Below are positions 1 through 64,000 of a stretch of 64,000 nucleotides of DNA, piece by piece. The notes below the pieces were generated by a model. That model worked only from the letters and a program-made list of their open reading frames with translations, was not told the DNA's origin and made no database searches. The stretch covers positions 62,001-126,000 of the forward strand of contig JAOACW010000001.1 in the NCBI GenBank assembly GCA_026417625.1, written 5' to 3'. This DNA comes from Syntrophales bacterium. Its GTDB lineage: Bacteria > Desulfobacterota > Syntrophia > Syntrophales > UBA8958. Position numbers and translations under genes: made by a program. Each line of letters opens with the position of its first letter. Within the stretch, counting starts at the first letter, position 1.

Positions 1-560
1 GCTACCTCGTGATGAGAGTATTCCACGGCAATACCCATTTCCTGAAGAGCAAAAATGGTCTGTCTCCTAAGGTCCGTAGCCCGGTCCAAAGGTATCCCAT
101 CAAAGTATCCCGCTGTATCAAGAGGTTGAGGTGTTTTCTCGTCTGTAAAGTAAAAGTACTCAAGCTCCGGACCAACGTAAAACGTAAACCCTTTTTCCGA
201 GACCTTTTTCAGTATCCTTTTCAAACAATACCGAGGGTCTCCCTCATAAGGAGTGCCGTCGGGATTCAAAATATCACAGAACATGCGTGCAACTGGTCTA
301 TCAGCGGGTCTCCAAGGTAAAAATTGAAAGGTAGTGGGATCTGGTTTGGCTATCATATCACTTTCCTCGATCCGGCAGAAACCTTCGATAGAAGATCCAT
401 CAAATCCCATGCCCTCCTCTAAACCCACCTCAAGTTCCGAGGGTGTTATACTGAAGACCTTAAGCATCCCCAGTATATCTGTAAACCAGAATTGAATAAA
501 ACTCACATTTCTCTCTTTCACAATCCGTAAAACATCATCTTTTGTTCTACAAAGTACCAT
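1..560 (-). CDS. glnA: Glutamine synthetase type I, N-terminal part (cut by window edge)
   Basis: Makes glutamine from glutamate, ammonia and ATP in the cytoplasm. Only the first ~186 codons are in the window; the gene runs off the left edge. Reading the minus strand from ATG at 558-560 gives the beta-grasp region with MGFDGSSIEGF at about residues 46-56, then DPTTFQFLPW and the start of the catalytic domain with VGPELEYFYF, the first metal-binding Glu block of GSI enzymes. AGAAAGG lies about 6 bases before the ATG. The gene follows the hexokinase by 36 bp on the same strand and is probably cotranscribed with it. It sits near a glutamate-synthase-like gene and nrpR, so this is a nitrogen-assimilation neighbourhood. 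Identity is sure; the C-terminal adenylylation site cannot be checked here. Confidence 0.95.
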   Translation of the reverse strand, partial: MVLCRTKDDVLRIVKERNVSFIQFWFTDILGMLKVFSITPSELEVGLEEGMGFDGSSIEGFCRIEESDMIAKPDPTTFQFLPWRPADRPVARMFCDILNPDGTPYEGDPRYCLKRILKKVSEKGFTFYVGPELEYFYFTDEKTPQPLDTAGYFDGIPLDRATDLRRQTIFALQEMGIAVEYSHHEV

Positions 561-596
561 GTCTACAACCTTTCTTCTTTTTAAGATACTCCCAAT

Positions 597-1919
597 TTAC
601 ATTGACCTTGCACCGTTTGCAAGTGCATATGAAGCTGAAACGGCAGACCCTATCGCAGATCCATTCTTAACAACGAAAAAACTAACATTAGACGCATATT
701 CTCCTAGAATCTCTCTTAATGCCCTCTTCACCATCCGTCGGTACAACTGGTTCTGAGTAAAAAGAGCACCATCAACAGCCACTTTGTGCGAACACTTAAA
801 ACAAGGATCCATCCATTTCACCACCGCAACTATCGCAGCGCTGATCAATCTTGCGGAACGTTCCAGCAAAAAACGGGCTATCCTCCTAACAAGATTGAGC
901 TCCTCCTTCTTCAAATCTTCCCATCCTAGTAAAACAAGAATATCCCTATCTTCTCTGAGTAAGAGATGCAAAAATTCCGACCTTATTAAATGGGATAGTT
1001 CTAAACTCTCTTTGCGAACGGACAGCACACCATTTTCTTTGAGATACTTCAAAACTAAACGCATAACTTCTCCCAAATACTTTCCCGATGTCATTTTTTC
1101 AAACTGCTGCTCACCAGAATTGGGGGACATCTTATCCAATACCTCATCAAACATATTTCTATACAGACGATTAAAACTACCCCATTCCATATTTATGACC
1201 ACTTCGGACCTCCCTCCTGTTGATGAGTAAATCCGCGACCAATTCTCGAAATAAGAGGCGTTAGTACCTGTACCAAGAATTACTCCCATATCACAGTAGG
1301 GATCCCTATACGCCCCTGCAACAAGGGTAGCCACCGTATCATTCATCAATGAGGCCACTCGGATAAAACCCATACCCCTGCGCTGGAGTGCTTCATTTAA
1401 AAGCACCGAAACATCTTTACCTAAAACATTCCTAACATTAAATCCCTTTGTCCACCTGATGAGTCTTCCGGAACTAAGGGATGTATGTTCCAAAGGAAAG
1501 GAAAAGGTAAAAGCCATAGGATAAAACCCCCCTTGACAAGAAACTCCCCTCAAGAAAGACTCCACGCATACGGCGAGATAGTTGAAAAATTCTTCACAAT
1601 CCCCATTCATTACATGGGAAGGAACAGCATAAGATTTCATGCCCGTGACCCTGGAATGCCTTCCTCCTTGCAAACTTACCTTCAGCACTTTAATTAATGT
1701 CCCTCCAATGTCCAACACAAGATAATCGCCAACTTCAGAGCCTGTAGGACGTCTGGCGTAGGTAGGTAACATTGAGAGTGAGCTTCCACAGCCTTTCAAA
1801 CCCAGTTCCATTTCTTGATGAAAAGACAAAATCATCTCATCTATCTGCTCCAACGATAGAGAGAAAAGTTCTCTCATCTCAGAAACATACGGCCCCAGAC
1901 GACCTTTAACTCCATCCAT
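597..1919 (-). CDS. Eukaryote-type hexokinase
   Basis: ATP-dependent sugar kinase of the hexokinase family (PF00349/PF03727), not a bacterial ROK or Glk enzyme. All family signatures are present in order: LDIGGT (69-74, phosphate 1), FTFSFPLE (137-144), WTKGF (156-160), NDTVAT (193-198, with the catalytic Asp), GTGTNA (216-221) and NMEWGSF (243-249, sugar-binding Glu), then AVDGALF near 383. At 440 residues it is a single hexokinase unit like yeast enzymes and lacks the mammalian duplication. It should phosphorylate glucose or a related hexose in the cytoplasm; the real substrate is not readable from sequence. It lies directly upstream of glnA on the same strand. Such hexokinases are uncommon in bacteria, so lateral origin is plausible. 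Confidence 0.88.
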   Translation of the reverse strand: MDGVKGRLGPYVSEMRELFSLSLEQIDEMILSFHQEMELGLKGCGSSLSMLPTYARRPTGSEVGDYLVLDIGGTLIKVLKVSLQGGRHSRVTGMKSYAVPSHVMNGDCEEFFNYLAVCVESFLRGVSCQGGFYPMAFTFSFPLEHTSLSSGRLIRWTKGFNVRNVLGKDVSVLLNEALQRRGMGFIRVASLMNDTVATLVAGAYRDPYCDMGVILGTGTNASYFENWSRIYSSTGGRSEVVINMEWGSFNRLYRNMFDEVLDKMSPNSGEQQFEKMTSGKYLGEVMRLVLKYLKENGVLSVRKESLELSHLIRSEFLHLLLREDRDILVLLGWEDLKKEELNLVRRIARFLLERSARLISAAIVAVVKWMDPCFKCSHKVAVDGALFTQNQLYRRMVKRALREILGEYASNVSFFVVKNGSAIGSAVSASYALANGARSM

Positions 1920-1994
1920 AAACGGCCTTTTTATTTTCTATTTCAGCAACCGAAGTTTTTTACCAAACTATCATATTGTTCACTACCTGGCATC

Positions 1995-2490
1995 TTAAAT
2001 CCTTTCGCTATGTTTCCGTGAAATTACCCCAATCGTTGCCAAAAGTGATAAAGCCTATGTCACACTCTTAAGGAAGTAAAACAACTCCAGAAACAGACCC
2101 TTGAACCCCAGTTTCCCTTTGTAAACCATAGGGGTAAGGATCCTAAAGGATACTTTTGAATCTGCCCGTAAAAACTCTTTCATCCATACCCCTTATCAGA
2201 CAAGGAATCTACGTCGGAAGGTAAAAAAGTAGCACTATAGTAACCCTTATCAAACGACCGCACAATCAGAGAGACCACCGATAGTAGACCCACCCATTGG
2301 CTCCATATGGACTACTTCGATTATGAAACATTATCTCGGTGAAAGCAATAAACCACTGGGGATGTATTTACCGTATCCAGAAGATTAGTCATCTCCTTCT
2401 ACCAAAACGTTTGGAAAAACCTACATTAAAGTTACCTAGTCCTGATCCGAGGGGAGCGCAAAACCCCAAAGTAGCAGACCGATAGAGTTA
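1995..2490 (-). pseudogene. Decayed ORF of unknown family in a ~690 bp gap
   Basis: The stretch 1920-2613 has no intact gene. On the minus strand, protein-like fragments run on through successive frames in the same order: TLGFCAPLGSGLGNFNVGF, then MEPMGGSTIGGLSDCAVV, then FDKGYYSATFLPSDVDSL, then VYKGKLGFKGLFLELFYF. After an in-frame TAG comes ALSLLATIGVISRKHSERI and a stop at 1995-1997. The low-complexity-free, hydrophobic-patterned fragments separated by frame changes and stops look like one gene broken by several mutations. I could not name the family; the DKGYYS piece is faintly reminiscent of transposases but this is weak. Confidence 0.35.
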
Positions 2491-2560
2491 ATCTCCTTCA
2501 TGACATAAAAATGTGTTCATCCACCGGCAGTAACATACTCAGCTGTATCCCTCCCGTAAG

Positions 2561-2595
2561 AGCAAAAGCCACCGGACAAACCGGTGGCTTTTGCT
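2561..2595 (-). terminator. Rho-independent terminator after the glutamate-synthase-like gene
   Basis: A perfect 15-bp inverted repeat (2561-2575 with 2581-2595) around a 5-base loop. Read on the minus strand, a GC-rich GCCACCGG/CCGGTGGC core is followed by TTTT. It begins 18 bp past the stop of the gene at 2614-4203. Confidence 0.85.
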
Positions 2596-2613
2596 CATCT
2601 GCAAAATTACAAG

Positions 2614-4203
2614 TTATGAGAGAAGTATCTCCTCCGCCTGTTCCCGATAGGCATCCATTACATAGGGAATACCTGAAATCTTTGCCGCCTCCTCTGTAAG
2701 AGCCATGAGATCCTTGCGGCTTATGCAGGAAAGGCGAAAATTCCTCGTTCCTGCCATCAACTGCTGAAGCCCCGTTTTAAATTTTTGCGCAAACGTGTAG
2801 ATCCCAATGGCACCCGTGGGTATATTTTCTATCTCCTTTCCAAACTTTGCCCTCAGTTCCTCGTAACTTACGAATATCTCTTCAAGCTTCGTTCCATAGC
2901 GCGAAACTGTCTTGGGAAGATCGTTATTCTTTATCCATTCCCCGATGTTCTTACCCACCATACCTGGTATCATAAGAGCCCTGCCCATACACACAGCTTT
3001 CACGTAAGGTTCACCCAACGCTATCGCCTTGAAAACACCGTCTTCCGTGGCAAAACCACCGGCAAAGGCGATATCTGGCACACGGATGTTCTTCGCCCGT
3101 AGTTTCTCACAGAACTGATAAGCAAGAGAATGCAGGTAAAAGGACGGTATACCCCATTCACACATCATTGGCCACGGGCTCATACCAGTTCCACCCGGCG
3201 CTCCATCTATAGTGAGTAAATCTATTTGGGCATCAGCTGAATACCTTATAGCCATAGCTAGTTCCACAGCCGAATAGGCCCCTGTCTTCAGGGTGATCCG
3301 CCTGAATCCCAGTTTCCTCAGTCTCTCCACTTCCGCCATAAAACTCTCACGCGTTACGAATCCCAATCGGGAGTGTCTCTCAAACTCTTTAATGGCCCCA
3401 GATCTAAACGCCGCTTGGTTTTCCTCAATAGTAGGATCAGGTAGTACTATGTAACCCCTCTTTTTGAGTTCTAATGCCCTTTCCAACGATCCCACTTTAA
3501 TTTCACCGCCTATATTCTTTGCACCCTGACCCCATTTGAGCTCTATGGTCGTCAGTTTGTGCTTTTCCAACACATATTCAGCAACTCCCAAACGTGTGTC
3601 CTCCACATTCAACTGAACGAGAATCTCCCCATAACCCTCGTGATACCGTTTATAGGTTTCAATGCGTCGGTCCATTTCGGGTGATTTCTTGATCTTTCCG
3701 TTCTTATCAACTTCAAGGGCAGGATCAACTCCACAAACATTCTCACCACACACAATGGTAATCCCCGAGATTGCGGCCCCTACCGCAAAATGTTCCCAGT
3801 TTCTGCGGGCAATCTCGGTAGAACCCAAAGCACCTGTGAAGATGGGAATCCTCATCTTTACCTTTTCAGTCCAACCGTACTCAGTTTCTGTATCCGCCGC
3901 GGGGAAAATAGCCGTATCAGGTCCCGGTTCTACCCCCTCAGGAAGTCCTTTGGCCCCCACAGCGTAACCCTGAATGCTCAAATGGGAATAGTCTACTGGA
4001 TAATTCTTGTCTGCCCCGGAGGTCATTTCACCGAAACCAGTAGGATAAAGCACCTCTCGCCCTCTGAAGCTGGAAAGCCAAATCTCACAACCCCCACGGC
4101 AACCATCTACACATCGGGTGCACAATCCGGACATAGGAACCACGTTTCGAGACCTGTTAAAGGTTCCTGTAGCATCATTTGCGTTTGGTTGTCTTAGGTT
4201 CAT
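2614..4203 (-). CDS. FMN-binding glutamate-synthase-family protein
   Basis: A 529-residue stand-alone protein with the FMN/synthase barrel of the glutamate synthase large subunit (GltB/GlxD family), lacking an amidotransferase domain. A cysteine cluster, C28, C31, C35 and C39, precedes the barrel and probably holds an Fe-S centre. The barrel carries LKWGQGAKNIGGEIK, TIDGAPGGTG and IAFAGGFATEDG, the substrate/FMN and Fe-S-adjacent motifs of the family. Such archaeal-type proteins are thought to aminate 2-oxoglutarate together with partner subunits, but the partners (glutaminase and NADPH subunits) are not in the window, so the exact reaction is open. AGGAGG precedes the ATG. It follows nrpR by 73 bp and should share its promoter and control. 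Confidence 0.85.
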   Translation of the reverse strand: MNLRQPNANDATGTFNRSRNVVPMSGLCTRCVDGCRGGCEIWLSSFRGREVLYPTGFGEMTSGADKNYPVDYSHLSIQGYAVGAKGLPEGVEPGPDTAIFPAADTETEYGWTEKVKMRIPIFTGALGSTEIARRNWEHFAVGAAISGITIVCGENVCGVDPALEVDKNGKIKKSPEMDRRIETYKRYHEGYGEILVQLNVEDTRLGVAEYVLEKHKLTTIELKWGQGAKNIGGEIKVGSLERALELKKRGYIVLPDPTIEENQAAFRSGAIKEFERHSRLGFVTRESFMAEVERLRKLGFRRITLKTGAYSAVELAMAIRYSADAQIDLLTIDGAPGGTGMSPWPMMCEWGIPSFYLHSLAYQFCEKLRAKNIRVPDIAFAGGFATEDGVFKAIALGEPYVKAVCMGRALMIPGMVGKNIGEWIKNNDLPKTVSRYGTKLEEIFVSYEELRAKFGKEIENIPTGAIGIYTFAQKFKTGLQQLMAGTRNFRLSCISRKDLMALTEEAAKISGIPYVMDAYREQAEEILLS

Positions 4204-4276
4204 CTCAACCTCCTCAAGTTTTAATATGATAACTCAATCATGATACTTCATTGTGGACTCTCTGTTTCTTTTTGCC

Positions 4277-5299
4277 CTAACACTTAAACTTCATAAACAC
4301 ATCCTCAAAGCTCAACATCTCGCTATAATCCAGAACAGTTGACATGGCATAATTTTCCACTGGTACTCCCCGTTCATAAGCTGCAGCCGGTGGATTCAAC
4401 CCTCCTATGAGAATGAGACCTAGCTTACTCACATCAACTGGTACTTGACACACAGGTTCACCGATTCTACCGATCGCCAGGACCCCTCTGATCCCCCAGC
4501 GGGCAAGACGAGAAATAATATTCTGCGTCAGATGGTAACATGGACCGGGGATCTCACGAAAATTGGCGAGAATCATTCCATCACCTCTGAGAGCAGCCCC
4601 GTTTACATCAGTCATCTTTCCTCTGATGAACACTTCCGACGGGTCAAGTGAAGACCCTGCATAGCTAATCAGTTCTACAAACCGCAATGGTCGTCCATCT
4701 CTAACCTGCAAGATGCCACCAAACTTGGAATCCATAGGTATACCATTCTTGAGGAGCACCCCGTTCACCACCAAACTGCACACTGTCGCTACTGCCACCT
4801 GGCCTTTCGGAATCTTAATCCCACCGATCATACAACCAGCTTCAGCAACCTTTACGCGATCACTAACAACAAATCCCGATGAAAAAACAGGCCTCATAAT
4901 TTCCAGAGCCATTCCAAAAAAATCTTCGGGGAAAAGGGATACGTTCACAGGCAAATACCCCTTTCCCGAATCAGGATCGAACGTGGTTTGGAAAGAGAGT
5001 ATCTCAATCCTCGAAATAACCATCCCAACCTTGTCCTGAACACGGGCCTTCCCCAACTCATCAATACCCTTTTCCGTTATAACCCGACCATCACGCTTCC
5101 CCATTAACCGCGTCAAACCCCGCTCATCCAAGAGACGTAAATGGTACCGCACAGTTCTCTCACTCAAACAAATCCCCTTCTCCTGAAGCTTTCGCGCAAT
5201 AAAGCGAGAACCCACGGGCTCCTTAGACTCATGGATTACCCTGAGAATCATGAGGGTTTTCCTCTCCACATCATCCGGATAATTCACATAAAGGGACAT
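4277..5299 (-). CDS. nrpR: NrpR-like nitrogen repressor (winged helix + DUF128)
   Basis: A 340-residue regulator with an N-terminal winged-helix domain (about 8-75, with the SERTVRYHLRLLDERGL recognition segment) and one NRD/DUF128 effector domain (about 85-340, containing SGFVVSDRV, PKGQVAVATVCS and GIRGVLAIGRIGEPVC). NrpR of methanogenic archaea represses nitrogen-assimilation genes and is released by 2-oxoglutarate. Many archaeal forms carry two NRD domains in one chain or two chains; this one has a single NRD. The neighbours, a glutamate-synthase-like gene 73 bp downstream and glnA further on, agree with a nitrogen role. A palindrome on its own promoter (5313-5330) suggests autoregulation. 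No strong Shine-Dalgarno precedes the chosen ATG, so the start is less certain than the identity. Confidence 0.88.
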   Translation of the reverse strand: MSLYVNYPDDVERKTLMILRVIHESKEPVGSRFIARKLQEKGICLSERTVRYHLRLLDERGLTRLMGKRDGRVITEKGIDELGKARVQDKVGMVISRIEILSFQTTFDPDSGKGYLPVNVSLFPEDFFGMALEIMRPVFSSGFVVSDRVKVAEAGCMIGGIKIPKGQVAVATVCSLVVNGVLLKNGIPMDSKFGGILQVRDGRPLRFVELISYAGSSLDPSEVFIRGKMTDVNGAALRGDGMILANFREIPGPCYHLTQNIISRLARWGIRGVLAIGRIGEPVCQVPVDVSKLGLILIGGLNPPAAAYERGVPVENYAMSTVLDYSEMLSFEDVFMKFKC

Positions 5300-5312
5300 A
5301 CTTAAGCGGCAA

Positions 5313-5330
5313 TCGGCAATTTTTTGCCGA
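5313..5330 (-). promoter_or_regulatory. Candidate NrpR operator
   Basis: The perfect palindrome TCGGCA-N6-TGCCGA has the same geometry as the archaeal NrpR site as I recall it (TCGGAA-N6-TTCCGA). A third half-site CGGCAA abuts it at 5307-5312. It lies just past the -10 box and about 13 bp before the nrpR start, a repressing position. Binding by this NrpR is inferred. Confidence 0.6.
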
Positions 5331-5331
5331 C

Positions 5332-5361
5332 CGAATAGAATAGGAGTTACTATTTTGTCAA
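5332..5361 (-). promoter_or_regulatory. Candidate promoter of nrpR
   Basis: On the minus strand a perfect TTGACA (-35, 5356-5361) is followed after 18 bp by TATTCG (weak -10, 5332-5337). The predicted start of transcription falls inside the palindrome at 5313-5330. Confidence 0.5.
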
Positions 5362-5368
5362 TAAAAAA

Positions 5369-5935
5369 TTACAAAAAAGTTAATTCATTTTTGGTATTTA
5401 TGTTCTTCAGAAGGAGACGTGGGTCACCAAAAGCCCTTATCTCATCCTCTGTGACAATCTTGTTCCTCAATCCTTTGTATAACACCGATACCTTAAGTTC
5501 ATCCTTCTTGATCTGATTATAGATTTTTTTCATACAACGCTTAGAATACAATGCATGGAGGGGGTGGAGACCATCTGCCGTTGACGGAACAACAACATCG
5601 AATCCCTGTCTGTTTTCGCTCATAAATCTTATGAAATCTGCACTTAAAAAAGGCATATCGCAGGCAACCACAAAAACGTATTCATAATTTGCAAAAAGAA
5701 GTGCAGTGTAAATTCCCATAAGTGGACCTTTATCGGGAAGAACGTCTGTAACTATGATGCAATCTAAATCCAAATAAAGAAGGGGATCGTTTGTAACGAG
5801 GATAACTTCAGGAAAGATCTCTTTCAAAACCCTAACGGTTCGATCAATGATCCTCTCCCCACAGACTTCGATAAAAGCCTTATTAAACCCCATGCGGGTG
5901 CTCAAACCACCAGCTAACACTACCCCTGAAATCAT
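5369..5935 (-). CDS. mobA: Molybdenum cofactor guanylyltransferase MobA
   Basis: Attaches GMP to molybdopterin to form the guanine dinucleotide cofactor of Mo/W enzymes. The nucleotidyltransferase fold is shown by LAGGLSTRMGFNKA (residues 7-20; GTP-binding loop with the Lys), DKGPLMGIYTAL and the metal-binding VVACDMPFLS. I start at ATG 5935, giving MISGVVLAGG as usual in the family, with AGGG upstream; a TTG at 5974 would add 13 residues without a better ribosome site. At about 188 residues it is of normal length. It is divergent from paaK. No molybdoenzyme lies in the window. Confidence 0.9.
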   Translation of the reverse strand: MISGVVLAGGLSTRMGFNKAFIEVCGERIIDRTVRVLKEIFPEVILVTNDPLLYLDLDCIIVTDVLPDKGPLMGIYTALLFANYEYVFVVACDMPFLSADFIRFMSENRQGFDVVVPSTADGLHPLHALYSKRCMKKIYNQIKKDELKVSVLYKGLRNKIVTEDEIRAFGDPRLLLKNINTKNELTFL

Positions 5936-6026
5936 TACAAATGCCCTAATACAAATTAAACTTGCCAAATTCAAGTGACCGCGTTAGAAATTTTTAATAA
6001 CTATCAAAGAATGTGGAGGCCAATAC

Positions 6027-7322
6027 ATGTACTGGGAAAAGGAAATAGAAACCCTCGAGCGAAGACTGCTGGAAACGCTGCAATTTGAGAAATTAATAAA
6101 TACCCTTCAGAGGGCATCAAAATCGCAATACTACAGCAAACTATTCCGCGAAATAGGTTTCTCGCCGGAGAATATAAAATCGCTTGACGATATAACGAAA
6201 ATTCCTCCCACAACAAAGGATGATCTCAGAGAGCACTGGCCATACGGTTTTATTGCGGTTCCAAAAGAGGAATTGGTGCGTATGCATTCATCGTCGGGAA
6301 CAACGGGTAGAGCTACTATCGTATTCCATACACAGAACGACCTCAATGTCTGGACGAATCTCTTAGCCCGATGCATGTTCATGACGGGTATGAGAAAATC
6401 AGACGTCTTCCAGAACATGATGAGTTATGGATTGTTCACAGGTGGTTTGGGTTTCCACTATGGAGCGGAAAAAATAGGGGCCCTCGTTATTCCCGCCGGG
6501 GCAGGGAACAGCAAAAGGCAAATCCAGCTTATGATGGATTTCGAAACAACAGTCATACACATTACACCGAGTTATGCCCTTCATCTCTCAAGTGTCTTTG
6601 AGGAAATGCATCTCAACCCTAGAGACACCAAACTCCGCATGGCATACATCGGAGCTGAACCCCACTCTGAAAAAATGAGACAGAAGATCGAAGAAATATA
6701 CGGTATTAAAGCGTTCAACTCGTACGGTCTCTCAGAAATGAACGGCCCGGGGGTAGCCTTCGAATGTCCGTATCAGAATGGTCTCCACATATGGGAGGAC
6801 AGTTTTCTTGTGGAAGTCCTAGATCCAAAAACCCTCGAACCAGTACCAGACTGTGAGGAAGGAGAACTCGTTCTTACCACACTTGATCGTGAAGGTATGC
6901 CTCTCTTACGCTACCGAACCCGGGATATAACTAAAATTTTACCTGGTGACTGCCCCTGTGGCAGAACACACAGAAGAATTGACCGCATTAAAGGCAGGAC
7001 AGACGACATGTTGATTGTGAAAGGTGTCAACATCTTCCCCCTGCAAATTGAGAGAAAACTAATGGCCATTCCTGGTGTTGGAAAGAACTTCCTCATCATT
7101 CTTGACCGTGAGGATTATACCGATATCATGACAGTTAAGGTCGAGGTTGAACAGCAGTACTTTGACGGTGACATCAAACACCTCGAACAACTAAGGCGAA
7201 GAATTATCGATGAATTACGCAGCGAGATTCTCATCACCCCTAGGGTAGATCTTGTGGAGCCCAATACGCTGCCACAAACAGAGGGTAAGGCCAAACGGGT
7301 AATTGACAATAGAAAAGACTGA
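6027..7322 (+). CDS. paaK: Phenylacetate-CoA ligase
   Basis: AMP-forming ligase converting an aryl acid such as phenylacetate, with ATP and CoA, to the CoA thioester. SSSGTTGR (88-95) is the ATP-binding loop; YGLSEMNGPGVAFEC holds the adenylate-binding region, and RYRTRD with RTDDMLIVKGVNIFP is the hinge and C-terminal domain. At 431 residues it is full length for the family. GGAGG stands 8 bases before the ATG. It leads a plus-strand operon with an ACT-domain protein 23 bp downstream, a pairing common in anaerobes, where these ligases often activate indole- or phenylacetate made from aromatic amino acids. The exact substrate is not readable. Confidence 0.93.
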   Translation: MYWEKEIETLERRLLETLQFEKLINTLQRASKSQYYSKLFREIGFSPENIKSLDDITKIPPTTKDDLREHWPYGFIAVPKEELVRMHSSSGTTGRATIVFHTQNDLNVWTNLLARCMFMTGMRKSDVFQNMMSYGLFTGGLGFHYGAEKIGALVIPAGAGNSKRQIQLMMDFETTVIHITPSYALHLSSVFEEMHLNPRDTKLRMAYIGAEPHSEKMRQKIEEIYGIKAFNSYGLSEMNGPGVAFECPYQNGLHIWEDSFLVEVLDPKTLEPVPDCEEGELVLTTLDREGMPLLRYRTRDITKILPGDCPCGRTHRRIDRIKGRTDDMLIVKGVNIFPLQIERKLMAIPGVGKNFLIILDREDYTDIMTVKVEVEQQYFDGDIKHLEQLRRRIIDELRSEILITPRVDLVEPNTLPQTEGKAKRVIDNRKD

Positions 7323-7345
7323 ACAAATGAAAGGGGGTATTTTCC

Positions 7346-7798
7346 ATGATTGCCAGCCAACTTTCCGTCTTTGCAGAAAACAGGCCTGGAAAACTTGCCG
7401 CCGTCACATCGATCTTAGCAAAGGAGAAAATAAACATCCGGGCAACCACGATATCCACGTCAGACACATTCGGTGTCATCAACCTTATTGTAGACGACCC
7501 GGAGAGAGCCAAAGAGGCACTCACGAAAGCAGGCATGATGGTTCGTCTGCGACCTGTTCTCGCTGTACTTATTGAAGATCGACCAGGGGGGCTGGACAAA
7601 CTAACGCAACTTCTGGCAAAAGAAAACATAAACATCAATAACGCGTACGGATTCGTCCTGGAAAACAGGGTAAGTGCCGTATTCGTCGTGGACGTGGATC
7701 AACTGGAGAAAGCGGAAAAGCTCGTAGAAAAGCATGGCTTTAAAACCCTAGATAGCGAAGAACTAGCAGCAGTGGAACCCTTCCACTACAAATACTGA
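7346..7798 (+). CDS. Tandem ACT-domain protein
   Basis: A 150-residue protein made of two ACT domains, about 3-70 (QLSVFAENRPGKLAAVTSIL, then INIRATTIS) and 73-145 (PVLAVLIEDRPGGLDKLTQLL, then ININNAYGF). ACT domains bind small ligands, usually amino acids. No catalytic domain is fused to it, so it probably acts as an amino-acid sensor or regulatory subunit. Its place 23 bp after paaK, with the good ribosome site AAAGGGGG, suggests it senses aromatic amino acids or their breakdown products and acts on the ligase or its pathway; that link is inference from context. Confidence 0.85.
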   Translation: MIASQLSVFAENRPGKLAAVTSILAKEKINIRATTISTSDTFGVINLIVDDPERAKEALTKAGMMVRLRPVLAVLIEDRPGGLDKLTQLLAKENININNAYGFVLENRVSAVFVVDVDQLEKAEKLVEKHGFKTLDSEELAAVEPFHYKY

Positions 7799-7815
7799 AC
7801 GGATAAGGCAAAGAA

Positions 7816-8232
7816 ATGGACACGTCCTCTGAGAATAATCACAATGATAATTATGTTCTGCAACTTCAAAAGGAAATCGAAACGGAACTAAAAGAGGGGA
7901 GACTCCCCTGCGTCAGTGCAGAAAAACTATCAAGAAGGAAAAACTTGCGCCTTCAGGAGATCGGCTACGTATGTAACACTCTAGGCATCCGTATCGGATG
8001 GTGCCAGCTCGGGCTCTTTGGTCATGGATCTAAAGGTAAAATCCTGATAAAAACCATCCAGCCATCTCCAGAAATGGAAAAAATGATAAGACGTTATCTG
8101 GCGAACGGCAGCATACCGTGCTGTTCTGTATGGAAGATTGCCGCAAAACTTAGGTTGCCGCGGCTCTACGTGGCAGCCATGTGTGAAGCCTTAAATGTAA
8201 AAATCAGCCCCTGTCAGCTCGGTGCTTTTTAA
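7816..8232 (+). CDS. Unknown protein: duplicated Cys-containing helix-turn-helix-like repeat
   Basis: I do not recognise this 138-residue protein. It is a clear internal duplication: residues 16-68 and 87-138 align without large gaps, sharing G-(L/I)-PC-x-S-x2-K-(L/I), then C-x2-L-x3-I-x2-CQLG-x-F. Repeat cysteines are C32, C53, C63 and C102 (next to C103), C123, C133, so each half could offer three sulfur ligands. The helical pattern of each half looks like a small winged or plain helix-turn-helix. No signal peptide or membrane segment is present. It begins 17 bp after the ACT gene and should be cotranscribed with paaK and ACT; AAGGCA precedes the ATG. Metal binding and a regulatory role are guesses. 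Confidence 0.75.
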   Translation: MDTSSENNHNDNYVLQLQKEIETELKEGRLPCVSAEKLSRRKNLRLQEIGYVCNTLGIRIGWCQLGLFGHGSKGKILIKTIQPSPEMEKMIRRYLANGSIPCCSVWKIAAKLRLPRLYVAAMCEALNVKISPCQLGAF

Positions 8233-8235
8233 AAA

Positions 8236-8751
8236 CTACTCGTTTCTTTCTGCCCAGCGGGCAAGTACGAAAAGCATATCGGCAAGACGATTGAGATACT
8301 CATGAATATGAGGGTTATTCACCAGTCCCTCGTTCTTTAAACGGGCAGCGTTCCTCTCCGCCCTTCTTATAATCGTCCGTCCCACATCAATTTGAGCAGA
8401 AAGGACCGTCTCCCCCGGGTATATAAACTCCCTCTTCAGAATGACATCCTTTTGTAGCTCATCTATGATATCTTCTATCCTCTTGACATCGTCAGCACCT
8501 ATTCTGCGATTTAACTTCACCACATCCTCAGGTACACACGATAACTCAGCACCCATAACGAGGAGGTCTTTCTGGACACTAAGAATGATCTCCTTCACCT
8601 TATCGCTCTGTGATATAGCCCGAGCTACACCAAGAGCAGAACTCGCCTCATCCAGCACTCCGTAAGTTTCTGGTCGGGGATCAAACTTCGGTACACGCTG
8701 ACCTCCTAATAAACTCGTTTCTCCCTGATCACCCTTCTTGGAAAATTTCAT
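8236..8751 (-). CDS. PduO-type cob(I)alamin adenosyltransferase
   Basis: Transfers the adenosyl group of ATP to cob(I)alamin, making coenzyme B12 for mutases and other radical enzymes. The N-terminal KKGDQGETSLLGG is the ATP-binding glycine loop (TxxGDxGxTxLxGG), and the helical body ends with RRAERNAARL and YLNRLADMLFVLAR, the conserved ATR helices. I start at ATG 8751 because GGAGG lies 8 bases upstream; an ATG at 8766 overlaps that site. About 171 residues is normal. It converges with the unknown gene at 7816-8232, with only 3 bp between the stops. Confidence 0.92.
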   Translation of the reverse strand: MKFSKKGDQGETSLLGGQRVPKFDPRPETYGVLDEASSALGVARAISQSDKVKEIILSVQKDLLVMGAELSCVPEDVVKLNRRIGADDVKRIEDIIDELQKDVILKREFIYPGETVLSAQIDVGRTIIRRAERNAARLKNEGLVNNPHIHEYLNRLADMLFVLARWAERNE

Positions 8752-8820
8752 TGGCCCCGCCTCCATTAGTAACTGAGCTTTTAGTACAGAAGAATACCTA
8801 CTACGTCAATGATAATTAAC

Positions 8821-9711
8821 CTAAGTACCGTATCTCATCTTCAACTCCGCCAACGGAGGGATACCCTTTCTCCCACCAAGTTTGGTGCTCACCATAGCCG
8901 CTGCCCAAGCACCGAGATCAAGACATTGCCCAGGAGGCCAACCTTTTAAAAGTCCCCAGGCCACACCGGCATGAAAAACATCACCACATCCCGTGGTGTC
9001 CACCGTCTGCACCTTGTAAGCAGTTCCTTCTATCCACTGACCATCCACAAGGGCAATGTAACCCTCAGCACCCAGTGTTACTCCCACAAAAGGACAACCC
9101 AAGTTGGCGAGATATTCGCAAGTTTTTCTTGGTGACTCGGCAAGGGACCGGGAGAACACCTCAGAAACTATAAAACAATCACTCAACGTTGCCATCTCCA
9201 GCATACCCTCCCTTAGTGTCCCCGCATCAACAAAAACGGTAACTCCCCACTTTTTGGCTTGTCTACAGGCAAAAAGTGAGGCCTCAACAAACAACCCATC
9301 AGTGTAGAGCATCCTGCTTCTTTTGAGCTTTTCGAGATCCAGTTCTTCGGGTTTAATAGATTCCCCTGTGGGACGCTGCCAAAAAATGGTTCGACGACCA
9401 TTTGAAGGCTCAGCGACGATGAAGGCAAACTGGGAATAGCAACCCTTCCTCACAACTACCCTGCTAACATCCACGCCTTCCTCCGCTAGATCTCTCAGGA
9501 TCAGCGAGCCAAAATCGTCATCTCCCACAACACCGGTGAAAGAACATGGAATTCCCCACCTGGTTAAAGCCACCATAGCCGTCGCCACCGGACCACCACC
9601 CTCGATGTGGAGATTGGTAAACTCACACTTCACATCCGGTGGTGGATACGAAGAAATCAGTCCTATATAATCCAGAGAACATTGTCCCAAACCAAAGACA
9701 CAACCGCTCAT
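8821..9711 (-). CDS. PfkB-family sugar kinase
   Basis: A 296-residue ribokinase-fold kinase. IEGGGPVATAMVALTRWG (about 33-50) is the N-terminal substrate-binding signature, and DTTGCGDVFHAGVAWGL (about 238-254) holds the anion hole and the catalytic Asp of the second signature. GVTLGAEGYIALVDG is the ATP-side strand. The family phosphorylates sugars, nucleosides or sugar phosphates; nothing in the sequence fixes the substrate. It stands alone on the minus strand, divergent from the SixA-like gene. Confidence 0.85.
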   Translation of the reverse strand: MSGCVFGLGQCSLDYIGLISSYPPPDVKCEFTNLHIEGGGPVATAMVALTRWGIPCSFTGVVGDDDFGSLILRDLAEEGVDVSRVVVRKGCYSQFAFIVAEPSNGRRTIFWQRPTGESIKPEELDLEKLKRSRMLYTDGLFVEASLFACRQAKKWGVTVFVDAGTLREGMLEMATLSDCFIVSEVFSRSLAESPRKTCEYLANLGCPFVGVTLGAEGYIALVDGQWIEGTAYKVQTVDTTGCGDVFHAGVAWGLLKGWPPGQCLDLGAWAAAMVSTKLGGRKGIPPLAELKMRYGT

Positions 9712-9791
9712 AAGTGTTTTCCTTTATACGAAACCCTTGACGGAATGGCAAGTAGAAGGTAGTAAATTTAAAGTTTCACAGAGAGGTGAAA

Positions 9792-10253
9792 ATGATGCCC
9801 CTTTATCTCGTCCAACACGGTCTCTCCTATCCAGAGGGAATAGATCCCAACCGCTCATTGACGGAGGAGGGTAAAAAAGCTGTGGAAAGAGTTGCAAAAA
9901 TTGCAGCTAAATTCGAAATCCCAGTTTTACGTATCATTCACAGTGGCAAAACCAGAGCGGCACAAACGGCAGAAATCATGGCAAAATACCTAAAACCGCC
10001 TTTTGGCATTTTAGCTGAGGCTGGTCTCAATCCAAACGATGATGTGCTACAAAAGGTTCCTGATCTTCACCCAGACAAGAATGAAATGATTGTGGGTCAT
10101 TTACCATTCTTGGAGAGATTGGTATCATACCTGATAACAGGAACGATTGAAAAGAGAATCGTAAAATTTCAGAATGGCGGTATTGTCTGCCTGGATCGTG
10201 AGGGAAATGCGCCCTGGTTTATAAAGTGGATCTTGGTGGCGGAACCCAAGTAA
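9792..10253 (+). CDS. SixA-like histidine phosphatase
   Basis: A small (about 153-residue) histidine-phosphatase-superfamily protein. The catalytic block is LVQHGLSYPEG, with His9 as the nucleophile (QHG in place of the usual RHG, as in other SixA-like proteins); HSGKTRAAQTAEIM supplies the second Arg region and MIVGHLPFLERLV the second His. SixA removes phosphate from histidine phosphotransfer proteins; that activity is only a family inference here. GAGAGG precedes two neighbouring ATGs, 9792 and 9795, and either may be used. A small winged-helix gene follows within 20 bp. Confidence 0.82.
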   Translation: MMPLYLVQHGLSYPEGIDPNRSLTEEGKKAVERVAKIAAKFEIPVLRIIHSGKTRAAQTAEIMAKYLKPPFGILAEAGLNPNDDVLQKVPDLHPDKNEMIVGHLPFLERLVSYLITGTIEKRIVKFQNGGIVCLDREGNAPWFIKWILVAEPK

Positions 10254-10270
10254 ATATGGAGGTTATACAA

Positions 10271-10453
10271 ATGGAAGACAGAAAAATTAAGGTGCTCGAA
10301 GCCATGAAAATAGCAGGAAAGCCTGTGCGACCCGGTGATGTGGCGAAAACCACAGGCCTGGACAGCAAAGAAGTCTCAGCAATAATTGCAGAACTTAAGA
10401 AGGAAGGAAAGGTAGTTTCCCCCAAGCGTTGTTTCTACGAACCAAAAAACTGA
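10271..10453 (+). CDS. Small winged-helix DNA-binding protein
   Basis: A 60-residue protein that is almost entirely one winged-helix motif: IKVLEAMKIAGKPVRPGDVAK, a turn (TTGLDSKEVSAIIAELKKEG) and a short wing (KVVSPKRCFYEP). Start at ATG 10271 is chosen because TGGAGG lies 9 bases upstream; a longer reading from 10226 would overlap the previous gene. It is too small to hold an effector domain, so it is either a stand-alone DNA-binding protein or a partner of a larger regulator. Cotranscription with the SixA-like gene is likely. Confidence 0.75.
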   Translation: MEDRKIKVLEAMKIAGKPVRPGDVAKTTGLDSKEVSAIIAELKKEGKVVSPKRCFYEPKN

Positions 10454-10464
10454 CGTTCTGGATG

Positions 10465-10851
10465 TTATTCCTCCTCTTCAGGAAAGCAGATAGCTTCCCA
10501 TATACATCCTTCGCAATTATTCTTCCGCCAAGTATCCCTAATGCGAGGGGTCATCTTAACCAAGATATCTCTCTTGGTAACTGTATCGCCCACATGCAAA
10601 TCCAAAAGACTGAGCGCTAAACGGTCCTCTTCTCTTATCTTATCCTCACCAAAATAAGCACACCCACCATCGGCAAGATGAGGACACTCCTTACAGACGT
10701 CGTCTGCCCCATTTACCAGGACAGCTTTTTCACCACCCCAGCGCCCAACTATCTTACGTAAATTTTCCACAAACCCCTTGCTGTATCCTTCACCCTTAAA
10801 GAACTGCAAACAGAAGAGGTGATGTCCCCTAAGTCTTAAAACTTGCTCCAT
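10465..10851 (-). CDS. DUF1284 cysteine-rich protein
   Basis: A 128-residue soluble protein of the DUF1284 family, starting LRLRGHHLFCLQFFKGEGYS. It carries C14, a CKECPHLADGGCAYFG cluster and a C-terminal CEGCIWEAIC cluster, suggesting an Fe-S centre or zinc, but the function of the family is not known to me. It converges with the winged-helix gene (11 bp between stops) and lies 29 bp downstream of the caspase-like gene on the same strand, so it may be the last gene of that transcript. Confidence 0.78.
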   Translation of the reverse strand: MEQVLRLRGHHLFCLQFFKGEGYSKGFVENLRKIVGRWGGEKAVLVNGADDVCKECPHLADGGCAYFGEDKIREEDRLALSLLDLHVGDTVTKRDILVKMTPRIRDTWRKNNCEGCIWEAICFPEEEE

Positions 10852-10880
10852 ACTCCTATATCCTCAACAAAAGAGATTCC

Positions 10881-13262
10881 CTATGGTGACAACATCTTGA
10901 ACTGCTTGTGCACAAATAGAAAATCACCCCCCTCATGACCAACATAAGGCAGATCAGAATATTCAGGAGTCTGGGGGGCATTGGTCGCTACCAGTTTTCG
11001 CAGCTCTTCGAAAAGACGAGTTCCCTCCATAATGCCTCTATTCTTGTTGAGTACATCAATGAAAAGTCTGGCAAAAACAGAATGACCCTCTCCGCCCTCA
11101 TCCAGCACGGGTTCCACACCACCTGAGGTAAGAACAACCCGCGTTCTCTTCTCTGCCAGACGGCGGAGATAATCAGAACCCTTCACTGTCACGGTTACTC
11201 CCCTTGTGAGGGTACCACTGTAACAGCTATCGGCAACAACGATTACGTGCTTGGCCGCCATTGCTTTAAGGGCATCGGAAATGTCATTCGTAGATATCCA
11301 GTTGGCCACACTATCGGCATCGGCATCGGCAGGCAACCAGTATCCCCTACCCGTATCCCGATCCAGGTAACCATGTCCGGCATAGTAGATCAGAAGATTG
11401 TCCCTCTGGGTAAGACTCTTCCGCAGTTTGCTGAAGGCATCCATAATCTGCTTTCGAGTAGCATTGATTAGCAGAACTACCCCGTACCCATACTCTTTGT
11501 CTAACAGAGCACCTACAGCTTCCGCATCACGGCGAGCTGTTCGTAGTTTTCTTAAGTGTTTGTATTCGTCGATTCCAATTACGAGTGCATAATAATTACC
11601 AAAATCAATATTCGCACCCTCCTTAATGCGTAACAGTTCATCATGTCTCTGTTTGGCTATTTCTGCATACCGCCCTTTAGGGTATTTCTGTAGATACTGG
11701 ACAAAATCCTCCAACTTTCTAGAATCTTTCACTGTTTCCCAGAACTCAATCTCATCCCTCTCCGCTTTTAAAGCCTCCAGCTGTTTCTCCAGCATTTTCG
11801 CCAGATCTGTATATCTTCCCTTTGGATACCGCCTCAGGTACTCCCGGAAATCCTCCGGCCGCGAGCTTTCTCGTATGCTGTTCCAGAAAACCATCTCCTC
11901 GGTATCAGTTTTCACTATCAGGAGTACATCAATGCGGGACTTTGCGAGATCTGCAAATAATCCATCGGGGTACATTTGAAGATAATTCTTGTAATCTTCT
12001 ATGTTCCTACTATTCTCAATCTTCTTCCACAAACGCAATTCCAAATTGTCGTGTCTATCCCTAACTGCGAGAAGATTATCGATCCGTCTCTTTGCCTGAT
12101 CAGCGTATATACCCAGTGGATACCTGTGCAGATATTTACGCACCTCTTCGGGATCCTTACTATCCCTAACTTTTTCCCATAATGCCTCTTCCACCTCCAG
12201 TTCACCCAAAACCGAGGTGGCCGCACGTAGGCGCTTGGCCGAAGCTACAGCCATATCCACAAAGAGACCTTTGGGAAATCTTTCTATATAGGAGTCAAAA
12301 TCAGCAGCGTTTTTACTATCCTTGATCCTGCCCCAATACGCCACATCCTGTTCTATGATCTCCCTTTCCTCTAAGGCCTGGATCCTGGCCTTAGCAGCCC
12401 CCTGGAACATTCCCTTTGGATAAAGTTCCAGGTACCTTTTATAACTCGATATACTGTTCTCCCTTGACACATTTTCCCATAGGCGCTTTTCTTCCTCTGT
12501 TGTCTCCTCTTTCTTCTCTACCACTCCTTCTGAACCAGGCACGGCCAAAACAAATACATCCGCCGGTAAACTCTCCAAAGGAGGCAAAACAGCGAGACCT
12601 CCATCCTTTGAAACAAGGGCATTCTTCTTTTTAAACTCCATACGAAAGAGGTTCGAACCTCCACCGATGTTTAGGAGACCTGCACCGGCTACACTGTAAC
12701 TACCAGAGATTACGCTTTTATCAAAATCAAGGCTGTTAATCGTGAATTTCATGTAGTACGCCCCTGGAAAGAACAACCAAGAACAAACGGGACTACTTTC
12801 CATAATCACGTTTGTAGGTGAGATAACAGAAACAGTTACAGGGGCACTGGCACAAAGTAGTGGCCCAAGCCATCTACCTTTTCCGTCCATCATGAACTTT
12901 ATCTGAGCTGTCTTTTTATCAAAGGTTGCCTGAAAGATGTATGGTTCACTGTACGAAGCAATACCAGGGAAAGGTCCCCCTTGAACGTACCATCGAATAC
13001 CCTTTTTCTCACATGTTTCACCATCATCCCCCAGGGTACAGATATCCGCCTGGGTGTTCTCATTGGCCTTAATCATGGCAAGGAGTCCCCCCATTATCCT
13101 ATCTCTGGTATACTTCTCAGCGGATTCACACTTGCCGTTCAAACATACCAAAACCTCTTTTGCCTGCTTAACGTCAGCGTCCGATGCGGCGTAACAGCTC
13201 GTGCAGAAAGCCAAAACTAAAAAAATTAAGCAGGGACTCACCCGCACCTTTTTAATCCACAT
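10881..13262 (-). CDS. Secreted caspase-like (C14) protein with six tandem repeats
   Basis: A 793-residue exported protein. A signal peptide covers about 1-26 (hydrophobic LIFLVLAFC; the cysteine might also be a lipobox). An unrecognised beta-rich domain follows to about 235. Next are six repeats of about 48 residues (about 258-553) with the pattern W-x2-(I/V)-x2-S-x6-Y-(L/I)-x2-(Y/F)P-x-G-x2-x-x-A-x3. The C-terminal metacaspase domain runs from 556, with catalytic His630 (YYAGHG) and Cys680 (DSCYSG). The dyad is intact, so it should be a protease, probably acting outside the inner membrane. The repeats look like helical hairpins (TPR-like) for protein binding. Partner and trigger are unknown. 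No clear terminator separates it from the radical SAM gene 96 bp upstream. Confidence 0.88.
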   Translation of the reverse strand: MWIKKVRVSPCLIFLVLAFCTSCYAASDADVKQAKEVLVCLNGKCESAEKYTRDRIMGGLLAMIKANENTQADICTLGDDGETCEKKGIRWYVQGGPFPGIASYSEPYIFQATFDKKTAQIKFMMDGKGRWLGPLLCASAPVTVSVISPTNVIMESSPVCSWLFFPGAYYMKFTINSLDFDKSVISGSYSVAGAGLLNIGGGSNLFRMEFKKKNALVSKDGGLAVLPPLESLPADVFVLAVPGSEGVVEKKEETTEEEKRLWENVSRENSISSYKRYLELYPKGMFQGAAKARIQALEEREIIEQDVAYWGRIKDSKNAADFDSYIERFPKGLFVDMAVASAKRLRAATSVLGELEVEEALWEKVRDSKDPEEVRKYLHRYPLGIYADQAKRRIDNLLAVRDRHDNLELRLWKKIENSRNIEDYKNYLQMYPDGLFADLAKSRIDVLLIVKTDTEEMVFWNSIRESSRPEDFREYLRRYPKGRYTDLAKMLEKQLEALKAERDEIEFWETVKDSRKLEDFVQYLQKYPKGRYAEIAKQRHDELLRIKEGANIDFGNYYALVIGIDEYKHLRKLRTARRDAEAVGALLDKEYGYGVVLLINATRKQIMDAFSKLRKSLTQRDNLLIYYAGHGYLDRDTGRGYWLPADADADSVANWISTNDISDALKAMAAKHVIVVADSCYSGTLTRGVTVTVKGSDYLRRLAEKRTRVVLTSGGVEPVLDEGGEGHSVFARLFIDVLNKNRGIMEGTRLFEELRKLVATNAPQTPEYSDLPYVGHEGGDFLFVHKQFKMLSP

Positions 13263-13358
13263 ACTTAAACCTAACCGATTTTTTTTTGAATTTACCGCTC
13301 GAAAGGGAAAAATTCAACCATTTTGCAAGGCGAGAAAAGTTGAATAATGTGGGAAAAC

Positions 13359-14369
13359 TCACTCGAGTAACCGGTAAAACTCCCGGGGTTGTAGCTCTGA
13401 AAATTCTCCCACACTTGATAGAAACCTTCTTATATCCACGCAAAGATGGCACTTTGAGACGTATCCCTCCTCCGGTTCATAGCCATATTCTCTGGCATAA
13501 TTGAACAATCCCCTAAAATCATCAACAATGAGAAACCTAAGCACAGGTTTGTCCAGTAAATGTACACCTTCCCTTAAAAGCTCATCGAGTTTCCGGCAAT
13601 CACCAAGAGAAATACCTCCGCAGTAACCAGGAAGAAAATTCCCGTAGTTGTCAAAGTGATTATGCCAACTCCTCAAAAAAGGGGTAATACAGGGTTCATT
13701 AAAGAAACTACTGGCGGGGTAAACAGGATACATATTGCGCAGCTGATAGGGAGACCTACCCATCAAGAACATCTCCACTCTTTGCAGAGAATTTCTCGTC
13801 ATACCCCATGATTCAAAGGAAACCCTACCTCTGATGCCTGAACGCTTAAATACACTGTACCACTCCCACTGATAAACCATCACGTTTCCCGGAAAGATTT
13901 CCTGGGCGATTCCAATCCCTCGCTCAGTGCGTTCAAAAGGTATAAATTCTAGATAAAAGGGATTAACGGAGATGAGAACCCCTTTTAGGCCTTTTGCCTT
14001 CAGCTCAGCAAATCTCTCTCTCGTTATGTCATCGTTTGTACACCAGAAACAGTTCGTTTCCACGAATGTCGAAGGGATTCCTAACTCGGAGGCAAACTGC
14101 ACGGCATTTAACAATAATTCAAAGTTTATAAAGGGCTCTCCACCTGTGAAATGGAGACCATAATTGAGACTGACTTTTTCACTCCCCTGTGGGGCCGGTT
14201 TAATCTTACCAACAAGCTGCTCAAGTATGCATCTCAGGTCATACTCGGAGATCCAATCCTTCCATTCGGGTGCACAGGCATACATACAATACCTACAACG
14301 AGCTGTGCACTGATACGAAAGTATCACACCCCCCGAAATAGGCGAAGGTATCTTTACCCTCTCTATCAT
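13359..14369 (-). CDS. Radical SAM protein with cysteine-rich C-terminus
   Basis: A 336-residue radical SAM enzyme. C21, C25 and C28 (CTARCRYC) bind the [4Fe-4S] cluster that cleaves S-adenosylmethionine; HFTGGEP is the SAM-binding loop. The C-terminal third has further cysteines (EPCITPF, PGYCGGISLGDC, KCHLCVDIR) that could hold an auxiliary cluster as in SPASM-type enzymes. The substrate is unknown. It starts 9 bp after the EIIA-like gene and probably belongs to the mgtA operon, whose leader encodes small peptides; whether one of those is a substrate is only a conjecture. Confidence 0.85.
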   Translation of the reverse strand: MIERVKIPSPISGGVILSYQCTARCRYCMYACAPEWKDWISEYDLRCILEQLVGKIKPAPQGSEKVSLNYGLHFTGGEPFINFELLLNAVQFASELGIPSTFVETNCFWCTNDDITRERFAELKAKGLKGVLISVNPFYLEFIPFERTERGIGIAQEIFPGNVMVYQWEWYSVFKRSGIRGRVSFESWGMTRNSLQRVEMFLMGRSPYQLRNMYPVYPASSFFNEPCITPFLRSWHNHFDNYGNFLPGYCGGISLGDCRKLDELLREGVHLLDKPVLRFLIVDDFRGLFNYAREYGYEPEEGYVSKCHLCVDIRRFLSSVGEFSELQPREFYRLLE

Positions 14370-14378
14370 AGAGAAAAC

Positions 14379-15182
14379 TCATTTAGTTCTCTCGGATTCT
14401 GGCTCTGCCAGCTTTACTGCCAAACAGTCGTACACCACCCGTCCACCCTGATAGGTAACAGCAGTCCTGCGTAGCAATCTCCAACCTCCGTTTTGATACA
14501 TACCTTCATTCTCCAATTTACCCACAATCCCCGGTAATCCATCTAGCCACTCCAGAAGCGCCGGATTATTGGTCAAAACCACAGGTTTCATGCCAGGAAC
14601 TGCAATAAGAGTAACAGGTTCCACAACTAGGTTCGTAAGATCACGGAAAATAAGGGCTTCTCTTGAAGGTTTCGCCTGAAGCCTTATCATGCGTGCCCTA
14701 GCATCAGGTTTCGCCGTTTCCTTCGTGGCATCAATCAGGTCAAGCAGATAATTTCTGATATCGTCTAAATCCTTTACATCTTTTATCCTATCCAACCCCG
14801 GATATGACTCCAGAACCTTGGCCAAAAGGGATATTTCTCTAAGATAATGGTTCCTCTGGTTTTCAGGAACGAGGTACATTACCACAAGAGTAACTAGTTT
14901 ACCATCGGGTGCACCATAATCGATGCCTTGGGGGCTCCAACCGATAACACATTTCAGATCCTCGTCAAAGGGTACCCTAGCATGTGGACATGCCCATCCT
15001 TTACCCAGCGCTGTGCATGCCACCTGTTCTCTCTTCAGCACATTGCCCACGATATCCGTCCCCGCAGGTACCTCAGGAAACGCTTCTATAATATGGGCAA
15101 GAAATTGGAGTGCGTGGGTTTTATCGTTTTCAGGCAATTCAAAAAGCCTTCCTTCCTGAAGGGCGTCAAGCAAGGTATCCAT
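14379..15182 (-). CDS. PTS EIIA-like (PtsN-type) protein with extra C-terminal domain
   Basis: A 267-residue protein whose first ~150 residues match the fructose/nitrogen-type EIIA domain; His67 in GWACPHARVP is the expected phosphorylation site. A C-terminal ~110-residue domain of unknown fold follows. EIIA proteins of this type often regulate ion transporters rather than move sugar. Here the gene starts 3 bp after the MgtA-type ATPase, so it may tune that pump by phosphorylation or contact. No HPr, enzyme I or sugar EIIBC is in the window. The coupling to the pump is inferred from operon position. Confidence 0.82.
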   Translation of the reverse strand: MDTLLDALQEGRLFELPENDKTHALQFLAHIIEAFPEVPAGTDIVGNVLKREQVACTALGKGWACPHARVPFDEDLKCVIGWSPQGIDYGAPDGKLVTLVVMYLVPENQRNHYLREISLLAKVLESYPGLDRIKDVKDLDDIRNYLLDLIDATKETAKPDARARMIRLQAKPSREALIFRDLTNLVVEPVTLIAVPGMKPVVLTNNPALLEWLDGLPGIVGKLENEGMYQNGGWRLLRRTAVTYQGGRVVYDCLAVKLAEPESERTK

Positions 15183-15185
15183 AGT

Positions 15186-17840
15186 TTATTCACCTCCATA
15201 ACGATTGAAAAACCATCTTTTGACTAAATGGGTTAGTGTGGCATAGCTTAGCAAAAAGATAAATATGAAGACCCAATAACTTAAAGGCAACGGCACAAGA
15301 CCGAGCACATCCGCAAGGGGGGAATAGGGCAACCAGATGCCTATGCCCATCACGGAGATAGTGGTTATCATCATGTACATTGACGGTCTGCTGTCGAAAA
15401 AAGGTACACCTCTCGTTCTTATGATATGAACGATAAGGGTCTGGGTAAGGAGAGATTCCACAAACCAGCCTGTCTGAAAAAGTTTCATAACAGCTTCTTT
15501 CTGTGTAACAGCAAGCGCAGAATCGATAAAAGCTCTGCACCCAAAACCAAACCACATGAGGGCAAAGGTCGCATAATCGAAAATCGAACTTATAGGACCA
15601 ATAAACATGATGAACCTCTTAAGGTTCTCCACGTTCCACTTTAGAGGACGGGCAATTTGTTCGTCATCGACGTTGTCCGTGGGGATCCCAGTTTGCGAAA
15701 AATCGTAAAGCAGGTTATTTGTTAAGATCTGAACCGGTTGCATAGGCAAAAAGGGCAAAAGGTAACTTGCACCTAGAACACTGAACATATTTCCAAAATT
15801 GGAACTGGCCCCCATTCGGATATACTTGATTATATTCGCAAAGACCCTTCTTCCCTCTATTATACCCTCTTCGAGGACAATAAGATTTTTCTCCAAAAGA
15901 ACGATATCCGCCGACTCTTTGGCTACATCAACAGCTGAATCCACCGATATACCCACATCTGCCGCTCTCATAGCAGGAGCATCGTTTATACCATCACCCA
16001 TGAATCCCACAGTGTGCCCGTTTCGACGCAATTCCTTTACAATCTGTTCCTTCTGAAAGGGGGTAAGCTTAACAAAAACATTTGCCTCTTCTACCACCCT
16101 GGAAAACTCCTCAGGTGTCAACTCCTCAAGTTCAGGACCGGAAACCATCTTTTCCACCACGAGTCCCACATCTTTACAGACCTTCCGAGTAACGAGGGCG
16201 TTATCTCCCGTGAGTACCTTGATTCTCACCCCAGCACGGGCTAGCTGCGAAATAGCCTCAGCTGCTGAAATCTTAGGGGGATCGTAGAAGGCTATGTATC
16301 CAAGTAAGATGAGTTTACTCTCATCTTCCACAGTAAATACAGTTTTCTCCTTCGGGAATTCCCTGTAAGCTATGCCCAAAACGCGGAACCCATCACGGTT
16401 GAGCTCTTCCACATCTTCAAAAAGGTCCCCCTTTATCATATCGATAAGAGGATAAATCTCTTCATCAATCTGGTAATGTGTACAACAGGAATAAATCTCC
16501 TCAACTGCTCCTTTGCATATGAGCACATGGTCTCCCTCGTATTCCACAACTACTGACATACGCCTCCTCTGAAAATCAAACGGCAACTCGTCTACAAGAC
16601 GGCATTGGCTCGTATCCAGATTCACGTACTCCAGTATGGTACGATCAATCAGATTTCTCAAACCCGTCTGAAAGTAACTGTTCAGGTACGCGTAATTAAG
16701 AACCTCCTCGCTTGTATTGCCCAGAATATCTACATGGCGCTCGAGAACCACCCGGTCCTGAGTTAGGGTTCCGGTCTTATCTGTACATAGAACATCTATC
16801 GCCCCGAAATTCTGTATAGCCGCCAATTTCTTCACTATTACCTTTCTTTTGGCCATCGTCAGGGCCCCTTTGGCCAGATTCACAGTAATAATCATGGGTA
16901 GCATCTCCGGGGTCAGACCAACAGCTATAGAAAGACCAAAGAGGAGGGCTTCCAACCAGTTCCCTTTTGTTAAACCGACAACAAAGAAAACAACACACAC
17001 CATCACCATCATCAATCGCATCATCAACCACACGAAGGACCGGATACCCAAATCGAAACTCGTTTCTTCCCTTTTCTTTGCCAATTCCTCGGAAATAGCA
17101 CCGAAAAGAGTTCGCGATCCCGTATTGAGAACCAAACCTTTTGCCGTACCGCTGGTTACAGAGGTACCCATGAAGCATAGGTTCGGCAGTTCCAAAACAG
17201 AACGTATCTCAGCAGTAGGTGTCAGCGCACTTTTCTCCACAGGCATGGACTCCCCCGTTAGTGCCGATTCACTCACAAAGAAGTCCTTGGCAGTGATAAG
17301 ACGGAGATCCGCTGGTATAATGGAACCCACCTGAAGTAGTACAACGTCCCCTGGAACCACTTCAGAAACCCTGATCTCCATTTCCCGCCCTTCTCTCAAA
17401 ACGTAAGTCCGTGTTTGAACACGCTTACCAAGAGCTTCAACAGCCTTGTTGGAACGACGGTCCAGTACATAAGAAACTCCTACGCTCATAAGGACCATAG
17501 CCGTTACAATCAACGTTGCTTTAAATTCCGCCAAAAGAGAAGAAACTGAAGCGATAACAAGAAGCTGTATAACAAGGGGACTTTTCATTCTTTCAAGAAT
17601 GTCCGCCCAGAATCCAAGACGTTTGGTGTGGGAGAGTTCGTTTGGCCCAAATTCCTCAAGACGAGACCGTACCTCATCGGAACTCAATCCCATCTGAGAT
17701 GAACCCATAACAGCGAAAACCCTCTCCAGCGGTAACGTACAGAGTTCGATAAGCCTCTTCTCCTGCTCCTTCAACGATCTCTGACGCACGAGTTGAGCCC
17801 TTGCATTTTCAAAAAGTCTGGAGGAAAAACCTCTACCCAT
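15186..17840 (-). CDS. mgtA: MgtA-type magnesium-importing P-type ATPase
   Basis: Inner-membrane P3B ATPase that imports Mg2+. In order: N-terminal cytoplasmic part with GLSSDEVRSRLEEFGPNEL, TM1-2, actuator domain with LTGESMPV, TM3-4 with the GLTPEMLPMII ion-binding segment, phosphorylation loop with DKTGTLT (Asp354), ATP-binding domain, hinge MGDGINDAPAM, and six C-terminal membrane helices. Length is normal for the family. I start at ATG 17840; its ribosome site is weak, and the small ORF at 17833-17973 overlaps it by 8 bases, so translation may be coupled. The EIIA-like gene follows by 3 bp. Regulation probably acts through the leader at 17833-18185. Confidence 0.93.
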   Translation of the reverse strand: MGRGFSSRLFENARAQLVRQRSLKEQEKRLIELCTLPLERVFAVMGSSQMGLSSDEVRSRLEEFGPNELSHTKRLGFWADILERMKSPLVIQLLVIASVSSLLAEFKATLIVTAMVLMSVGVSYVLDRRSNKAVEALGKRVQTRTYVLREGREMEIRVSEVVPGDVVLLQVGSIIPADLRLITAKDFFVSESALTGESMPVEKSALTPTAEIRSVLELPNLCFMGTSVTSGTAKGLVLNTGSRTLFGAISEELAKKREETSFDLGIRSFVWLMMRLMMVMVCVVFFVVGLTKGNWLEALLFGLSIAVGLTPEMLPMIITVNLAKGALTMAKRKVIVKKLAAIQNFGAIDVLCTDKTGTLTQDRVVLERHVDILGNTSEEVLNYAYLNSYFQTGLRNLIDRTILEYVNLDTSQCRLVDELPFDFQRRRMSVVVEYEGDHVLICKGAVEEIYSCCTHYQIDEEIYPLIDMIKGDLFEDVEELNRDGFRVLGIAYREFPKEKTVFTVEDESKLILLGYIAFYDPPKISAAEAISQLARAGVRIKVLTGDNALVTRKVCKDVGLVVEKMVSGPELEELTPEEFSRVVEEANVFVKLTPFQKEQIVKELRRNGHTVGFMGDGINDAPAMRAADVGISVDSAVDVAKESADIVLLEKNLIVLEEGIIEGRRVFANIIKYIRMGASSNFGNMFSVLGASYLLPFLPMQPVQILTNNLLYDFSQTGIPTDNVDDEQIARPLKWNVENLKRFIMFIGPISSIFDYATFALMWFGFGCRAFIDSALAVTQKEAVMKLFQTGWFVESLLTQTLIVHIIRTRGVPFFDSRPSMYMMITTISVMGIGIWLPYSPLADVLGLVPLPLSYWVFIFIFLLSYATLTHLVKRWFFNRYGGE

Positions 17841-17973
17841 CAATCACCACCCCAGCGAAAGATTTCCCGCAGAGGGTAAAAAACACCTCTGAGATAAAAA
17901 AATGGATTGATTTCAGATTAACCCTTCCGGACAAAAAGTCCTGCCAGGAAGGAAAAACATCTTTGATTTTCAT
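17833..17973 (-). CDS. Leader small ORF 2, overlapping the mgtA start
   Basis: A 46-codon ORF, MKIKDVFPSWQDFLSGR... rich in Phe and Ile, ending GVVIDG. It begins 6 bases after GAGG, a good ribosome site, and its TAG stop overlaps the ATG of mgtA. The layout suggests translational coupling: ribosomes finishing this ORF would restart on mgtA. Its ribosome site is buried in the hairpin at 17978-18022. No homologue comes to mind, and it is too short to judge by composition alone, so translation is inferred from signals and position. Confidence 0.5.
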   Translation of the reverse strand: MKIKDVFPSWQDFLSGRVNLKSIHFFISEVFFTLCGKSFAGVVIDG

Positions 17974-17977
17974 GATC

Positions 17978-18022
17978 CACCTCACCTGGCCGCTGGTGGG
18001 ATTTTCTTGGCGGCCTGAGGTG
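17978..18022 (-). promoter_or_regulatory. Leader hairpin that can hide the ribosome site of small ORF 2
   Basis: In the minus-strand RNA, CACCTCA-GGCCGC pairs with GCGGCC-TGAGGTG: 13 bp, a 3-base bulge and a 16-base loop. The downstream arm contains the GAGG used by the ORF at 17833-17973. A stable fold would block that ORF and, through coupling, mgtA. The signal that opens it (Mg2+, translation of small ORF 1) is not known. It does not match an M-box riboswitch that I can recognise. Confidence 0.55.
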
Positions 18023-18060
18023 AATCGGAGAAGTTTAATTACTCATATCCCGGCTTCACT

Positions 18061-18153
18061 TCAAAAGCCGCACTCCACAACCGTAGCGGTCCAGGTTCTC
18101 TTTTTTTCAATCATTTCAACGTGGCCACTACGACTGCCATCGTTATCGTTCAT
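18061..18153 (-). CDS. Leader small ORF 1, 30 residues, PqqA-like ending
   Basis: A 30-codon ORF with an excellent GGAGG 7 bases before its ATG and a TATAAT box about 27 bp upstream. The end of the peptide, KKRTWTATVVECGF, then continues one base out of frame as EVKPGYE and a stop. Joined, the tail resembles PqqA-like peptides (W, then an acidic/hydrophobic stretch, GFEV, Tyr). As it stands the TGA closes the ORF before EV. It could be a regulatory leader peptide for mgtA or a damaged or frameshifted peptide precursor. The nearest radical SAM gene is three genes downstream in the same operon. Confidence 0.5.
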   Translation of the reverse strand: MNDNDGSRSGHVEMIEKKRTWTATVVECGF

Positions 18154-18179
18154 AGAGTATCCTCCAAAATAAAGGCAGA

Positions 18180-18185
18180 ATTATA
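18180..18185 (-). promoter_or_regulatory. Candidate -10 box for the mgtA leader
   Basis: A perfect TATAAT on the minus strand, about 27 bp before small ORF 1. The -35 position (CCAATC, 17 bp upstream) is poor, so an activator may help. It would give an untranslated lead of about 20 bases. Confidence 0.45.
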
Positions 18186-18261
18186 ACCGCGCATCCACCA
18201 GAGATTGGCCCCCTATGGCCTATTTAATCAAAAAAGTCAAACCTTTTCTTTAACTCGTGGT

Positions 18262-19620
18262 TCAGGACATTCTCGAAAAAAGAATCTCCGCCTCCCTCTG
18301 CAACTGTAAAAGTGCAGGAGAAAATTCCACAGGATATGGCGGCTCTGTTTTCAATTCTTTCAGATGAGAAGGTAATCTATCCAATTGCTCCCTAACATAC
18401 CCCGCCACTACCTTAAGATCACACTCTGGGATTAAACGATTGCCCTTCTCCATCACCTTTATGATGAGTTGCTGACCTTCACAATAATCACCCTCAACAG
18501 TCACAATATCTCGTTTCATAATTTCACCATCGGACTGACGGAAAACCACCTTTCTTCCAGGAATGGTAATCTTCCCCTCAGACTTTTTGAATCGCGGTTT
18601 ACCTGCATACTCCATAAGCTTATAGGCACAGTCCATGTATGGTACATCCTCAGAGGTATCAAGCTTAGTACCCACACCGAAACCATTCACTGGGGCACCA
18701 TAACCTAAAAGATCCTTAATGATGTATTCATCTATGTTTCCACTTATAAATATTCCTATGTTTCTGAACCCACTCTCGTCCAAAATACGACGCACTTTTT
18801 GGGACGTTTGTAGCAAATCACCACTGTCAATTCGAACAGCCCGGACCTGAATTCCCTCTTCGGCTAGTACTTTCGCCACTCTGACAGCTATTTTTGCTCC
18901 ATTTTCCGTATCGTAAGTATCAATAAGCAGTGTGACATTTCCAGGATTGGCCCTTGCGAAATTCAGAAACGCCTCCTCTTCGCTGTCGTGTGCCTCTATA
19001 AAGGAATGAGCCATTGTCCCCGCACTGGGTATACCATACACAAACTCTGCCAATACATTCGATGTGGAAGCAAATCCGCCAATGAAGTTAGCCCTCGCTG
19101 CAAGAATTCCTGCCTCTGCCCCATGTGCCCTGCGGAGACCAAAATCAACAAGGACTGCCCTTCCCGATGCTGCAAGTGTACACCTTGCCGCTTTGCTGGC
19201 GATCAAGGTTTCATAATGGATTATGTTTATCAAACGCGTCTCTACGAGCTGCGCCTCTGGTAGCGGAGCCACTACCCTAACCACAGGTTCACCGGCAAAA
19301 AAGATCGTGCCTTCTGGCATCGCATACACATCCCCACGAAAGCGAAAATCGGCAAGGTACGAGAGCAGCCTCTGAGAAAATTTGCCCGTTCGCTCTAGAA
19401 ACAAAATTTCTTCCTCAGAAAAACGCATATCCTCCAGAAAGCGTAAGAACGTGTCCAAACCCGCAGATACAAGGAAACCCCTGTTGCTAGGTAATCGCCG
19501 AACAAAGAATTCAAAAACCGCTTCTTCGTCCATACCAGCCTGGAGGTATCCTTCAAGCATCGTCAACTGATAAAGATCTGTCAACAAAGGACTTCTGTGG
19601 GGGTTCATCTCAATCCTCAA
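18262..19620 (-). CDS. pncB: Nicotinate phosphoribosyltransferase
   Basis: Second step of NAD salvage: nicotinate plus PRPP (with ATP) to nicotinate mononucleotide. LLTDLYQLTMLEGY (12-25), FVRRLPSNRGFLVSAGL, DFGLRRAHG, TSNVLA, HSFIEAHDSEEEAF and RIDSGDL are the family motifs, including the catalytic His region. At 452 residues it is of normal length. The ATG overlaps the 3' end of pncA by 11 bp, so the two are translated together. Confidence 0.93.
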   Translation of the reverse strand: MRIEMNPHRSPLLTDLYQLTMLEGYLQAGMDEEAVFEFFVRRLPSNRGFLVSAGLDTFLRFLEDMRFSEEEILFLERTGKFSQRLLSYLADFRFRGDVYAMPEGTIFFAGEPVVRVVAPLPEAQLVETRLINIIHYETLIASKAARCTLAASGRAVLVDFGLRRAHGAEAGILAARANFIGGFASTSNVLAEFVYGIPSAGTMAHSFIEAHDSEEEAFLNFARANPGNVTLLIDTYDTENGAKIAVRVAKVLAEEGIQVRAVRIDSGDLLQTSQKVRRILDESGFRNIGIFISGNIDEYIIKDLLGYGAPVNGFGVGTKLDTSEDVPYMDCAYKLMEYAGKPRFKKSEGKITIPGRKVVFRQSDGEIMKRDIVTVEGDYCEGQQLIIKVMEKGNRLIPECDLKVVAGYVREQLDRLPSHLKELKTEPPYPVEFSPALLQLQREAEILFSRMS

Positions 19621-20227
19621 TGTCCGTTGAATTAATAATGTGGGCGCCCTTTCCCCTCATCTCTGCCAGTGCCCTATCACCATCACCTGGTTTAACATCT
19701 ACTGCACGTACACAATCAGCCAGAACGTATACTTCGTAGCCACCCTGGAGGATATCAAGAACAGTACTCAGAACACAATAATCTGTTGCCAGACCTCCAA
19801 CAAAAACCCTCTTTATGCCTGAAGATCTCAAGTGTTCTTCGAGTGAACAACCAAGCTCATCCTTTCCGGAGAAAGCAGAGTACTCCTCTTTGTTTTTATC
19901 CATACCTTTAGAGATGATTATAGCCTCCACAGGTATCTTCAGATCAGGAGGGAACTCCGCATCCTCTGTATCCTGTACACCGTGCCGTGGCCATGGTCCT
20001 CCCTGAGATTGAAAAGAACAATGATTCGACGGGTGCCAGTCCCGGGAAAAGAAGATGGGAAGGCTTTTTCTCGCAAACCGATCAGTTATTTGATTAAGAG
20101 GCTCAATAATTCTGTCACCATTAGGAACGGCAAGAGAACCTCCCGGCAAAAAACAGTTCTGAACATCAACAACCACAAGCGCATCTCCTTCCTGCAAGAA
20201 AAGACCTTGCCTTCCAGAAGTAACCAT
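19610..20227 (-). CDS. pncA: Nicotinamidase
   Basis: First step of NAD salvage: hydrolyses nicotinamide to nicotinate. Isochorismatase fold with ALVVVDVQNCFLPGG (catalytic Asp), SRDWHPSNHCSF (metal-binding Asp and His; the second His is further on), and FVGGLATDYCVLSTV (cis-peptide and nucleophilic Cys). The Lys sits in IISKGMDKNKEEYSAF. At 205 residues it is of normal length. It heads the pncA-pncB pair, with AGGAGG-like AAAGGAGG upstream, and is divergent from the DUF362 gene across 128 bp. Confidence 0.93.
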   Translation of the reverse strand: MVTSGRQGLFLQEGDALVVVDVQNCFLPGGSLAVPNGDRIIEPLNQITDRFARKSLPIFFSRDWHPSNHCSFQSQGGPWPRHGVQDTEDAEFPPDLKIPVEAIIISKGMDKNKEEYSAFSGKDELGCSLEEHLRSSGIKRVFVGGLATDYCVLSTVLDILQGGYEVYVLADCVRAVDVKPGDGDRALAEMRGKGAHIINSTDIED

Positions 20228-20355
20228 CTTAGCTTTCCTCCTTTAATTTTATTTCCTTAATGCCGGGTAAAAATTGAAAAAGAAGTGTTTTCTTATACCA
20301 TATTTCTCTCTCATTTCAAAACAGCAAAGATCCTGAAAACGACTTTTCTTTTGCC

Positions 20356-21489
20356 ATGAGCAAACTTTTATGGTTTAAGAAACGCATGAAAGTTCTCGTG
20401 AGAAAGGCGAACTACGATTACAATTCCCTCCGGGAAGAGGTGTTTCAAATCCTTGATTGTCTACGTACGAAATCATGGAAGAATAAGAAAGTACTAATAA
20501 AACCTAATCTTCTTCTACCATCGTCACCCGATCAGGCAATCTGCACCCATCCCATGGTTGTTCGTGCTGTCTGTGAATACGTCATTGATTGTGGAGCCGT
20601 TCCAAATGTAGGGGACAGCCCAGCCATGGGTTCCTTTCAGGATATTTTGAAGAATTTAAAACTGGATGAAACTCTGAAAAACATATCCGTTTCCTGTTTT
20701 CCTTTTACCGCGAGTACCTTGGTGAACTGCGGTCCCCCATTTGGCCATATCGAACTTGCAAGGGATGCTATTGAAGCCGACGTGGTGGTAAACCTTCCGA
20801 AACTGAAAACACACTCCCAGATGATTCTTACCCTTGCGGTTAAAAATCTCTTTGGATGCGTGGTGGGTTACAGAAAAGTGGAATGGCATCTCAAAGCAGG
20901 TGTCGATAGAGACCTTTTTGCCCTATTGCTCCTCAGTATCGCCCAGAAGATCGCCCCGGAAATCAATCTCCTTGACGGGATTGATGCCCTTGAGGGAGAA
21001 GGACCTGGAAAAAGAGGCCAACCCCGCCACTTAGGAGTGATTATAGGTTCCGACAATGCCATAGCGGTTGACGTTGCCGTTTCCCGCATGCTCTGTATAC
21101 CGGTGCACCATGTACCAGTCCTACGGGTTGCGGAAAAATTGGGTCTCCTCAAAGAAGATCTACATGTGGAGGGAAATCTGCCCACCATAAGAGATTTTAA
21201 ATTACCATCCGTAGAACCAACCTTAAAGGGACCAGTTTTTTTAAAAAACGCCTTAAGAAACCTGCTTCTTGACCGTCCCCAACCGGATCAAAAAAAATGC
21301 AATTTCTGTGGGGAATGTTCACGCATTTGCCCAGCTCAGGCAATAGCAATGACAGAAGAACAGGTAACTATAATCTATGATAAATGCATCCGGTGCTACT
21401 GTTGCATTGAGGTATGCCCCATGGCAGCAATGGCAAAAATAGAAAGCTTGCCGTCACGTATAACAAAGAGGTTTATCAACTCCTGCTAG
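20356..21489 (+). CDS. DUF362 protein with two C-terminal [4Fe-4S] motifs
   Basis: A DUF362 domain (about 15-265; VLIKPNLLLPSSPD, VNLPKLKTHSQMILTLAVKN and GPGKRGQPRHLGVIIGSDN) is joined to a bacterial two-cluster ferredoxin domain (about 311-365; CNFCGECSRICP and CIRCYCCIEVCP). The family is widespread in anaerobes and its reaction is not settled; a role in electron transfer or cofactor chemistry is likely. Cytoplasmic, no signal peptide. A second ATG at 20386 (MKVLVRKANYD) looks equally natural as the start, and neither has a clear ribosome site. Confidence 0.85.
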   Translation: MSKLLWFKKRMKVLVRKANYDYNSLREEVFQILDCLRTKSWKNKKVLIKPNLLLPSSPDQAICTHPMVVRAVCEYVIDCGAVPNVGDSPAMGSFQDILKNLKLDETLKNISVSCFPFTASTLVNCGPPFGHIELARDAIEADVVVNLPKLKTHSQMILTLAVKNLFGCVVGYRKVEWHLKAGVDRDLFALLLLSIAQKIAPEINLLDGIDALEGEGPGKRGQPRHLGVIIGSDNAIAVDVAVSRMLCIPVHHVPVLRVAEKLGLLKEDLHVEGNLPTIRDFKLPSVEPTLKGPVFLKNALRNLLLDRPQPDQKKCNFCGECSRICPAQAIAMTEEQVTIIYDKCIRCYCCIEVCPMAAMAKIESLPSRITKRFINSC

Positions 21490-21749
21490 AATAGATCCGC
21501 GAAGATCAATCCCTGCCTTCGTACCAGAGGTCGATGACCTTCCACTATTTCACAGTGATATCCCCCAAAAGCCCTCTGTTTCTCATTATAATTGCTGCAA
21601 CACTCAACTTTTTTAAAATCAATTTCCACTATACTTTTTAAAATATTTTCCTTCAACACCACTTAACCTTGCGCTCAAAAGACTTGACATACAATAAAAG
21701 GAGAATTAAACAACTTGCAAACCTTAAATATGTACAGAAGGAGGGGAAA

Positions 21750-22343
21750 ATGAGACAGTTCAAATCGCTTTTTTACGCAACTTTGTTTTTTACGTTTATA
21801 GCCCTAATTCTCGGAGGATGTGCAAAACCTCCTGAAGAAGAGAAAGCAGCCGCTAAAGGCGCAATGGATGCCGCACTCGCGGTGGGTGCTCAGAATTACG
21901 CGCCTGCTGATTTCTCCACAGCCAAATCGGCCTGGGAACAGGCGGAAAAATTTATGAGCGACAAAAAATACGAAGATGCCAAAAAGGCCTATCTGAGTGC
22001 AAAGCAGGCTTTTGATCAGGCCAAAGTTGCAGCACAGACGGCGAAGAAAGCCATGACTGAAGAGGTTACAAAAGCCGTTGCTGAACTGGAAGATAGCTGG
22101 AAGGCACTCGTAGATAAAGCCAAAAAAGTGGAAAATAAAATGAAGACTGATCTCGATTCATGGAAAGCGGATTCTAAAACCTTTGAAGATGGTTTAAAAA
22201 CAGCCAAAGATACCATTGCTACCGATCCTCTAAAGACAAAGAAAAAGATAGATGAACTAAAGAGTATAATAGAAAAGTGGGATGCCAAGGTTAAAGAACT
22301 GGCTGCCATTCCCGAAAAACCAGCAAAAGGCAAAAAGAAGTAG
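21750..22343 (+). CDS. Helical outer-membrane-type lipoprotein (DUF4398-like)
   Basis: A 197-residue predicted lipoprotein: signal sequence with ALILGGC lipobox (mature Cys about residue 23), then long Ala/Lys-rich helices. AMDAALAVGAQNYAPADFSTAKSAW and the following YEDAKKAYLSAKQAFDQA repeat resemble DUF4398-type helical lipoproteins. It should sit in the periplasm, anchored to a membrane; a structural or envelope role is inferred. GAAGGAGGGG precedes the ATG at 21750 (an upstream in-frame reading lacks a ribosome site). TTGACA at 21684-21689 may be its -35. A strong terminator follows at once. Confidence 0.8.
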   Translation: MRQFKSLFYATLFFTFIALILGGCAKPPEEEKAAAKGAMDAALAVGAQNYAPADFSTAKSAWEQAEKFMSDKKYEDAKKAYLSAKQAFDQAKVAAQTAKKAMTEEVTKAVAELEDSWKALVDKAKKVENKMKTDLDSWKADSKTFEDGLKTAKDTIATDPLKTKKKIDELKSIIEKWDAKVKELAAIPEKPAKGKKK

Positions 22344-22360
22344 AAAAATCAGACCTCATA

Positions 22361-22404
22361 AAAATACAGCGGGAATCCTGAAGTCAGGATCACCGCTGTA
22401 TTTT
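22361..22404. terminator. Bidirectional terminator between convergent genes
   Basis: A long hairpin: AAAATACAGCGG (22361-22372) pairs with CCGCTGTATTTT (22393-22404), enclosing a second perfect stem ATCCTGA/TCAGGAT. The A-rich and T-rich arms provide a U-tract in both directions. It ends the lipoprotein gene and also covers the last codons of the TPR gene on the other strand. Confidence 0.9.
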
Positions 22405-23331
22405 TTCCAATTTAGCAAGAGCCTCAAGGGCTTGTTTCTCATCGCCCATAGCTAGTGAAGCTTCCGCCAGACGTATAAGATGTATAGGAGTCATAGGTTC
22501 TGCCTCCGCAGCCAGGTTGAATGCTCTACAGGCCTCTTCAAAATGGGACGTCTTAAAAAGGGTATTCCCCAAACGGTGATAATAGGAACCAGTAAATTCC
22601 CTTCTAAGATCAGCTGCTTGTGCGTACGCCCCAAATGCACCCTCCACATCCCCCATCTCAACGAGAATATCCCCCATGGTTAAGTAATAGGATGGCTGAG
22701 TGGCATCAAAGGCTATACATAACTTTAAGGCGGAGAGAGCCCCCTCTGGCATGCTCACCTCAAGGTAGGCCCGAGCCATGTGTTCGTAATATATCCCAGC
22801 TCCATCAGGATCAATAGTTGCAGCCCGTTCGAAAGCCTCTTCAGCACCTTTCAGGTCATTTATAACGATCAGAGCTTCTCCCAGACGGCAATATGCCATT
22901 GTATCCTGGGGATCCATTATTATCATGCGCTGGAAAACCTCAACGGCTTTATGGGGCAATTGCGCCCTCATATAGGCATCACCTAAGTCCCCTAGAAGAG
23001 AAACGTCTTCCGGATAAGCCACGGCTGCCCGCTCGCATAGTTTAACCAGACGGTCAGTCATCCCTTCCTGTTTGTATATCCGAACTAGTTCATCAAAGGC
23101 AAAGCCAGTAAAAACGTTTCGGGAAACTTCACGCTCGAAGATGTCTTCAAAGCACGCAATGGCTTCTTCAATTTGTCCGTTATCAAGGTACGCCCAAGCG
23201 AGTTTCAAACGGTAGGAATCATCCTTTGGAAAAAGTTCCACCATAGCCTGGTAGACTCTTACCGCTTCTTCAGGGTTTTTCCCCTCCAACCCTTCTTCTC
23301 CAGGATGATCTTCGTTGTTTTGCAGCATCAC
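22390..23331 (-). CDS. TPR-repeat protein
   Basis: A 313-residue soluble protein made of about seven tetratricopeptide repeats, for example DDSYRLKLAWAYLDNGQIEEA, VSLLGDLGDAYMRAQLPHKA, TMAYCRLGEALIVINDLKGA and AGIYYEHMARAYLEVSMPEGA. No signal peptide or catalytic domain is visible, so it is a cytoplasmic binding scaffold. It lies 36 bp downstream of the A-type Fe-S gene on the same strand. Target unknown. Confidence 0.85.
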   Translation of the reverse strand: MMLQNNEDHPGEEGLEGKNPEEAVRVYQAMVELFPKDDSYRLKLAWAYLDNGQIEEAIACFEDIFEREVSRNVFTGFAFDELVRIYKQEGMTDRLVKLCERAAVAYPEDVSLLGDLGDAYMRAQLPHKAVEVFQRMIIMDPQDTMAYCRLGEALIVINDLKGAEEAFERAATIDPDGAGIYYEHMARAYLEVSMPEGALSALKLCIAFDATQPSYYLTMGDILVEMGDVEGAFGAYAQAADLRREFTGSYYHRLGNTLFKTSHFEEACRAFNLAAEAEPMTPIHLIRLAEASLAMGDEKQALEALAKLEKIQR

Positions 23332-23367
23332 AATCCTCCCGAACCTTTAAACTTACAGGCTCAGACT

Positions 23368-23682
23368 TCAACATGAACTGCAATCACCACCACATCCTCC
23401 AAAAAATTTAAGGCTGGATGTCAATGTGAATCCTGAACCCATCGGCCCGCTCACAAAATCCACCACAATTGGCTTTGCCTCTTCCAGAAGTTCCTTCTCA
23501 ATGATGAATGTCAAATCACCATCAATAATTAACTCGTCTCCCTCCTGAGGCTCATCTAGAGCCATCCCTAATATAGGACCGCTACATCCCATGGTTAGGA
23601 AAATCCGGATAGAATGGGGTTTTTCACGATCCTTAAGAAACTCTTTAATCATTTCACTTGCCTTTTGCGATACTTGTAACAT
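23368..23682 (-). CDS. A-type (HesB/IscA-like) iron-sulfur protein
   Basis: A 104-residue HesB/IscA-fold protein, LQVSQKASEMIKEFLKD then SIRIFLTMGCSGPILGMALDE and the C-terminal FFGGCGGDCSSC. The classical family carries three cysteines (C, then CGC). Here the first is C33 and the tail has three cysteines with altered spacing, a variant common in anaerobes. A role in carrying or inserting Fe-S clusters, or in handling selenium or sulfur, is likely but unproven. AAGGAG precedes the ATG. Confidence 0.82.
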   Translation of the reverse strand: MLQVSQKASEMIKEFLKDREKPHSIRIFLTMGCSGPILGMALDEPQEGDELIIDGDLTFIIEKELLEEAKPIVVDFVSGPMGSGFTLTSSLKFFGGCGGDCSSC

Positions 23683-23788
23683 AGCAACTTCTCCTTTTGC
23701 TTAGGGTTGAAAACCCTATATTTGAAATGGTACGTTAACCACCAAGAAAAGGTTTGTCAAACTATTTTAAAAAATATATTTTTTGCCT

Positions 23789-26152
23789 ATGGTAAAATTG
23801 ACCCTTAAAGAGTGGATCCAGAGGGCTGAAAACAACCCCCGTTTCATGGAGAACGTACGGGCTTTCAGAAGAATACCTCCTTTGCCTGCCGAGTATGTTG
23901 ATTACCCAACCTGGGTCGACAAGCGTCTTTTGGAGGTTTTAGAAAAAGGAGGGATAAAAAATCTCTATTCCCATCAGAGAGATGCAATAGACCTCATCCG
24001 ACAGGGAAGAAATGTGGTTATTGTTACACCTACAGCGAGCGGGAAAACCCTTTGCTACAACCTTCCCGTTCTGCAGCGTATACTGGAAGAAAAGGAAACA
24101 AGGGCAATCTACATATTTCCCACCAAAGCGCTCGCCCAGGATCAACTGCATGAAATAAACGAAATTACGGGAAAACTACGTATTCCCATTGCCGCCTTCA
24201 CGTACGACGGCGACACACCCAACGATGCCAGGCAGGCCATCCGTAAGCATGGACACATTATCATAACGAACCCCGATATGTTGCACACTGGAATACTGCC
24301 ACACCACACAAAATGGCAAAAATTGTTCACCAATCTTCGCTACGTAGTCATAGACGAACTTCATATCTATAGGGGAGTTTTTGGCTCCCACATGGCAAAC
24401 GTCATTCGGCGACTATCCCGCATATGTCGATTCTACGGTCAAGATCCTGTATTCATATGCTGCTCCGCCACGGTGGCCAATCCAAAGGAGCACGCCGAAT
24501 CCTTACTGGAAAGACCAGTATCGCTGATCGCCAAAAGTGGTGCCCCCAGGGCAGCTAAAACCTTCATTCTTCTGAATCCACCTGTCATTAACCGAGAATT
24601 GGGTATCAGGCAATCACCAATGGTGCCAGCCCGGGAAATAGCCGCCGATCTCGTTGAGAATGCCATACAGACAATAATATTTGTGACTAGCAGACTCAAT
24701 GTGGAAGTATTGACAAAATACCTAAGGGATCGTTTTCCGGGCAGTGTAACAGAAGATCACTATCCAGTAGCGGGATACCGAGGAGGTTATTTGCCAGATC
24801 TGCGCAGGCGAATAGAAGCAGGGCTTAGAAGGGGTGATATAAAAGGCGTGGTATCCACGAACGCACTGGAACTGGGAATCGATATAGGAGATCTAGATGC
24901 CGCTATACTTTTTGGTTACCCTGGATCCATCGCCAGCACGTGGCAGCAGGCAGGAAGAGCAGGAAGGAGGAAAGAGGAGAGTGTAGCCATTCTCATAGCC
25001 CGTAGCACCCCAATGGACCAATTCCTCGTAGAGAATCCTGAATACTTCTTCTCCCGTTCACCGGAGTTCTGTAGAATCAACCCCGACAATCTCCTGATCC
25101 TTGTCCAGCACATAAAAAGCGCTGCATTTGAACTACCCTTTGAAGAAGGGGAAGAATTCGGGGGGGATAAACTCAATGACATTCTCGAATACCTCACTGA
25201 AAAAGGAATTTTACACCATGTGGGATCCCGCTGGCACTGGTCGGCAGAAAGTTACCCTGCCGACGAAGTGAGTCTAAGAAGCGTCAATCCCGAAAACGTA
25301 GTGGTGGTAGATACCACGGAAAGAGGAAAGAACAGAGTCATTGCAGAAGTGGACTGGGACAGTGCTTTTACCTCCGTCTATGAAGGAGCCATATACATGG
25401 TAGAGTCCCAACAATACCTAGTGGATAAGTTGGATTTGCAAAGAAAGATTGCCTACGTACACGCTGTAGAAGTTGATTACTATACCGACGCTATGACATA
25501 CACACACGTACGTGTCATAGACATTTTTAAATCACGACAATCGAATGACGTCCTAATCGAACACGGAGAACTACAGGTAACTACAAAAGTTGCTGGTTAC
25601 AAGAAAATAAAGTTCTACACGGGAGAAAATATAGGTTACGGTGAGGTGGATCTACCGGAAAAGGAAATGCACACCACGGGATACTGGTTTACCATCCCCT
25701 TTAAAGAACTCACCAAACTACCTTTTACTCGGTCTGAAATAATCGACGGTTTGTCAGGAATCCTCTACTGTCTCCATCACCTGGCTGCAATGATACTGAT
25801 GTCTGACGTAAGGGATATTGGCGAAGCCCTTGGGGACAAAAGTGGCCAGTGGTTTGTCCACCACACCGTAGGGGAAAAAAGAACCTTTACAGCTTCCCCG
25901 TTTACAAATGTTCCCACAATCACTGGCACTTTTAACCCCACAATCTTCCTATACGACGCGTATCCGGGGGGCATTGGATTTTCCGAAATCCTCTACGAGC
26001 AACATGAGAAACTCATAATGTCAGCCGAACAACTAATTAGGGGCTGTTCCTGTAAAAAAGGGTGCCCCTCCTGCGTGGGACCTGTTCCTGAGATAGGGTC
26101 CCGAGCTAAAGGCGCAGCCTTGGTCATCCTCCAGAACCTTAACGCAAAATGA
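23789..26152 (+). CDS. mrfA: MrfA-like DEAD/DEAH-box DNA helicase
   Basis: A superfamily 2 helicase of the YprA/MrfA family. N-terminal RecA domain: TPTASGKTLCYN (Walker A), DELH (Walker B) and CSATVANP (motif III). Second RecA domain: STNALELGIDIG and QQAGRAGRR (motifs V and VI). The C-terminal DUF1998 zinc domain ends with CSCKKGCPSCVG. In Bacillus subtilis, MrfA works with the nuclease MrfB in repair of mitomycin C lesions. Here the MrfB-like gene overlaps the stop by 4 bp, which supports the same pairing. I start at ATG 23789 rather than TTG 23783; neither has a ribosome site. Confidence 0.9.
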   Translation: MVKLTLKEWIQRAENNPRFMENVRAFRRIPPLPAEYVDYPTWVDKRLLEVLEKGGIKNLYSHQRDAIDLIRQGRNVVIVTPTASGKTLCYNLPVLQRILEEKETRAIYIFPTKALAQDQLHEINEITGKLRIPIAAFTYDGDTPNDARQAIRKHGHIIITNPDMLHTGILPHHTKWQKLFTNLRYVVIDELHIYRGVFGSHMANVIRRLSRICRFYGQDPVFICCSATVANPKEHAESLLERPVSLIAKSGAPRAAKTFILLNPPVINRELGIRQSPMVPAREIAADLVENAIQTIIFVTSRLNVEVLTKYLRDRFPGSVTEDHYPVAGYRGGYLPDLRRRIEAGLRRGDIKGVVSTNALELGIDIGDLDAAILFGYPGSIASTWQQAGRAGRRKEESVAILIARSTPMDQFLVENPEYFFSRSPEFCRINPDNLLILVQHIKSAAFELPFEEGEEFGGDKLNDILEYLTEKGILHHVGSRWHWSAESYPADEVSLRSVNPENVVVVDTTERGKNRVIAEVDWDSAFTSVYEGAIYMVESQQYLVDKLDLQRKIAYVHAVEVDYYTDAMTYTHVRVIDIFKSRQSNDVLIEHGELQVTTKVAGYKKIKFYTGENIGYGEVDLPEKEMHTTGYWFTIPFKELTKLPFTRSEIIDGLSGILYCLHHLAAMILMSDVRDIGEALGDKSGQWFVHHTVGEKRTFTASPFTNVPTITGTFNPTIFLYDAYPGGIGFSEILYEQHEKLIMSAEQLIRGCSCKKGCPSCVGPVPEIGSRAKGAALVILQNLNAK

Positions 26153-27486
26153 GTGAACGGGCAAGAGATCGGCTAAAATCCTTGCTGGAAAGGTTCGAGA
26201 GGCGGAGGGATGTCACCCTACCCTTGGGAAAAAACAACTTGAATAAAAGAGTAGACACTCTCTTCATGCACCATTTTTCATATGAAAAAAATACTAAGAC
26301 GCATACAGAAAAAAACATTGGTTTGGAGGAAGCAGTACACGGAAGAATCTTAGAGAACGAATCAGGAACTTACTTCGCCGTCGAAGAAACCATACAGGAA
26401 TCTGCCTGGCATGGTTGCAGATGTTTCCGTGATCTCTGCGTCATAGATATGGACAAAGTGGCAACCCTAGCCCTTGACTCCGAGCTGGCCCGTTTCGATA
26501 TATCAGATGGTCTATTCCTCGACCTCGAAACAACAGGTTTGGCAGGAGGAACAGGTACAGTTCCTTTCATGATCGGTTTAGGATACTTTGAGGGATCAAA
26601 ATTCAAACTCCAACAGCTCTTCGCCCGGGACTACAACGAAGAAAGGGCCGTACTCACTGCTCTTCAAAAACTTGCCCATGGGAAAAACTTCCTTGTGACA
26701 TTCAATGGCAAGGCATTTGACATCAACCTTTTATCAACACGATTTATAATGAACCGCTTACCAAACACTTTCGACTCATACAGGCACTGCGACCTATTAC
26801 CCATCTGTCGAAAACTCTTCAGCCACCGCCTTGCTGACAGAAGTCTCCTAGCCGTTGAAGAAACCATCCTGGGATATGAGAGGGAGAACGATGTGCCAGG
26901 ATATGAAATTCCCAAACGATATTTCCTATGGCTGAATAGCAAAAACGGGCTTTACTTAAAGGACGTATTTCTCCACAATAAGCAGGATATTCTTTCCATG
27001 GTGGCGCTCATAGGAGCACTGACAGAGCTTATATCGCCGGGGATAAATATAAACCACCATCCAGGGGATTTACTTCAGGTGGGAAGGATGCTTCTCCATC
27101 AAGGTAAGGAAGAAGAAGCCTTTTTCTTTTTCAAAAAGGCAACAGAAGGAAAACACAGCGGTATTGCGAGGGACGCTAGAAAAGAGCTATCACTCCTCTA
27201 CAAAAGAAAGGGCAACTGGACCGAAGCCACTGCAATATGGGAGGACATGCTTCGCAGAAACCCTGCAGATTCATTTGCGGCCATAGAGTTGGCCAAATGG
27301 TACGAACATCACGTGGGCCGTCCCGACAAGGCACTCGTATATACAGAAATGGCACTTGATGTTACAGACCAAAGTAAGGTCCAGGAAGAACTTGAGCATA
27401 GGAAAAAACGCCTTCTCAAGAAAATATCAAACAGAGAAACATTCAACAAAAAGTCCTCTTTCAGAAGCGATTATTATCAGGAATGA
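26149..27486 (+). CDS. mrfB: MrfB-like RNase H-fold exonuclease with TPR tail
   Basis: A 445-residue YprB/MrfB-family protein. The DEDD exonuclease core spans about 115-290: LFLDLETTGLAGG (Asp, Glu), VTFNGKAFDINLL (Asp) and HNKQDILSM (His, Asp), so the catalytic residues are present. A TPR-like region (about 300-420) follows. It should degrade DNA together with the helicase encoded just upstream (4-bp overlap). The ABC-F gene starts inside its stop, again by 4 bp, so three proteins are made from one transcript. Confidence 0.88.
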   Translation: MSERARDRLKSLLERFERRRDVTLPLGKNNLNKRVDTLFMHHFSYEKNTKTHTEKNIGLEEAVHGRILENESGTYFAVEETIQESAWHGCRCFRDLCVIDMDKVATLALDSELARFDISDGLFLDLETTGLAGGTGTVPFMIGLGYFEGSKFKLQQLFARDYNEERAVLTALQKLAHGKNFLVTFNGKAFDINLLSTRFIMNRLPNTFDSYRHCDLLPICRKLFSHRLADRSLLAVEETILGYERENDVPGYEIPKRYFLWLNSKNGLYLKDVFLHNKQDILSMVALIGALTELISPGININHHPGDLLQVGRMLLHQGKEEEAFFFFKKATEGKHSGIARDARKELSLLYKRKGNWTEATAIWEDMLRRNPADSFAAIELAKWYEHHVGRPDKALVYTEMALDVTDQSKVQEELEHRKKRLLKKISNRETFNKKSSFRSDYYQE

Positions 27487-29456
27487 TCTGCCTTAGGGAT
27501 ATAACACTTTCTTTTTACGGAAAAAAGATTTTCGATCATCTGTCCTGGAATATTCCCGACGGAAGCAGAATAGGCTTAATCGGCGATAACGGCGCAGGTA
27601 AAAGCACTTTACTGAAGATCATTTTAGGTCTGGTTCAACCTGACTCGGGAGCTGTGGAGATAGTCAAGAAAAGGGAGAAAAGCATCGGTTACCTCCCGCA
27701 GGATCTGGCTGAATTGGAACCCGTCCCGCTCCTTGAATGGTTGAAAAAAAGGTGTGGTATAACGGCAGCGGAAAAAAAGATCCAAGATTACGAAAAACAG
27801 ATCGCTGGCTGTGTCTGTAGCCTTTCGCCCGTTTCCAACCACATCGGAGATAATACGGAAAACATACGTGAAAGTCTAAGACTCTTGATGAAATCTTACG
27901 ATGAATCCCTGATCACCTTCCAAAAAATGGGGGGTTACTCATTTGAGGCACGGGCAAAAAAAGTCCTCCACGGACTCGGTTTCAATGAAGAAGATTTTAA
28001 TCGACAATGCACCGAGTTCTCCGGTGGCTGGAAAATGAGAATTCTCCTTGCCGAAATTCTTCTCGCCTCTCCTGACATCATGCTTCTCGACGAACCGATA
28101 AACCATCTCGATACCGAAAGCTTAGAATGGATCGAAGATTACCTGAGTACCTACAGAGGAACTCTTATTATCGTAGCTCACGACCGCGTCTTCCTCGATA
28201 AAACAGTAAAGTACATTGCAGAACTCTCGAATGGGAAATTAGAAATCTACAAAGGCAACTACTCAATGTACATACAAGAAAGGAAGAAACGATTACTAGC
28301 CAGGGAACAGGCACTAGCCCTTCAGGAGGCGGAACTGGAAAAGGTAAAGGCTTTCGTAGAGAAATTCCGTTACAACGCAAGCAGGGCCCGACAGGTTCAG
28401 AGTCGCCTGCGTATGCTGGAAAAAATGGAAACTTTAGAGGTTCCAGGAGAAACGAACCTGATTAAATTACGCTTCCCAGAAGCAGAGAAGAGCGGAAAGA
28501 TTGTACTTCAGGTACGCAACTTAGGAAAATGGTACCAAGATAAAAAGGTTTTCAGTGAAGTAACCCTGACTATAACGAGGGGACAAAAAGTGGCCCTTGT
28601 AGGGGCAAACGGTTCAGGGAAATCAACATTTTTACGCATAATTGCCGGTGCAGAAAGAAGCACAGAAGGAACAGTAACTTACGGTACAAACGTCCATTTG
28701 ACATACTTCGCCCAGGAAAGCGCAGATAATTTGAATTACTCGAATACGGTGTGGGATGAAGTTTCCTCTGTACCATCCCATTTAAACAACCAGCAAAAGC
28801 GAGATCTCCTAGGAACTTTCCTTTTTTCAGGAGATGACATCTACAAAAAAATCGAGGTGCTCTCAGGGGGAGAAAAATCCCGCCTGGCACTGCTCAAGGT
28901 GCTTCTCCAACCATCAAACTTGCTCATACTTGACGAACCTACAAACCATCTGGACATAAAAACCAAAGAGATCTTCCAAGAAGCATTACTCCAATACAAA
29001 GGTACTGTAATCATCGTCTCACACGACCGCTACTTTCTGGATAGTCTCGTTGACACAGTAATAGAATTTCGAAATGGTAGCTGCACAGTATACCCCGGCA
29101 ACTACTCATACTACATTGAAAAAAGGCACAAGGACAGAGAGGAAACGGAAAAGGGGAAGGAAGTAAACCGACAGAAACGGGATGATGATAAAGCAGCACG
29201 GGAACGGGAACGTAGACTTGAAGAAAAACGCATAAAAAGGGAAAAGGAAAGAAAAATTGCTTCCATCGAAGAGCGTATATCTCAACTCGAAAATAGAAAA
29301 GTAGAGTTAGAACTTGCTATGGCAAATCCTGAAAACTTAAGGTCAGCGGAACGTATGAAAAACTTGAAGAGGGAATACCTATCTGTAAACGAGAGTCTAG
29401 AAAAGCTATACTCAGAATGGGAAACCCAATTAAAAGAATGGGAGGAATCGAAATAA
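27483..29456 (+). CDS. ABC-F ATPase (Uup/YheS type)
   Basis: A 657-residue soluble protein with two ABC nucleotide-binding domains and no membrane segment. Walker A GDNGAGKST and GANGSGKST; signatures FSGGWKMR and LSGGEKSR; Walker B LLDEPINHLD and LILDEPTNHLD (the first has Ile where Thr is usual). A charged linker of about 80 residues joins the domains, and a basic coiled-coil tail ends the protein. ABC-F proteins act on the ribosome or in DNA maintenance (Uup). Its translational coupling to mrfA-mrfB favours a Uup-like DNA role, which is inference. Confidence 0.9.
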   Translation: MICLRDITLSFYGKKIFDHLSWNIPDGSRIGLIGDNGAGKSTLLKIILGLVQPDSGAVEIVKKREKSIGYLPQDLAELEPVPLLEWLKKRCGITAAEKKIQDYEKQIAGCVCSLSPVSNHIGDNTENIRESLRLLMKSYDESLITFQKMGGYSFEARAKKVLHGLGFNEEDFNRQCTEFSGGWKMRILLAEILLASPDIMLLDEPINHLDTESLEWIEDYLSTYRGTLIIVAHDRVFLDKTVKYIAELSNGKLEIYKGNYSMYIQERKKRLLAREQALALQEAELEKVKAFVEKFRYNASRARQVQSRLRMLEKMETLEVPGETNLIKLRFPEAEKSGKIVLQVRNLGKWYQDKKVFSEVTLTITRGQKVALVGANGSGKSTFLRIIAGAERSTEGTVTYGTNVHLTYFAQESADNLNYSNTVWDEVSSVPSHLNNQQKRDLLGTFLFSGDDIYKKIEVLSGGEKSRLALLKVLLQPSNLLILDEPTNHLDIKTKEIFQEALLQYKGTVIIVSHDRYFLDSLVDTVIEFRNGSCTVYPGNYSYYIEKRHKDREETEKGKEVNRQKRDDDKAARERERRLEEKRIKREKERKIASIEERISQLENRKVELELAMANPENLRSAERMKNLKREYLSVNESLEKLYSEWETQLKEWEESK

Positions 29457-29492
29457 TTTGGCCCCGTTTGAAAAACCTCCAATCAACTATTA

Positions 29493-30011
29493 TCAGGCAC
29501 CATCCAATCCTGTTCGTTCCACCTTTCTATACCACGATGAGGGATCTTCGAAAAACTCCAGCAGTTCTTTAAGAACAACGAAGTGTTCATGTTCCATATC
29601 CGAGAGAAGATTAAAAAAAGCTTTCTCACGAGGATCTTCAACCTCGTCGCGAAGACGGGCATAGTAGACAGCTCCGTTTGCTTCGAATTCTATGGCTATC
29701 TCTAGAGCTCTCCTGTCATCGGTATCAGCGACGTTAGCATCCTTCAAATTATCTATAACGCCACGGAGATGCTGACCTACCTTCTCACCTCTTACGCTCA
29801 AGGGGACAGTTTCCGGCCACTGCGCATTGTTTTTCCAAACTTCGTAAAGTTCACCTATCCTCTGACAATGTTCCTTCTCGTCCGCCGCAATAAGCTCAAA
29901 CATCTTTTTCCCAAGAGGATTTGTAGTTCGTGCCGCTTGCTTCATGTAAAACTCATATTCCTGATGCTCGTTTTTTAGGGCAACTTCCAACGCCTTCAAC
30001 CTTTCTTCCAT
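29493..30011 (-). CDS. Rubrerythrin-like ferritin-family diiron protein
   Basis: A ~172-residue four-helix protein with the two diiron motifs: EHQEYEFYMKQA ... DEKEHCQRI, and EFEANGAVYYARL ... MEHEHFVVL. It lacks the rubredoxin tail of true rubrerythrin. It is probably an oxygen- or peroxide-protective diiron protein. I start at ATG 30011 because AAGGAG lies 10 bases upstream; a longer frame up to 30095 has no such site. Confidence 0.85.
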   Translation of the reverse strand: MEERLKALEVALKNEHQEYEFYMKQAARTTNPLGKKMFELIAADEKEHCQRIGELYEVWKNNAQWPETVPLSVRGEKVGQHLRGVIDNLKDANVADTDDRRALEIAIEFEANGAVYYARLRDEVEDPREKAFFNLLSDMEHEHFVVLKELLEFFEDPSSWYRKVERTGLDGA

Positions 30012-30152
30012 ACAACCTACTCTCCTTTCGCACGTTATTAGAGCTTTAACATGTGCCCCTCTTATTGGCAAGTCTTTTAGGAAAAAATAATACATGTCCC
30101 AACTGTTGACGGTGGCAGTATAATGTAATAAGCTTAATTACCAACTTTACGA

Positions 30153-32108
30153 ATGCTAAAAATGAAGAGACAGTTTGACATAATCGTTATTGGGGCTGGC
30201 CACGCGGGTTGTGAAGCAGCCCTCGCAGCAGCGCGAATGGGTTGTGAAACTCTGCTTTTTAACATCAGCCTTGATACTATTGCCCTCATGTCCTGCAATC
30301 CCGCTGTGGGGGGACTGGCAAAAGGGCAACTTGTGAAGGAAATAGACGCCCTCGGTGGGGAAATGGCTAAAGTGGCCGACAAAACTGCTGTACATTTCCG
30401 CCTCCTAAATTCTTCAAAAGGACCGGCAGTGCAGTCAACAAGAGTGCAGTGCGATAAGCAACTCTACCGCCTCACCATGAAGTCTACTGTGGAAAAACAG
30501 TCCCGACTGCATATCCGTCAATCCCTTGTGGATCGCCTTATAGTCGAGGATGGCAAGGTCATAGGTGTGGAGGATCAATTAGGTGTGTTCTATGGAGCAG
30601 AGGCTGTGGTGATTACCACAGGAACATTCTTAAACGGTCTTATCCACATAGGTACAACCCGGATTCCTGCGGGACGGGCCGGAGAAATGGCTTCTATAAA
30701 GCTCGCAGAGTGCCTAAAATCTCTTGGCTTTGAAATGGGGAGAATGAAAACGGGAACCCCACCCCGTCTTAAAGCATCCACAATTGACTTCTCACGACTT
30801 GAACGTCAAGACAGCGATCCAGATCCAGAACCTTTCTCTTTTAAAACAGAAAAACTTAGGGAAGAACGTCTCCCTTCCTTTTTCAGCTATACCACAACCC
30901 TGACCCACGAATTGATAAGGAAAAACATTTCGGAATCCGCCCTATATTCGGGCAGGATAAAAGGAATCGGTGCCCGATACTGTCCCTCCCTCGAGGACAA
31001 AGTCATGCGGTTTGTTGACAAAGAACGTCATCCCGTAGTTCTGGAAATAGAGGGACTAGACACAGAGGAGGTCTACGCCAAAGGTTTGGGTAACAGCATG
31101 CCACCTGATCTTCAGGAAAAGATTGTTCACAGTGTACCAGGATTGGAAGAAGCGGAGATCATGAGGTATGCATACGCCATTGAATACGACTTTATCCAAC
31201 CGACCCAACTTCTTCCTACACTGGAAACAAAGATCATACGTGGGCTATATCTGGCAGGCCAGATCAACGGCACATCAGGATACGAGGAAGCAGCTGCTCA
31301 GGGCCTATGGGCAGGCATCAATGCCGCCTGTGCTGTCCAGGGAAGACCTCCATTTTTATTAACCAGAGCCGACGCTTATATGGCTGTACTCATAGACGAT
31401 CTAATAACTAAAGGTGTAGATGAACCATACAGGATGTTTACCTCCCGGGCAGAGTACCGTTTGATTCTGCGGGAGGATAACGCCACGTTAAGACTCTCAG
31501 AGAAAGGCTACGAACTAGGGTTGATCTCCAAGGAAGATATAGAAAGAATAAGGGAACACTCGAGAAAAATCGAAGAAAGTATACGCCGACTCTCCTCAAA
31601 AAAGATCTATCCAACAGCCGAAATAAACACAATACTCGAAAAGATGGGCACTGCTCCCCTCAGAACCACGGTGACAATGTTCCAGCTCCTCAAAAGAGAC
31701 GGATTAACCTACGACGATCTTCAGCAGCTACCGGATTGGGAACCCATAGAGGACCGTTTTGTGAAAAAACAAATCGAAATAGAGGCCAAATACGAAGGTT
31801 ATATAAAAAGGCAAAGAGAAGCTGTAGAAAAACTGAAAAGCCAGGAGCAGAAAAAGATACCACCGGAACTAAACTACGACGAAATTCCTGGACTATCCAA
31901 TGAATTGAAGATGAAACTAAAAAAAGTCCGACCCCTAACCATCGCCCAGGCCGAAAGGATACCAGGCATGACAGGTGCTGCCATAAGCGCTATTCTCATT
32001 GCCATGAAAAAAAGGGAGCTTCTGGAGAAGATCAAAGAAACGTCCGTAAATCCCACCGCTGAAGATGAAAAACGTTCCCCTTATGAACCCCGTACGCACA
32101 TTGCTTGA
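30153..32108 (+). CDS. mnmG: tRNA uridine-34 carboxymethylaminomethyl enzyme MnmG
   Basis: FAD/NADH-dependent subunit that, with MnmE, modifies the wobble uridine of several tRNAs. VIGAGHAGCEAALAAARMG is the FAD-binding Rossmann motif. MSCNPAVGGLAKG, TGTFLNGLIH, GQINGTSGYEEAAAQG and FTSRAEYRLILREDNA are diagnostic GidA blocks. At 651 residues it is full length, with the helical C-terminal MnmE-binding region. ATG at 30153 or 30162 is possible. The methyltransferase gene overlaps its end by 44 bp. MnmE is not in the window. Confidence 0.95.
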   Translation: MLKMKRQFDIIVIGAGHAGCEAALAAARMGCETLLFNISLDTIALMSCNPAVGGLAKGQLVKEIDALGGEMAKVADKTAVHFRLLNSSKGPAVQSTRVQCDKQLYRLTMKSTVEKQSRLHIRQSLVDRLIVEDGKVIGVEDQLGVFYGAEAVVITTGTFLNGLIHIGTTRIPAGRAGEMASIKLAECLKSLGFEMGRMKTGTPPRLKASTIDFSRLERQDSDPDPEPFSFKTEKLREERLPSFFSYTTTLTHELIRKNISESALYSGRIKGIGARYCPSLEDKVMRFVDKERHPVVLEIEGLDTEEVYAKGLGNSMPPDLQEKIVHSVPGLEEAEIMRYAYAIEYDFIQPTQLLPTLETKIIRGLYLAGQINGTSGYEEAAAQGLWAGINAACAVQGRPPFLLTRADAYMAVLIDDLITKGVDEPYRMFTSRAEYRLILREDNATLRLSEKGYELGLISKEDIERIREHSRKIEESIRRLSSKKIYPTAEINTILEKMGTAPLRTTVTMFQLLKRDGLTYDDLQQLPDWEPIEDRFVKKQIEIEAKYEGYIKRQREAVEKLKSQEQKKIPPELNYDEIPGLSNELKMKLKKVRPLTIAQAERIPGMTGAAISAILIAMKKRELLEKIKETSVNPTAEDEKRSPYEPRTHIA

Positions 32109-32859
32109 GAAACTCAAAAAAAATCTTGTTGAGAGGGATCTCGTTAGCGAAGCAGATGATTACTGGAAAATGAGCGATTTTTCAGATCGTATCAGGGATC
32201 AGTCTCACTGGTGTGGGGAAGGGCGGTGGACTGAAAAACGTTGGTTTACCTATGGTGATTTCTATGGTGGGATGATCGATACTTATTTAAAAACTCACTA
32301 CGGCCCCTCCTATGCGGAACACACCAAAAACATGGTAGCACTGGACTGGGGATGTGGTGGAGGGGCGATCAGCAGAGTCCTAACCGATCGATTCGGCCTC
32401 GTATATGGCATAGAGATTTCGCCGGCAACCCTCCAGGCCTGTGAGAGAAGAATGAAAATCCTAGGCAAAAGGAACTTCGTAGGGATAGTTATTGCAGCTT
32501 ATGCTCCGGAAGAAGTAATTGAAAAATGCGGAAAGGAGAGCGTGGACTTCATCCTCAGCATAGCTGTTTTTAAACACTTCCCATCGAAGGAGTACACAAA
32601 GAGGATTCTTAAAGTTTTCTCCTCCCTTTTAAAACCCAATGCCTTAGCATTAATTCAGTATCGATACGACAATGGATCACCGAAATACAAACAGAAGAAC
32701 AACAACTACGCAAAAAACGTGATCACCATGACATCTTTTACACCAGAGGAGTTCCAGACGGCCACAGCAGAGGCTGGCCTCCATATAATAGCTACACAAC
32801 GAGACGGAGACAACCAGGAAGAAAATCACCAATACGCCTTTATTCGGCGGGCATCATAA
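32065..32859 (+). CDS. Class I SAM-dependent methyltransferase
   Basis: A 264-residue methyltransferase. VALDWGCGGGAISRVL (about 91-106) is motif I of the Rossmann fold, VYGIEISPATLQAC the ribose-binding acidic loop, and SVDFILSIAVFKHFPSKEYT motifs IV-V. The substrate is not evident. The start lies inside mnmG (44-bp overlap), so it is probably translated with it; starts at 32083 would also work. No membrane segment. Confidence 0.83.
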   Translation: MKNVPLMNPVRTLLEKLKKNLVERDLVSEADDYWKMSDFSDRIRDQSHWCGEGRWTEKRWFTYGDFYGGMIDTYLKTHYGPSYAEHTKNMVALDWGCGGGAISRVLTDRFGLVYGIEISPATLQACERRMKILGKRNFVGIVIAAYAPEEVIEKCGKESVDFILSIAVFKHFPSKEYTKRILKVFSSLLKPNALALIQYRYDNGSPKYKQKNNNYAKNVITMTSFTPEEFQTATAEAGLHIIATQRDGDNQEENHQYAFIRRAS

Positions 32860-32989
32860 TCAATCTTAGCACCTCCATTCAAAAAAAGTGCATCTATCGT
32901 CCCATAGGCACCTTTTAAATAATGAAAGGAACTTGCTTATCGCTACTACATTTAATATTTTAGACACGACAAGCACGAGGTTTTCTGAA

Positions 32990-34384
32990 ATGGATGAAAA
33001 TGCAGGTTCAACCTCAACGTCCCAAATTAACCAAAAGATTGTTCTAACCGTGGCCACAATGGGGGCATTCCTCACACCTTACATGGGATCCGCCCTCAAT
33101 GTTGCTCTACCCATAATGGCAAGCGAATTGTCCCTAAATGCCATAACAATTGGATGGGTTTCCATGTCCTTTCAGCTTGCAGCTGCAGTAACTCTCGTTC
33201 CTCTTGGCAGGGTAGCAGATATCTACGGAAGAAAAATCATTTTCTTATGGGGTGTTGTATTTTTTACCATATTTTCATTCCTTTGCGGCATGAGCAACAC
33301 AGCTGAATTACTCATCATTGGCCGTTTCTTTCAGGGAATCGGTGGGGCCATGATGTTTGGAACTGGAGCGGCTATCCTAGCTTCTGCCTTTTCTCCCCAA
33401 AAGAGAGGGGCTGTTTTAGGTCTCAACGTCACAGCGGTATACATTGGCCTGGTTACTGGACCACCTATTGGAGGGTTGCTAACGCAGTACATCGGTTGGA
33501 GAAGTATCTTTTTCGTAGCCGTCCCAGTGGGTCTCATCCTCATAGCAGCCATTTTGACAATGGTAAAAGAAGAGTGGGCCGACGCAAAAGGAGAAAAATT
33601 CGATCTAGGAGGTTCAGTCATCTACGGAACATCGCTGTTCGCCATAACGTATGGTTTTTCCACATTACCGACCGACCTAGGTGTAATTTTCTCCCTGTTA
33701 GGCCTTCTATTCCTCGTTCTTTTTGGCTTATGGGAACTTAGAGTCTCAAATCCCGTGATAGATCTGCGGATATTCGCACAAAACCGTGCTTTCACCTTTT
33801 CAAACCTTGCCGCTCTCCTTAACTACATGGCTACATTCGCCGTTGGATTTCTCCTCAGTCTTTACCTGCAGTTCATAAAGGGACTTTCGCCAAAAGAAAC
33901 TGGCATGATATTGGTAATCCAGCCTTTAATGATGGCCTTACTCTCACCCTTGGCAGGGAAACTCTCCGACAGGATAGAACCACAAATCATTGCATCAATC
34001 GGCATGACCATAACAACCTGCGGACTTGTCTTTTTTACCACACTCAACAGAGAAACGGAGCCATGGTTTATATACACCGCTATGCTTATCCTTGGACTTG
34101 GATTTGCCCTTTTTGCTTCTCCAAATATGAATGCTGCTCTCAGTTCTGTGGATCGGAAAATATTCGGGGTTGCCTCAGGGACTCTGGCAACCATGAGGAT
34201 AATAGGCCAAATGCTCAGCATGAGCATAACAATGCTCGTATTTGCCCTCTGCCTAGGGCCTATTCAGATTACCCCCGAGTACCATATACCCTTTATAAAG
34301 AGCTTAAAAACTACCTTCGCTATTCTAGCCTTACTCTGTTTTGTCGGAATCTTTGCCTCCCTGGCCAGAGGAAAAATCCGGTGA
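32990..34384 (+). CDS. MFS drug exporter, DHA2 type
   Basis: A membrane protein of about 464 residues with roughly 14 transmembrane helices, the layout of the DHA2 proton-drug antiporters. Helix 1 begins KIVLTVATMGAFLTPYMGSALNVALP; the loop between helices 2 and 3 has GRVADIYGRK (motif A) and motif C lies at GLVTGPPIGG. It should export hydrophobic drugs or metabolites. The start is uncertain: ATG 32990 leaves a normal 17-residue lead, while TTG 32933 after GAAAGGAA is an alternative. Confidence 0.85.
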   Translation: MDENAGSTSTSQINQKIVLTVATMGAFLTPYMGSALNVALPIMASELSLNAITIGWVSMSFQLAAAVTLVPLGRVADIYGRKIIFLWGVVFFTIFSFLCGMSNTAELLIIGRFFQGIGGAMMFGTGAAILASAFSPQKRGAVLGLNVTAVYIGLVTGPPIGGLLTQYIGWRSIFFVAVPVGLILIAAILTMVKEEWADAKGEKFDLGGSVIYGTSLFAITYGFSTLPTDLGVIFSLLGLLFLVLFGLWELRVSNPVIDLRIFAQNRAFTFSNLAALLNYMATFAVGFLLSLYLQFIKGLSPKETGMILVIQPLMMALLSPLAGKLSDRIEPQIIASIGMTITTCGLVFFTTLNRETEPWFIYTAMLILGLGFALFASPNMNAALSSVDRKIFGVASGTLATMRIIGQMLSMSITMLVFALCLGPIQITPEYHIPFIKSLKTTFAILALLCFVGIFASLARGKIR

Positions 34385-34393
34385 TCGGTGAAT

Positions 34394-34705
34394 CTACTTT
34401 TTCTTCTTAAGCTTCTTTATCTCTTCCTCAACTTCCTCTGCACCTTTTGCGTAAAATTCTTTTTCATCAGGTGCCAACTCATAGAGAAGCCTGAGAAACT
34501 CACCGGCATGGACCCTTTCCTCATTGGCAATATCTCTAAGAACCTCTTTCGCCAGTTTGTTGTCTGTTGATTCCGCAAGTTGCATGTACAGTTGAACGGC
34601 TTCGTATTCCGCCGCAATCATAAACCTAATAGCCCTGATCAGTTCCTCCTTTGTAATTTTTCTGTCACTTGTCAATCCTGAAAAAGGTGATCCAAACTCT
34701 GGCAT
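34394..34705 (-). CDS. Short ferritin-like protein, EncFtn-like
   Basis: A 103-residue protein predicted as two long helices. The metal residues are in EYEAVQLYMQLAES and NEERVHAGEF (Glu and ExxH), the half-site pattern of encapsulated ferritins, which build the diiron site between subunits. The Lys-rich tail has no recognisable encapsulin-targeting peptide and no encapsulin shell gene lies in the window. It is either a cargo of a shell encoded elsewhere or a free member of the family. AGGAGG lies 7 bases before the ATG. It converges with the MFS gene. Confidence 0.78.
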   Translation of the reverse strand: MPEFGSPFSGLTSDRKITKEELIRAIRFMIAAEYEAVQLYMQLAESTDNKLAKEVLRDIANEERVHAGEFLRLLYELAPDEKEFYAKGAEEVEEEIKKLKKKK

Positions 34706-34852
34706 AACGTACCTCCTTCGAAAATTATTGCCATTCCTAAAAAAATAGATTCGTTCTTTTTATGTTTTATTCCTTTCAGAAAAGCAAGTATTTTTGGCTA
34801 ATTTTAAAAAGCCCGACCAATAAACCCAGCACGCGGAGCAAGGTGAAAACAC

Positions 34853-34883
34853 TTGACAAACATTACACATAGTCACATATACT
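34853..34883 (+). promoter_or_regulatory. Weak promoter candidate for the DUF268 gene
   Basis: Perfect TTGACA (34853-34858) and TATACT (34878-34883), 19 bp apart, which is longer than ideal. It would start RNA near 34890 and favour ATG 34925 as the translation start. Confidence 0.35.
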
Positions 34884-34924
34884 CCCACATCGCCGATAAC
34901 AAACAGAAAATTGACGCCTCCAAA

Positions 34925-35686
34925 ATGAAATTCAGGATTTTTATAAAAGGTGTCCCTCTTTTTACCCTTCTTAAAGGATTACCTTGGTTTATAAGAGACT
35001 ATCTCCTCATCAAAAAACAAGCAGCAGCATCAAATATGGCATTCCCCTTTGGAAAGTTCTACCCATGTCTCGAGGAGAAGAATGCGGAAAGTGGTTCAGC
35101 CTCAGGTCATTATTTTCATCAGGATCTACTCGTAGCACAGAGGATTTTCCTCAATAACCCTTTGAAACACGTGGATGTAGGATCCCGTGTTGACGGATTT
35201 GTCGCCCATGTAGCGTCCTTCAGACCCATTGAAGTACTAGATCTGAGAGACCTCCATGCGTCGATAGAAAACGTACATTTCAAAAAGGTTGATATCACAG
35301 ATAGAAACTTTTCCCTCCGAGACTACTGTGATTCCCTATCATGTCTCCACGTTTTAGAACATCTCGGGCTTGGAAGATACGGAGACAGAATAGATTACAA
35401 CGGTCACCTTATAGGATGGGAAAACCTTTACAAAATGTTGACAAAAGGTGGAAAACTGTATTTCTCAGTGCCCATCGGTGAACAGAGAATCGAATTCAAT
35501 GCCCACAGGGTATTCTCCCTAAAATACATAATGGGAATGATAGACGGTCTCTATAGGATTGATGTCTTTTCTTTCGTCGATGACAGTGGAGATCTTCACA
35601 AAAACGTCGCTTTGACAGATGAATTAATCCACAAAAACTTAGGGTGCCATTACGGATGTGGCATTTTTGAACTCACAAAAAAATGA
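34925..35686 (+). CDS. DUF268 methyltransferase-like protein
   Basis: About 253 residues with the DUF268 pattern: HVDVGSRVDGFVAHVASF, FKKVDITDR, DSLSCLHVLEHLGLGRYGD and GGKLYFSVPIGEQRIEFNAHRVF. The arrangement resembles a SAM-binding Rossmann fold, and family members lie in glycan or cell-surface loci, but no reaction is established. ATG 34925 is used; TTG 34853 after AAGGTG would add 24 residues but coincides with a promoter-like TTGACA. The last 4 bp overlap the next gene's ATG. Confidence 0.78.
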   Translation: MKFRIFIKGVPLFTLLKGLPWFIRDYLLIKKQAAASNMAFPFGKFYPCLEEKNAESGSASGHYFHQDLLVAQRIFLNNPLKHVDVGSRVDGFVAHVASFRPIEVLDLRDLHASIENVHFKKVDITDRNFSLRDYCDSLSCLHVLEHLGLGRYGDRIDYNGHLIGWENLYKMLTKGGKLYFSVPIGEQRIEFNAHRVFSLKYIMGMIDGLYRIDVFSFVDDSGDLHKNVALTDELIHKNLGCHYGCGIFELTKK

Positions 35687-37716
35687 ATATAGATACGATA
35701 AAGAAACACGCCTTCTTGATATTGTTTGTCGCGTTATTACTCGCAATATACTTTGCAACTTACCGAAACTACCTTTTATTTCACTCCATCGCTGAGATTT
35801 TCTCCATCGTTATAGCGTGTTGTATATTCATCTTGGCGTGGAATACAAAAAATTTTATAAGCAACAACTACTTACTATTTTTAGGCATCGCTTATCTATT
35901 CGTCGGTATAATCGATTTTGTCCACACGCTCGCCTATAAAGGAATGAACATTTTTGTAGGATACGATGCCAACTTACCTACCCAACTATGGATCGCCGCA
36001 CGGTACACAGAATCAATCTCTCTCCTAATTGCTCCTATTTTTGTTGATAAACGCATCAATCTGACTGTAACACTCGTTATCTTTTTTATCTTTTGCAGCT
36101 TTTTACTAGCTTCTATATTTTACTGGGACATTTTTCCCGATTGTTTCATTGAAGGAAAGGGTTTAACCACCTTCAAGATTGCAAGTGAGTACGTAATATC
36201 AATCATACTTTGCGGTGCTATAGTTACCCTCTTAAGAATCAGAGAACGCTTTGACCCTGTAATATTACGCTACCTTTTGGCTGCAATAGGTTTTACCATA
36301 GCTGCAGAACTTGCCTTCACCTTCTACGTACATGTATATGGCCTGTCCAATATGATAGGCCATTACTTTAAGATCATCTCTTTTTACTTTGTCTACAAAG
36401 CCATTTTCGAAACAGGGGTGTCAAATCCTTACTCCTTACTGTTGAAAGACCTGAAAGAACGGCAAGATCAACTGAAAGATGCCCACATTCTGGCTAGGCT
36501 GGGGCACTGGTCGTGGGACCTTAAAACTGACAAAAGGACATGGTCGGAAGAAACATTTCATATCTTTGGTATTCCTAGGGAAAAGGGTGAACCATCATGG
36601 GAAGGAATAAAAGCAATGATCCATCCCGATGATTTACCTCTCTTTCTGAGTACAATTGAAGACGCCAGAAATAGAGGTGTTTCATATGAAATGGACTTCC
36701 GTATAATAAGACCAGATAGAGAACACAGATGGATACACGCTTTAGGTCATGTGAAGAAAAATGAAGAGAATAAGGTTGTTGGTCTATTTGGCACCATTCA
36801 GGATATCACCCACCGCAAAAGACTAGAGGAATCCGTCAATACTGAGCGAAAGCGATTCCTAAATCTCATTGAGAATTTACCTTTTGCCCTCATCCTCATG
36901 GACAAAAAGGGGAATTTTCTCTACGTGAATCCTCGGTTCACAGAGATCTTCGGTTACGACCTCGGGGACGTACCCGACGAAAAACATTGGTTCGAGAAGG
37001 CATTTCCGAACCCTTCATACCGACAGGAAGTGGAGAAGGCATGGTTAGAGAATTTCAAAAAACCCGGACTGTGGCAACGAAAAGCTCTGACTTACAAAAC
37101 CCGCTGCAAGAATGGAGAGCTAAAATTCATCAATTTTGAAGCTGTGGAACTCCCCTCAGAACAGGTTATGGTAACCTGCCAAGACGTAACTGAACAGAAA
37201 CTCCTGGAGAAAAAACTCGAGGACATAAGCATCACCGACGAACTGACAGGTATTCTAAATCGCCGCGGATTCACCACCTTGGCACAACAGCAGCTCAAAA
37301 TTGCCGAAAGAACCAAAAAGCCCATGCTGTTATTCTTCATCGATTTGGATAAAATGAAGGAAATAAACGACACTTTAGGGCATCAGAAGGGAGACGAAGC
37401 TCTGAGGGAAACCTCAGCGATTCTCAAAAAAACCTTCAGAAAATCGGACATTATAGGACGTATTGGAGGTGACGAATTCGCGGTTTTAGTCTTAAATGCA
37501 GGGGAAAAGGAAAAGTTTCTGTTTGAGACGAGACTCAGTGAAATTATAAGACTAAGGAATGCCTCTACACAAAAAGACTATCAACTTTCATTTAGTATGG
37601 GATGTGCTGTTTACGACCCAGATAATCCCCAGAACCTTGACTCCCTTATGTCAAAGGCAGATACCTTAATGTACCAGGCCAAACGTGGATCTGATCTTAA
37701 AAAATTACAAAATTGA
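35683..37716 (+). CDS. MASE3-PAS-PAS-GGDEF diguanylate cyclase
   Basis: A 677-residue inner-membrane sensor that should make cyclic di-GMP. The N-terminal ~240 residues are seven or eight hydrophobic helices of the MASE3 type. A PAS domain follows at about 265-380 (LARLGHWSWDLKTDKRTWSE), a second at about 390-500 (ALILMDKKGNFLYVNPRFTE), and a C-terminal cyclase domain at about 510-677 with intact GGDEF (595-599). RKSD five residues before GGDEF is an intact inhibitory I-site. No EAL domain. It overlaps the DUF268 gene by 4 bp; the ligand is unknown. Confidence 0.92.
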   Translation: MNIDTIKKHAFLILFVALLLAIYFATYRNYLLFHSIAEIFSIVIACCIFILAWNTKNFISNNYLLFLGIAYLFVGIIDFVHTLAYKGMNIFVGYDANLPTQLWIAARYTESISLLIAPIFVDKRINLTVTLVIFFIFCSFLLASIFYWDIFPDCFIEGKGLTTFKIASEYVISIILCGAIVTLLRIRERFDPVILRYLLAAIGFTIAAELAFTFYVHVYGLSNMIGHYFKIISFYFVYKAIFETGVSNPYSLLLKDLKERQDQLKDAHILARLGHWSWDLKTDKRTWSEETFHIFGIPREKGEPSWEGIKAMIHPDDLPLFLSTIEDARNRGVSYEMDFRIIRPDREHRWIHALGHVKKNEENKVVGLFGTIQDITHRKRLEESVNTERKRFLNLIENLPFALILMDKKGNFLYVNPRFTEIFGYDLGDVPDEKHWFEKAFPNPSYRQEVEKAWLENFKKPGLWQRKALTYKTRCKNGELKFINFEAVELPSEQVMVTCQDVTEQKLLEKKLEDISITDELTGILNRRGFTTLAQQQLKIAERTKKPMLLFFIDLDKMKEINDTLGHQKGDEALRETSAILKKTFRKSDIIGRIGGDEFAVLVLNAGEKEKFLFETRLSEIIRLRNASTQKDYQLSFSMGCAVYDPDNPQNLDSLMSKADTLMYQAKRGSDLKKLQN

Positions 37717-37758
37717 AAAATAATAATTACTCTGCAAGAAAAAACATCTTTTTCGGCA

Positions 37759-38517
37759 ATGGAACACATTTGGTCCAAAAGCAAAATAATTGAGTTTTCC
37801 GACATCAAAGGAGACCTTCACGTACACACAAACTGGAGTGACGGTGCTCATTACGTAGAGGAAATGGCTTATGCAGCCATTGATCTAGGGTATGAATACA
37901 TTGCCATCACGGATCACTATAGAGGAAAAAGTGGAACTCGGGGGTTGGATGAAAACCGTCTCAAAAAACAAATTGAAGAAATAAAACTCTTAAACGAACG
38001 CCTTCATCCTTTCAGAATTCTTACTGGCATTGAGGTGGACATTAACTTTGATGGCTCACTGGATCTACCTGATAGTATAATTGACGAACTCAACGTTGTC
38101 ATAGCGGCCATCCATTCATCCTTTGGCCAGAGTGGAGAACAGATAACGATGCGCATTCTCATTGCCTTAAGAAATCCTTATGTGAACATCTTAGGTCACC
38201 CCACTTGTGTCTGTGTAAATGCGGACTACATAAAAAAGATCATTGATGAAGCTAAAAAATACGGAAAATCCATCGAAATTAACTCTATGCCCGAAAGACG
38301 TAACGACAATGATCTCCTAATCTACCACGCAAGGGAAAGAGGAGTCATGCTTTCACTGGCTACAGACTCTCATCAGGTTGAACAGCTAAGCCTAATGTAC
38401 TCCGGTGTCGGCATGGCAAGAAGGAATTTGTGTGAAAAAAAGCACCTCCTCAACTGTCTTCCCCTTGAAAATCTCCTCTCTCTCCTTAAAAAACACCGTC
38501 AATATTTCGATCATTAA
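37759..38517 (+). CDS. PHP-domain metallohydrolase
   Basis: A 252-residue stand-alone PHP domain. DLHVHTNWSDG (19-29), AITDHYRG, GIEVDI, IHSSFGQS, HPTC, EINS and ATDSH are the metal-binding strands in order; all nine ligand positions seem filled. It resembles the C-terminal PHP part of PolX DNA polymerases and free PHP phosphatases. It may remove phosphate from a small molecule or act as an exonuclease; context does not decide. It follows the cyclase by 42 bp. Confidence 0.86.
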   Translation: MEHIWSKSKIIEFSDIKGDLHVHTNWSDGAHYVEEMAYAAIDLGYEYIAITDHYRGKSGTRGLDENRLKKQIEEIKLLNERLHPFRILTGIEVDINFDGSLDLPDSIIDELNVVIAAIHSSFGQSGEQITMRILIALRNPYVNILGHPTCVCVNADYIKKIIDEAKKYGKSIEINSMPERRNDNDLLIYHARERGVMLSLATDSHQVEQLSLMYSGVGMARRNLCEKKHLLNCLPLENLLSLLKKHRQYFDH

Positions 38518-38594
38518 CCCACGTGGCCGGGTTTGTCAGGTTCGTGACATCAAAAAATCTTCACTCACGAATGAAACCCACACTTAAGAGGTCT

Positions 38595-41267
38595 TTAATT
38601 GAGATGAATATACTGATACCTCTCACCGAGTTGGGAACCGATGCGCTGGAAAAGGTCTCTTATGTGGTCATCCATCGTCAGGTAGAAAATCTGCCATCCG
38701 CTGCTTGCCAGTTCAACTAAACTCTCGACCACAAACGGCCTGCGCTCATAATCGGTATGCTGAAAAGCATCGTCCAGAAAGAGAAAACAACCCTCACCCC
38801 GGAGGAGCTTTTTTAAAAACGCGATACGGAGGGCAAGGAGCACCTGCTCCCTGGTACCAGTGCTAAGATCAGCCAACTTGAAATCGTAAGTTCCATCGGA
38901 AACAAATAGCACTTCTGGTTTCCCCTCATCTTCTGGAGCTAGGAAAATACGATCATACCTTTTAGTAAGTCGGTAAATCATTCCACTGACTTCAGGATCA
39001 TTAAGAAACGCCTCGATCTTCTTCGCTTCTTCCCCATCGAGTTCTCTGATGGTTGAAGAAAGCAGAATTTTTGAAATCAGACAGGCCTCGACCTTCTTAA
39101 GTTGGTCTCTTATCCATCCAATCTTACGGAATAGTGAATCGAGTAAAACATTCCAAGAAGCGGAAAAATCACACCCAGTAGAAATCGCTACTTTCTGCCT
39201 AAGACCTCTCAATACATCCTCTAAGTTTGTCAAATCACTAGAAATAACCTCCAGCTTCTCTTCCACCTCTTGAACTTTGCCCAAAGAGTATTCCTCACCG
39301 GGATCCACGGCAACATACTTTTCTTCAGGTACTCCAAAACCTTTAAGCTCTCCTCGTTTGGTAGATAGTTCAGCTTCCAAATCTCTCTTCAGGTTTTCCC
39401 ATTCTCGCAATTTCTTTTCCCAGAATTCCGGCTCAACTCTATCTCCAAACCTCACAAACCAGTTATTGATTTCACTCCGCAAGTCATTCAGTTGAACATT
39501 GAGTTCATCATAAAGGAGGGATAAATGTTCCTTCGTCATCTCGGCCTGGTTTATTCTATCAAGTTTCACCTTCAACCGCTCCAGCTCCTCTTGCCTAAAC
39601 TCAACTCGAGGATCTTCGCACTCAAAATCCTCCTGTTTGACATCCAGGCGTGCCAACAGACCGGTAATTTCCTCACATTCCTGCTTCAACCGGACTGCAC
39701 TGCTTTTGTTCTCCTCAATCACCCTTTTTAGTCTTTCCTCAACCGGGCTTTTGGAATCGATACCATCTGAGAGAGCAGAATTTATTTCCAATACAAGAGC
39801 GTTGAATTCCCGGCTCCACTCATCAATTCGCTTCTTCGAAACTTCGAATTCATAAAATTCGTTCTCAAGATATTTCTCTCTGGCTTCAAGATCAGCAAAT
39901 GTACATAATTCCTGACCGTATTTCATCTGGTATCTATCCTTCAAGGCCCGTAGCTCATGCTCTTTGGCTTGATCGGTTTGAGGCCGTGAAATTTGCACCA
40001 TGAGCAAAATCAATCCCATCAAGGTCAAGATCATAAGAAAAAACGAAAGACCTGGTTTATCGAACAGTTGCAGTACCATTCCCGCCAGGGCTAAAAACAA
40101 CGTCGCAAATAGAACCAAGCGCAGGGAGACAAAAGACTTTCCCATATCTTCCCTTAGCTTCAAATAATGTTCCTTAGCCGCCTTCAACCACAGATATTCC
40201 TCGACTTTTTCTTCTCTTCTTCTCAGCCCTTCCTCTTCCTGACTTAAAAGATTCAGTTTTTCAACATACCTTCTATGAAGATCCTCAAGCCGTCTAGTGC
40301 TTTGTTCTATGTTTTCCAGCTTTTCAAACTTTCTGTTTCTTTCCCCGGACAAAATATAAGCCATGTAACGCCGGGCCCTATCCTGGAGGTTTAATTCCTT
40401 TTCGACTTCATCCCTGCACTTCAGCTCAATTTCAATTCTCAAAAGTTGCTCCTCCAGTTTTGCGGTTTCCCGGGTTTTCTGTCTGAAGTTCTCGATTTTA
40501 TTTTTTATTTCGTCGATTTCATCTTTGGTAGGCAACTTACTGAGTCTTTCCTCCAACTTGACTATACCCTGGAACAGCACATACGCATGGTGATTGCGAG
40601 CCAGTTCCAAACTCCTCTTCCTCTCTTCAAGCTCTTTTTTTCTATCCTGGAGAGATCTCAGCTCCCCCAAATCGCACTTTTCGACAACTTCCTGGAGCAG
40701 CTCTTCAAGATGACGAAGTTCTGTTTTCAACTGGTGATAACTTTTGGCTTCACTTGCCTGCTGAACGATATCAATCCATCCTTCATCCTCCAAAAGAGTT
40801 GCCTTTTTAAACGTATTCCCAATCTCCTCATTGATCTTGTTTAAAATTCTCTGCTGGGAGAAGAGAGTCTTCAGGAATTCAACTGTGAGTCCACACTCGC
40901 TGCGGATAATTTCCACCTCCCCAGCCCTTACCACCAAAAGTTTTACCAGTTCGGGAGGCAAACCGTAACCAGTTGATTCGATGATATAATCCTCCAATTT
41001 TTTCCTAGACTTGGGGGTAAATTCCAAGGTTAATCGATCACTGAAACAACCGACCAGAGTGATTTTACCGCTCGCTTGTTGGCGAATATATCCCCAATCG
41101 TTCTTCTTCTTAACCTTAAATAGAGAGTTGATAATAAGATCAGTTAGAAAGGATTTGCCGGACTCGTTTCTCCCATATATAAGTATTAAATCCTTCGATT
41201 CGAGGTCCAACCACAATTTTTTCACAAGAGGTCCACATTCATTAACCCGGATTTTGCTTATTCTCAT
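38595..41267 (-). CDS. YhaN-like (SbcC/Rad50-type) coiled-coil ATPase
   Basis: An 890-residue SMC-like ATPase. The Walker A motif GRNESGKSF lies at about 32-40. Long coiled coils follow, interrupted at about 380-425 by two hydrophobic helices (LRLVLFATLFLALAG and FFLMILTLMGLILLM), a feature of the YhaN group. Signature DLSTGTREQ and Walker B FLFLDDAFQ are in the C-terminal ~80 residues. Together with the phosphoesterase encoded 3 bp upstream it should form a DNA-end-processing complex. The mid-protein membrane-like helices suggest a membrane-tethered form. Confidence 0.88.
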   Translation of the reverse strand: MRISKIRVNECGPLVKKLWLDLESKDLILIYGRNESGKSFLTDLIINSLFKVKKKNDWGYIRQQASGKITLVGCFSDRLTLEFTPKSRKKLEDYIIESTGYGLPPELVKLLVVRAGEVEIIRSECGLTVEFLKTLFSQQRILNKINEEIGNTFKKATLLEDEGWIDIVQQASEAKSYHQLKTELRHLEELLQEVVEKCDLGELRSLQDRKKELEERKRSLELARNHHAYVLFQGIVKLEERLSKLPTKDEIDEIKNKIENFRQKTRETAKLEEQLLRIEIELKCRDEVEKELNLQDRARRYMAYILSGERNRKFEKLENIEQSTRRLEDLHRRYVEKLNLLSQEEEGLRRREEKVEEYLWLKAAKEHYLKLREDMGKSFVSLRLVLFATLFLALAGMVLQLFDKPGLSFFLMILTLMGLILLMVQISRPQTDQAKEHELRALKDRYQMKYGQELCTFADLEAREKYLENEFYEFEVSKKRIDEWSREFNALVLEINSALSDGIDSKSPVEERLKRVIEENKSSAVRLKQECEEITGLLARLDVKQEDFECEDPRVEFRQEELERLKVKLDRINQAEMTKEHLSLLYDELNVQLNDLRSEINNWFVRFGDRVEPEFWEKKLREWENLKRDLEAELSTKRGELKGFGVPEEKYVAVDPGEEYSLGKVQEVEEKLEVISSDLTNLEDVLRGLRQKVAISTGCDFSASWNVLLDSLFRKIGWIRDQLKKVEACLISKILLSSTIRELDGEEAKKIEAFLNDPEVSGMIYRLTKRYDRIFLAPEDEGKPEVLFVSDGTYDFKLADLSTGTREQVLLALRIAFLKKLLRGEGCFLFLDDAFQHTDYERRPFVVESLVELASSGWQIFYLTMDDHIRDLFQRIGSQLGERYQYIHLN

Positions 41268-41270
41268 GAT

Positions 41271-42347
41271 TCATCTCATCCCGAAAATAATCTCCGCAGC
41301 CTCCTTTATAACATCATCGTCTGAGGTAAGAAATCTACTGAGATCAGTTTGTTGAATTTTTTCATGTAATTTTTTGAGCAAAAGAATTCTAACCTCTGTC
41401 TCATCATCAGATACGTTAAGCTCACTAAAATCAGCACCTGAGGCATCGTAAAAATTTATTCCTCGATTGGTAATCTCATCACTTATAATTCTGGATAATT
41501 TTCCCTTATCCCTCGTAAATCCCCGTACCTGCAGTTTCAAACGCACCTTTTTAAGATCCCCATCGCTGAGATTCCAATTTTTCAACATCTTATCGATTTT
41601 TTCTTTTATCCAAGTTTCCTCATTATCCAGCGGTATTACTAGCAGTTCCTCTTTAAAATAGATCACTGAAGTTTCAACTCCTCTGCTTTCCAGCTCGTCA
41701 CTATCTGTGTCATATATAAGAAACCTTCGTTTGCCAGTTTCGTTTATATCGAGACCACAGGGGGATCCTGGATAGTTTACCCTAGTTTTCCGATCAAAAG
41801 CAGGATCGGGCTGATGGATGTGTCCGAGGAACACACGCAGCGGCAAAAACTTTTCCAAGATGCGTCTTGTCAAGGGCATATAAACACCTTCTTCGTAGAC
41901 ATTGGGCAGACGCGCACCAGAAATCCAGTCCCCATGACCAAAGATTACAAATTTACCTTGCAGTTTATTCCTAATCATGAAACCCTGTATTGCCTCGTCG
42001 AGAGAAAAAAAGGGGCTGTAGGGAAAAAAAACGGCTTGAATCCCGCCAACCGTTTCTCGACAGGGTTCTTCAATTATCCTCACATTTTTGGATGAGAAAC
42101 TCTTTTGCTTAATTCCAACGTCGTGGTTCCCAGGAAGAACGGTTATTCTCAATTCCTTATAAGTAGAGCAGAGCTCATCAAAATCGTGGCAATTGTTAAA
42201 ATCCTTGTCAAACAGATCTCCCAGGATAAAGACATGCCCTATTCCCTCAACTGTGCACGTCTGAAATATATCATCAAGCGCATCATAGCGGTTCGGGGTT
42301 CTTTCTTTTGATCGAAGATGTACGTCAGCTGTTATGGCAATCTTCAT
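41271..42347 (-). CDS. YhaO-like (SbcD/Mre11-type) phosphoesterase
   Basis: A 358-residue calcineurin-type phosphoesterase: ITADVHLRS (metal-binding Asp and His), HVFILGDLFDKD, VLPGNHDVG, IFGHGDWIS and FLGHIHQPD are the five motifs in order. C-terminal ~130 residues form a capping and partner-binding region. It is the nuclease partner of the ATPase whose gene begins 3 bp downstream. The pair repairs DNA ends in SbcCD and Mre11-Rad50 systems; its role here is inferred by family. Confidence 0.88.
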   Translation of the reverse strand: MKIAITADVHLRSKERTPNRYDALDDIFQTCTVEGIGHVFILGDLFDKDFNNCHDFDELCSTYKELRITVLPGNHDVGIKQKSFSSKNVRIIEEPCRETVGGIQAVFFPYSPFFSLDEAIQGFMIRNKLQGKFVIFGHGDWISGARLPNVYEEGVYMPLTRRILEKFLPLRVFLGHIHQPDPAFDRKTRVNYPGSPCGLDINETGKRRFLIYDTDSDELESRGVETSVIYFKEELLVIPLDNEETWIKEKIDKMLKNWNLSDGDLKKVRLKLQVRGFTRDKGKLSRIISDEITNRGINFYDASGADFSELNVSDDETEVRILLLKKLHEKIQQTDLSRFLTSDDDVIKEAAEIIFGMR

Positions 42348-42607
42348 CGCTTACCCCCTAAGCAAAAGATCCCATATCCTCTATCAACGTTATTGGATTG
42401 AAACTGCATTACAACATAGTCCATACCGCAAAGACTACTATCCAGAAAGAAAAAATCAAACTGAATTAGGAACACCAGAGAAGAGGGCTTTTAAATACAA
42501 CAGAAACACAGGTATGCTACCGTACATTGATTGTCCATAAGCGATTTTTTTCAGACTTTAAAAACTGTAAAAAACCTCATAGTCCTCGAAGTTGACAAAC
42601 ATTCACT

Positions 42608-44734
42608 TCAGAACCGTACCCATTTATCCCGAATTGCATCGAGAATGTTCACATAATCATCCGTCCAGGGATTCACCCTGCGCAAGCCATCACCGTCACC
42701 AAGAGGTATCCACCCTTTTGCAATAAGGGGATAAATATGATCCGCTTTCCGAAAAGCTGTAAGATATACTGTACTTACTGGAATGTAGGTCTCACTCTCT
42801 TCGAGAACAGTTAACTTCATACCACCAAAAAGACCCATGTTTTCCAGTATGGCTTTCACCACCCCCCTTAGCTCGTAGTAGCGATTGGATAGATGGAGTA
42901 TCAAGAAACCGTTTTCTTCTAAATGGTCAAAGTAAATCTGAAGCGCCTCCTTAGTGATAAGATGAGTGGGCAGAGCATCTCCACTGAAGGCATCAACGAA
43001 AATCAAATCGTATCTCTCTTGGTTCATCTTAAGCTTAAGTCTACCGTCACCATTTACCACTTTGAGGTCTGCAGGTGTGTTTTCGAGAAAGGTAAACCAT
43101 CGGCGTGACAAACGTTCCATATCAGGATCTATCTCGTAATAAGTAATAGAATCGCCCTTTCTGGTAAGCAGCCCAAAAGTACCCGTTCCAAGACCAACAA
43201 CAGCGATTCGACGCGGTGGATTTAAAAGATCAAGCACATCTTTCAGTCCACTTTTAGGATGATAGTAGAGTGTTGCTTTCATCTCCCCTTCTCGATCCAA
43301 AAACTGTAGACCATGAATCGTGGATCCGTGGATAAGTACTCGTACACCACCCGGAGCATCCCTGCTTGATGGGTAATCATAGATACGACATATTCCGTAG
43401 TAGTTACGGTGGGCCTCCCTTTTAACCCCGGCCAAACTCACCCCGGAAAAGAATATAAGAAGAGAATAAAGAGCCAGAATTGCAAATACACGACCCACGC
43501 AAACCACAGCCGACCTCAGTGTCAAGGAATGTAAAAGGAAACCCCTATATCTCATGGCAAAAAGAATAGCTATCAGCACAAGCATTATGGGATACTCGTA
43601 CACCTCTCTGAAAACGAGAGGAGCTCCTAAAGTAACAGCCATTCCGCCCAGAAAACCTCCCAAGGCAACTGCAATATAGAAACGTGACAGAAGTGAAGAT
43701 TCAGGGCGACTGCGATAAAGATCCCCGTGGATCATAATACAGAGTATAAAGAACACCAAAAGCAAGAGAAAGGGGACAAACAGCTTACTTACAGGTATGA
43801 AATAAAGGGCAAAACCGAGAAGCACCACTTCAGGCCACAAAAACATAAGTTTAAGAGAAATACGGTCTGTATCCCTGAAAGTGATGACAAAACTCAAAAG
43901 GTACATGGCTAGGGGCAAAACCCAAACAAGAGGAAAAGAACCTATTTCAACTGCTATGAGATTCGTTACAGTCACCAATAGAGCGGATGTCAAGAAACTA
44001 AGCACTAACCAATGAATTGCATTTCTCGCTTCGACACCAGCTGCCCCCACAGGATTTGTACCCTCAAAATCACGTTGAAAATGCTCAGAGTGTTCTCTCC
44101 CCTCCCGCATGCCCTGCGGACGAAGATAAAACCACGCAAAGAAAACAAAAATAACATACAGGATATACCCCACGCTCCAGCTCAGACTCTGTTTTTTCAA
44201 TCCTAGGAAAGGTTCCATCAGAATTGGATAACTTATAAGAGCAAGGAGGGAACCCGCATTAGATGTGGCATAGAGGACGTAAGGGTTGAAGGAAAGCCTC
44301 CTTTTTGCGTGAACAACCCAAAGTTGAACCACCACAACTGTCGTGGATAAAACCAGAAAGGGCAGGGCGATATGTTTCGTTAAGGTTCCAAAAAGATCAG
44401 CTACCTCTCCAGTAGGTGATGGAGGAGCATCGATGCGAAGAGGCAGATTTATAATGGGCAGCAGTACAATCAAAAGATGCCACATACCCAAGTGTCTGAC
44501 AATAAAATGAGCATACAAATAACCGAAAAGAAGCAATAATTGAAAATAAACAATGCAAACCAACCATATGTGAACCGCACCACCAAAGAAGGGTACAAGG
44601 AGACGACCTGTAAGCGGTTCCATACCAAATAGAAGAAAAGCACCAAGAAAAACTACCAAGTGTATCCCATAGATGCCCATACCGCCATGCCTTATGCCAC
44701 TTCTCGTGTAAAAGTGCAACATACCATAAAACAC
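42608..44734 (-). CDS. Membrane protein with spermidine-synthase-like domain
   Basis: A 708-residue fusion. Residues ~20-440 are membrane helices resembling a transporter-like bundle (FLGAFLLFGMEPLTGRLLVPFFGG at the start). The C-terminal ~220 residues are a spermidine-synthase fold: AVVGLGTGTFGLL, YEIDPDME, NGDGRLKL and DLIFVDAFSGDALPTHLITKEAL. Such fused proteins are common in bacteria and rarely shown to make polyamines; an integral-membrane aminopropyl or methyltransferase is possible. The start could also be ATG 44680. Confidence 0.85.
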   Translation of the reverse strand: MFYGMLHFYTRSGIRHGGMGIYGIHLVVFLGAFLLFGMEPLTGRLLVPFFGGAVHIWLVCIVYFQLLLLFGYLYAHFIVRHLGMWHLLIVLLPIINLPLRIDAPPSPTGEVADLFGTLTKHIALPFLVLSTTVVVVQLWVVHAKRRLSFNPYVLYATSNAGSLLALISYPILMEPFLGLKKQSLSWSVGYILYVIFVFFAWFYLRPQGMREGREHSEHFQRDFEGTNPVGAAGVEARNAIHWLVLSFLTSALLVTVTNLIAVEIGSFPLVWVLPLAMYLLSFVITFRDTDRISLKLMFLWPEVVLLGFALYFIPVSKLFVPFLLLLVFFILCIMIHGDLYRSRPESSLLSRFYIAVALGGFLGGMAVTLGAPLVFREVYEYPIMLVLIAILFAMRYRGFLLHSLTLRSAVVCVGRVFAILALYSLLIFFSGVSLAGVKREAHRNYYGICRIYDYPSSRDAPGGVRVLIHGSTIHGLQFLDREGEMKATLYYHPKSGLKDVLDLLNPPRRIAVVGLGTGTFGLLTRKGDSITYYEIDPDMERLSRRWFTFLENTPADLKVVNGDGRLKLKMNQERYDLIFVDAFSGDALPTHLITKEALQIYFDHLEENGFLILHLSNRYYELRGVVKAILENMGLFGGMKLTVLEESETYIPVSTVYLTAFRKADHIYPLIAKGWIPLGDGDGLRRVNPWTDDYVNILDAIRDKWVRF

Positions 44735-44830
44735 ATCATGAAAATTAACTTGCCATAATTTGCCCTAGTTTATATACGAGAATGATAACGCTCCAAAATC
44801 CTTCGACACTCTGTATTTCATGAAAAACAA

Positions 44831-45811
44831 ATGAAAGGAAGAAATAAGTACGATCGGACTCCAAAATCTAAATGCGTAAAATGTAAAGGAGAAGCTAACG
44901 TACGCATCCCCTCTCTTAAAGCTTCGTTTTGTGATCAACATTTTCTCGAACACTTCTTAAGGCAGGTTAATCGGGCGATTGAAACCTTTAAAATGTTTAC
45001 CCCAAAGGAAAAGGTCCTCGTGGCTGTATCTGGGGGAAAAGATAGCCTTGCACTATGGGACGCTCTACTACTTCTGGGATTCAATGCGGAGGGAATACAC
45101 ATAGATATAGGCCAAGGCGAGTTCTCTCGCGCCTCAAAAGAAGTTTGCCTACAATTTGCAGCCGATCGTCGTGCAAAACTCCATGTTTTCTCCTTTGCAG
45201 AAACCTACGGCCTTTCAATCTCTGAGGTCGCTCGACGGATACACTATGTCCCCTGTGCTATTTGCGGTATTTTGAAACGCCATCTAATGAACGCTTTAAC
45301 AACAATCACCAACCATCACATTGTAGCCACTGGTCACAATCTAGATGATGAAGCAGCAACACTGCTGGGCAACATTCTAGGCTGGCAGGATGGGTACCTC
45401 GCCCGACAACATCCACACCTGCCAGAAAAGGGAGACACGTTTCCGTCAAGGGTTAAACCCCTTGCGCGATTAGAGGAATCAGAGGTAATCGCGTTCTGCA
45501 AGTTCAGAAGTATAAACTTCTACGGAGAAAAATGTCCTCTATCTAAAGGTGCCACTTCTCCCATTTACAAACAAGTCCTCCACATGCTGGAAGAAAAAAT
45601 GCCTGGTACTAAACGCAGATTTTTATTTGGATTCTGGAAGAAGGAACAATCAAGGTTTGCATCGCGTACTTCAGTTAAGCTTAAAAAATGCGCAAAATGC
45701 AACCATCTCACAACCTCAGATACGTGTCTATACTGCAGACTAATGTTAAAGGCCGGATTAAACCCATTAACGCCACTCAAAATTGAAACTCTCTCTTTTT
45801 CCTCCAACTGA
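44831..45811 (+). CDS. ttuA: TtuA-type tRNA 2-thiouridine synthetase
   Basis: A 326-residue adenylating tRNA thiolase of the TtuA/Ncs6/TtcA group. N-terminal zinc finger (KCVKCKGEA ... FCDQHF), PP-loop AVSGGKDSLA (about 65-74), catalytic-cysteine regions YVPCAICG and GEKCPLSKG, and a C-terminal zinc finger (CAKC ... CLYC). The two zinc fingers favour TtuA, which thiolates uridine 54 of tRNA and is typical of thermophiles. Its sulfur carrier TtuB is not in the window. TtcA-like activity at cytidine 32 is the alternative. AAGGAAGAAA-type leader; the start is ATG 44831. Confidence 0.85.
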   Translation: MKGRNKYDRTPKSKCVKCKGEANVRIPSLKASFCDQHFLEHFLRQVNRAIETFKMFTPKEKVLVAVSGGKDSLALWDALLLLGFNAEGIHIDIGQGEFSRASKEVCLQFAADRRAKLHVFSFAETYGLSISEVARRIHYVPCAICGILKRHLMNALTTITNHHIVATGHNLDDEAATLLGNILGWQDGYLARQHPHLPEKGDTFPSRVKPLARLEESEVIAFCKFRSINFYGEKCPLSKGATSPIYKQVLHMLEEKMPGTKRRFLFGFWKKEQSRFASRTSVKLKKCAKCNHLTTSDTCLYCRLMLKAGLNPLTPLKIETLSFSSN

Positions 45812-46067
45812 TGCTTGCACTTCGATTTTCTATCCGTCTTGACCACCGAGGGTAATTCCCTGACTTATCCGTCTTACGATTACAATCCGTTCCATCACCA
45901 CAACTTCCCTTGTAAGTGTTTCCGTCTTAGCAGGTAGCTTAACCCCTTACAAGAACGTATCTACACACCAATTTCCCTTTCTAACAAAACTTTACTTTAG
46001 TTTAAAAAACACCTATTAGAATAGTCAAATATCTGTAGCCCATATGATAAGCTTTTGCTCACACCAG

Positions 46068-46802
46068 TTACACGAGGGTGTATATCTTGTAGAGGGTCAT
46101 AATGATAATTAGAATACCGAAGCCTTGTTTGATTCTTCCTCCTGGGATGTAGAGACTGGTCAATCTTGCACCCACATAGGAACCAATCGCACCCACAACG
46201 ATTAGTGTTGCTGTCAAATGGATATCAAAGTGGGCCATTTCAATATGAGGTATTAATGCAGAAAAAGAAGGGGGCATAACGGCAAAGGCATTGATCCCAG
46301 CCGCTTGCTTGGCTGGAAATCCCACGAGGATCAACGTCGGCATGAGGAGAAAACCTGGACCGATGCCCAAAAGGCCGCTCAAGACTGAGATAGGGACTGC
46401 CAGCATCAAAGCCATCTTGAAGTTCTCTTCCCCGGGTCTCTCCTGCACAGGTCGGAAGAGACGGTAAACCAAATAAACAACAGATACCAGATAGGCAATC
46501 CACACCATTAGGACGGGTGTGTACTGAACGAGCCACGCACCTACCGGAGCACTAAGTGTGGTCACCACAGCTAAGGTGGTTGCCTTTTTCCAATCAACAA
46601 ATCCGCTTTTTGCGAAGCCAAAAAAGGCGAACAGGGCAGTGACGCCGTTCAGAAGGAGTGACAGAGGCTGGACTTGGTGGACAAGATCAGGAAGAAACAG
46701 AGCTAGGAAGGGAACGGCCGAAAATGCCACTCCCAATCCCAACATCCCCGATGCGAGTGAAAGTAGAGCTAGTCCTGTGATCATGATCGTTGTGTCGTTC
46801 AT
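46068..46802 (-). CDS. TauE/SafE-family membrane transporter
   Basis: A 244-residue protein of about eight transmembrane helices with the TauE/SafE layout: two repeats, each with a Gly-rich helix (LASGMLGLGVAFSAVPFLALFLP and LLGIGPGFLLMPTLILVGFPAKQAAG). The family exports sulfite, sulfoacetate or other small organic or sulfur anions; the substrate is not readable. It lies 162 bp after the permease gene on the same strand. Confidence 0.87.
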   Translation of the reverse strand: MNDTTIMITGLALLSLASGMLGLGVAFSAVPFLALFLPDLVHQVQPLSLLLNGVTALFAFFGFAKSGFVDWKKATTLAVVTTLSAPVGAWLVQYTPVLMVWIAYLVSVVYLVYRLFRPVQERPGEENFKMALMLAVPISVLSGLLGIGPGFLLMPTLILVGFPAKQAAGINAFAVMPPSFSALIPHIEMAHFDIHLTATLIVVGAIGSYVGARLTSLYIPGGRIKQGFGILIIIMTLYKIYTLV

Positions 46803-46964
46803 CGAAAGAGTCTTACCATCCTAACGACGCGTAAACGTGAGAGAGACTCTCCTTGCGCTACAACACCTATGGGCTCAGCCTTGGTTATATATTAAACACT
46901 GGGCCTAAAACCACTGACCTTGCCAAAGCCCTCCCTCTTCCATGAGGTACAGAACTTTTATCCG

Positions 46965-48026
46965 CTACAATATGAAGTTACCGAAAAACCAGCCGATAAA
47001 TGTTCCCAGAAAAATAATTATTGTTACATAAACAACAGATTTTTTCACCCCGAACACCCGAGCAATAGCAATCCAGTTAGGAAGACTCAAACCTGGCCCG
47101 GTGAGAAGAAGTGCAAGTGCCGGTCCCTTTCCCATACCCAGTTTCATTAAAGTATCAACGAATGGCGCTTCGGTCATCGTGGCGAAATAACTGATGGCAC
47201 CGATAAGAGTAGCAAGGAAAGAAGCCCTAAAACTATTACCTCCGAGCCACGCCCTTATCCACTCTTCAGGAATCAGTTTTCCAACGACACCCACCAAAAA
47301 CACCCCGGCGAGAAGAAGGGGAAGGATTATTCTCACAAACCACAAGGATTCCCTCAGCCAGGTCTTGATCTCATTTCTCGGAAGTGATTTGAACACGTAT
47401 ACCAGAAGTATGAACGTAGCGATACTCCATACAATGACCTTTTCGATGTACGGACCCGTTCTTGCGACGTAGTTGGGCAGGAGTAACGAAAGAACGATAA
47501 GAAAAAGTAAGACGGCGTGTCTGCCCGAAACGACACTGTTTTTAAATGTTGCTTCCACCGACATAACTTCTTTAGCAGGATTGGTTTCCCGTTTCTCGTT
47601 CTGAAAGGCGATTGTCATGAACCACCCTACAGCAAAGGCCATCATGAGCGATGACGCAACTCTGGCAGCAACAATTTCACCTCCAAGAATGTTTCCCGTA
47701 TAGATCAGAGAGAGAAGATTCGCCGAAGGTGCGACCCACAGCACAATAAAAGCCACACCAACGGCCGCACCGCTATAGTATAAACCGGCGGATACAGGTA
47801 TGACCGTGCAGGAACAGGCAGCAACAAAGAAGCTTGCGAGAGATGCAAGCGAAAATGACTTTAACTTATTTGCTTGCTCCCCCAGTACATTTAGAATTGC
47901 TTGCTGATTAATAAATGCTACCATAGCACCGGCAAGTAAAAATGCAGGAACAAGACATGTCAGAATGTGTGTGGCCACATAATCCTTGAGAGCAATAAAT
48001 CCGGCAATAACTATCTCTGCGATCAT
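46965..48026 (-). CDS. UPF0718 (DUF318) permease
   Basis: A 353-residue membrane protein with about ten helices in two halves, joined by a soluble loop (FQNEKRETNPAKEVMSVE). The first half has FFVAACSCTVIPVSAGLYYSGAAVGVAF and the second ATMTEAPFVDTLMKLGMGKGPALALLLTGPGLSLPN, both typical of the UPF0718/SO_0444 family, whose Cys-Ser-Cys and TGPGLS segments line the path. Members export metals or organoarsenicals; no metal regulator is adjacent, so the substrate is open. Confidence 0.85.
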   Translation of the reverse strand: MIAEIVIAGFIALKDYVATHILTCLVPAFLLAGAMVAFINQQAILNVLGEQANKLKSFSLASLASFFVAACSCTVIPVSAGLYYSGAAVGVAFIVLWVAPSANLLSLIYTGNILGGEIVAARVASSLMMAFAVGWFMTIAFQNEKRETNPAKEVMSVEATFKNSVVSGRHAVLLFLIVLSLLLPNYVARTGPYIEKVIVWSIATFILLVYVFKSLPRNEIKTWLRESLWFVRIILPLLLAGVFLVGVVGKLIPEEWIRAWLGGNSFRASFLATLIGAISYFATMTEAPFVDTLMKLGMGKGPALALLLTGPGLSLPNWIAIARVFGVKKSVVYVTIIIFLGTFIGWFFGNFIL

Positions 48027-48757
48027 TTGTCAAAAACCTTCTTAGTACTGCGATACTAATGCGCAAACTACTATGTCTGATTTATTCAGAATCTCGCAAA
48101 CTTCCACACCGATAGAGCAAAATGCAGCAAGCGATGGGGAGTCAACGAATACACCCTCAATTATATTGCCAAAAAGGAATATAATTTTTGTCTCTTCGTT
48201 GTCAAGGAAAAATACTGGCGCTCACAGAAAATAAGACCCTGCTAAAATGATTTCCTGTCGAAGGTAACAAGTTCAGCAAAAAAGAAATTTAACCACGTGA
48301 CATAGCAGAGGCAGGATTAAAAATCTGCGCTAGCATTTTTACATTTTCTCACACTTTAGGAATAAATGAACATACCTTCCGTGAATTTACCCTCCAAAGA
48401 GGTTATTAAATACTCTATGTGTCTTTTTAATTATATGGCTCTCCTTTTCTTGTTCTACATAACTCTTCAAAATGAGTTGAACATCTTTCCGTGATTGGCA
48501 TAACTGAATTATCACATTCAGACAAGACACCCTTCCAAACATATAGCCATAAAGCCATTATGGTTAAAAGTTAGATGGAGATTGTCTTGCGTTGCCGCTG
48601 CTAAACAACAATCAAGACAAAACCCAAATTTTTTCAAGAATACTTTGGTTGGATACTACAAGGCTTAGAAGGCATTAAAAACTTAAATTGTCTTCACTTG
48701 GCAATCCATAAGGAGTTATGGGAGTCGAAGATTTCGCTTTTGCGATAATACGGCTGA
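48027..48757. other. Gene-free AT-rich stretch
   Basis: About 730 bp without an intact gene or RNA that I recognise. The sequence is visibly AT-richer than the rest and runs directly into the broken receiver gene at 48758. It may hold remains of the missing kinase half, but I could not read any convincing domain in any frame. Confidence 0.6.
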
Positions 48758-49850
48758 AAACACAGTATCGACAAAACTAACCTCTTAGGCTCCCATGTCC
48801 TTCTTGCTGAGGATAACACCCTTAACCAGCAGGTTGCAATAGAACTCTTAGAGATGGTTGGCGCAAAAATTGACTTAGCCACAGATGGAGAAGAGACAGT
48901 AAAAATGGCAATAGATGCCTTGGGTGGTAAAGAGCAATACAGATATGATTGTATACTCATGGATATACAGATGCCTAAAATAGATGGTTTTGAAGCAACC
49001 CGTCTGATAAGACGCATTGACTCACTAAAGAGTGTGCCAATAATTGCTTTGACAGCCCAATGCTATAAAGGGAGATAAAGAGAAATGTTTATCAGCTGGT
49101 ATGAACGACTATATTAAAAAACCTATTAACTGTGAGGAGTTTTACGAAACTCCGATAAAGTGGATAAAACCTAAAAGAACAATCTCTTTAAAAGACGAAA
49201 ACTTTGCAAAAGTCAGTAGCGACGATGTCATTGAGCTGCCAACTAAAGTTGAAGGGATAGATATAGATAAGGCATTAAAAAGAATTGCAGAAAATAAGGA
49301 GATGTATTTAAGCTTACTAAAAATATTTTTAAAAGAGTACGAACAAAAATTAAATACAATAAATCAATTTCGTAATGATAATGACTTGTATTTGCAAATA
49401 ACATTTTCCCACTCTTTAAAGGGCGATGCAGGTACAATAGGTGATTTTAACCTACAGAAAAAAGCTGAAAAACTTGAAAAAACAATTCAGGCAGGAGGAG
49501 ATATCACCGAGACCGTCGCCGAAATGACCTTAGAACTCCAATTAGTTTTGAATTCCATAAAAAACCTCCTTAAAACAATTGATGTGGATAAACAGATCCA
49601 TATCGCCCAAGCAACTGATGAAAATATAGAAGAAATTACACTCCATATAAATGAACTCCATAAAATGTTAAGCGAGGGTAATTTTGCAGCAAAAGATCTT
49701 TTTGAAAAATTAAAAGTTTCTTTGTCTTTCTATAATATTAAAGAGGAATTAACTGAACTAGAAGAGATGATATATTCTTTCGACATGGATGGAGCAATTA
49801 ATACACTTTATAAGATAGCTGAGAAGTTACAAATCAAGGGGGGTTTTTAA
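48758..49850 (+). pseudogene. Broken receiver-Hpt gene (remnant of a hybrid histidine kinase)
   Basis: A receiver domain (HVLLAEDNTLNQQVAIELLE, LMDIQMPKIDG with the phospho-Asp, then PIIALTA) is followed after a frame change by NAIKGDKEKCLSAGMNDYIKKPI and an Hpt domain (HSLKGDAGTIG, with the phospho-His, near 49413). Two defects: the receiver frame has no ATG, GTG or TTG between the stop at 48755-48757 and the middle of the domain, so its start and upstream kinase are missing; and one extra base in CCC at 49056-49058 shifts the frame. Dropping one C restores the family sequence exactly. ATG 49101 could still yield an Hpt-only protein of 249 residues. Confidence 0.75.
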
Positions 49851-49853
49851 AAA

Positions 49854-50768
49854 ATGGGTAATCAACAGGAAAGGCCAAAAATTCTAATAGTTGACGATAA
49901 TCCTTCAAGTATTATGGTGCTCGGTGAAGAATTGAAAAAAGATTACAATGTATATATTGCAACAAATGGTGAAACGGCTATAAAAAAAGCAATCTCAACC
50001 TCCCCTGACTTGATTTTGCTAGACATAGTGATGCCTGGAATGGATGGCTATGCCGTATGCAAGCAATTAAAGGAAAACGATATCACAAGAAACATACCGA
50101 TTATATTTGTTACTGCAAAAGATACAGATGAGGACGAGGAAAAAGGATTAAATATAGGAGCAGTAGACTATATAACAAAACCTTTCAGCATCCCAATAGT
50201 CAAGGCAAGGGTTAAAACTCATATTGAACTGAAAAAAAAGACAGATATTCTCGAAAACCTATCTTTAAGAAACGGATTGACGGGTATATTCAATCGTAGA
50301 CAATTTGAAAATGTACTATCTAATGAATGGAAAAGGGCTATAAGAAAAGGAAGCACCCTCTCATTAATTTTTATAGACATTGACCATTTCAAAGCGTTTA
50401 ATGATAATTATGGACATATCGCAGGAGATGACTGTCTAAAGGCAGTGGCTGGAACTTTGACAGCAACTCTTAGAAGATCTACCGATTTCGTTGCAAGGTA
50501 TGGCGGCGAAGAGTTTGCAGTAATACTACCTGAAACAGACATTGACAACGCTATTGCAGTAGCTGAGATGCTGAGGAAAGCTATTTTAGGATTAAAAATA
50601 GAACATAAATTTTCAAAGGTAGAGCCTTATCTAACAGTCAGTGTGGGAATAGGAACCACATCTCCAACACGAGATTCAGAATATAAAATCATTATAGAGG
50701 CTGCTGATAATGCACTGTACGAAGCAAAAAACTCAGGACGAAACCGTGTATGTTACCGCAAATTTTGA
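49854..50768 (+). CDS. PleD-like response regulator (REC-GGDEF)
   Basis: A 304-residue cytoplasmic diguanylate cyclase. Receiver domain 1-125: KILIVDDNPSS, phospho-Asp57 in LLDIVMPGMDG and Lys in YITKPF. Cyclase domain 140-304: GLTGIFNRRQFE, intact GGEEF (217-221), and RSTD five residues before it as inhibitory I-site. Phosphorylation should trigger cyclic di-GMP synthesis. It starts 3 bp after the broken Hpt gene, so it was probably the output of that pathway and may now be orphaned or served by another kinase. Base composition is AT-rich like its neighbour. Confidence 0.92.
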   Translation: MGNQQERPKILIVDDNPSSIMVLGEELKKDYNVYIATNGETAIKKAISTSPDLILLDIVMPGMDGYAVCKQLKENDITRNIPIIFVTAKDTDEDEEKGLNIGAVDYITKPFSIPIVKARVKTHIELKKKTDILENLSLRNGLTGIFNRRQFENVLSNEWKRAIRKGSTLSLIFIDIDHFKAFNDNYGHIAGDDCLKAVAGTLTATLRRSTDFVARYGGEEFAVILPETDIDNAIAVAEMLRKAILGLKIEHKFSKVEPYLTVSVGIGTTSPTRDSEYKIIIEAADNALYEAKNSGRNRVCYRKF

Positions 50769-50933
50769 ACAACAAGTCCTAAAAATTTTAAAAAACCAAC
50801 AACATTAGCCTTTAAAGGCAAGTAAGCATGGTAAAAGACTTCACTTCGCAGAAAAAAACTCCATAAAGAAGGTCATCATCAACGGTTATTTCAAAAATCT
50901 GCCTAAGGGTCGAGTTCAATGGAAACAAAAAGA

Positions 50934-50957
50934 GGGATTTCCTTTTATGGAAATCCC
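50934..50957 (-). terminator. Terminator downstream of tRNA-Asn
   Basis: Perfect 9-bp stem GGGATTTCC/GGAAATCCC around a 6-base loop; on the minus strand it is followed by TCTTTTTG. It begins 18 bp past the 3' end of the tRNA and probably ends the por-nuo-tRNA transcript. Confidence 0.75.
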
Positions 50958-50975
50958 ACCTTGAATTATTACATA

Positions 50976-51051
50976 TGGCTCCCCAGCGCGGACTCGAACC
51001 ACGGACCCGCTGGTTAACAGCCAGCTGCTCTACCGACTGAGCTACTGGGGA
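50976..51051 (-). tRNA. tRNA-Asn (GTT)
   Basis: A 76-base tRNA with acceptor TCCCCAG/CTGGGGA, D-arm AGCTCAGTCGGTAGAGC, anticodon loop CTGTTAA (GTT), T-arm GTTCGAGTC and encoded CCA. It lies between the por-nuo operon and the AT-rich patch; its 3' end faces that patch. Confidence 0.97.
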
Positions 51052-51111
51052 ACATTACTTTTATATAAGATACCAAGATGAACCTAATTGTCAATGCTTT
51101 TGAAAGAGAAC

Positions 51112-51828
51112 TCAACGACAACTCGTACAAATCACCAAATTATCTAAGCTAACCCCCGTACTTCTGCTTATGTACTCCAGCTGCTCCTTAGGAGCGAAGT
51201 AACGACCGCAAATCTGACAAGAGGCCATCTCAAAGGTCTTGCCCCATATTTTTCTTGTGCCCCTCCCATCATCCTCCATTGCAATATGGCCAGTAGGACA
51301 GATATAAACGCAAGAACCGCATCCAATACAAGTAGCCGGGGCCTCCATGAATGGACCACCCACTCTCTTTCTCTGTCCCCTTCCTGAGAGACCAATGGCG
51401 CTTACACCAACGATTGACTCACACGCCTTGACACAGAGACGGCACAGAATGCACTTCCCTTTCTCTTTCGAAACTTTGAACCTCGATTCTGGTTTAACCC
51501 CCATTTCGATTGCCATTTCTCTGATAACTTCAGAATCAGGACAACGCGCCATGAGAAGTTGTAAAACGAGCTTCCGTACCGCCTTGACTCTTTCTGATTT
51601 GGTATTCACTACAAGGCCATCCTCAACCTTATATATGCAGGAAGTAACAATCCTTGATCTACCGTTTTTGGCTATTTCTACGACACACATGCGGCAACTC
51701 CCCGTCGGGGACAGCGCAGCATGATGGCAAAGGGTGGGAATCTCAATACCCCTTTCCTTCGCCACTTCAAGTATAGTTCTCCCCTCCTCAGCTTCAATCC
51801 TTCTACCATCTATCGTGAAACTTACCAT
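51112..51828 (-). CDS. HoxU/NuoG-N-like iron-sulfur subunit
   Basis: A 238-residue electron-transfer protein. The N-terminal [2Fe-2S] ferredoxin domain has CHHAALSPTGSCRMC and a later Cys; a His-Cys [4Fe-4S] domain and two classical clusters (CILCRLCVKAC and CIGCGSCVYICP) follow. A zinc-ribbon-like tail ends the protein (CQICGRYF ... CTSCR). This is the architecture of HoxU and of the N-terminal part of NuoG or [FeFe] hydrogenases, without any catalytic domain. It is the last gene of the por-nuo operon. ATG 51828 is used because AGGGG is well placed before it. Confidence 0.88.
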   Translation of the reverse strand: MVSFTIDGRRIEAEEGRTILEVAKERGIEIPTLCHHAALSPTGSCRMCVVEIAKNGRSRIVTSCIYKVEDGLVVNTKSERVKAVRKLVLQLLMARCPDSEVIREMAIEMGVKPESRFKVSKEKGKCILCRLCVKACESIVGVSAIGLSGRGQRKRVGGPFMEAPATCIGCGSCVYICPTGHIAMEDDGRGTRKIWGKTFEMASCQICGRYFAPKEQLEYISRSTGVSLDNLVICTSCR

Positions 51829-51839
51829 GTGCATTACCC

Positions 51840-53750
51840 CTACTTGACAGAAATAGCTTCAAATTTACAGACCTCTTTACAGGTCCCGCACTTTATACAC
51901 TTCTTATGATCTATGACGTGTACTTTTTTACGTTCCCCACTTATGCACTCCACAGGACATCTCTTTGCACATACCCCGCAACCTGTACACTTGTCTGCCA
52001 GAACCACATACTTAATAAGCGCTTTGCAAACTCCGGCCGGACACTTCTTTTTGTTTATATGGGCCTCATATTCACTGCGGAAGTATCTAATCGTACTCAA
52101 CACAGGATTGGGAGCACTTCCACCCAAGGCGCAAAGGGATCCATCCTGAATCGCCTGTCCCATAGTCTCCAACAGCTCTATATCTCCCTTCTTTCCCCTT
52201 CCATGAGATATATCATGGAGAATCTCATACATCTGGTAAACACCATCCCTACATGGTACACACTTTCCACATGATTCTGAGACAAGAAAATCAAGGAAAT
52301 AACGCGCTATGTCAACCATACAGGTATTCTCATCCATCACAATCATACCGCCGGAACCCATCATAGAACCTGCTTTCTTCAGCGAATCGAAATCCACTGG
52401 AAGATCCAGCATATCTTTTGGTATGCATCCACCAGAAGGTCCACCAGTCTGAACTGCTTTGAAGTCCTTGCCTCCAGGAATACCACCACCAATATCGTAT
52501 ATTATTTCCCGAAGAGTTATTCCCATAGGAACTTCCACAAGCCCGATGTTGTTCACTTTACCCACGAGGGAAAAAACCTTCGTTCCAGTACTGTGTTTAG
52601 CACCAATGCCTGCGTACCACTCACCACCTCTTGCAATGATAACGGGAATATTCGCCCAGGTTTCCACATTGTTGAGATTTGAGGGCCTGTTCCATATGCC
52701 CTGCTCCACTGTGTGAATGTACTTAGCCCGAGGCTCACCCGCTTTTCCTTCAATTGACGTCATCAGGGCAGTAGACTCACCACAAACGAATGCACCTGCA
52801 CCCCTTACAATCTTTATATCGAAGGAGAAACCTGCTTGGAAAATATCATTACCAAGAAGACCGCATTCCCGGGCCATATCCACAGCTTTCTGAAGATTTG
52901 CTACAGCCAGTGGGTACTCATTACGTACGTATATAAACCCTTCGTGAGCACCTATGGCGTATGCACCAATGATCATACCTTCAATTATACTGTGAGGATC
53001 GCCTTCCATGAGACTCCTGTCCATATAGGCACCAGGATCGCCCTCATCACCGTTACATATAACGTATTTAATGTCTCCATGGGCACGACGGCAGCTGAGC
53101 CACTTCTGACCTGTGGGGAATCCTCCACCACCTCTGCCCCGCAGTCCAGAAGTTATGACCTCGTTTATAATCTCTTCCGGAGACATTGAAGTGAGTGCCT
53201 TATACAAGCTATAATAACCACCTCGTGCAATGTATTCATAAATATTTTCGGGATCTATCGTGCCGCAATTCCGAAGCGCAATACGAAGCTGTTTTCCATA
53301 GAAGGGAATATCTTTTATCGTGGGAATATCCTGGAACTTTTCCTCAAGTTTTGTGAAATACGGCCTTTCATCCCCCCTTAGCAGATCCTCCTCACGATCT
53401 ATGCGATAGCTCGGCTTGAAACCGTCAAACTCTCCTTTTAAAACATGCTCCAGGAAAGACGGCACCTTCTCTTTCGTAATACGTCCATAAGCGAGCCGTG
53501 GCTTACCGGGCTCTAACACTTCCACCAGTGGTTCCAGGGAATCCATCCCCATGCTTCCCGTTTTGCCGAGGTATACATCTAACCCTCGTCCATCTATCTC
53601 TTCTTTTAAAGCTAGGTAAACTTCCCGTGCACCCGCAGCAATACCACTTGTGGCCAATCCTACCATAATTTTGGTTCTCTGAGGGAAAAGGGTTTCAAGT
53701 CCCATCTTTGCTGCCGCATCGAGATCCTTGAGCGTTCTTATCCTGCTCAC
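51840..53750 (-). CDS. NuoF/HndC-like flavin NAD(H) subunit
   Basis: A 636-residue flavoprotein. N-terminal thioredoxin-like [2Fe-2S]-type domain (about 20-115, most cysteines lost), then the FMN/NAD(H) domain (GLRGRGGGGFPTGQKW and CNGDEGDPGAYMDR), the SLBB and helical domains with the [4Fe-4S] motif ESCGKCVPCRDG, and a C-terminal two-cluster ferredoxin (CTGCGVCAKRCP and CIKCGTCKEVC). It should take electrons from NADH or give them to NAD+. In bifurcating hydrogenases this subunit holds the bifurcation site. The GTG start follows GAGGTG and overlaps the NuoE stop by one base. Confidence 0.93.
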   Translation of the reverse strand: MSRIRTLKDLDAAAKMGLETLFPQRTKIMVGLATSGIAAGAREVYLALKEEIDGRGLDVYLGKTGSMGMDSLEPLVEVLEPGKPRLAYGRITKEKVPSFLEHVLKGEFDGFKPSYRIDREEDLLRGDERPYFTKLEEKFQDIPTIKDIPFYGKQLRIALRNCGTIDPENIYEYIARGGYYSLYKALTSMSPEEIINEVITSGLRGRGGGGFPTGQKWLSCRRAHGDIKYVICNGDEGDPGAYMDRSLMEGDPHSIIEGMIIGAYAIGAHEGFIYVRNEYPLAVANLQKAVDMARECGLLGNDIFQAGFSFDIKIVRGAGAFVCGESTALMTSIEGKAGEPRAKYIHTVEQGIWNRPSNLNNVETWANIPVIIARGGEWYAGIGAKHSTGTKVFSLVGKVNNIGLVEVPMGITLREIIYDIGGGIPGGKDFKAVQTGGPSGGCIPKDMLDLPVDFDSLKKAGSMMGSGGMIVMDENTCMVDIARYFLDFLVSESCGKCVPCRDGVYQMYEILHDISHGRGKKGDIELLETMGQAIQDGSLCALGGSAPNPVLSTIRYFRSEYEAHINKKKCPAGVCKALIKYVVLADKCTGCGVCAKRCPVECISGERKKVHVIDHKKCIKCGTCKEVCKFEAISVK

Positions 53751-54241
53751 TATTTCACCTCATGTTTCCTATATTTTTTCAATATTCGAGGAATGTCATC
53801 CTGCTTCATAAACGGATGAATATTGCCATCTATGCGTGCAACTGCTGCCAGTGAACAGCATCCTAGGCAACGTACCTCTTCCAGAGTGAACATCCCGTCC
53901 GACGTAGTTTCACCCCGGGAAATTCCAAGTTCACGCTCAAACCGATCCATAATCTTATCACCACCCTGAACATGACAGGCCGTTCCAGCACAGATCTCAA
54001 TTACATGCCTTCCCCTAGGTTTAAGGCTGAACGCGTTGTAAAAAGTAGATATTTCATAAACCCTGCTCAAGGGGATATTCATTGCTTCACTTACCGCAAC
54101 AAGTGCTTCCCTGGGTAAATAGTTAAACTCAGCTTGAACATCCTGAAGTATAGCGATTACTGCCGAAGGGTCAGAATCGTAACTTTTGACGATTTCCTGA
54201 ACCTTGTCAGCGATAGCTTTCTTGCCTTTATCTCGTACCAT
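53750..54241 (-). CDS. NuoE-like [2Fe-2S] subunit
   Basis: A 163-residue thioredoxin-like [2Fe-2S] protein. After a helical start, EICAGTACHVQGG and VRCLGCCSLA supply the four ligand cysteines (C-x4-C and C-x3-C). It is the usual partner of NuoF-type flavin subunits. I start at ATG 54241 because AAGGAG lies 8 bases upstream; TTG 54262 would add 7 residues and overlap porB. Spacing to porB is 14 bp. Confidence 0.92.
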   Translation of the reverse strand: MVRDKGKKAIADKVQEIVKSYDSDPSAVIAILQDVQAEFNYLPREALVAVSEAMNIPLSRVYEISTFYNAFSLKPRGRHVIEICAGTACHVQGGDKIMDRFERELGISRGETTSDGMFTLEEVRCLGCCSLAAVARIDGNIHPFMKQDDIPRILKKYRKHEVK

Positions 54242-54255
54242 CTCCCGTACTCCTT

Positions 54256-55203
54256 TTACCAAGGCTTTGAATATCTAACCTTGCTGAGCAGCAATTCAAA
54301 CTCTTTATCCACCTTCTCCTGAATGAGCCTGTAATGTTCCGGCGTCAGATGACGGAATCGCCCCTGCAACTTGAGGTAATCCTCAACAGGTCTCCGCTTC
54401 GGTACCTCATAGGTAATCCTGTACTTTCCACTCTCCACTTCATATAGAGGGAAAATACCCGTTTCGACTGCCAGCCTTCCCAGCTTCACCGCTTCATGAG
54501 ATGCCGCCCGCCAACCTGTGGGACAAACGGATAGTACATGGATATATGAAGGACCCTTTATCCTCTTTGCTTTCTGCACCTTGTGGACAAAATCCACAGG
54601 ATAACTAGGACAAGCCGTAGCAACGTATGCAGCCTTATGGGCCACCATAATTTCAGGCATATTTTTCTTATCTGTGCGTTGCCCGGGGATGGCTTTACCA
54701 GCAGGGGAAGTCGTCGTTGCTGCCATGAAAGGAGTCAAACTAGAACGTTGTATCCCCGTATTCATATACGCCTCGTTATCGAGACAGACGAACATCATAT
54801 CATGCCCTCTTTCCACCGCACCAGATAGAGCCTGAAAACCTATATCAGCTGTACCGCCGTCACCTGCAACCCCCACAACTTTAACATAACGATCAGAGAT
54901 TTTACCCTTTCGTCTGAGTGCTTTTATCGCCGCTTCCACACCAGAGGCAACCGCCGCAGCATTTTCGAAAGCCACGTGAATGTAAGGAAGCATCCACGCC
55001 GTAGTGGGATACGCCGAAGATATGATCTCCATACAGCCCGTTGCATTGGCTATAATCGCATTCTCTCCAAGGGCTTTAAGTAACAACCGGAGAGCAAGTA
55101 CCTCGCCACACCCCTGGCACGCCCTATGCCCAGCACTGAAAAACTCTCTTTTCTCAAATAGCTTAGGAACATATATTTCAAAGTTTACTGTTGTACCCTT
55201 CAT
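54256..55203 (-). CDS. porB: 2-oxoacid:ferredoxin oxidoreductase, beta subunit
   Basis: TPP-binding subunit (315 residues). HRACQGCGEVLALRLLLKAL holds two Fe-S cysteines; AGDGGTADIGFQALSGAVERG with DNEAYMNTG is the TPP pyrophosphate/Mg2+ motif. With alpha, gamma and delta it decarboxylates a 2-oxoacid to acyl-CoA, reducing an Fe-S chain. Pyruvate is the likely substrate, but 2-oxoisovalerate or an arylglyoxylate cannot be excluded. It overlaps porA by 4 bp. Confidence 0.93.
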   Translation of the reverse strand: MKGTTVNFEIYVPKLFEKREFFSAGHRACQGCGEVLALRLLLKALGENAIIANATGCMEIISSAYPTTAWMLPYIHVAFENAAAVASGVEAAIKALRRKGKISDRYVKVVGVAGDGGTADIGFQALSGAVERGHDMMFVCLDNEAYMNTGIQRSSLTPFMAATTTSPAGKAIPGQRTDKKNMPEIMVAHKAAYVATACPSYPVDFVHKVQKAKRIKGPSYIHVLSVCPTGWRAASHEAVKLGRLAVETGIFPLYEVESGKYRITYEVPKRRPVEDYLKLQGRFRHLTPEHYRLIQEKVDKEFELLLSKVRYSKPW

Positions 55204-56360
55204 TCTCTCACCCCATAGAACTCAAATACATCTCCCTCTTTCCAAGCCCTTTCAACCATCCCAATAAAATCCTCCACCCTTACGTCTCTACCACCTAGAC
55301 CCATAACATAGTTAACCACTTTAGGTTTCTGTTCCTCATGGTATAGACAGGATTTGATTTCCATTCCCACAGGACCACTAACACCTCCAAATGATACGGC
55401 CCTGTCAGTTACAACCAGGGTCTTACAACCCTCAACCGCTTTTTTGAACTCTTCTACGGGAAATGGGCGCCACAGTCTTATCTTGACCAGACCAACTTTT
55501 TTCCCCTGTCTACGCAATTCATCCACAGCCAGGGATGCAGTTTCCCCCATTGACCCCATGGTGACCAAAAGTGTGTCCGCATCATCGGCCATATACAATT
55601 CAATAGGACGATAACGACGGCCGAAAAGCCTTTCCCACTCGTCCCAGATTTCTATGATCTTACTTTTAGAATTACGTAATGCCACATCCTTTGCCTTCAT
55701 GGTTTCCATGTATATATCTGGCATGTTGAAACAACCCATGGAAAGGGGTCGATCGGGATGTAACGTGGCAAAGGGCACACGCTCAGGCAGAAAACGATCC
55801 ACTTCCTCCTGAGATGGCATATCCATAGGTTCAATCATATGGGTTAGCTGGAACCCATCTATATTAAGCACCACAGGCAACATAATGTCAGGATGTTCAG
55901 CAATTCTGAATGACTGAATTGTCATGTCGATTACTTCCTGACCATTTTCCGCAAAAAGCTGTATCCATCCGCAATCACGCTGCGGCATAATGTCCCCATG
56001 GTCGTTCCATATATTCAAAGGTCCCGATATAGCCCTGTTAGCATTACCCATTACCACGGGCAACCTCATTGATGAAACTATAGGAAGAATCTCACTCATC
56101 AGCATTAGCCCCTGGGAACTGGTTGCAGTGTACACCCGTGCACCTGCGGCAGACGCTCCTGCACATGCACTTATAGACGAATGTTCAGATTCCACAGTTA
56201 AGAATTCAGCATCTATGCGACCATCGTGCACTATGTCTGAGAGATGTTCGGCGATATGGGACTGCGGTGTAATAGGATAAACTGCTGCCACGTCAATTCT
56301 ACAAAGGGCTACAGCCTCCGCAGCAGCAATTGCCACCTCCATTCCTACCCTTCTGCCCAT
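55200..56360 (-). CDS. porA: 2-oxoacid:ferredoxin oxidoreductase, alpha subunit
   Basis: A 386-residue subunit with the pyrimidine-binding domain of TPP: YPITPQS, VESEHSSISACAGASAAGARVYTATSSQGL, and SGPLNIWNDHGD with the conserved D.GW. block. The C-terminal domain has LVTMGSMGETASLAVDELRRQGKKVG. This is the four-subunit POR type. GGAGG precedes the ATG. It lies 1 bp after the delta gene and overlaps beta by 4 bp. Confidence 0.93.
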   Translation of the reverse strand: MGRRVGMEVAIAAAEAVALCRIDVAAVYPITPQSHIAEHLSDIVHDGRIDAEFLTVESEHSSISACAGASAAGARVYTATSSQGLMLMSEILPIVSSMRLPVVMGNANRAISGPLNIWNDHGDIMPQRDCGWIQLFAENGQEVIDMTIQSFRIAEHPDIMLPVVLNIDGFQLTHMIEPMDMPSQEEVDRFLPERVPFATLHPDRPLSMGCFNMPDIYMETMKAKDVALRNSKSKIIEIWDEWERLFGRRYRPIELYMADDADTLLVTMGSMGETASLAVDELRRQGKKVGLVKIRLWRPFPVEEFKKAVEGCKTLVVTDRAVSFGGVSGPVGMEIKSCLYHEEQKPKVVNYVMGLGGRDVRVEDFIGMVERAWKEGDVFEFYGVRE

Positions 56361-56361
56361 G

Positions 56362-56655
56362 TTACACCTCCTCTTCCACCATTGTTATGGCTTGCGGCCA
56401 GCATTCATGGGCGCAGATACCGCAACCCTTGCAGTAATCCAAATCCGCAGAGAAGTATCCGTCTTCACCTTCACAGATACAACCCTCGGGACAAAAGATG
56501 TAACATATACCGCACTTTATGCATTTGCTGTTATCCCATACGGGTCTTTGTGCCCTCCATGTACCCGTCTTATAATTCCTCGCGTTTCCAGGTTCAAACA
56601 CGATGCAACCTACACTTACTTCCTGCCAAGTTTCTGGCCATTTCTTTTGATTCAT
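56362..56655 (-). CDS. porD: 2-oxoacid:ferredoxin oxidoreductase, delta (ferredoxin) subunit
   Basis: A 97-residue ferredoxin-like subunit with two [4Fe-4S] motifs, CIKCGICYIFCP and CKGCGICAHECWP. The second has a Trp before the usual Pro (ECWP), a small oddity also seen in other PorD proteins. It carries electrons out of the alpha-beta core. It starts 9 bp after porC. Confidence 0.93.
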   Translation of the reverse strand: MNQKKWPETWQEVSVGCIVFEPGNARNYKTGTWRAQRPVWDNSKCIKCGICYIFCPEGCICEGEDGYFSADLDYCKGCGICAHECWPQAITMVEEEV

Positions 56656-56664
56656 ACATTCACC

Positions 56665-57213
56665 TCACGGCACAACCAAAACTTCTCCATACGCCCTCCG
56701 AAGGGCATCTTTATTTCTGTCGGCGAGCTTCCCGAATCGTTCCTCAATAGGTGAGTAAAGTGACTCCAGGGACACCATATTAATGACTTTTACAACAGCA
56801 CCGAGCATCGTAGTATTAGCTATGGGAACGCCAAGTTCTTCCCTAGCAATGTGTGTAGCATCTACCACTGCCATACGTCCTTCATAATTTAATTGCTTTC
56901 TTATCAGATCCGGACTTTTCGCCGTGTTTATAATAATAATTCCCTCTTCCTTTAAACCATCAAGAACGTTAACAAGACCAATGAGACCCGGATCTAGAAC
57001 AACAACAGCATCTGGATTGTAGATACCCGATCGAACCTTTATGGGTGACTCTGATATTCTGTTGAACGCCATAACGGGCGCTCCCCTCCTCTCAGGACCG
57101 AATGCGGGAAACCCCTGAGCATATTTGCCTTCCGAAATTACTGCCAGGGCTAGAAGTTCCACGGATGTCACCGCACCCTGACCACCTCTTCCATGCCACC
57201 GAATCTCGATCAT
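56665..57213 (-). CDS. porC: 2-oxoacid:ferredoxin oxidoreductase, gamma subunit
   Basis: A 182-residue gamma subunit: IRWHGRGGQGAVTSVELLALA at the N-terminus and FGPERRGAPVMAFNRIS are typical, with the CoA-binding region. It is the first gene of a seven-gene operon (gamma, delta, alpha, beta, NuoE-like, NuoF-like, HoxU-like). A promoter candidate lies at 57244-57272; GAGGTG and TGAGG precede the ATG. Confidence 0.92.
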   Translation of the reverse strand: MIEIRWHGRGGQGAVTSVELLALAVISEGKYAQGFPAFGPERRGAPVMAFNRISESPIKVRSGIYNPDAVVVLDPGLIGLVNVLDGLKEEGIIIINTAKSPDLIRKQLNYEGRMAVVDATHIAREELGVPIANTTMLGAVVKVINMVSLESLYSPIEERFGKLADRNKDALRRAYGEVLVVP

Positions 57214-57243
57214 CCTCAGATCACCTCAAAAAAATAAGTCTTT

Positions 57244-57272
57244 CCGTTACAGCATTATGAAAAGGTTGTCAA
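57244..57272 (-). promoter_or_regulatory. Candidate promoter of the por-nuo operon
   Basis: On the minus strand a perfect TTGACA (57267-57272), 17 bp and TAACGG (weak -10, 57244-57249), in the gap between the SGNH gene and porC. Confidence 0.45.
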
Positions 57273-57280
57273 TACCCATT

Positions 57281-57928
57281 TCACTGGTGGGCGTGAACAT
57301 GCCCAGTCCGCTCATTTTCATCGAGGACAAACAACTCCAACAATGCCATGGCCATTAACCGATAACCTTCAGCCGTGGGGTGAACAAGATCGTACTGCAC
57401 AAGAGTTCCGAAATCCACTCCATTATCTATCGCCTTTTTCCAGTAATGATCAGTCCTGGAAATGGGCAATCCGTATTCTTTGGCAAGTTCATCAAGCTGG
57501 TTGTAATAACGCTTCACGTAATTATACTCATTCTCATCTTCGAGAAAACTGGAGGTTATTAAGACAATCTCCGCATCACAATCGGCTTGTATCTCCTCGA
57601 TGATCTCCTGTATGCACATACGGAACTGCTGCGGCGAGTACCCCATAAAAGCATCGTTTAGGGCGAACTGAACAAACACACAATCGGGATTATGGTTTAG
57701 AACATCTCTTCTCAGACGATGGAGACCACCAAAAGCTGTATCTCCTGGAACACCACGCCCTATCAGAACAAGACGAGACATGGGGTACGCGTTCTCTATC
57801 ATCTCCCTGAAGTAGTCAATGTAACCTTTGTGAACCATCCAACCTTGGGTGAGAGAATCACCGAGCGCAACAATTATGGTCGTCTCACCTGAAGAAAGTT
57901 TCTTTATTGTTTTTAAAGGTTTAATCAC
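57281..57928 (-). CDS. SGNH/GDSL hydrolase
   Basis: A 215-residue hydrolase of the SGNH fold: VALGDSLTQGW (Ser nucleophile), GRGVPGDTAFGG (Gly), FALND (Asn) and DLVHPTAEGY (Asp and His). All four blocks are present. Members act as esterases, lipases or thioesterases. No signal peptide, so it is cytoplasmic. It overlaps the fumarase beta gene by 4 bp, so it is in that operon without an obvious metabolic link. Confidence 0.87.
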   Translation of the reverse strand: MIKPLKTIKKLSSGETTIIVALGDSLTQGWMVHKGYIDYFREMIENAYPMSRLVLIGRGVPGDTAFGGLHRLRRDVLNHNPDCVFVQFALNDAFMGYSPQQFRMCIQEIIEEIQADCDAEIVLITSSFLEDENEYNYVKRYYNQLDELAKEYGLPISRTDHYWKKAIDNGVDFGTLVQYDLVHPTAEGYRLMAMALLELFVLDENERTGHVHAHQ

Positions 57929-58485
57929 TTCATTAAGACCTCCTCATAAAAATCCCTCCCCTCAGTATCGTTGATCACCACAAGGGGAAGGTCTTCGACA
58001 ATGAGCCGATGGATGGCTTCTGCTTCCAATTCTGGAAATGCAATCACCTCAGCATACTTCACACACCTCGCAGTATACGCCGCGACACCTCCCAAAGCAG
58101 CGAAATAAACCGCTTTGTGTTTTCTTAACGCAGCCACAACCTCAGAGGCCCGCTTTCCTTTCCCAATCATCCCCCGAAGACCCGCTTTTAACAGACAAGG
58201 TGTAAAAGGATCCATTCGCGCACTCGTGGTGGGTCCGATGGCTCTCATTTTATTACCAGGACTGAGAGGTGTGGGACCTCCATAAAAAATAACGGAATCA
58301 ACAATAGGAATAGGTAACGTTTCGCCACGCTCAATCATTTCACAAAGTAATCGGTGTGCCACATCTCTAGCAGTAAATACTTCACCGCTCAGGTAAACCC
58401 AATCTCCCGCATGCAAGGAAACACATACTTCTTCCCGAAGTGGCGAAGTAATTTTTCTTGCGGCAAGTTTTACTGTAAATCTCAT
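57925..58485 (-). CDS. Class I fumarase, beta (C-terminal) subunit
   Basis: About 186 residues forming the swivelling C-terminal domain of Fe-S hydro-lyases: GEVFTARDVAHRLL, FYGGPTPLSPGNKMRAIGPTTSARMD and CLLKAGLRGMIGKG. With the alpha subunit it hydrates fumarate to malate, or acts on tartrate; the two-subunit form is common in anaerobes. ATG 58485 overlaps the alpha stop (ATGA), which fixes this start rather than 58587. Confidence 0.9.
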   Translation of the reverse strand: MRFTVKLAARKITSPLREEVCVSLHAGDWVYLSGEVFTARDVAHRLLCEMIERGETLPIPIVDSVIFYGGPTPLSPGNKMRAIGPTTSARMDPFTPCLLKAGLRGMIGKGKRASEVVAALRKHKAVYFAALGGVAAYTARCVKYAEVIAFPELEAEAIHRLIVEDLPLVVINDTEGRDFYEEVLMK

Positions 58486-59336
58486 AGAACTGCCTCTGCC
58501 TGACGCACAGCGTAACACTGAATGATAACTGCCACGGGCAAAGTTGCAATATGGCAGGGCTTTATGGCAACCTTTACCCCAAGACAAGTGGTCCTACCTC
58601 CAAAACCCTGTGGACCTAAGCCTAGAGCATTTACTCTATCCAGGATATCCCGTTCTAGCTCTCTGGTTTCTTCACTACTGCCCGCTGAGATCCCCACAGG
58701 CTCAAGCAGCGCCTTTTTTGCAATAAGCAAAGCCTCCTCCGAAGTACCACCTATACCTACACCGATGATATAAGGTGGACACGCTTTTGCACCGGCAAGG
58801 CGCACGTGGTCTAGTACAAATCTCACAATACCATCTCTTCCCTCCGCGGGTATGAGCATAGAAAGCGCAGACATATTCTCGCTGCCACCACCCTTGGGAA
58901 CCGCAACAAGACGGATGTGATTTCCCGGAACGATATCACAATAAATAACACCCGGGGTATTATCCCCTGTATTTATCCTTGTCAGAGGATTACAGATGGA
59001 TTTCCTGAGATATCCTCCTCTGTACGCCAATCGAATCCCCTCTTCAATGGCATCTTTCAGAGATCCACCGGAGACATGAACGTCCTGACCTATTTCTGCA
59101 AAAACAACAGCAATACCTGTATCCTGACAGATGGGTACGGATGTCTCTGCAGCTAGCGCTGCATTCTCAAGCATGATGCGCAGAGCTTCCTTTGCATGTC
59201 CTTCCCGTTCCTCATCAAATGCCCTCCTAAGAGCAGCGAGCACATCTTCACGGATATTGAAATTTGCCTCCAGAAAAAGTTTACAGACCGTTTCAGTAAC
59301 AGAATCTGCTTTGATCTCCCTAATGACAGAACTCAT
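58482..59336 (-). CDS. Class I fumarase, alpha (N-terminal) subunit
   Basis: A 284-residue subunit carrying the [4Fe-4S] cluster: PICQDTGIAVVF, GGYLRKSICNPLTRINTGDNTP and KACPPYIIGVGIGGTSEEALL supply the three cysteines; GLGPQGFGGRTTCLGVKV ends the domain. It belongs to fumarase or tartrate dehydratase alpha. It overlaps recR by 4 bp and the beta gene by 4 bp. Confidence 0.92.
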   Translation of the reverse strand: MSSVIREIKADSVTETVCKLFLEANFNIREDVLAALRRAFDEEREGHAKEALRIMLENAALAAETSVPICQDTGIAVVFAEIGQDVHVSGGSLKDAIEEGIRLAYRGGYLRKSICNPLTRINTGDNTPGVIYCDIVPGNHIRLVAVPKGGGSENMSALSMLIPAEGRDGIVRFVLDHVRLAGAKACPPYIIGVGIGGTSEEALLIAKKALLEPVGISAGSSEETRELERDILDRVNALGLGPQGFGGRTTCLGVKVAIKPCHIATLPVAVIIQCYAVRQAEAVL

Positions 59337-59950
59337 GGTATCCTATCCTTATCGGCGGGCCGTCTAAATTCTAAAGCACTCCCCAAGGTCATCTGGTCCA
59401 GGTATTTCAACTCACCACCAACGGGGACACCTGTAGCAATACGGCTCAAACGCACACCTGTGTTCCCCAGTGCCTGTATGATAAATATCGCTGTCGCATC
59501 CCCCTGAACAGTAGGATTTGTAGCCAAAATAACCTCTTCAACTGAACCCTTTCTCACTCTATCCAGGAGTTCTTGTATGTGAATATCTTCAGGTCCTATT
59601 CCCTCCAAAGGCGAAAGAACACCGTGTAACACATGGTAAACACCTCGGTATTTGCCCACCTTTTCGATCGCCACTAAAGCATCGGTATCTTCAACTACAC
59701 ATATAACGCTCCTATCTCTCTCGGGATCCCTGCAGATTACACAAAAATCTTCTTCAGAGAGATTATAACAATCCCGGCAAAAACGTATTTTATCTTTAAC
59801 TTCAAGAATGCTTTCAGCTAAGCGACGAGCATCCTCTAAGGAGCCACGAAGGATAAAATTAACAAGCCGCGTGGCTGTTTTCTCACCTACTCCTGGAAAT
59901 CGGCAGAACTCAGCGATCAATCGCTGAATAGGAGGTGCATAGCGGGACAT
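59333..59950 (-). CDS. recR: Recombination protein RecR
   Basis: A 205-residue RecR: helix-hairpin-helix (RFPGVGEKTATRLVNFIL), zinc finger (CRDCYNLSEEDFCVIC), Toprim domain (VICVVEDTDALVAIEKVG) and the C-terminal Walker-like RIATGVPVGGELKYLD. It loads RecA in the RecFOR path. It follows dnaX and ybaB, a classic order. Its stop overlaps the fumarase alpha ATG by 4 bp. Confidence 0.95.
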   Translation of the reverse strand: MSRYAPPIQRLIAEFCRFPGVGEKTATRLVNFILRGSLEDARRLAESILEVKDKIRFCRDCYNLSEEDFCVICRDPERDRSVICVVEDTDALVAIEKVGKYRGVYHVLHGVLSPLEGIGPEDIHIQELLDRVRKGSVEEVILATNPTVQGDATAIFIIQALGNTGVRLSRIATGVPVGGELKYLDQMTLGSALEFRRPADKDRIP

Positions 59951-59969
59951 AAAACGTCTCTTCCTTTAG

Positions 59970-60284
59970 TTAACCAATTAACCCCGGAATGTTGAGACCG
60001 CCTGTTATTTTCGCCATCTCCTGTGATGCCATCTCATGAGCTTTCCGTATACCCTCATTTACTGCTGCCACTACTAAATCCTGGAGCATTTCTACATCAT
60101 CGGGATTTACTACATCCTTCTCAATTTTAATCGAGAGGAGTTCGCCCTTCCCATTCACACAAGCGGTGACCATGCCACCACCTGCGGATGCCTCCACGGT
60201 TTTAGCCTCCAACTCCTGCTGTAAACGAGCCATCCTCTCTTGAAGCTTTTTGGCCTGTTTCATTAAATTGGCAAAATTTGACAA
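59970..60284 (-). CDS. ybaB: YbaB/EbfC nucleoid-associated protein
   Basis: A 104-residue DNA-binding protein: NLMKQAKKLQERMARLQQEL, then KTVEASAGGGMVTACVNGKGELLSIKI and a helical C-terminus, with the usual dimer layout. It starts with TTG at 60284, directly after the TAA of dnaX and 7 bases past AGGAGG. It sits in the dnaX-ybaB-recR order found in many bacteria. Confidence 0.94.
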   Translation of the reverse strand: MSNFANLMKQAKKLQERMARLQQELEAKTVEASAGGGMVTACVNGKGELLSIKIEKDVVNPDDVEMLQDLVVAAVNEGIRKAHEMASQEMAKITGGLNIPGLIG

Positions 60285-61952
60285 TTACTTACCTCCTCGT
60301 TTTGAATCGTAAACTTTTACTTCCTTTACTTCAGCGTCAGGGAAAAAATCCAGTATTTCCTGCAAAGCTCGGGAATTAAGAGCCTGACTTCTAGCTTCAG
60401 ATAAAGCGTCTTTACCGTCCGACTCCCTTTGTCCATTATAAACCGTTTCATCCCCCTGAACCTCGACAACCAGCCCAGACACATCGCCGCCAAAGAAACG
60501 AACAGCCAGATCCCTCAGCTCACCACGAGCCTTTTTCAACAGATCATCTAGAAAGACATGTTTCCGGGGAAAACCAATCTTCAAAACACCATTTTCTAGA
60601 CTCACGAGGGATCCCCCCTCTAACCGGGCCCCCAAGGGGGGGTTGTTTTTTATCACAAATTCCTTAAAGGAGTCCCATAGTGAACTTCTACTGTCACAGT
60701 TCCAACGAGTAGAATCTCCAGGTCGCGCCACATACGCTTCTCTTGACTCATCTTGGAAGGCAAATAATGTTTCTCCTTTCTTCGACCTTTCATCTCCACT
60801 GACAATGATTCTCCGTTCCAGCGATTCCAGGCGTTCCAAGATCTCTTCGAGCGTGGGAAGATTCATAAGACGCACCATCTTAAGCACAACAGCCTCCAGA
60901 CTCAAGCGGTACTGCAGAGATCTTCGCATACTGTCACTACTTGACAGAAGAACATCCAAAAGGTACTCTAACCTCTCTCGTGGCACTTGATTCACCTGCT
61001 TTTTCAAATCATCAAAATCGTCCTCTGTAACGCTTAAAACACTGTATGCCTCGGTTCCCATCACCTTCACCAGAAGGAGACTCCGGAAATGCTGGGTTAA
61101 CATTTCGTGCATCACCACCATATCCATCCCAGCACTGTAAGCCTGTTCGATGACACGTAAACACTGAGGAGCATCTCCCCTGATAATAGATTTACCCAGT
61201 TCGTATACAAAGTGCCGATCTTTTCTTCCGAGAAGTTCCTCCACCTGGTCATCTCTTATTTCTCTTCCCGTGTATGAGATTATCTGGTCGAATACACTTT
61301 GAGCATCCCTTAAACTACCTTCGCTACTTGCAGCGATCCAGGTTAAAGCTCTCTCGCTTATTTGTACTCCCTCTTTTAAAGCTATTTTTTTCAGATTCTC
61401 CACAATGTCTCTTACGGAGAGCCGGAAAAACTCAAAATGTTGACAACGGGAGAGTATTGTTGCGGGGATTTTATGCACCTCCGTAGTCGCGAAAATAAAA
61501 ACAACATGGGACGGAGGTTCTTCAAGGCTTTTCAGAAGAGCATTGAACGCCTCCCGGGTCAGCATATGAACTTCGTCTATTATGTACACCTTATACCGAC
61601 AGGAAGCAGGCAAAAACTTTATATTCTCTCTAAGTTCCCTGATCTCATCAATCCCCCTGTTTGATGCCCCATCTATTTCGCGCACATCCAGGGATATTCC
61701 ATCGCGGATTTCCCTGCAATTCGCACATCCATCACACGGACTAGGGGTCGGTCCATGAACGCAATTCAGCGCTTTGGCCAGAATCCTAGCCACTGATGTT
61801 TTCCCCACTCCTCTGGGACCACTAAAAAGAAAAGCATGTGCAATCCGCCCATGGGTTATCGCATTCCTCAGGGTGGTCACTACATGGTGCTGACCAACAA
61901 CCTCATCCAAGGTTTGGGGTCTCCACTTGCGAGCTATTACCAGGTACTCAGA
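60285..61952 (-). CDS. dnaX: DNA polymerase III tau/gamma subunit
   Basis: A 555-residue clamp-loader ATPase: GPRGVGKTSVARILAKALNC (Walker A), the zinc module CVHGPTPSPCDGCANC, DEVHML (Walker B), TTEVHKIPATILSRCQHF (SRC motif) and a tau-like C-terminal part from about 370. No internal frameshift site was searched for in detail. ATG 61952 (MSEYLVIARKWRPQ) is used; the reading from 61976 adds eight residues. It follows SRP RNA. Confidence 0.94.
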   Translation of the reverse strand, partial: SEYLVIARKWRPQTLDEVVGQHHVVTTLRNAITHGRIAHAFLFSGPRGVGKTSVARILAKALNCVHGPTPSPCDGCANCREIRDGISLDVREIDGASNRGIDEIRELRENIKFLPASCRYKVYIIDEVHMLTREAFNALLKSLEEPPSHVVFIFATTEVHKIPATILSRCQHFEFFRLSVRDIVENLKKIALKEGVQISERALTWIAASSEGSLRDAQSVFDQIISYTGREIRDDQVEELLGRKDRHFVYELGKSIIRGDAPQCLRVIEQAYSAGMDMVVMHEMLTQHFRSLLLVKVMGTEAYSVLSVTEDDFDDLKKQVNQVPRERLEYLLDVLLSSSDSMRRSLQYRLSLEAVVLKMVRLMNLPTLEEILERLESLERRIIVSGDERSKKGETLFAFQDESREAYVARPGDSTRWNCDSRSSLWDSFKEFVIKNNPPLGARLEGGSLVSLENGVLKIGFPRKHVFLDDLLKKARGELRDLAVRFFGGDVSGLVVEVQGDETVYNGQRESDGKDALSEARSQALNSRALQEILDFFPDAEVKEVKVYDSKRGGK

Positions 61953-61978
61953 CATGATCACCACAAAAACGAACAAAG

Positions 61979-62081
61979 AATAGCCAGGTTTACCCGCAGC
62001 ACACGTCGGAAATTGCTACCGCTGCTTCCTTCCGGACCTGACGGGGTTCACAACCCTCCGTTGCACGGGACCCGGCTATTC
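61979..62081 (-). ncRNA. ffs: Signal recognition particle RNA (4.5S type)
   Basis: About 103 bases with the conserved Ffh-binding tip (GTCAGGTCCGGAAGGAAGCAGC) and the long paired arms GAATAGCCGGG and CCTGGCTATTC that close the hairpin. Ends are approximate to a few bases. It lies between tRNA-Ser(GGA) and dnaX on the same strand. Confidence 0.93.
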
Positions 62082-62093
62082 TGAAAAAATTTA

Positions 62094-62186
62094 TGGCGGA
62101 GAGAGCGGGATTCGAACCCGCGGTACACCTTTTGGGCATACACACGATTTCCAGTCGTGCCCTTTCGGCCTCTCAGGCATCTCTCC
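62094..62186 (-). tRNA. tRNA-Ser (GGA)
   Basis: A 93-base class II tRNA with a long variable arm, acceptor GGAGAGA/TCTCTCC, anticodon loop CTGGAAA (GGA), T-arm GGTTCGAATCC and encoded CCA. It lies 13 bp upstream of SRP RNA. Confidence 0.96.
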
Positions 62187-62201
62187 GTTCTTTCATAAAC
62201 A

Positions 62202-62295
62202 TGGCGGAGAGAGGGGGATTCGAACCCCCGTGAGGGCTTTTGACCCCCAAATCGATTTCGAGTCGACCCCGTTACGACCACTTCGGTATCTCTCC
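62202..62295 (-). tRNA. tRNA-Ser (CGA)
   Basis: A 94-base class II tRNA with the same acceptor and T-arm as its neighbour and anticodon loop CTCGAAA (CGA), with CCA encoded. A tandem pair with tRNA-Ser(GGA), 15 bp apart. Confidence 0.96.
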
Positions 62296-62307
62296 GCTCT
62301 ATAATTA

Positions 62308-62757
62308 TTATCTCTTTTTCCGGAAAAATCCACTCAAAATTTCTCCACATGCATCGCCTAGTACCCCTTCAGTAACTTCTACCACATGGTTCAAACGCTT
62401 ATCGGAAAACAGACTGTACATGGATTTCACCGCTCCTCCTTTCGGATCCGCCGCACCGTAAACCACCCGGGCAACACGCGCATGAATAATGGCACCCGCA
62501 CACATAACGCAAGGTTCTAAGGTAACGTAAAGCGTAGTGCCCGGTAGTCTGTAATTGCCCAGAATTCGAGCAGCTTCCCGAAGCACAAGCACCTCCGCGT
62601 GTGCTGTAGGATCTACTAAGGAAATAGGACTATTATGAGCTTTCGCGAGTATACGGCCCTCTATTGTTAAAACTGCACCAACGGGTACTTCGCCCCTATT
62701 CATCGCTTTCATTGCCTGTTCCAAGGCTATCCTCATCATTTTTTCGTCTTCGTTCAT
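62308..62757 (-). CDS. tadA: tRNA adenosine-34 deaminase
   Basis: A 149-residue zinc deaminase that makes inosine at the wobble position of tRNA-Arg(ACG). HAE (His53, Glu55; TAHAEVLVLREA) and PCVMC (Cys83, Cys86; EPCVMCAGAIIHARV) are the zinc and proton-shuttle residues. It leads the transcript with the two tRNA-Ser genes and SRP RNA, 12 bp downstream. Confidence 0.94.
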   Translation of the reverse strand: MNEDEKMMRIALEQAMKAMNRGEVPVGAVLTIEGRILAKAHNSPISLVDPTAHAEVLVLREAARILGNYRLPGTTLYVTLEPCVMCAGAIIHARVARVVYGAADPKGGAVKSMYSLFSDKRLNHVVEVTEGVLGDACGEILSGFFRKKR

Positions 62758-62868
62758 AGATCCTATTCCAATACGAGAAATTCACCTTGTCAACCATTTT
62801 GATTGATTTTTAAAGACTTTTTCTATAAAAATGACACCAACACATTCAATAACACTTCGAGGCCCAGA

Positions 62869-63657
62869 ATGGAAAACAACGAGAAGATCGAAAAAGTAGC
62901 AGGAATGATTTTGGAAAGCGAAAAAATAGTCGTATTCACCGGAGCTGGAGTCAGCACAGAATCCGGCATCCCCGACTTCCGTAGCCCAGGAGGTATATGG
63001 TCCCGCTTTGATCCTGAAGATTTCACTATTTACAAATTTCTGTACGATCCTGTGGCGAGGCGCAAACATTGGCAGTTCCTCAGGGAAAGCGGCTTGTTCG
63101 ACGATTCTGTAAAACCAAATGCAGCCCACTACGCCATTGCGTGGCTGGAATCCATCGGTAAACTCACGTGTGTAATCACACAGAACATCGACAACCTCCA
63201 CCAGAAAGCGGGGAATAATCCCCAGAAGGTATACGAGCTTCATGGTAATATGCAGTGGATAAAATGTCTCGAATGTTATGCTCGTTTTGACCTTCTAGAT
63301 ATACTAAAAAAATACAGTCATCATGATGAGGTTCCTTACTGCCCCAATTGTAAAGGCCTCCTCAAACCAGACGTGATCTTTTTCGGGGAAGAACTCCCCT
63401 CACAAACTCTTAGAGAGGCAAGAGAACATGCCAGTTCTTGTGACTTGTTAATAGTTATAGGTTCCTCACTTGTTGTCTATCCTGCAGCTTATATACCCCT
63501 TTACGCCAAAATGGCGGGGGCTCGCCTGGTCATCATAAATCTCTCACCAACACCCTACGATAACGAAGCGGATATAGTCATTTGCGGGCCTGCAGGAGAA
63601 ACTATGACCAAAATAGTTGAGGAGGTAAAAAAAGGCCTGAGCTACTCATGTGCCTGA
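62869..63657 (+). CDS. cobB: Sirtuin NAD-dependent deacylase
   Basis: About 262 residues with the complete sirtuin core: VVFTGAGVSTESGIPDFRSPG (NAD binding), VITQNIDNLHQKAG (catalytic region), HGNMQWIKC with the catalytic His, and a CxxC ... CxxC zinc module (CLECYARFD; CPNCKG). It removes acetyl or longer acyl groups from lysines, with NAD+ as co-substrate. GAGG precedes ATG 62869; an upstream frame to 62803 lacks a ribosome site. The NRDE gene overlaps its end. Confidence 0.94.
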   Translation: MENNEKIEKVAGMILESEKIVVFTGAGVSTESGIPDFRSPGGIWSRFDPEDFTIYKFLYDPVARRKHWQFLRESGLFDDSVKPNAAHYAIAWLESIGKLTCVITQNIDNLHQKAGNNPQKVYELHGNMQWIKCLECYARFDLLDILKKYSHHDEVPYCPNCKGLLKPDVIFFGEELPSQTLREAREHASSCDLLIVIGSSLVVYPAAYIPLYAKMAGARLVIINLSPTPYDNEADIVICGPAGETMTKIVEEVKKGLSYSCA

Positions 63658-64000
63658 TAATCCTTGCATACAAGGTTCATCCCACTTACCAACTCATAAT
63701 GGTGGCGAACAGGGACGAGTTCTACGACAGGCCATCCGCACCAGCTGATTTTTGGGAGGAAAATCCCCTTATTTTAGCCGGTCGGGATTTAAAGGAGGGT
63801 GGTACGTGGTGCGGTATAACAAAAGAGGGTAAATTTGCCGCTCTCACAAACTACAGAGATCCTCAGGCTCTAAAAATAGGTGCCCCATCGCGAGGGCTGG
63901 TGGTACGCCGCTTCCTGGAAAGCGATGATTCGCCCGAGAAATTCTTAGAATGGCTAAAAGCCAACGGGGGAAAATTCAACGGTTTCAGCATAGTATTTGG
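63648..64000 (+). CDS. TANGO2/NRDE-family protein, N-terminal part (cut by window edge)
   Basis: MCLIILAYKVHPTYQLIMVA then NRDEFYDRPSAPADFW, LAGRDLKEGGTW and ALTNYRDP are the family signatures (NRDE motif and catalytic-type N-terminal Cys2). The family resembles N-terminal-nucleophile hydrolases; its function in bacteria is not settled. Its ATG lies inside the sirtuin stop (10-bp overlap), so the two are cotranslated. About 117 codons are in the window. Confidence 0.88.
   Translation, partial: MCLIILAYKVHPTYQLIMVANRDEFYDRPSAPADFWEENPLILAGRDLKEGGTWCGITKEGKFAALTNYRDPQALKIGAPSRGLVVRRFLESDDSPEKFLEWLKANGGKFNGFSIVF

Follow-up and report, generated by a model that had tools for sequence, protein, structure and literature searches.

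The tandem cysteine-domain gene and its surroundings

The window analysed here, a 64,000-nucleotide stretch of contig JAOACW010000001.1 from a Syntrophales bacterium, carries a small gene whose product consists of two copies of a cysteine-containing domain (Table 1). Upstream and on the same strand lie the genes for a tandem-ACT protein, whose stop codon is separated by 17 bases from the cysteine-domain open reading frame (ORF), and for a paaK-like CoA ligase. Judged from this spacing, the shared strand and the conserved gene order, the three genes are probably cotranscribed, as the original prediction had proposed. The paaK-ACT-gene order is kept in the window's class and lost outside it; on the downstream side, a phosphorylase-family gene, thioredoxin and BamD-like genes are frequent in loci of the class. 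The promoter-like element TTGCCA-17-TAGAAA upstream of paaK was not listed by a separate scan, a comparison of 13 class loci yielded no conserved palindrome or operator-like repeat upstream of paaK, and Rfam gave no match near the cysteine-domain gene. Elsewhere in the window, positions 4277-5299 (minus strand) encode an NrpR-type regulator (PF01995, E 7.2e-80), a kind of protein known mainly from archaeal nitrogen control, and positions 10881-13262 (minus strand) hold a 793-aa ORF with repeats and a domain that resembles a caspase-type protease by eye.

Table 1. Coordinates of the genes, domain copies and cysteine codons discussed in the text
Feature	Position in window	Strand	Evidence
MobA-like nucleotidyltransferase, divergent neighbour of the operon	5369..5935	-	PF12804, E 1.9e-37; MobA near the tandem gene in 10/18 class loci
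Promoter-like element TTGCCA-17-TAGAAA upstream of paaK	5962..5990	+	Read by eye; CTTGATAA at the matching place in 9/13 class loci
paaK-like CoA ligase, first gene of the probable operon	6027..7322	+	TIGR02155, E 2.7e-144, below its cut-off; same strand in the short flank of 34/53 class loci
Tandem-ACT protein gene, probable operon partner in the window's class	7346..7798	+	PF19571, E 2.9e-22; directly upstream, same strand, in 42/53 class loci
Tandem cysteine-domain protein gene	7816..8232	+	ATG start, 138 aa; open frame and translation; homologues in 137/155 class genomes
First domain copy, residues 15-69, ends CQLGLFG	7858..8022	+	Alignment and profile comparison with second half and single-domain relatives
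Codon of C32, invariant, predicted start of helix 2, first copy	7909..7911	+	Constant in 102/102 first halves
Codon of C63, invariant, cysteine of CQLG, first copy	8002..8004	+	Constant in 102/102 first halves
Second domain copy, residues 83-138, ends at the C-terminus with CQLGAF	8062..8229	+	Alignment and profile comparison; motif F is the last residue in 89/102 tandem proteins
Codon of C102, invariant, predicted start of helix 2, second copy	8119..8121	+	Constant in 102/102 second halves
Codon of C123, helix-3 cysteine, second copy	8182..8184	+	Cysteine in 93/102 second halves; no first-half feature
Codon of C133, invariant, cysteine of CQLG, second copy	8212..8214	+	Constant in 102/102 second halves

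The proposal that the protein is built from two homologous halves was confirmed. Local alignment of the halves scored 88, against a mean of 21 and a maximum of 44 for shuffled sequences, and with the CQLGxF motif masked the score was still 63 against a shuffle maximum of 43 (0 of 5,000 shuffles reached the real score in either case). Half 1 matched half 2 at 99.3% in profile comparison, and the two halves and the single domain of other relatives were mutually linked at 99.3-99.6%. The 138-aa protein is thus a tandem duplicate of a stand-alone domain of ~57 residues, which occurs as a single copy in many relatives and in tandem in others; the original prediction had overlooked this stand-alone form. 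The single-domain relatives recovered by a phylum-wide search are mostly about 58-80 residues long.

Predicted fold and conserved cysteines

AlphaFold2 single-sequence models contain three helices per copy, with mean pLDDT values of 58.7 for the whole protein and 77.2 for the second copy. At low to medium confidence, the domain is accordingly predicted to consist of three helices arranged like a helix-turn-helix (HTH), with the CQLGxF tail conserved at its C-terminal end; the HTH-like fold suggested earlier is backed to that extent. Foldseek found no match to the predicted models at E 0.001; a structure comparison (VIA) returned weak matches mostly to DNA-binding HTH domains, the best with a Z score of 4.3 to GcrA, none of them significant.

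That the protein belongs to no named family, as the original prediction stated, holds for the curated libraries and solved structures searched. Pfam returned 0 families for the window protein at E 1, NCBIfam returned none, profile searches of the PDB gave no significant match to a solved structure, and the two PHROGs matches (E 0.13 and 0.21) were at chance level. When 37 homologues were compared with Pfam, no HTH family rose above its cut-off; the isolated HTH matches had best E values of 0.014 to 0.16. Matches of single members to RM3_Med14, DUF7769 and Xlink were rejected as isolated and below cut-off. DUF7645 (PF24655) has a similar length and is matched weakly, at E up to 1, by 13 of the 37 tandem homologues. 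Against membership, the best of these matches reached 25.2 bits, the cut-off being 27 (ten proteins scanned in detail), the matches end before the CQLGxF tail, and the window protein itself has none. Within the one literature library searched, no paper was found on CQLGxF-type tails of this family or on DUF7645.

The earlier reading of each half as PC-x-S ... C-x2-L ... CQLG-x-F describes the window protein correctly, but across the family only the PC cysteine and the CQLGxF tail are constant. Both of these cysteines are present in every copy of 60 single-domain and 102 tandem proteins and, with the second phylum described below included, in 289 of 289 distinct copies (copies with at least 12 gaps were left out), a count to be read with the caveat that the profile itself weights the cysteines, so that copies without them could be under-detected. 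The emphasis originally placed on the repeated cysteines was therefore well founded, and the search produced no homologue lacking them. They are spaced 31 residues apart in each of the 263 copies measured, the pattern used for this count having missed one copy with CLLG. In an alignment of 37 tandem proteins drawn from 53 class loci (L006, L013 and L049 are absent from it; all fetched loci were scanned for cysteine counts), C32, C63, C102, C123 and C133 are constant; C53 and C103 are not. C53, which had been taken for the middle cysteine of half 1, is consequently not a family feature, and, like the serine of PC-x-S and the extra C103, it is peculiar to the window copy or poorly conserved. A third cysteine (CQLGC) occurs in 51/60 single copies and in 26/26 aligned copies from the second phylum, compared with 1/102 first halves and 2/102 second halves of tandem proteins. 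The phenylalanine of the motif is the last or next-to-last residue in 58/60 single and 100/102 tandem proteins.

In-frame TGA codons were noted in two copies. A single-domain copy in a Tup/MobA/MobB/MoaA locus (L264:4932, minus strand) has one exactly at the first constant cysteine, which makes it a candidate for selenocysteine; a sequencing error or a broken gene fits equally well, and 18% of shuffled sequences fold as stably as the hairpin downstream of this TGA. The second, in a tandem copy (L266, genome G057), falls on a residue other than cysteine, which shows that in-frame stops can occur independently of the cysteines.

The predicted fold invites a reading as a small metal- or thiol-sensing transcription regulator, whose cysteine pair would sense tungsten, molybdenum, iron or redox state and whose HTH core would bind operators of tungstate-transport or metalloenzyme genes; the fused forms described below would then be enzyme-regulator proteins. 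We consider this possible but somewhat unlikely. The three-helix prediction and the preponderance of DNA-binding domains among the weak structural matches speak for it, and single winged-helix thiol regulators such as OxsR (PMC9426492) provide a precedent. Like these, and like FeoC-type winged helices with Fe-S ligands, the proteins are small, HTH-like and equipped with cysteines of apparent functional importance. Unlike in those families, the two cysteines of the domain flank helices 2 and 3 at a distance of 31 residues and form no cluster within a wing, and the Pfam, NCBIfam and homologue scans found no sequence relationship to either. Also against regulation are the lack of any HTH family above cut-off among the 37 members and of any Foldseek match, the absence of a conserved palindrome upstream of paaK, and the character of helix 3, which is on average slightly acidic (mean charge -0.5, with one near-constant D/E/N residue), unusual for DNA reading. 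Finally, the tail and cysteines are constant while genomic context varies widely. Constancy of these elements against a variable remainder argues for a ligand or metal site over a variable operator-reading surface, and hence favours cofactor handling over transcription control, without certainty.

Distribution and gene neighbourhoods within the phylum

Relatives of the protein were found in 54/60 near genomes and in 137/155 genomes of the window's class. The phylum-wide search detected the domain in 141 of the 297 genomes sampled, about half, and a search with the single-domain profile gave the same count of 141. A second phylum, that of locus L001 (Propionibacteriaceae bacterium), was searched as a control and proved to contain the domain in 27/149 genomes, all 27 loci of which were fetched. 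L001 itself and L002 had come from a single-sequence contig scan and are chance matches, as the profile finds nothing in their genomes. Viral contigs, phages and plasmids were also scanned and held no relative of the domain.

A role at paaK, near which the original prediction had proposed a DNA-binding test, was not supported. Local regulation of paaK or of arylacetate metabolism would suit the gene order kept inside the class, where the ACT gene so often lies directly upstream (42/53 loci). Among 21 tandem loci outside the class (L062, L064-L074, L076-L083 and L085), however, an ACT match occurs in L065 only and paaK in the short flank of none, and neither paaK nor ACT is a labelled neighbour in any of the 60 single-domain loci. 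Because the order is not kept outside the class, and with no operator-like repeat upstream of paaK, control of arylacetate metabolism is very improbable.

The commonest partners of the single-domain form are a radical SAM gene, downstream in 18/60 loci, and a CoA-enzyme activase (17/60), both spread over several families; Mrp-like genes occur in 6/60. In L181 (1112-6300) and 17 other single-domain loci, the single-domain gene, the radical SAM gene and a large CoA-enzyme activase (BcrAD/DUF2229) form a module, in which the radical SAM start overlaps or nearly overlaps the single-domain gene; L181 additionally has a metallo-beta-lactamase-like gene within the module. In L187, the single-domain gene is accompanied by genes for an Mrp-like ATPase, MinD-like ATPases with ferredoxin motifs, NifX-like proteins and a nitroreductase-like protein (by eye), a cluster that by eye resembles orange-protein/MrpORP clusters. 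A product with a conserved C-terminal motif, encoded ahead of a radical SAM gene, could also be a peptide precursor; this is unlikely because 30/141 genomes with the domain have no such radical SAM gene.

These associations raise the alternative that the domain is an accessory protein or regulator of another oxygen-sensitive metalloenzyme system, involving radical SAM proteins with CoA-enzyme activases or Mrp-type Fe-S carriers, and that the association with molybdenum/tungsten (Mo/W) genes seen in the second phylum reflects one of several uses. Besides the neighbour counts, co-occurrence is in its favour, the radical SAM gene being present in 111/141 genomes with the domain versus 82/156 without; co-occurrence of DUF2229 activases, found in 228/297 genomes of the phylum, was left untabulated as too common to discriminate. 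On the other side, the radical SAM query found no match in the genome to which the window belongs, and among the neighbours listed for the 42 tandem loci outside the class, no gene was labelled as radical SAM or activase (0/42). We judge this alternative improbable.

The Mo/W signal in the neighbourhoods of the window's own phylum is weak. Genes for FdhE, MoeA, FdhD, AOR or TupABC lie beside the domain in 7/60 single-domain loci, a count that includes L100, where the apparent MoaA is the adjacent radical SAM gene misread, and in 1/42 tandem loci outside the class. Two of the single-domain loci, L087 and L185, carry FdhE/FdhD and MoeA genes. Within the class, the MobA gene near the tandem loci could reflect plain conserved gene order.

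Operons and fusions in the second phylum and a proposed tungsten/molybdenum role

The strongest signal for a Mo/W role, a link absent from the original prediction, comes from the operons and fusions of the second phylum. There, tblastn identified Mo/W genes in 26 of 27 loci, encoding Tup/Wtp transporters, MoeA, MobA, MobB, MoaA, MoaC, FdhD or AOR; since many of the tblastn references came from the same loci, this figure measures conserved company more than independent annotation. Solved structures served to check the labels TupA, FdhD and MobB, and Pfam those of MobA, MoeA and AOR; the other names were assigned by eye. The 27th locus, L239, is situated at the end of a contig, and the next ORF there looks TupA-like by eye. 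In several loci TupABC or WtpABC immediately follows the domain gene, an arrangement that counts in favour of the regulator reading.

In 11/27 loci of this phylum the domain forms the C-terminal end of a larger ORF. A P-loop domain is the fusion partner in six loci and a degenerate form of it alone in four, where the fusion adjoins MobA; in L245 the domain, MobA (PF12804, E 7.6e-36) and the degenerate P-loop domain share a single 399-aa ORF. The P-loop partner aligns weakly with MobB (23%, E 9e-4) and has no convincing PDB match, so its identity as a true MobB is not established.

The distribution of AOR, a family of tungsten enzymes, points in the same direction as the operons. In the window's phylum, AOR is present in 134/141 genomes with the domain versus 99/156 without, and in the second phylum, where 80 of the 149 genomes were examined, in 18/27 versus 9/53; both comparisons ignore relatedness. 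AOR is common also in genomes that do not carry the domain, and 7/141 carriers in the window's phylum and 9/27 in the second do not have it. The window's own genome has an AOR gene.

We tentatively propose, with a probability of roughly 0.45, that the domain family serves a tungsten/molybdenum cofactor system, in which the cysteine pair would most likely hold a metal, a metal-pterin intermediate or sulfur beside MobA/MobB-type steps. Each copy would contribute its invariant pair, with one cysteine where helix 2 begins and the other in the tail, as the holding site, and would act near those steps either as a separate small protein (in trans) or as the C-terminal domain of a fusion (in cis). Action would take place during cofactor assembly and not on DNA. 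In the window's class the tandem form, encoded together with paaK and the ACT protein, would keep the Mo/W role; for the window's copy this extension draws on homology, the AOR gene of its own genome and the divergent MobA-like gene.

MobA and MobB act in molybdopterin guanine dinucleotide synthesis, and PMC2700814 describes MobA-MobB fusions such as GSU3147. The domain resembles that system in being fused to MobA in L245 and to the P-loop domain in six loci, and in adjoining mobA, mobB and moeA in the second phylum; it differs in that the window protein has no P-loop and no Pfam match to an NTP-transferase. A tungsten-specific MoeA1-MobB branch is reported for Methylorubrum, with its mechanism described as open (PMC13197769).

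The domain also keeps company in the second phylum similar to that of established regulators. ModE, TaoR/TupR and TunR are HTH-type regulators of molybdate or tungstate genes and are tied to tungstate transport and tungstoenzyme genes. ModE has a molybdate-binding MOP domain after its HTH, and TaoR/TupR combines an excisionase-like HTH with a PBP-like domain. The window protein, unlike ModE, has no MOP domain, its 138 residues being filled by two copies of one domain; unlike TaoR/TupR, it has neither an excisionase-type HTH nor a PBP-like domain, and none of the three domains recurs in the 37 homologues. Within the proposed Mo/W reading, the HTH-like cysteine-dyad domain would probably handle a metal or the cofactor, and might do so as a sensor.

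A more specific version of the cofactor reading, which we regard as speculative and unlikely as it stands, would make the domain a dedicated W/Mo handling module. Its cysteine pair (possibly Cys/Sec in one genome) would carry a metal or metal-pterin between MoeA, MobA/MobB and the target enzyme and would help to set selectivity for tungsten or molybdenum in anaerobes.

The libraries searched hold no curated family for this domain, which is present in most genomes of one class and in part of two phyla. The association with tungstate uptake, MobA and AOR gives an entry point to the question of how anaerobes discriminate between tungsten and molybdenum in making the same pterin cofactor, and the fusions point to concrete candidate partners. 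In Desulfovibrio, genes for the tungsten cofactor are reported to be scorable by chlorate fitness (PMC10102598), a usable assay in a host that bears the domain.
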